Shown here one piece after another: positions 1 through 10,739 of a stretch of 10,739 bases of DNA. The translations under genes were made by a program, and so were the position numbers. A model generated the notes under the pieces. The model made no database searches. It was given only the letters and a program-made list of their open reading frames with translations, and was not told the DNA's origin. The first letter of the stretch is position 1; the number at the start of each line of letters is the position of its first letter. The stretch is from Flavobacterium psychrophilum (GTDB lineage Bacteria; Bacteroidota; Bacteroidia; Flavobacteriales; Flavobacteriaceae). Where the stretch lies: the NCBI GenBank assembly GCA_022729635.1, contig DZAU01000003.1, positions 1 through 10,739 of the forward strand, given 5' to 3'.

Positions 1-131
1 TCACCCAAGAAATGGGTCGTGAAATCAATACTATGGGTTCAAAAGCCAATCATTCACAAATGCAAAAACTAGTTGTGATGATGAAGGACGAATTAGAAAA
101 GATTAAAGAACAGGTTTTGAATGTGTTGTAG
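1..131 (+). CDS. yicC: YicC-family protein (endoribonuclease/stress-induced), C-terminal end only
   Basis: Only the last 42 residues and a TAG stop lie in the window; the 5' part is off the left edge and the frame begins at base 3. The visible tail contains QEMGREINTMGSKANHSQ followed by a charged helix (MMKDELEKIKEQ). This matches the C-terminal DUF1732 part of YicC proteins, where an E-M-N/G-REINT-x-GSK motif is the hallmark. YicC proteins have been described as RNases acting on RNA turnover, which is family knowledge and not visible here. In many bacteria yicC sits directly upstream of gmk, as it would here without the intervening methyltransferase/nuclease cassette. Identification is confident from the motif and from gmk downstream. 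Confidence 0.88.
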   Translation, partial: TQEMGREINTMGSKANHSQMQKLVVMMKDELEKIKEQVLNVL

Positions 132-180
132 TTTTTAGATTTCTGATTGTTGATTTCAGATTTAGAATTTATATCCAACA
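132..180. repeat. Short imperfect GATTTC/TTTAGA repeats between yicC and the R-M cassette
   Basis: The spacer after yicC holds reiterated TTTAGA (134-139, 161-166) and GATTTC (138-143, 152-157). The pair TCTGA...TCAGA could form a weak stem. It is low-complexity DNA of the kind that often fills flavobacterial intergenic regions. There is no clear terminator with a T-tract after a GC stem, so read-through from yicC is possible. Confidence 0.4.
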
Positions 181-188
181 AAATAGTT

Positions 189-196
189 TAAATTTG
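189..196 (+). promoter_or_regulatory. Probable -7 promoter element for the methyltransferase gene
   Basis: TAAATTTG matches the Bacteroidota -7 consensus TANNTTTG exactly and lies 30 bases before the ATG at 227, giving a leader of roughly 25 bases. The expected upstream -33 TTG/TTTG at 17-23 bases is not clear; there is only TTTA at 168-171. The call therefore rests on the -7 element and its position. It would give the cassette transcription independent of yicC. Confidence 0.45.
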
Positions 197-226
197 GTTT
201 TTTAGCCATAGACAAACATTTAAAAT

Positions 227-1336
227 ATGCTTTTTGAAGAATATCAATATTTTAATTACCAATTTCCTGAACCTCAATACTTAGGAGCAAAACACACGCT
301 TTTGCCTTGGATAAATCAATTTATTCCAAAAAATGTAAAAACGACTGTTGATGCTTTTGCAGGCTCTCAATCTGTTGGGTTTCTATTTAAACAACTTGGT
401 TACAAAGTAATTACAAATGATTTTTTAAACTTTAACAATCAAATAGGTAAAGCTCTTATTGAAAATAATTTTCAAAAACTTGAAGCTAAAGATTTGCAAC
501 TGCTTTTTCAACCTGCAACAAATAAAAATGATTTTGAACTGATAGAAAATACATTTACGAATGTATTTTTTGAAAAAGAAGAAGCCCATTTTTTAGATAA
601 TTTCAGAGCAAATATTCCATTATTAGAAAATGAATTTAAACAAGCACTTGCTTTTACTGCCATAAATCGCAGTATGACTAGAAAAATAACAATGGGGCAT
701 TTCGGGCATACTCAAGCTTTAGTTTACGCAAATGACCCAGAAAGAATAAAACGCAACCGAAGTTTAATAAGACCTATTAAAGAAATATTTGAAGAAATTG
801 TACCTAAATACAACAATGCGGTTTTTGACAATAAACAAGCGAATGTAAGTTTTAACCAAAACATTTTAACTTTATTACCCAATATAAAAAATGTCGATTT
901 AGCCTATTTTGATCCTCCATACTGTGATAGTCACGCAGATTACCAGGGGTTTTACCATTTATTGGAAACTTATACAGAATATTGGAAAGACAAAGAATTT
1001 ATAAATGGCATAAAACGTTATGAACCTCAACGATTTAGCGGTTTTGATAAAAAAAGAGAGGTCATTTCTTCTTTTGAAAAACTTTTTGAATTGTCTGAAG
1101 ATATTCCACATTGGTTGATTAGTTATAACAATCGCAGTTATCCGGGAATTGAAGAATTTGAAAAATTAATTTCCAAATACAGAAATGTAAAAATAGAAGC
1201 CAAAACCTACCAAAATGGAAGAGGCGGAAAAGGAAGTGTTGCCGGAAGTCAGGAAATTTTATTTGTTTGTAGTCCAAAAAAGAAACATTTTGTTTCAACT
1301 AACCACAAAGAACAACTTGTAAATGAAGGATTTTAA
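227..1336 (+). CDS. D12-class N6-adenine DNA methyltransferase (type II R-M)
   Basis: This 369-residue protein shows the alpha-class (Dam/DpnIIA-like, D12) motif order. YLGAK at 18-22 corresponds to motif X, DAFAGS at 42-47 is the S-adenosylmethionine-binding motif I, and ITNDF at 62-66 lies in the motif II position. DPPY at 229-232 is the catalytic motif IV of N6-adenine methyltransferases, and SYNNRSY at 299-305 plus a Gly-rich stretch near 331-340 close the fold. The region of about 70-220 between motifs I and IV should carry target recognition; the recognised sequence cannot be read from it. It would methylate adenine in host DNA to protect it from the adjacent nuclease. It overlaps the next gene by 14 bases, suggesting translational coupling. 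The ATG at 227 follows a -7 element at a sensible distance. It is AT-richer than gmk and gpsA. The class call is strong; the pairing as an R-M system is inference. Confidence 0.9.
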   Translation: MLFEEYQYFNYQFPEPQYLGAKHTLLPWINQFIPKNVKTTVDAFAGSQSVGFLFKQLGYKVITNDFLNFNNQIGKALIENNFQKLEAKDLQLLFQPATNKNDFELIENTFTNVFFEKEEAHFLDNFRANIPLLENEFKQALAFTAINRSMTRKITMGHFGHTQALVYANDPERIKRNRSLIRPIKEIFEEIVPKYNNAVFDNKQANVSFNQNILTLLPNIKNVDLAYFDPPYCDSHADYQGFYHLLETYTEYWKDKEFINGIKRYEPQRFSGFDKKREVISSFEKLFELSEDIPHWLISYNNRSYPGIEEFEKLISKYRNVKIEAKTYQNGRGGKGSVAGSQEILFVCSPKKKHFVSTNHKEQLVNEGF

Positions 1337-2429
1337 TTATTGGAAAAAATTACACGAAAGCGAAATGCTTTCGGAGTTTAGCGAAGACAAAACAGGACTT
1401 TTATGGTTAAAGACTAAATCCATTATAAGGAAAGAACTTATTGTTGAATTTGTCAAAGTCAATAAAATTTTACTAATAGAAACCGCTCTGGCAAAACAAT
1501 TTATTGAATTATTCAATTTGTTGCGTAATGATGTTGAAAATTCCAATAAAATTCTAGACGAGTTTATAAAAACAGAAAACAACAAACAAGTTCAATTAAT
1601 TGATGCAACTCAATTGGTTTCAGAATTATACAAACTTAAAAATTTCGATTGGGGAGGAGATTATCAAAACTCATTAGACAAATATTTGGTAAGTAGATAT
1701 GTGAAAGTTCATAAATCTTATGACTCACTTCTTTCGAAATTTGAAACAGAAATCAATGTTGCGGTTCAAGGATATGTTTTGAATAGTTGGTACAATCACT
1801 GGAGCAGCATTTTAATTGAACATATTTTTAAATCACATTCCGAAGTTTTACCAACCGTAGGTCAAATAAAAAGTGTTGATTTTTTTATCAATGACATCCC
1901 ATTTGATTTAAAAGTAACCTATTTACCTGCGGAATATATAAAAACTAAACGTAAAGAAAAGGGACTGCCAGTAGAGATAACATTTTTAAAAAAGAAAGCC
2001 GAAGAAGCTAAAATAGCTTTTGACAAAAAAGCAAAACCAGCCGACATTTTATATGAAATTGTCGAAAAAATGAAAGACAAAAACGATGGGTTTTGCAAGC
2101 AAGTATTACGAACTTTAAAAAACGAAAAACTTGAAATATTAAAAGAAGCACAAGAAAATCCTAAAATGTTGGCAACTTGGCTTTATGAAAATCAAGGCGA
2201 AATGCGTTTTGGTTCGGAAAACCGTTTGTTTCTTGTTCTCGTTGACACAGATGATTTTACCAATTCTTGGAAATTAAAAAGAAATCTTGATCTTTTAAAA
2301 CCAACAATTCTTTCGTATTTAGATAATTTTAAAAACAAAAAATTAGAGGACTTAAAAGTGTCATTTGAATTCAAAGGTAAGCATCAAACTTTCACAGCAT
2401 TAACAGACATACTTTTTGTAGTTAAATAA
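1323..2429 (+). CDS. Putative type II restriction endonuclease, PD-(D/E)XK-like
   Basis: I do not recognise the exact family of this 368-residue protein. The central segment has SVDFFINDIPFDLKV at 184-198. An Asp (186), a short hydrophobic strand and then DLK (195-197) fit the D-Xn-(D/E)XK arrangement of PD-(D/E)XK nucleases. Glu166 on a preceding helix could be a further metal ligand. The N-terminal part (1-150) is helical and charged. The C-terminal part contains a RLFLVLVD strand (301-308) and a Lys-rich helical region at about 222-275. The ATG lies inside the 3' end of the methyltransferase gene in another frame, the usual layout for co-expressed R-M pairs. A sampled 60-base line (1441-1500) has about 28% G+C against about 48% in a sampled gpsA line (4501-4560), hinting at foreign origin. 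The nuclease function is inferred from the motif plus the neighbour; a different defence-related role is possible. Confidence 0.72.
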   Translation: MKDFNYWKKLHESEMLSEFSEDKTGLLWLKTKSIIRKELIVEFVKVNKILLIETALAKQFIELFNLLRNDVENSNKILDEFIKTENNKQVQLIDATQLVSELYKLKNFDWGGDYQNSLDKYLVSRYVKVHKSYDSLLSKFETEINVAVQGYVLNSWYNHWSSILIEHIFKSHSEVLPTVGQIKSVDFFINDIPFDLKVTYLPAEYIKTKRKEKGLPVEITFLKKKAEEAKIAFDKKAKPADILYEIVEKMKDKNDGFCKQVLRTLKNEKLEILKEAQENPKMLATWLYENQGEMRFGSENRLFLVLVDTDDFTNSWKLKRNLDLLKPTILSYLDNFKNKKLEDLKVSFEFKGKHQTFTALTDILFVVK

Positions 2430-2445
2430 TTCTTTAAAACAATCA

Positions 2446-3015
2446 ATGAAAAAAGGAAAATTAATAGTTTTTTCAGCACCATCGGGATCGGGGAAAACCA
2501 CCATCGTTAGGCATTTGTTGGGAAAAGAAGACTTAAATTTAGAGTTTTCGATTTCGGCAGCAACACGACCAGCTCGTGGCGAAGAAGTGAACGGAAAAGA
2601 TTATTATTTTATTTCTATTGAAGAATTCAAAAAGCACATCAAAGCCGAAGATTTTGTAGAATGGGAAGAAGTGTATAGAGATAATTTTTACGGCACTTTA
2701 AAAAGCGAAGTCGAACGCATTTGGGCAAAAGGAAAAAATGTAATTTTTGATATTGATGTTGCCGGAGGATTACGAATTAAACACAAATTTCAGGAGGAAA
2801 CTTTGGCTGTTTTTGTAAAACCACCAAGCGTGGACGAACTTAAAAGAAGACTCAAAGAACGCTCCACCGAAAGCGATGACAAAATTAATATGCGGATTGC
2901 AAAAGCTTCGGTAGAACTGGCAACTGCTCCACAATTTGACAAAATCATTAAGAATTATGATTTAGAAACCGCCAAGGAAGAAGCGCATCAATTGGTAAAA
3001 GAATTTGTAAAATAG
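2446..3015 (+). CDS. gmk: Guanylate kinase
   Basis: Guanylate kinase converts GMP and ATP to GDP and ADP in the cytoplasm, an essential step of purine nucleotide synthesis. The 189-residue length is typical. The P-loop APSGSGKT lies at 11-18. The GMP-binding segment SAATRPARGEEVNGKDYYF follows at 38-56, then the FDIDVAGG strand at 101-108, and the Arg-rich lid RRLKERSTES at 134-143. The ATG is 16 bases past the nuclease stop, and no promoter or terminator is obvious in that gap. In this genome gmk is therefore probably transcribed from the cassette promoter or from yicC upstream. A 75-base repeat-filled spacer and nadD follow. All key motifs appear intact. Confidence 0.97.
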   Translation: MKKGKLIVFSAPSGSGKTTIVRHLLGKEDLNLEFSISAATRPARGEEVNGKDYYFISIEEFKKHIKAEDFVEWEEVYRDNFYGTLKSEVERIWAKGKNVIFDIDVAGGLRIKHKFQEETLAVFVKPPSVDELKRRLKERSTESDDKINMRIAKASVELATAPQFDKIIKNYDLETAKEEAHQLVKEFVK

Positions 3016-3021
3016 GTGCTA

Positions 3022-3082
3022 GGTTTTGGGTCTAGGGTATTAGTAAACCTAGAACCCAAAACCCAAAACCTAAAACCTAAAA
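3022..3082. repeat. Intergenic hairpin plus AAAACCY heptamer repeats between gmk and nadD
   Basis: GGTTTTGGGTCTAGG (3022-3036) pairs with CCTAGAACCCAAAACC (3048-3063), with one bulged base and a loop of about 11 bases. The right arm runs into tandem 7-base units AAAACCC, AAAACCT, AAAACCT up to about 3082. It looks like a dispersed simple repeat carried by many flavobacterial spacers. There is no T-tract, so it may attenuate or protect the transcript rather than end it. Confidence 0.75.
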
Positions 3083-3090
3083 TATGAAAT

Positions 3091-3672
3091 ATGAAAATAG
3101 GATTGTATTTCGGAACATTCAACCCCATTCACATTGGGCATTTAATTATTGCCAATCACTTGGCAGAATATTCTGATTTGGAACAAATTTGGATGGTTGT
3201 GACTCCACACAATCCGTTGAAAAACAAACAAACCTTGCTTGATGATTACCAACGACTGCAATTAGTTTTTCTTGCTACGGAAGATTATCCAAAAATTAAA
3301 CCTTCGGACATTGAGTTCAAGTTGCCGCAACCCAATTATACTGTAAACACTTTGGCGCATTTGCATGACAAATATCCGCAGCACGAGTTTTCGTTGATTA
3401 TGGGAGAAGACAATTTAAAATCCTTGCACAAATGGAAAAACTTCGAGGTAATTATACAAAATTATGAGATTTATGTATATCCTCGCATTTCAATTGGCGA
3501 AGACAATGAAACTTTTAAAAACAATCCCAAGATTCACTTTATTGATGCGCCAATTGTAGAAATATCCTCAACCTTTATTAGGGAAAACATCAAAAAAAAG
3601 AAAAACATTCGCCCATTATTGCCAGAAAAAGTATGGGAATACATCGACAAAAATAATTTTTATAAAAAATAA
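3091..3672 (+). CDS. nadD: Nicotinate-nucleotide adenylyltransferase
   Basis: NadD joins ATP and nicotinate mononucleotide to form deamido-NAD, a late cytoplasmic step of NAD synthesis. The 193-residue protein begins with MKIGLYFGTFNPIHIGHL. It contains the nucleotidyltransferase signature GTFNPxHxGH at 8-17, which includes the HxGH catalytic element. SLIMGEDNL at 101-109 matches the family's GxDN motif, and EISSTFIR at 157-164 is the ISSTxIR ATP-binding motif. The ATG at 3091 puts the signature at the normal distance from the N-terminus; an ATG at 3083 is out of frame. It follows gmk in the same direction and is ended by a terminator overlapping its stop codon. Confidence 0.96.
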   Translation: MKIGLYFGTFNPIHIGHLIIANHLAEYSDLEQIWMVVTPHNPLKNKQTLLDDYQRLQLVFLATEDYPKIKPSDIEFKLPQPNYTVNTLAHLHDKYPQHEFSLIMGEDNLKSLHKWKNFEVIIQNYEIYVYPRISIGEDNETFKNNPKIHFIDAPIVEISSTFIRENIKKKKNIRPLLPEKVWEYIDKNNFYKK

Positions 3673-3708
3673 AAAGGTGCTCCTAAACTACCCTTAAGAA
3701 CACCTTTT
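3672..3708 (+). terminator. Rho-independent-like terminator after nadD
   Basis: AAAAGGTG (3672-3679) pairs with CACCTTTT (3701-3708). Inner pairs TC/GA and TAA/TTA extend the stem around two mismatches. The A-run on one side and T-run on the other could end transcription in either direction. It begins at the last base of the nadD stop codon and closes the yicC-gmk-nadD unit. Confidence 0.75.
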
Positions 3709-3888
3709 CCAAAAATACTAAAATAAAACTAACTAATTCAATCCTCTAACTAACTTATAAAAAACTATTTTTCAATGTGTTATAACGTACAATAAAAGAA
3801 AATATTGTGCTGAAATAAAAAAAATTTGAAATTTTTTTTAAACCCCATTTCTATGCGTTATTTCCAACATTATTAATCCATTTATAAG
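3709..3888. other. AT-rich intergenic spacer, nadD to gpsA
   Basis: No open reading frame of note lies here. The stretch is strongly AT-rich and contains CTAACTAA-like simple sequence near 3730-3752 and a perfect A/T palindrome at 3816-3840. It serves as the upstream region of gpsA. No tRNA or riboswitch-like fold was recognised. Confidence 0.5.
3816..3840. repeat. Perfect 12-bp A/T palindrome upstream of gpsA
   Basis: TAAAAAAAATTT, a central G, and AAATTTTTTTTA form a perfect inverted repeat. It ends 49 bases upstream of the gpsA -7 element. It could be an UP-like or bent DNA element, a regulator site, or simply the result of strong AT bias. Confidence 0.6.
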
Positions 3889-3896
3889 TACTTTTG
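3889..3896 (+). promoter_or_regulatory. -7 promoter element of gpsA
   Basis: TACTTTTG matches TANNTTTG exactly and lies 18 bases before the ATG at 3915. No good -33 TTG is seen at the usual spacing. Its position argues against the upstream in-frame TTG at 3894 as a start, because that codon lies inside the promoter element. Confidence 0.55.
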
Positions 3897-3914
3897 AATA
3901 AATTTAATAAAAAA

Positions 3915-4910
3915 ATGAGCGAAAACATAAAATTTGCAGTAATAGGTGGCGGAAGTTGGGCTACCGCAATTGCCAAAATGCTTTGTGTAAATCTTGAAGA
4001 AATTGCCTGGTATATGCGAAATGAAGATGCGATTGAACATCTAAAAACCCATCATCACAACCCAAATTACTTGAGCTCTGTTGAATTTGACATAAAAAAA
4101 TTAAAACTGACCAACGATATTAATGAAGCCGTAGCTTATGCTGATTATATCATCTTTGCCATTCCTTCGGCGTTTTTGGGAGGAGAATTGAAAAAATTGA
4201 CAGCGTCTTTGAAAGACAAAATTATTTTCTCGGCCATCAAAGGAATTGTTCTGGAAACAAGTTTAATTGTTGGCGAACATTTTAATAAAACATACGACAT
4301 TCCTTTCGAAAATATTGGCGTAATCACTGGTCCTTGCCACGCCGAAGAAGTCGCTTTGGAGCGTTTATCTTATCTTACAATTGCTTGTGGCGATGCCAAA
4401 AAAGCAAAAATTATGGCTAAATATTTATCCGGCGATTTTATAAAAACCAAGATTTCTGATGATATTGTTGGTACTGAATATGCGGCAATGCTCAAAAACA
4501 TTTATGCCATAGCAGCCGGAATTGCCCACGGTTTGGGTTATGGCGATAATTTTCAATCGGTGTTAATGAGTAACGGTATTCGCGAGATGAAAAAATTCAT
4601 CAAAAAAGTGCATCGAATGAAACGCAATATCAATGATTCGGCTTATTTGGGCGATTTATTGGTTACGGGATATTCTGTTTTTTCTAGAAACAGAATGTTT
4701 GGCAATATGATTGGGAAAGGCTACACTGTAAAATCAGCCCAAATGGAAATGAGTATGGTTGCCGAAGGGTATTATGCTGCGAAAAGTGCTTACGACCTCA
4801 ATCAGGAATACAAGGCAAAAACTCCTATAATAGATGCAGTTTACGAAATTTTGTACGAAGGGAAAAGCGCCAAAAAAGTGTTCCAAAAATTGACTGAGAA
4901 GTTGGATTAG
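3915..4910 (+). CDS. gpsA: NAD(P)-dependent glycerol-3-phosphate dehydrogenase
   Basis: GpsA reduces dihydroxyacetone phosphate to sn-glycerol-3-phosphate, the backbone for phospholipids, in the cytoplasm. The Rossmann dinucleotide motif GGGSWATAIA is at 11-20. Conserved lysine contexts SAIKG (106-110) and MLKN (192-195) carry the likely catalytic Lys109 and Lys194. GPCHAEE at 139-145 corresponds to the family's GPxxAxE motif, and the C-terminal domain contains YLGDLLVT (244-251) and SRNR (257-260). I chose ATG 3915 (331 residues). The in-frame TTG 21 bases upstream falls inside the promoter element, and MSENIKFAVIGGG gives the normal start. Its TAG stop directly abuts the stop of the convergent gene on the other strand. 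Confidence 0.96.
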   Translation: MSENIKFAVIGGGSWATAIAKMLCVNLEEIAWYMRNEDAIEHLKTHHHNPNYLSSVEFDIKKLKLTNDINEAVAYADYIIFAIPSAFLGGELKKLTASLKDKIIFSAIKGIVLETSLIVGEHFNKTYDIPFENIGVITGPCHAEEVALERLSYLTIACGDAKKAKIMAKYLSGDFIKTKISDDIVGTEYAAMLKNIYAIAAGIAHGLGYGDNFQSVLMSNGIREMKKFIKKVHRMKRNINDSAYLGDLLVTGYSVFSRNRMFGNMIGKGYTVKSAQMEMSMVAEGYYAAKSAYDLNQEYKAKTPIIDAVYEILYEGKSAKKVFQKLTEKLD

Positions 4911-5318
4911 TTACCTCACAATAACCCCATCCACAAATAAAATAGGCACTTCCTCAACATAATCCGGAGTTATGGTGTTTGCCTTGAAGGTAAATTTTTT
5001 ATCGTATAAAGTATTCCCAATAAAAAAAGTGAGCATAAACTCGTTATTGAGCGCTAAAACACTTTTTTCGACCATTTCGATTTTTACGACCGAAACCGCT
5101 GGAACTTCAACAAAAGCGTGACGTAACAAAGAAGTTTTTTTCATTTCGCCATCGATAGTTCCAAAGGCTTTAGAAACAACCATTACGCCGTCTAATTGAA
5201 AATCGCTGTCGTTTATCAGATAAACATTCCAAACTTTTTCCATAAAATCGTCGCTCCATTCCTGAACTGCAGCGAGGAAAACGTTTTCTACTTTGGGGAT
5301 GATGATGTCTTTTTTCAT
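4911..5318 (-). CDS. Conserved-looking hypothetical protein downstream of pheS
   Basis: This 135-residue cytoplasmic-looking protein has no signal peptide or membrane segment. I do not recognise a family with certainty. It alternates short hydrophobic strands and charged turns (WNVYLINDSDFQLDGVMVVS at 30-49; FVEVPAVSVVKIEMVEKS at 69-86; EFMLTFFIGNTLYDKKFTF at 93-111), suggesting an all-beta, sandwich-like fold. The LINDSD phrase loosely recalls the DUF2027 region of Bacteroidota Smr proteins, which is only a speculative lead. It follows pheS on the same strand after a 46-base spacer holding a strong hairpin, so co-transcription is uncertain. Its TAA stop touches the gpsA stop. The composition and codon style look native, supporting a real gene. 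Confidence 0.75.
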   Translation of the reverse strand: MKKDIIIPKVENVFLAAVQEWSDDFMEKVWNVYLINDSDFQLDGVMVVSKAFGTIDGEMKKTSLLRHAFVEVPAVSVVKIEMVEKSVLALNNEFMLTFFIGNTLYDKKFTFKANTITPDYVEEVPILFVDGVIVR

Positions 5319-5328
5319 TTTAAAACGA

Positions 5329-5359
5329 ACCCTTTCAGGGTTTTAAACCCTGAAAGGGT
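5329..5359. repeat. Perfect 15-bp inverted repeat between pheS and the downstream gene
   Basis: ACCCTTTCAGGGTTT (5329-5343) is exactly repeated in inverse as AAACCCTGAAAGGGT (5345-5359) around one base. It starts 5 bases after the pheS stop on the minus strand. Each arm also holds a near-palindromic CCCTTTCAGGG/CCCTGAAAGGG, so alternative small hairpins are possible. It could be a factor-independent terminator or an mRNA 3'-end stabiliser; only a short TTCGTTTT follows. I believe this motif is a dispersed flavobacterial repeat, which is recollection and not something the window shows. Confidence 0.85.
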
Positions 5360-5364
5360 ATTTA

Positions 5365-6384
5365 TTATATACTCGTCTTAAATTGCTCCAAGAAACGAAC
5401 GTCATTTTCGTAGAACATTCGGATATCGCCAATTTGATACAACAACATAGCAATTCTTTCGATTCCCATTCCGAAGGCAAAACCAGTGTATTCTTCAGGG
5501 TTGATATTACAATTTTTCAAGACATTTGGATCCACCATTCCACAACCTCCAATTTCTAACCAACCAGTTCCTTTGGTAATTCTATAATCGGTTTCGGTTT
5601 TTAAACCCCAATAAATATCTATTTCGGCACTTGGTTCTGTAAAAGGAAAGAAACTCGGACGCAGACGGATTTTAGATTTTCCGAACATTTCTTTGGTAAA
5701 ATATAAAAGTGTTTGCTTCAAATCGCCAAAGGAAACGTCTTTATCAATGTACAATCCTTCGACTTGATGAAAAATGCAATGCGAACGCGACGAAACGGCT
5801 TCGTTACGGAAAACTCTTCCGGGGGAAATCGTCCTGATAGGCGGTGTATTATTCTCCATATAACGCACTTGCACGGAAGAAGTGTGCGTGCGCAACAAAA
5901 TATCGGGATTGGTTTGGATGAAAAAAGTATCCTGCATATCTCGTGCCGGATGGTATTCTGGCAAATTTAATGCGGTAAAATTATGCCAATCGTCCTCAAT
6001 TTCCGGACCTTCGGAAACATTGAAACCAATATTTGAAAAGATGTCGATAATTTGATTTTTTACGATAGAAATTGGATGTCGAGAACCTATAATTATAGGT
6101 TCGGCAGAACGGGTTAAATCGCCATAAAATCCTTTGGTTTCTACTTTATTTTCTAAAGCTTCCTGAATGGATTTTACTTTTTCTTCGGCTGAAGATTTTA
6201 ATAAATTTATTATTTGTCCAAATTCCTTTTTTTGATCATTTGGAACATTTTTGAATTCGGCAAAAAAATCTTTCAAAAGTCCTTTACTTCCAAGGAATTT
6301 AATTCGGAATGCCTCGAGCTCTGCTGGGTTTTGTGTTGTGAAAGCTTGCGCTTCAGCAATATATTCTTTTATCTTGTCTATCAT
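5365..6384 (-). CDS. pheS: Phenylalanine--tRNA ligase, alpha subunit
   Basis: PheS is the catalytic subunit of the alpha2beta2 phenylalanyl-tRNA synthetase. The N-terminal helical arm (1-90) contains RIKFLGSKGLL at 27-37, typical for tRNA binding. The class II core follows. Motif 2 spans GRVFRNEAVSSRSHCIFHQV at 189-208, and motif 3 is GMGIERIAM at 305-313. GFAFGMG at 301-307 carries the pocket Ala (303) that corresponds to the known substrate-size-controlling Ala of E. coli PheS. I chose the ATG at 6384 (339 residues, MIDKIKEY). An ATG two codons upstream at 6390 is the alternative. A TANNTTTG element lies just upstream. pheT is not adjacent, so the beta subunit must be encoded elsewhere. Confidence 0.97.
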   Translation of the reverse strand: MIDKIKEYIAEAQAFTTQNPAELEAFRIKFLGSKGLLKDFFAEFKNVPNDQKKEFGQIINLLKSSAEEKVKSIQEALENKVETKGFYGDLTRSAEPIIIGSRHPISIVKNQIIDIFSNIGFNVSEGPEIEDDWHNFTALNLPEYHPARDMQDTFFIQTNPDILLRTHTSSVQVRYMENNTPPIRTISPGRVFRNEAVSSRSHCIFHQVEGLYIDKDVSFGDLKQTLLYFTKEMFGKSKIRLRPSFFPFTEPSAEIDIYWGLKTETDYRITKGTGWLEIGGCGMVDPNVLKNCNINPEEYTGFAFGMGIERIAMLLYQIGDIRMFYENDVRFLEQFKTSI

Positions 6385-6406
6385 TTTCATTCAATAATTG
6401 AGAGTG

Positions 6407-6414
6407 CAAATTTA
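6407..6414 (-). promoter_or_regulatory. -7 promoter element of pheS
   Basis: On the minus strand this reads TAAATTTG, an exact TANNTTTG. It ends 17-23 bases from the two candidate pheS start codons, leaving a leader of only about 10-16 bases. No -33 TTG is seen because the upstream DNA is replaced by AGTTAGA tandem repeats. Confidence 0.5.
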
Positions 6415-6420
6415 AGTAAA

Positions 6421-6451
6421 AGTTAGAAGTTAGAAGTTAGAAGTTAGAAGT
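6421..6451. repeat. AGTTAGA heptamer tandem repeat
   Basis: Four perfect copies of AGTTAGA (6421-6448) are followed by a partial AGT. The array begins 7 bases upstream of the pheS -7 element, where the -33 region would be. The copy number may vary by slippage. Confidence 0.9.
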
Positions 6452-6499
6452 TTTTCTAAACATCTCCCATAAAATCATCAATCTGCAATCGTTACTCTT

Positions 6500-6531
6500 C
6501 AATCAATCAATCAATCAATTAATCAATTAAT
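6500..6531. repeat. CAAT/TAAT tetranucleotide tandem repeat overlapping a stop codon
   Basis: Eight consecutive tetranucleotides are present: five CAAT, then TAAT, CAAT, TAAT. The TAA stop of the adjacent minus-strand gene (6519-6521) and its last four codons lie within the array. Because the unit is not a multiple of three, slippage in the coding part would alter the C-terminus. Confidence 0.88.
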
Positions 6532-6875
6532 TCCTTTTCTATAAAATAATTGACAATCGCTTCTTTCATTAAAACCGATTGTTCACCTGCTTTGAGTGGT
6601 GGCAACTCTTCTTTTACTTTGTAATGTGGCCAACCGTCTTCGTCGAAAAAATCGAATTCATAAAACCCATACGGTTCCAATAATCGGCAGATTGCGATGT
6701 GCATCAGGTTGAGTTTTTCGTCTTTTTCGAAGGTTCGATGTACTTTTCCGAGTTCTTGAACGCCAATTAAATAAATGATGGCATCTAAATCGAGGTCTTC
6801 ACCCTGCGAAAATTGATTGGAAAGTATGACCACAAGCTGTTCCCAGCGTTCTTTAAGTTGTATATCTCTTGACAT
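6519..6875 (-). CDS. Hypothetical 118-residue acidic protein upstream of pheS
   Basis: The product is MSRDIQLKERWEQLVVILSN... with no signal peptide and no membrane segment. I do not recognise a named family. The N-terminal half is helical (WEQLVVILSNQF; DLDAIIYLIGVQELGKVHR at 29-47; LMHIAICRLLEPYGFYEFDF at 57-76). A short aromatic/acidic segment FFDEDGWPHYKV (76-87) and a C-terminal helix (VLMKEAIVNYFIEKELID) follow. The composition is like that of neighbouring native genes. It probably is a conserved cytoplasmic protein of flavobacteria. It lies about 130 bases before pheS on the same strand and is divergent from the CvpA gene. No function is proposed. Confidence 0.78.
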   Translation of the reverse strand: MSRDIQLKERWEQLVVILSNQFSQGEDLDLDAIIYLIGVQELGKVHRTFEKDEKLNLMHIAICRLLEPYGFYEFDFFDEDGWPHYKVKEELPPLKAGEQSVLMKEAIVNYFIEKELID

Positions 6876-7132
6876 TAAAATAGTATTAAGATTTGAGTAT
6901 TAAGTATTAAGAGTAATTTTAGATTTTACTCGTCACTTCGAATGATTTTGAATAGTAATGCGACAGCTTTACTGTTCAAAATAGTATCGAGAAGCCTACA
7001 AAATTAGGATTCTCGATACATTTAATAAAAAAAGATGTCGCATTTTTTTATAAAATACTCGAACAGACGAACGAAACAATATTAATCCTTAACTCTAAAA
7101 TTATTTTGGCAAAGATACCAACATAATTCTTT
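6876..7132. other. Divergent intergenic region with repeats
   Basis: No gene was found in these 257 bases. The first part has three GTATTAAG copies (6883-6890, 6897-6904, 6904-6911). The middle holds the nested inverted-repeat element at 6957-7044. The last part is the CvpA promoter zone. On the minus strand TAATTTTG (6999-7006), in the loop of the inverted repeat, fits TANNTTTG and could serve the 118-residue gene, though chance matches are common in AT-rich DNA. Confidence 0.5.
6957..7044. repeat. Nested inverted-repeat element (MITE-like or dispersed repeat)
   Basis: The outer 9-bp arms AATGCGACA (6957-6965) and TGTCGCATT (7036-7044) are perfect inverse copies. Inside, 15-bp arms 6984-6998 and 7005-7019 (TATCGAGAAGCCTA against TAGGATTCTCGATA, each with one further pairing base) match with one mismatch around a 6-base loop. 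The element is about 88 bases with no coding capacity. The outer right arm runs into seven T's. No target-site duplication is evident. Confidence 0.75.
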
Positions 7133-7140
7133 TATCTTTG
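7133..7140 (+). promoter_or_regulatory. -7 promoter element of the CvpA-family gene
   Basis: TATCTTTG is an exact TANNTTTG and TTTTGG lies upstream at 7104-7109. The gap between TTTG and the -7 box is 24 bases, slightly longer than usual. The ATG at 7165 is 24 bases past the element. An in-frame TTG at 7138 lies inside it and cannot sensibly be the start. Confidence 0.65.
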
Positions 7141-7164
7141 TTCTTTATTCATTTCTCCTTTTAT

Positions 7165-7668
7165 ATGAGTTTTTTAGATATTGTTTTGGGTGTTATACTT
7201 GGTATTGGAGTTTTTAAAGGCATAAAAAACGGCCTTTTTGTAGAGTTGGCTTCGTTGGTTTCGTTGATTTTGGGAATTTATTTAGCGATAAAGTTTTCGT
7301 ATCTGGCAAGAATAATGCTATCGGGATTTGTGCATTGGAACCCAAAAACAATTCAAATTGTTGCTTTCATAATTACTTTTCTTCTGGTTGTAATTGGAAT
7401 TTCGATTATGGCTAAAGTACTTACCAACGTTGCAAATTTTGCCCAATTAGGTGTAATAAACAACCTTGGTGGTGGATTTTTTAGACTATTGAAAACGGTG
7501 TTAATCTTGAGTATCTTTTTAAACCTTTTCGAAAAAATAAACTTCAATAATATGCTTGCCAAAAAAGAAACTTTAGACAATTCGCTATTTTATCGCCCAA
7601 TCCAAAAAACGGCGGGATTTATTTATCCTTCGATTGAAAAATGGTACGATGAATTGAAGAAGAAGTAA
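7165..7668 (+). CDS. CvpA-family inner-membrane protein
   Basis: The protein of 167 residues begins MSFLDIVLGVILGIGVFKGIKNG, the usual N-terminus of CvpA (colicin V production) proteins. Four hydrophobic segments are seen at about 3-18, 25-44, 64-86 and 105-122. A Gly-rich NNLGGGFFRLLK stretch at 99-110 precedes the last one, a position where CvpA proteins have conserved glycines. The C-terminus (LDNSLFYRPIQKTAGFIYP at 137-155) resembles the NSxxY/F region of the family. E. coli CvpA is needed for colicin V production and envelope stress tolerance; the molecular role is unclear. I chose ATG 7165 because the upstream TTG at 7138 overlaps the -7 promoter box. It is divergent from the 118-residue gene and convergent with the Bat genes. 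Confidence 0.88.
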   Translation: MSFLDIVLGVILGIGVFKGIKNGLFVELASLVSLILGIYLAIKFSYLARIMLSGFVHWNPKTIQIVAFIITFLLVVIGISIMAKVLTNVANFAQLGVINNLGGGFFRLLKTVLILSIFLNLFEKINFNNMLAKKETLDNSLFYRPIQKTAGFIYPSIEKWYDELKKK

Positions 7669-7670
7669 GC

Positions 7671-7756
7671 AGTGGTCAGTGTTAAAGTGGTCAGTGCTTC
7701 TGTAAACTGAACACTAATTACTGAATACCTGTCTGCCGACAGGCAGGCTGAACACT
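7671..7756. repeat. Composite repeat region in the convergent CvpA/BatE spacer
   Basis: Direct repeats AGTGGTCAGTG (7671-7681, 7686-7696) and CTGAACACT (7707-7715, 7748-7756) flank a GC-rich hairpin, CCTGTCTG/CAGGCAGG (7728-7735, 7740-7747; one G-T pair). The CAGTG and CACTG-like parts are also roughly inverse to each other. It fills the whole gap between two converging genes and may end transcription from both sides. Confidence 0.75.
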
Positions 7757-7757
7757 C

Positions 7758-8501
7758 CTATTTCACTTCCCTAATCGCCGTTTTTTCAATCCAACCTTCG
7801 GTTCCGTCGGTCAATTGAATTTTTTTCCAGTTTTCTAACGTTTCCTGAACAAAAACTTTGGTTCCTTCGTGGAGTGTAAACACGGTATTACTTGCCGCTT
7901 GTGGTTCACTTTTTACCAAAACCATTTCGGCAAAAACAATCGCTGGTCTTTCGTTGTCAAAATCATTTTTCTCGGAAATTGCCGCTGAAACACTGATAAT
8001 CAGTAAAAAAATTAGCGCAAACATTCCAAAGAAATAAATCCTCTTTGTTGCTGTTATTTGTGAAAAATAATAGCCGATAAAAAACACTAAAAACAGCGTT
8101 GAAAATCCAACCGAAATCCACGCCCAGGTATTAAAATGAAAAACAGAAGTAAAATCGTGAACCATTTTTGAAAAGCCCACTTTTGGAATCTCTTTTACTT
8201 CGTCGATAGTTAATTTTTGGGCGAATTTCAAATTGTTTTTTGTCTCAATATCTTCTGGATTGAGTACTAATGCTTTTTCGTAATTGTAAATTGCCGGTCC
8301 AACCTTATTCAATTTATAATAGCAATTTCCGAGATTGAAATACAATTCAGCCGAATGTTTTTTTGATGCCAAAACACTTTCATATTCTGATATGGCTTGT
8401 TCGTATTTCCCCTTTTGATACAAAGCATTCCCTTTTTCGAAGCCGCTTTGTGCAAAGAAAACATGGGTTGTAAGTAAAAGTATAAAAAGTATGTTTTTCA
8501 T
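7758..8501 (-). CDS. batE: BatE-like protein: TPR, two membrane segments and SH3-like domain
   Basis: The 247-residue product starts with a signal-like hydrophobic stretch (MKNILFILLLTTHVFFAQ). TPR helices follow at about 19-86 (GNALYQKGKYEQAISEYESVL; LYFNLGNCYYKLNKVGPAIYNYEKAL). Two membrane segments lie at about 126-147 and 156-175. The C-terminal 186-244 contains VLVKSEPQAASNTVFTLHEG and DGTEGWIEK, the pattern of a bacterial SH3-like domain. This architecture, directly downstream of batD, is that of BatE. Bat proteins are linked to aerotolerance in Bacteroides and to envelope functions with MoxR ATPases. It is the last gene of the cluster, separated from batD by an 88-base repeat-filled spacer. 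Confidence 0.9.
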   Translation of the reverse strand: MKNILFILLLTTHVFFAQSGFEKGNALYQKGKYEQAISEYESVLASKKHSAELYFNLGNCYYKLNKVGPAIYNYEKALVLNPEDIETKNNLKFAQKLTIDEVKEIPKVGFSKMVHDFTSVFHFNTWAWISVGFSTLFLVFFIGYYFSQITATKRIYFFGMFALIFLLIISVSAAISEKNDFDNERPAIVFAEMVLVKSEPQAASNTVFTLHEGTKVFVQETLENWKKIQLTDGTEGWIEKTAIREVK

Positions 8502-8514
8502 TATTTATTATTTT

Positions 8515-8586
8515 GCCGCAAAGGCACTAAGGCGCAAAGTTTTTGTTTCTATTTTAATATTCTTTGTGGTTTGGTGTCTTTGTGGC
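8515..8586. repeat. Imperfect 25-bp inverted repeat between batD and batE
   Basis: The left arm (8515-8539, GCCGCAAAGGCACTAAGG...) and right arm (8562-8586, ending GTGTCTTTGTGGC) align as inverse copies with about six differences, most of them compatible with G-U pairs in RNA. Each arm itself contains two CRCAAAG/CTTTGTG units, so both arms may derive from one short ancestor. It lies inside the batD-batE transcript. Confidence 0.78.
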
Positions 8587-8589
8587 TAA

Positions 8590-10341
8590 TTATTTTATCT
8601 GTTTTTCCAAATCCGAAATTATCAATACTGCTTTATCAAAATCCTGTTGGATGGCCGAACTTGACGTTAACGCATATCGTGCCAATTCACAATTTTCGGT
8701 CAGATCGATAAAATCGATTATCGTTTGAGCATTTACATTTCTAGAAGCCAAAAGTTTTTGTATGTTACTTTTACTCATATCCGAGGTTTCTATGTGTAAT
8801 TTAGCTTTCAGAAAATTGTGCATTGCCTTTTCTAATGCCACATAAAACGGTTCTTTGTTGTTGATTTGTTTTTTGGCTTCCGATAAATATTTTTTGGCCA
8901 ATCTGTTGTTCATTTTTATTCTGTTGCCAAAAACATCGCTGTCTATGGCTTCTTTTTTCTTTTTGAATAACACAATCGCCGGCAGAATTAAAAATGGTAA
9001 AAACAGCAATCCATAAAATAAATTTGACCCGAAGAAATCTTCCTTTTTCATTGATGAAAGCTTACTTTTTAGCTTAATGAATTTGAATTGTTCGTTACTC
9101 GAAATTATATTTTTGCCTGTTCCTTGTGTGGTTGCTACTTGGTCATTGACAGATGGACCATCAAGAACGTTAATCATTATTTCTGGTGAACTTATGGTTT
9201 TATACGTTCCTGAACCCAAATCGAAATAGGAAAATTGCATTGGTTTTATTGGGTAATTCCCTTTAAACTGCGGAATTATGGTATAACTGTCGGATATTTT
9301 CCCTGACATTCCCGATAAGGCTGTATTCACTTTTTCGCTATGAACCGGATCATAGGTTTCTAGTGAATTTGGAACCACAGGTTTTGGTAAATTGAATAAT
9401 TTCATATTCCCGTTTCCGGAAACACTAACCACTAAATCCAGACTTTCGCCATTTTTTAAATTGTTTTTTGAAGGTGTTACTCTAAAGTCAAATTTTCCTA
9501 CTGCTCCCGAAAAATCTGCCGGTTTTCCTGCCTCAGGAAGGGATTTTACTGCGATTGTTTTGGCTCCGGCAGAAACTCTTTTGTTTCCATTGGTGACTAC
9601 CACTCGTCCAAACATATCTCGGCGATTAGTAGGTAATTGCACATCAATGTCTAATGACAAAGGTTCAATTACCAATTTGCCTGATTTTTGTGGATATAAA
9701 ACCGTTTTTCGAAGCACGACATAGCGATATTTTTCTCCTTTAAACATTCCTTCTTCGCCAACAAGTTGTTTAATATCGATGTTTTGACTCCAAAAATCGT
9801 TGTATTTAGGTTTGTCTAATTCCCTCCAATTTGTAATTCCAATATTGTAGCTAAAATAAAGCTTGTAAACTACTGTTATTGGTTCGTTAATGTATGGATT
9901 CGTTTTCGAAATATCGGCAACGAGATAAATATTATCATCGGCAGAAATCTGTGTGTCGTTCGGGTCTTTTGGCATTTCGACTGCTGCGGTGACATTAATT
10001 TTTATTGGAGTTGTTTTATAAATTTGACCGTTATATTCAATCGCAGCCTGCTTAATTACTATATTTCCTCTTTGGGTTGGCAAAAGATAATAGGAATATA
10101 TTTTTTCAAAAGAACTTTTTCCATTTACCCACGACTGACTCACTTGCTGACTTGGTCCGGCAATGATTTTAAATCCCTCAAAAGAAGGTTGGTTAAAGTT
10201 GTCTCCATCAATATTCATTACAAAATCGATGCGAAGCCTTTCGTTTAATCCAAGCGTGGTTTTGCTGACTTTTGCCTCAAATTGTACTTGAGCCAAAAGC
10301 GATTGAGTAATTAAAAACAGTATTAATATAATTCTTTTCAT
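8590..10341 (-). CDS. batD: BatD-family envelope protein
   Basis: The 583-residue protein has a signal peptide (MKRIILILFLITQSLLAQ). A long beta-rich periplasmic part (about 20-400) contains repeated immunoglobulin-like strands, for example LNERLRIDFVMNIDG at 32-46, NEPITVVYKLYFS at 152-164 and KNGESLDLVVSVSGNGNMK at 296-314. A single membrane segment lies at about 442-459 (YGLLFLPFLILPAIVLF), followed by a charged cytoplasmic helical tail (460-583). This is the normal BatD layout. BatD works with VWA proteins BatA/BatB, TPR protein BatC and a MoxR ATPase. Their exact role is unsettled, with aerotolerance and envelope stress proposed. It is flanked by batC-like and batE genes on the same strand. 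The length and domain order look complete. Confidence 0.92.
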   Translation of the reverse strand: MKRIILILFLITQSLLAQVQFEAKVSKTTLGLNERLRIDFVMNIDGDNFNQPSFEGFKIIAGPSQQVSQSWVNGKSSFEKIYSYYLLPTQRGNIVIKQAAIEYNGQIYKTTPIKINVTAAVEMPKDPNDTQISADDNIYLVADISKTNPYINEPITVVYKLYFSYNIGITNWRELDKPKYNDFWSQNIDIKQLVGEEGMFKGEKYRYVVLRKTVLYPQKSGKLVIEPLSLDIDVQLPTNRRDMFGRVVVTNGNKRVSAGAKTIAVKSLPEAGKPADFSGAVGKFDFRVTPSKNNLKNGESLDLVVSVSGNGNMKLFNLPKPVVPNSLETYDPVHSEKVNTALSGMSGKISDSYTIIPQFKGNYPIKPMQFSYFDLGSGTYKTISSPEIMINVLDGPSVNDQVATTQGTGKNIISSNEQFKFIKLKSKLSSMKKEDFFGSNLFYGLLFLPFLILPAIVLFKKKKEAIDSDVFGNRIKMNNRLAKKYLSEAKKQINNKEPFYVALEKAMHNFLKAKLHIETSDMSKSNIQKLLASRNVNAQTIIDFIDLTENCELARYALTSSSAIQQDFDKAVLIISDLEKQIK

Positions 10342-10373
10342 TTCTATTTAAAATCATTTATCCTCTTCAAATT

Positions 10374-10394
10374 CCCCCTTCGGGGGTAAGGGGG
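10374..10394. repeat. GC-rich CCCCC/GGGGG hairpin between batC and batD
   Basis: CCCCC (10374-10378), TTC loop and GGGGG (10382-10386) form a tight hairpin. A second GGGGG (10390-10394) could replace the first as partner. It sits 2 bases after the batC-like stop codon on the minus strand. It stands out in AT-rich surroundings and looks like a dispersed repeat. Confidence 0.75.
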
Positions 10395-10396
10395 CT

Positions 10397-10739
10397 TTAC
10401 CAATCTTTTTCGGTCTGAACTGGTTTTCCTTTTACTTTTTGGGCATTTACCTTGTCTTGAATTTTCTTTTCTTCGTTGTTTACGGCGTCTAAAAGATTCT
10501 CTGTTCTCTGTTTAGAAATTCCTCCCGGTATTGGTTTAGGTTTTCCTTGGTCATCCTTTGGTTTTTCGTCTTTTTTATCCTTGTCATTGTTTCCTTTATC
10601 GTCTTTTTTGTCTTTTTTGTCTTTGTCACCGTTATCTTTCTTCTCTTTTTCTCCGTCTTTTTTCTCGTCTTTTTTATCCTTGTCTTTGTCCTTATCGTCC
10701 TTTTTTGGAGGATTTTCTTTTAGCATTTTTTTTGCCAAA
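10397..10739 (-). CDS. batC: BatC-like TPR protein, C-terminal part only
   Basis: The frame is open to the window edge; the real start lies beyond base 10739. The first complete codon in view is a leucine TTG that should not be taken as a start. The visible 113 residues begin LAKKMLKENPP. An extreme Lys/Asp/Glu-rich tract of about 55 residues (DKDKDKKDEKK-type) follows, and then a conserved-looking tail GGISKQRTENLLDAVNNEEK...TEKDW. The tail GGIS-K-x-ENLLDAVNNEEK is typical of flavobacterial BatC proteins, whose TPR repeats precede it. The charged tract is probably a disordered linker. The position upstream of batD and batE on the same strand supports the call. The VWA genes batA and batB would be expected further right. 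Confidence 0.82.
   Translation of the reverse strand, partial: LAKKMLKENPPKKDDKDKDKDKKDEKKDGEKEKKDNGDKDKKDKKDDKGNNDKDKKDEKPKDDQGKPKPIPGGISKQRTENLLDAVNNEEKKIQDKVNAQKVKGKPVQTEKDW

Follow-up and report, generated by a model that had tools for sequence, protein, structure and literature searches.

A putative type II restriction-modification pair within the yicC-gmk interval of Flavobacterium psychrophilum, with CATATG as its probable site

Results

Architecture of the yicC-gmk interval

The window, i.e., the whole 10,739-nucleotide stretch of Flavobacterium psychrophilum DNA analysed here, begins inside yicC, whose 3′ end is an open frame on the plus strand (1–131, TAG stop at 129–131) encoding a 42-residue tail; tails 90–95% identical to it adjoin gmk in other Flavobacterium. 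The next host gene, at 2446–3015 (plus strand), has Flavobacterium relatives of 93–95% identity and we take it to be gmk (guanylate kinase), from the name given in a first-pass annotation of this DNA and from its motifs. Between these flanks lie two plus-strand open reading frames, a D12-class DNA adenine methyltransferase of 369 residues (227–1336) and a predicted restriction endonuclease of 368 residues (1323–2429) that is of PD-(D/E)XK type by motif. The two share 14 nucleotides (1323–1336), as the first-pass annotation had described, and the identical overlap recurs in 20/20 relatives of the locus for which the two gene ends could be aligned.

The left spacer (132–226, plus strand) is host-like up to about position 170, resembling by eye the yicC-gmk spacer of another Flavobacterium locus (L104), and continues as the upstream region of the cassette; the junction between host spacer and cassette would lie within 132–226. 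The upstream region contains TAAATTTG at 189–196 (plus strand), 38 nucleotides before the methyltransferase ATG, an exact match to TAnnTTTG, which we take to be the consensus of the -7 type element. TAnnTTTG is present within 100 nucleotides upstream of the pair in 15 of 40 stretches; 500 mononucleotide shuffles gave 2.0 such stretches on average and 8 at most. The earlier attribution of an own -7 element to the pair is thus borne out, and this element comes with the cassette and may serve as its promoter.

The pair was also said to be AT-richer than the housekeeping genes, at about 28% against 48% G+C. The direction of this statement stands and its size does not: G+C is 29.6% in the pair, 36.7% in gmk, 36.6% in gpsA, 33.7% in nadD and 34.9% in the remaining window, and with a difference of only about 4–7 points we dropped base composition as an argument for insertion. 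No integrase or transposase is encoded as an open reading frame between yicC and gmk, in agreement with the first-pass annotation, and no repeat or mobile gene was seen at the cassette junctions. Elsewhere in the window, words resembling AAAACCTA/CCCAAAACC form an inverted repeat in the gmk-nadD spacer (3016–3090), and a Lys/Asp-rich minus-strand frame (10397–10738) lies beside the open reading frames 7758–8501 (TPR-like) and 8590–10341 (large, secreted-type); these three frames are reminiscent of a BatA–E type operon.

The pair is absent from the yicC-gmk interval of relatives

gmk was detected in 290 of 299 Flavobacterium genomes, and we inspected 37 gmk loci (30 best matches and eight loci from carrier genomes, one being shared), of which 34 were judged after leaving out two loci in which yicC was not found (L086, L100) and one that repeats another (L089, repeating L088). 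In all 34, yicC is next to gmk across a spacer of 21–892 bases (median 96), and nothing in the locus is related to either cassette gene. The site is likewise empty in carrier genomes, e.g., G005, whose own pair is located elsewhere on the chromosome. Because the pair is missing from 34/34 yicC-gmk loci, we conclude that the cassette was inserted at the window site, as first suspected; far from all relatives carrying the pair at this place, which had been named as grounds for abandoning the idea, none of the inspected loci does.

The place of the cassette is unusual for the genus, and the distribution of the nuclease is patchy, near relatives (82–83% identity) being present in only two of the 299 sampled Flavobacterium genomes, a 40% identical relative in one and compact relatives (see below) in five. 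A phage or plasmid carrier of the cassette was considered and is unsupported, since phage and plasmid records contain no nuclease relative and IMG/VR contains one in a single stretch of 97 candidates (L081, 40% identity).

Four relatives (L082, L091, L099 and L106) contain another insert, in each case of very similar length (yicC-gmk spacer of 523–526 bases) and starting with a possible small gene; insertions seem to be tolerated at this place. Other Flavobacterium have different short repeats or a 400–890-base insert in the yicC-gmk spacer; given these differences, the yicC-gmk and gmk-nadD spacers change fast.

Catalytic motifs of the two proteins

The product of 227–1336 matches PF02086 (MethyltransfD12) at 71.4 bits, above the Pfam cut-off of 22 (E 1.2e-19), and the PADLOC Type II MTase model at E 3e-56. 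Together with motif I (DAFAGS, 350–367, plus strand) and motif IV (DPPY, 911–922, plus strand), the latter kept in 40/40 related D12 loci, these matches place it among the D12 N6-adenine methyltransferases, although at a distance from the Dam subfamily, whose model it matches at 23.9 bits against a cut-off of 114.85.

The nuclease, in turn, is named by no family library, as the first-pass annotation had anticipated. There was no convincing match in Pfam (best E 0.26) or PADLOC (best E 0.025), none in NCBIfam, none in PHROGs at E <= 0.1, and the best PDB sequence stood at E 2. A search of 5.8 billion proteins returned 3818 relatives among 7996 scored candidates, and a second one with the Bergeriella nuclease (L071) as the query returned 2748; among the 120 relatives listed from the first search, with identities of 80–90%, every given name is hypothetical or uncharacterized. 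Four residues, Glu166 (1818–1820), Asp186 (1878–1880), Asp195 (1905–1907) and Lys197 (1911–1913; all on the plus strand), form an E..D..DxK motif that is invariant in 61 aligned relatives and also in a 9-relative alignment. In the AlphaFold model (pLDDT 91.7, pTM 0.88), Glu166 is predicted in helix 146–170, which is followed by strands 175–182, 185–189 (with Asp186) and 192–200 (with Asp195 and Lys197) and, later, by strand 301–307. The modelled core thus has the alpha-beta-beta-beta order of PD-(D/E)XK enzymes with the Asp and the (D/E)xK on neighbouring strands, differing from these by a long helical N-terminal part and a helical insertion. Since a Foldseek comparison of the model with solved structures gave nothing at E <= 0.001, the fold is assigned from motif and topology, and it is by motif that the nuclease is a PD-(D/E)XK enzyme.

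Partner methyltransferases across relatives

We compiled 81 loci with a nuclease relative, 80 from 84,980 genomes (which contain at least that many) and one from a viral contig. At 79 of the 81 listed loci the nuclease is directly preceded by a methyltransferase gene; the two exceptions (L060, L077) are cut off by a contig start within the nuclease. The pair is thus kept together in relatives, and both proteins carry catalytic motifs. The upstream enzyme is of two unlike kinds, a D12 relative at 41 loci and, at 38 of the other 40, a methyltransferase of about 480–590 residues (a 218-residue fragment at L051) that matches PF01555 in the members scanned. Ten proteins of this second family carry DPPH (seven), DPPY (two) or DFPY (one), and the D12 protein gave no significant alignment with a second-family member (E 0.13).

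In a nuclease tree of 70 sequences, from which 14 loci had been removed for breaks or short matches, 34 of the 35 D12-paired nucleases form one group (support 93/88) beside others paired with the second family; the remaining one (L054) has a long branch and an unsure placement. At least two changes of methyltransferase type are needed on this tree, so that the modification enzyme was exchanged once or twice, in one direction or the other, and the nuclease kept. The family is present in Bacteroidota, Pseudomonadota, Cyanobacteriota, Spirochaetota, Planctomycetota and other phyla, a spread that speaks for transfer between phyla, although several of the records are metagenome bins and possibly misassigned (e.g., L012, labelled Bifidobacterium).

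Two observations on gene content stand apart. At five loci (L017, L018, L058, L059 and L061) the nuclease gene reads as broken by a stop or frame change and the methyltransferase aligns nearly whole, either because the nuclease decays first or through sequencing error. In two Treponema loci, a PIN-domain protein (PF16289; PADLOC PDC-S34) directly follows the nuclease (L043:2794–3783 and L056:7106–8095).

Depletion of CATATG in carrier genomes

A genome that encodes a restriction enzyme tends to lose the sites of that enzyme, and for this reason we scored all palindromes, using a Markov model to compare observed with expected counts. In the flanks of the 41 D12 loci (282 kb), CATATG is found 9 times against 37.3 expected, and in 745 kb from elsewhere in 22 D12 carrier genomes 20 times against 101.9, ranking first of 64 palindromes in both sets. 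Within the 745 kb, it is the most depleted of all 2080 hexamers, with an observed/expected ratio (O/E) of 0.20 compared with 0.44 for the next. It lies below expectation in all 20 carrier genomes tested singly (G312 and G314, with short contigs, were left out), compared with an O/E of 0.71 (500 kb) or 0.65 (400 kb, 20 regions) in Flavobacterium without a near relative, these control regions including one from G118, which carries the 40% identical relative. The window itself contains no CATATG (1.5 expected).

Whole-genome counts point the same way in Flavobacterium: CATATG has a median density of 95.3 per Mb among 291 non-carriers and densities of 15.3, 24.7, 26.5, 28.8, 45.0 and 71.8 per Mb in the six carriers (rank test p 1.0e-4). 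GTATAC, counted as a control, is likewise reduced in the carriers, being low in some of them (p 0.010). The depletion is uneven. Carrier G001 is only mildly low, at quantile 0.25 of the Flavobacterium comparison, in two depleted carriers, G005 and G006, the nuclease gene looks broken, and among the 40 D12 carriers counted whole, G318 (Dyadobacter, L028) shows no depletion, with 1041 CATATG in 6.2 Mb (168 per Mb).

Among relatives with the second methyltransferase, CATATG has an O/E of 0.26 (rank 5) in the close group, a set that includes L060 with its upstream gene cut off by the contig start; in the far group the O/E is 0.62 (rank 15/64) in flanks and 0.34 (rank 4) in other regions, and in 60 kb of Bergeriella the word ranks 26. 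Four carriers among 196 Treponema genomes (p 0.003) and four among 53 Nostoc genomes (one a fragment; p 0.014) are low in CATATG; as many non-carriers are just as low, the depletion is not specific to the nuclease system in these two genera. CATATG density varies widely within Nostoc (G376–G426) and Treponema (G427–G619), and because many of their genomes lacking the nuclease are low, other systems for CATATG, or other causes, must be frequent there. Taken together, word counts clearly favour CATATG as the site of the D12 type and favour it reasonably well for the other types.

A compact branch in Flavobacterium

The compact relatives, of about 203 residues, occur in five Flavobacterium genomes (loci L122–L126). 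They keep the counterparts of Glu166, Asp186, Asp195 and Lys197 and lack the first 92 residues and about 65 residues after the catalytic strands. By eye, a D12 gene (MNYIGSK...DPPYN kind) adjoins the compact nuclease in four of the five loci (L122, L123, L124 and L126); L125 lacks it and has instead, after the nuclease, a cytosine-methyltransferase-like start and a helix-turn-helix gene. Of all tetramers in 312 kb from the five genomes, CATG is depleted most strongly (217 found, 739 expected; O/E 0.29), with an O/E of 0.23–0.37 in each genome compared with 0.75 in other Flavobacterium, of which two of 20 regions are equally low (0.30 and 0.32); GATC is also low in the compact carriers (0.41). 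CATG is thus no more than a lead for the site of the compact branch. GTATAC had been considered for it and was rejected because CATG stood out. A search with the compact nuclease gave 1436 relatives, some of which one source labels MinE, surely wrongly.

Discussion

We consider it very probable that the pair is a type II restriction-modification system of NdeI specificity that spread horizontally and was inserted between yicC and gmk. The D12 enzyme would methylate an adenine, whichever it may be, in CATATG of the host genome, and the PD-(D/E)XK nuclease would cut incoming DNA at unmethylated CATATG. The two genes would be translated together through their 14-nucleotide overlap, modification gene first, from a promoter-like element travelling with them, on a cassette of roughly 2.26 kb that horizontal transfer would have brought to its place. 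The restriction-modification reading of the first-pass annotation is upheld by the PF02086 and PADLOC matches and the nuclease motif. Its suggestion of a new type II specificity most likely does not hold, since genome-wide word depletion points to CATATG, the NdeI and FauNDI site. The system would then be of an ordinary kind, with a likely known site.

It is unlikely, though worth weighing, that the pair is a type II system for another, perhaps undescribed, site and that CATATG is depleted by co-resident restriction-modification systems. Type II systems do cluster in the same hosts, one study reporting some 10 methyltransferases in each F. psychrophilum strain, not all of them assigned (PMC11837570); GTATAC, GTGCAC and TTCGAA are depleted in D12 carriers too, and the many Treponema and Nostoc genomes low in CATATG without the nuclease fit such an explanation. 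However, CATATG leads all hexamers by its O/E, it is depleted in 20/20 genomes drawn from many families and in each of the three branches of the 368-residue type, and a co-resident system would need to accompany the nuclease system across phyla. An asymmetric site (type IIS or IIG-like), as with other D12 enzymes such as FokI, is the least probable of the readings weighed here: PHROG and PADLOC matches of the D12 protein do include long D12 proteins that we take to be FokI-like, but there is a single methyltransferase domain only, and among words with an expectation of 100 or more, counted on both strands, no non-palindromic 5- or 6-mer in carriers falls below an O/E of 0.47. We regard it as very improbable that the nuclease is a nicking, repair or abortive-infection effector with the methyltransferase as a mere neighbour, a reading that its anonymity in family libraries and the empty Foldseek result would allow; the near-constant presence of an upstream methyltransferase of either kind argues against it, as do the invariant E..D..DxK site and the site depletion in carriers.

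If the reading as a CATATG-specific system is true, it would give thousands of hypothetical proteins a restriction function and a predicted site, which would be of use for reading defence in Bacteroidota and other phyla and for choosing DNA for Flavobacterium genetics. In open-licence papers on the nuclease family, on NdeI/FauNDI genes and on CATATG methylation, no description of the nuclease was found, and a term search in PMC4322650, PMC4752239 and PMC4081073 gave nothing on the CATATG site. The family, currently hypothetical in listings, deserves a name.

A wider proposal, which we hold tentatively and at somewhat less than even chances, is that there is one PD-(D/E)XK family in which a compact 203-residue core cuts CATG and the longer branch, with about 92 extra N-terminal residues and an insertion of roughly 65 residues after the catalytic strands, cuts CATATG, the methyltransferase having been swapped and the site kept. 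If true, this would show in nature how a recognition site was lengthened and the partner enzyme replaced, and the family would offer a test of shifts between 4-bp and 6-bp sites and of how a replacement of the protecting methyltransferase is survived.

Relation to known systems

NdeI comes from Neisseria (now Bergeriella) denitrificans and recognizes CATATG; FauNDI comes from Flavobacterium aquatile. The site predicted for the window pair is theirs, and the carriers of the nuclease in Flavobacterium add a likeness to FauNDI, for which a cloning primer containing CATATG is given in one paper (PMC4837579). Bergeriella denitrificans NBRC 102155, by name the species of NdeI, encodes a nuclease relative with an upstream methyltransferase (L071), although this nuclease is only 38–40% identical to that of the window and is paired with the second methyltransferase family. 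The likeness to NdeI and FauNDI is one of predicted site and host taxon; no named NdeI or FauNDI sequence was found. In F. psychrophilum NCIMB 1947T (ATCC 49418), whose D12 enzyme is encoded at locus L007, eight of 15 systems are reported to have been assigned by PacBio (PMC11837570). For the compact branch, the nearest parallel, by description only, is UpaP162 of Ureaplasma, which is reported to be a blunt-cutting CATG enzyme beside a methyltransferase and without a known domain (PMC6191088).
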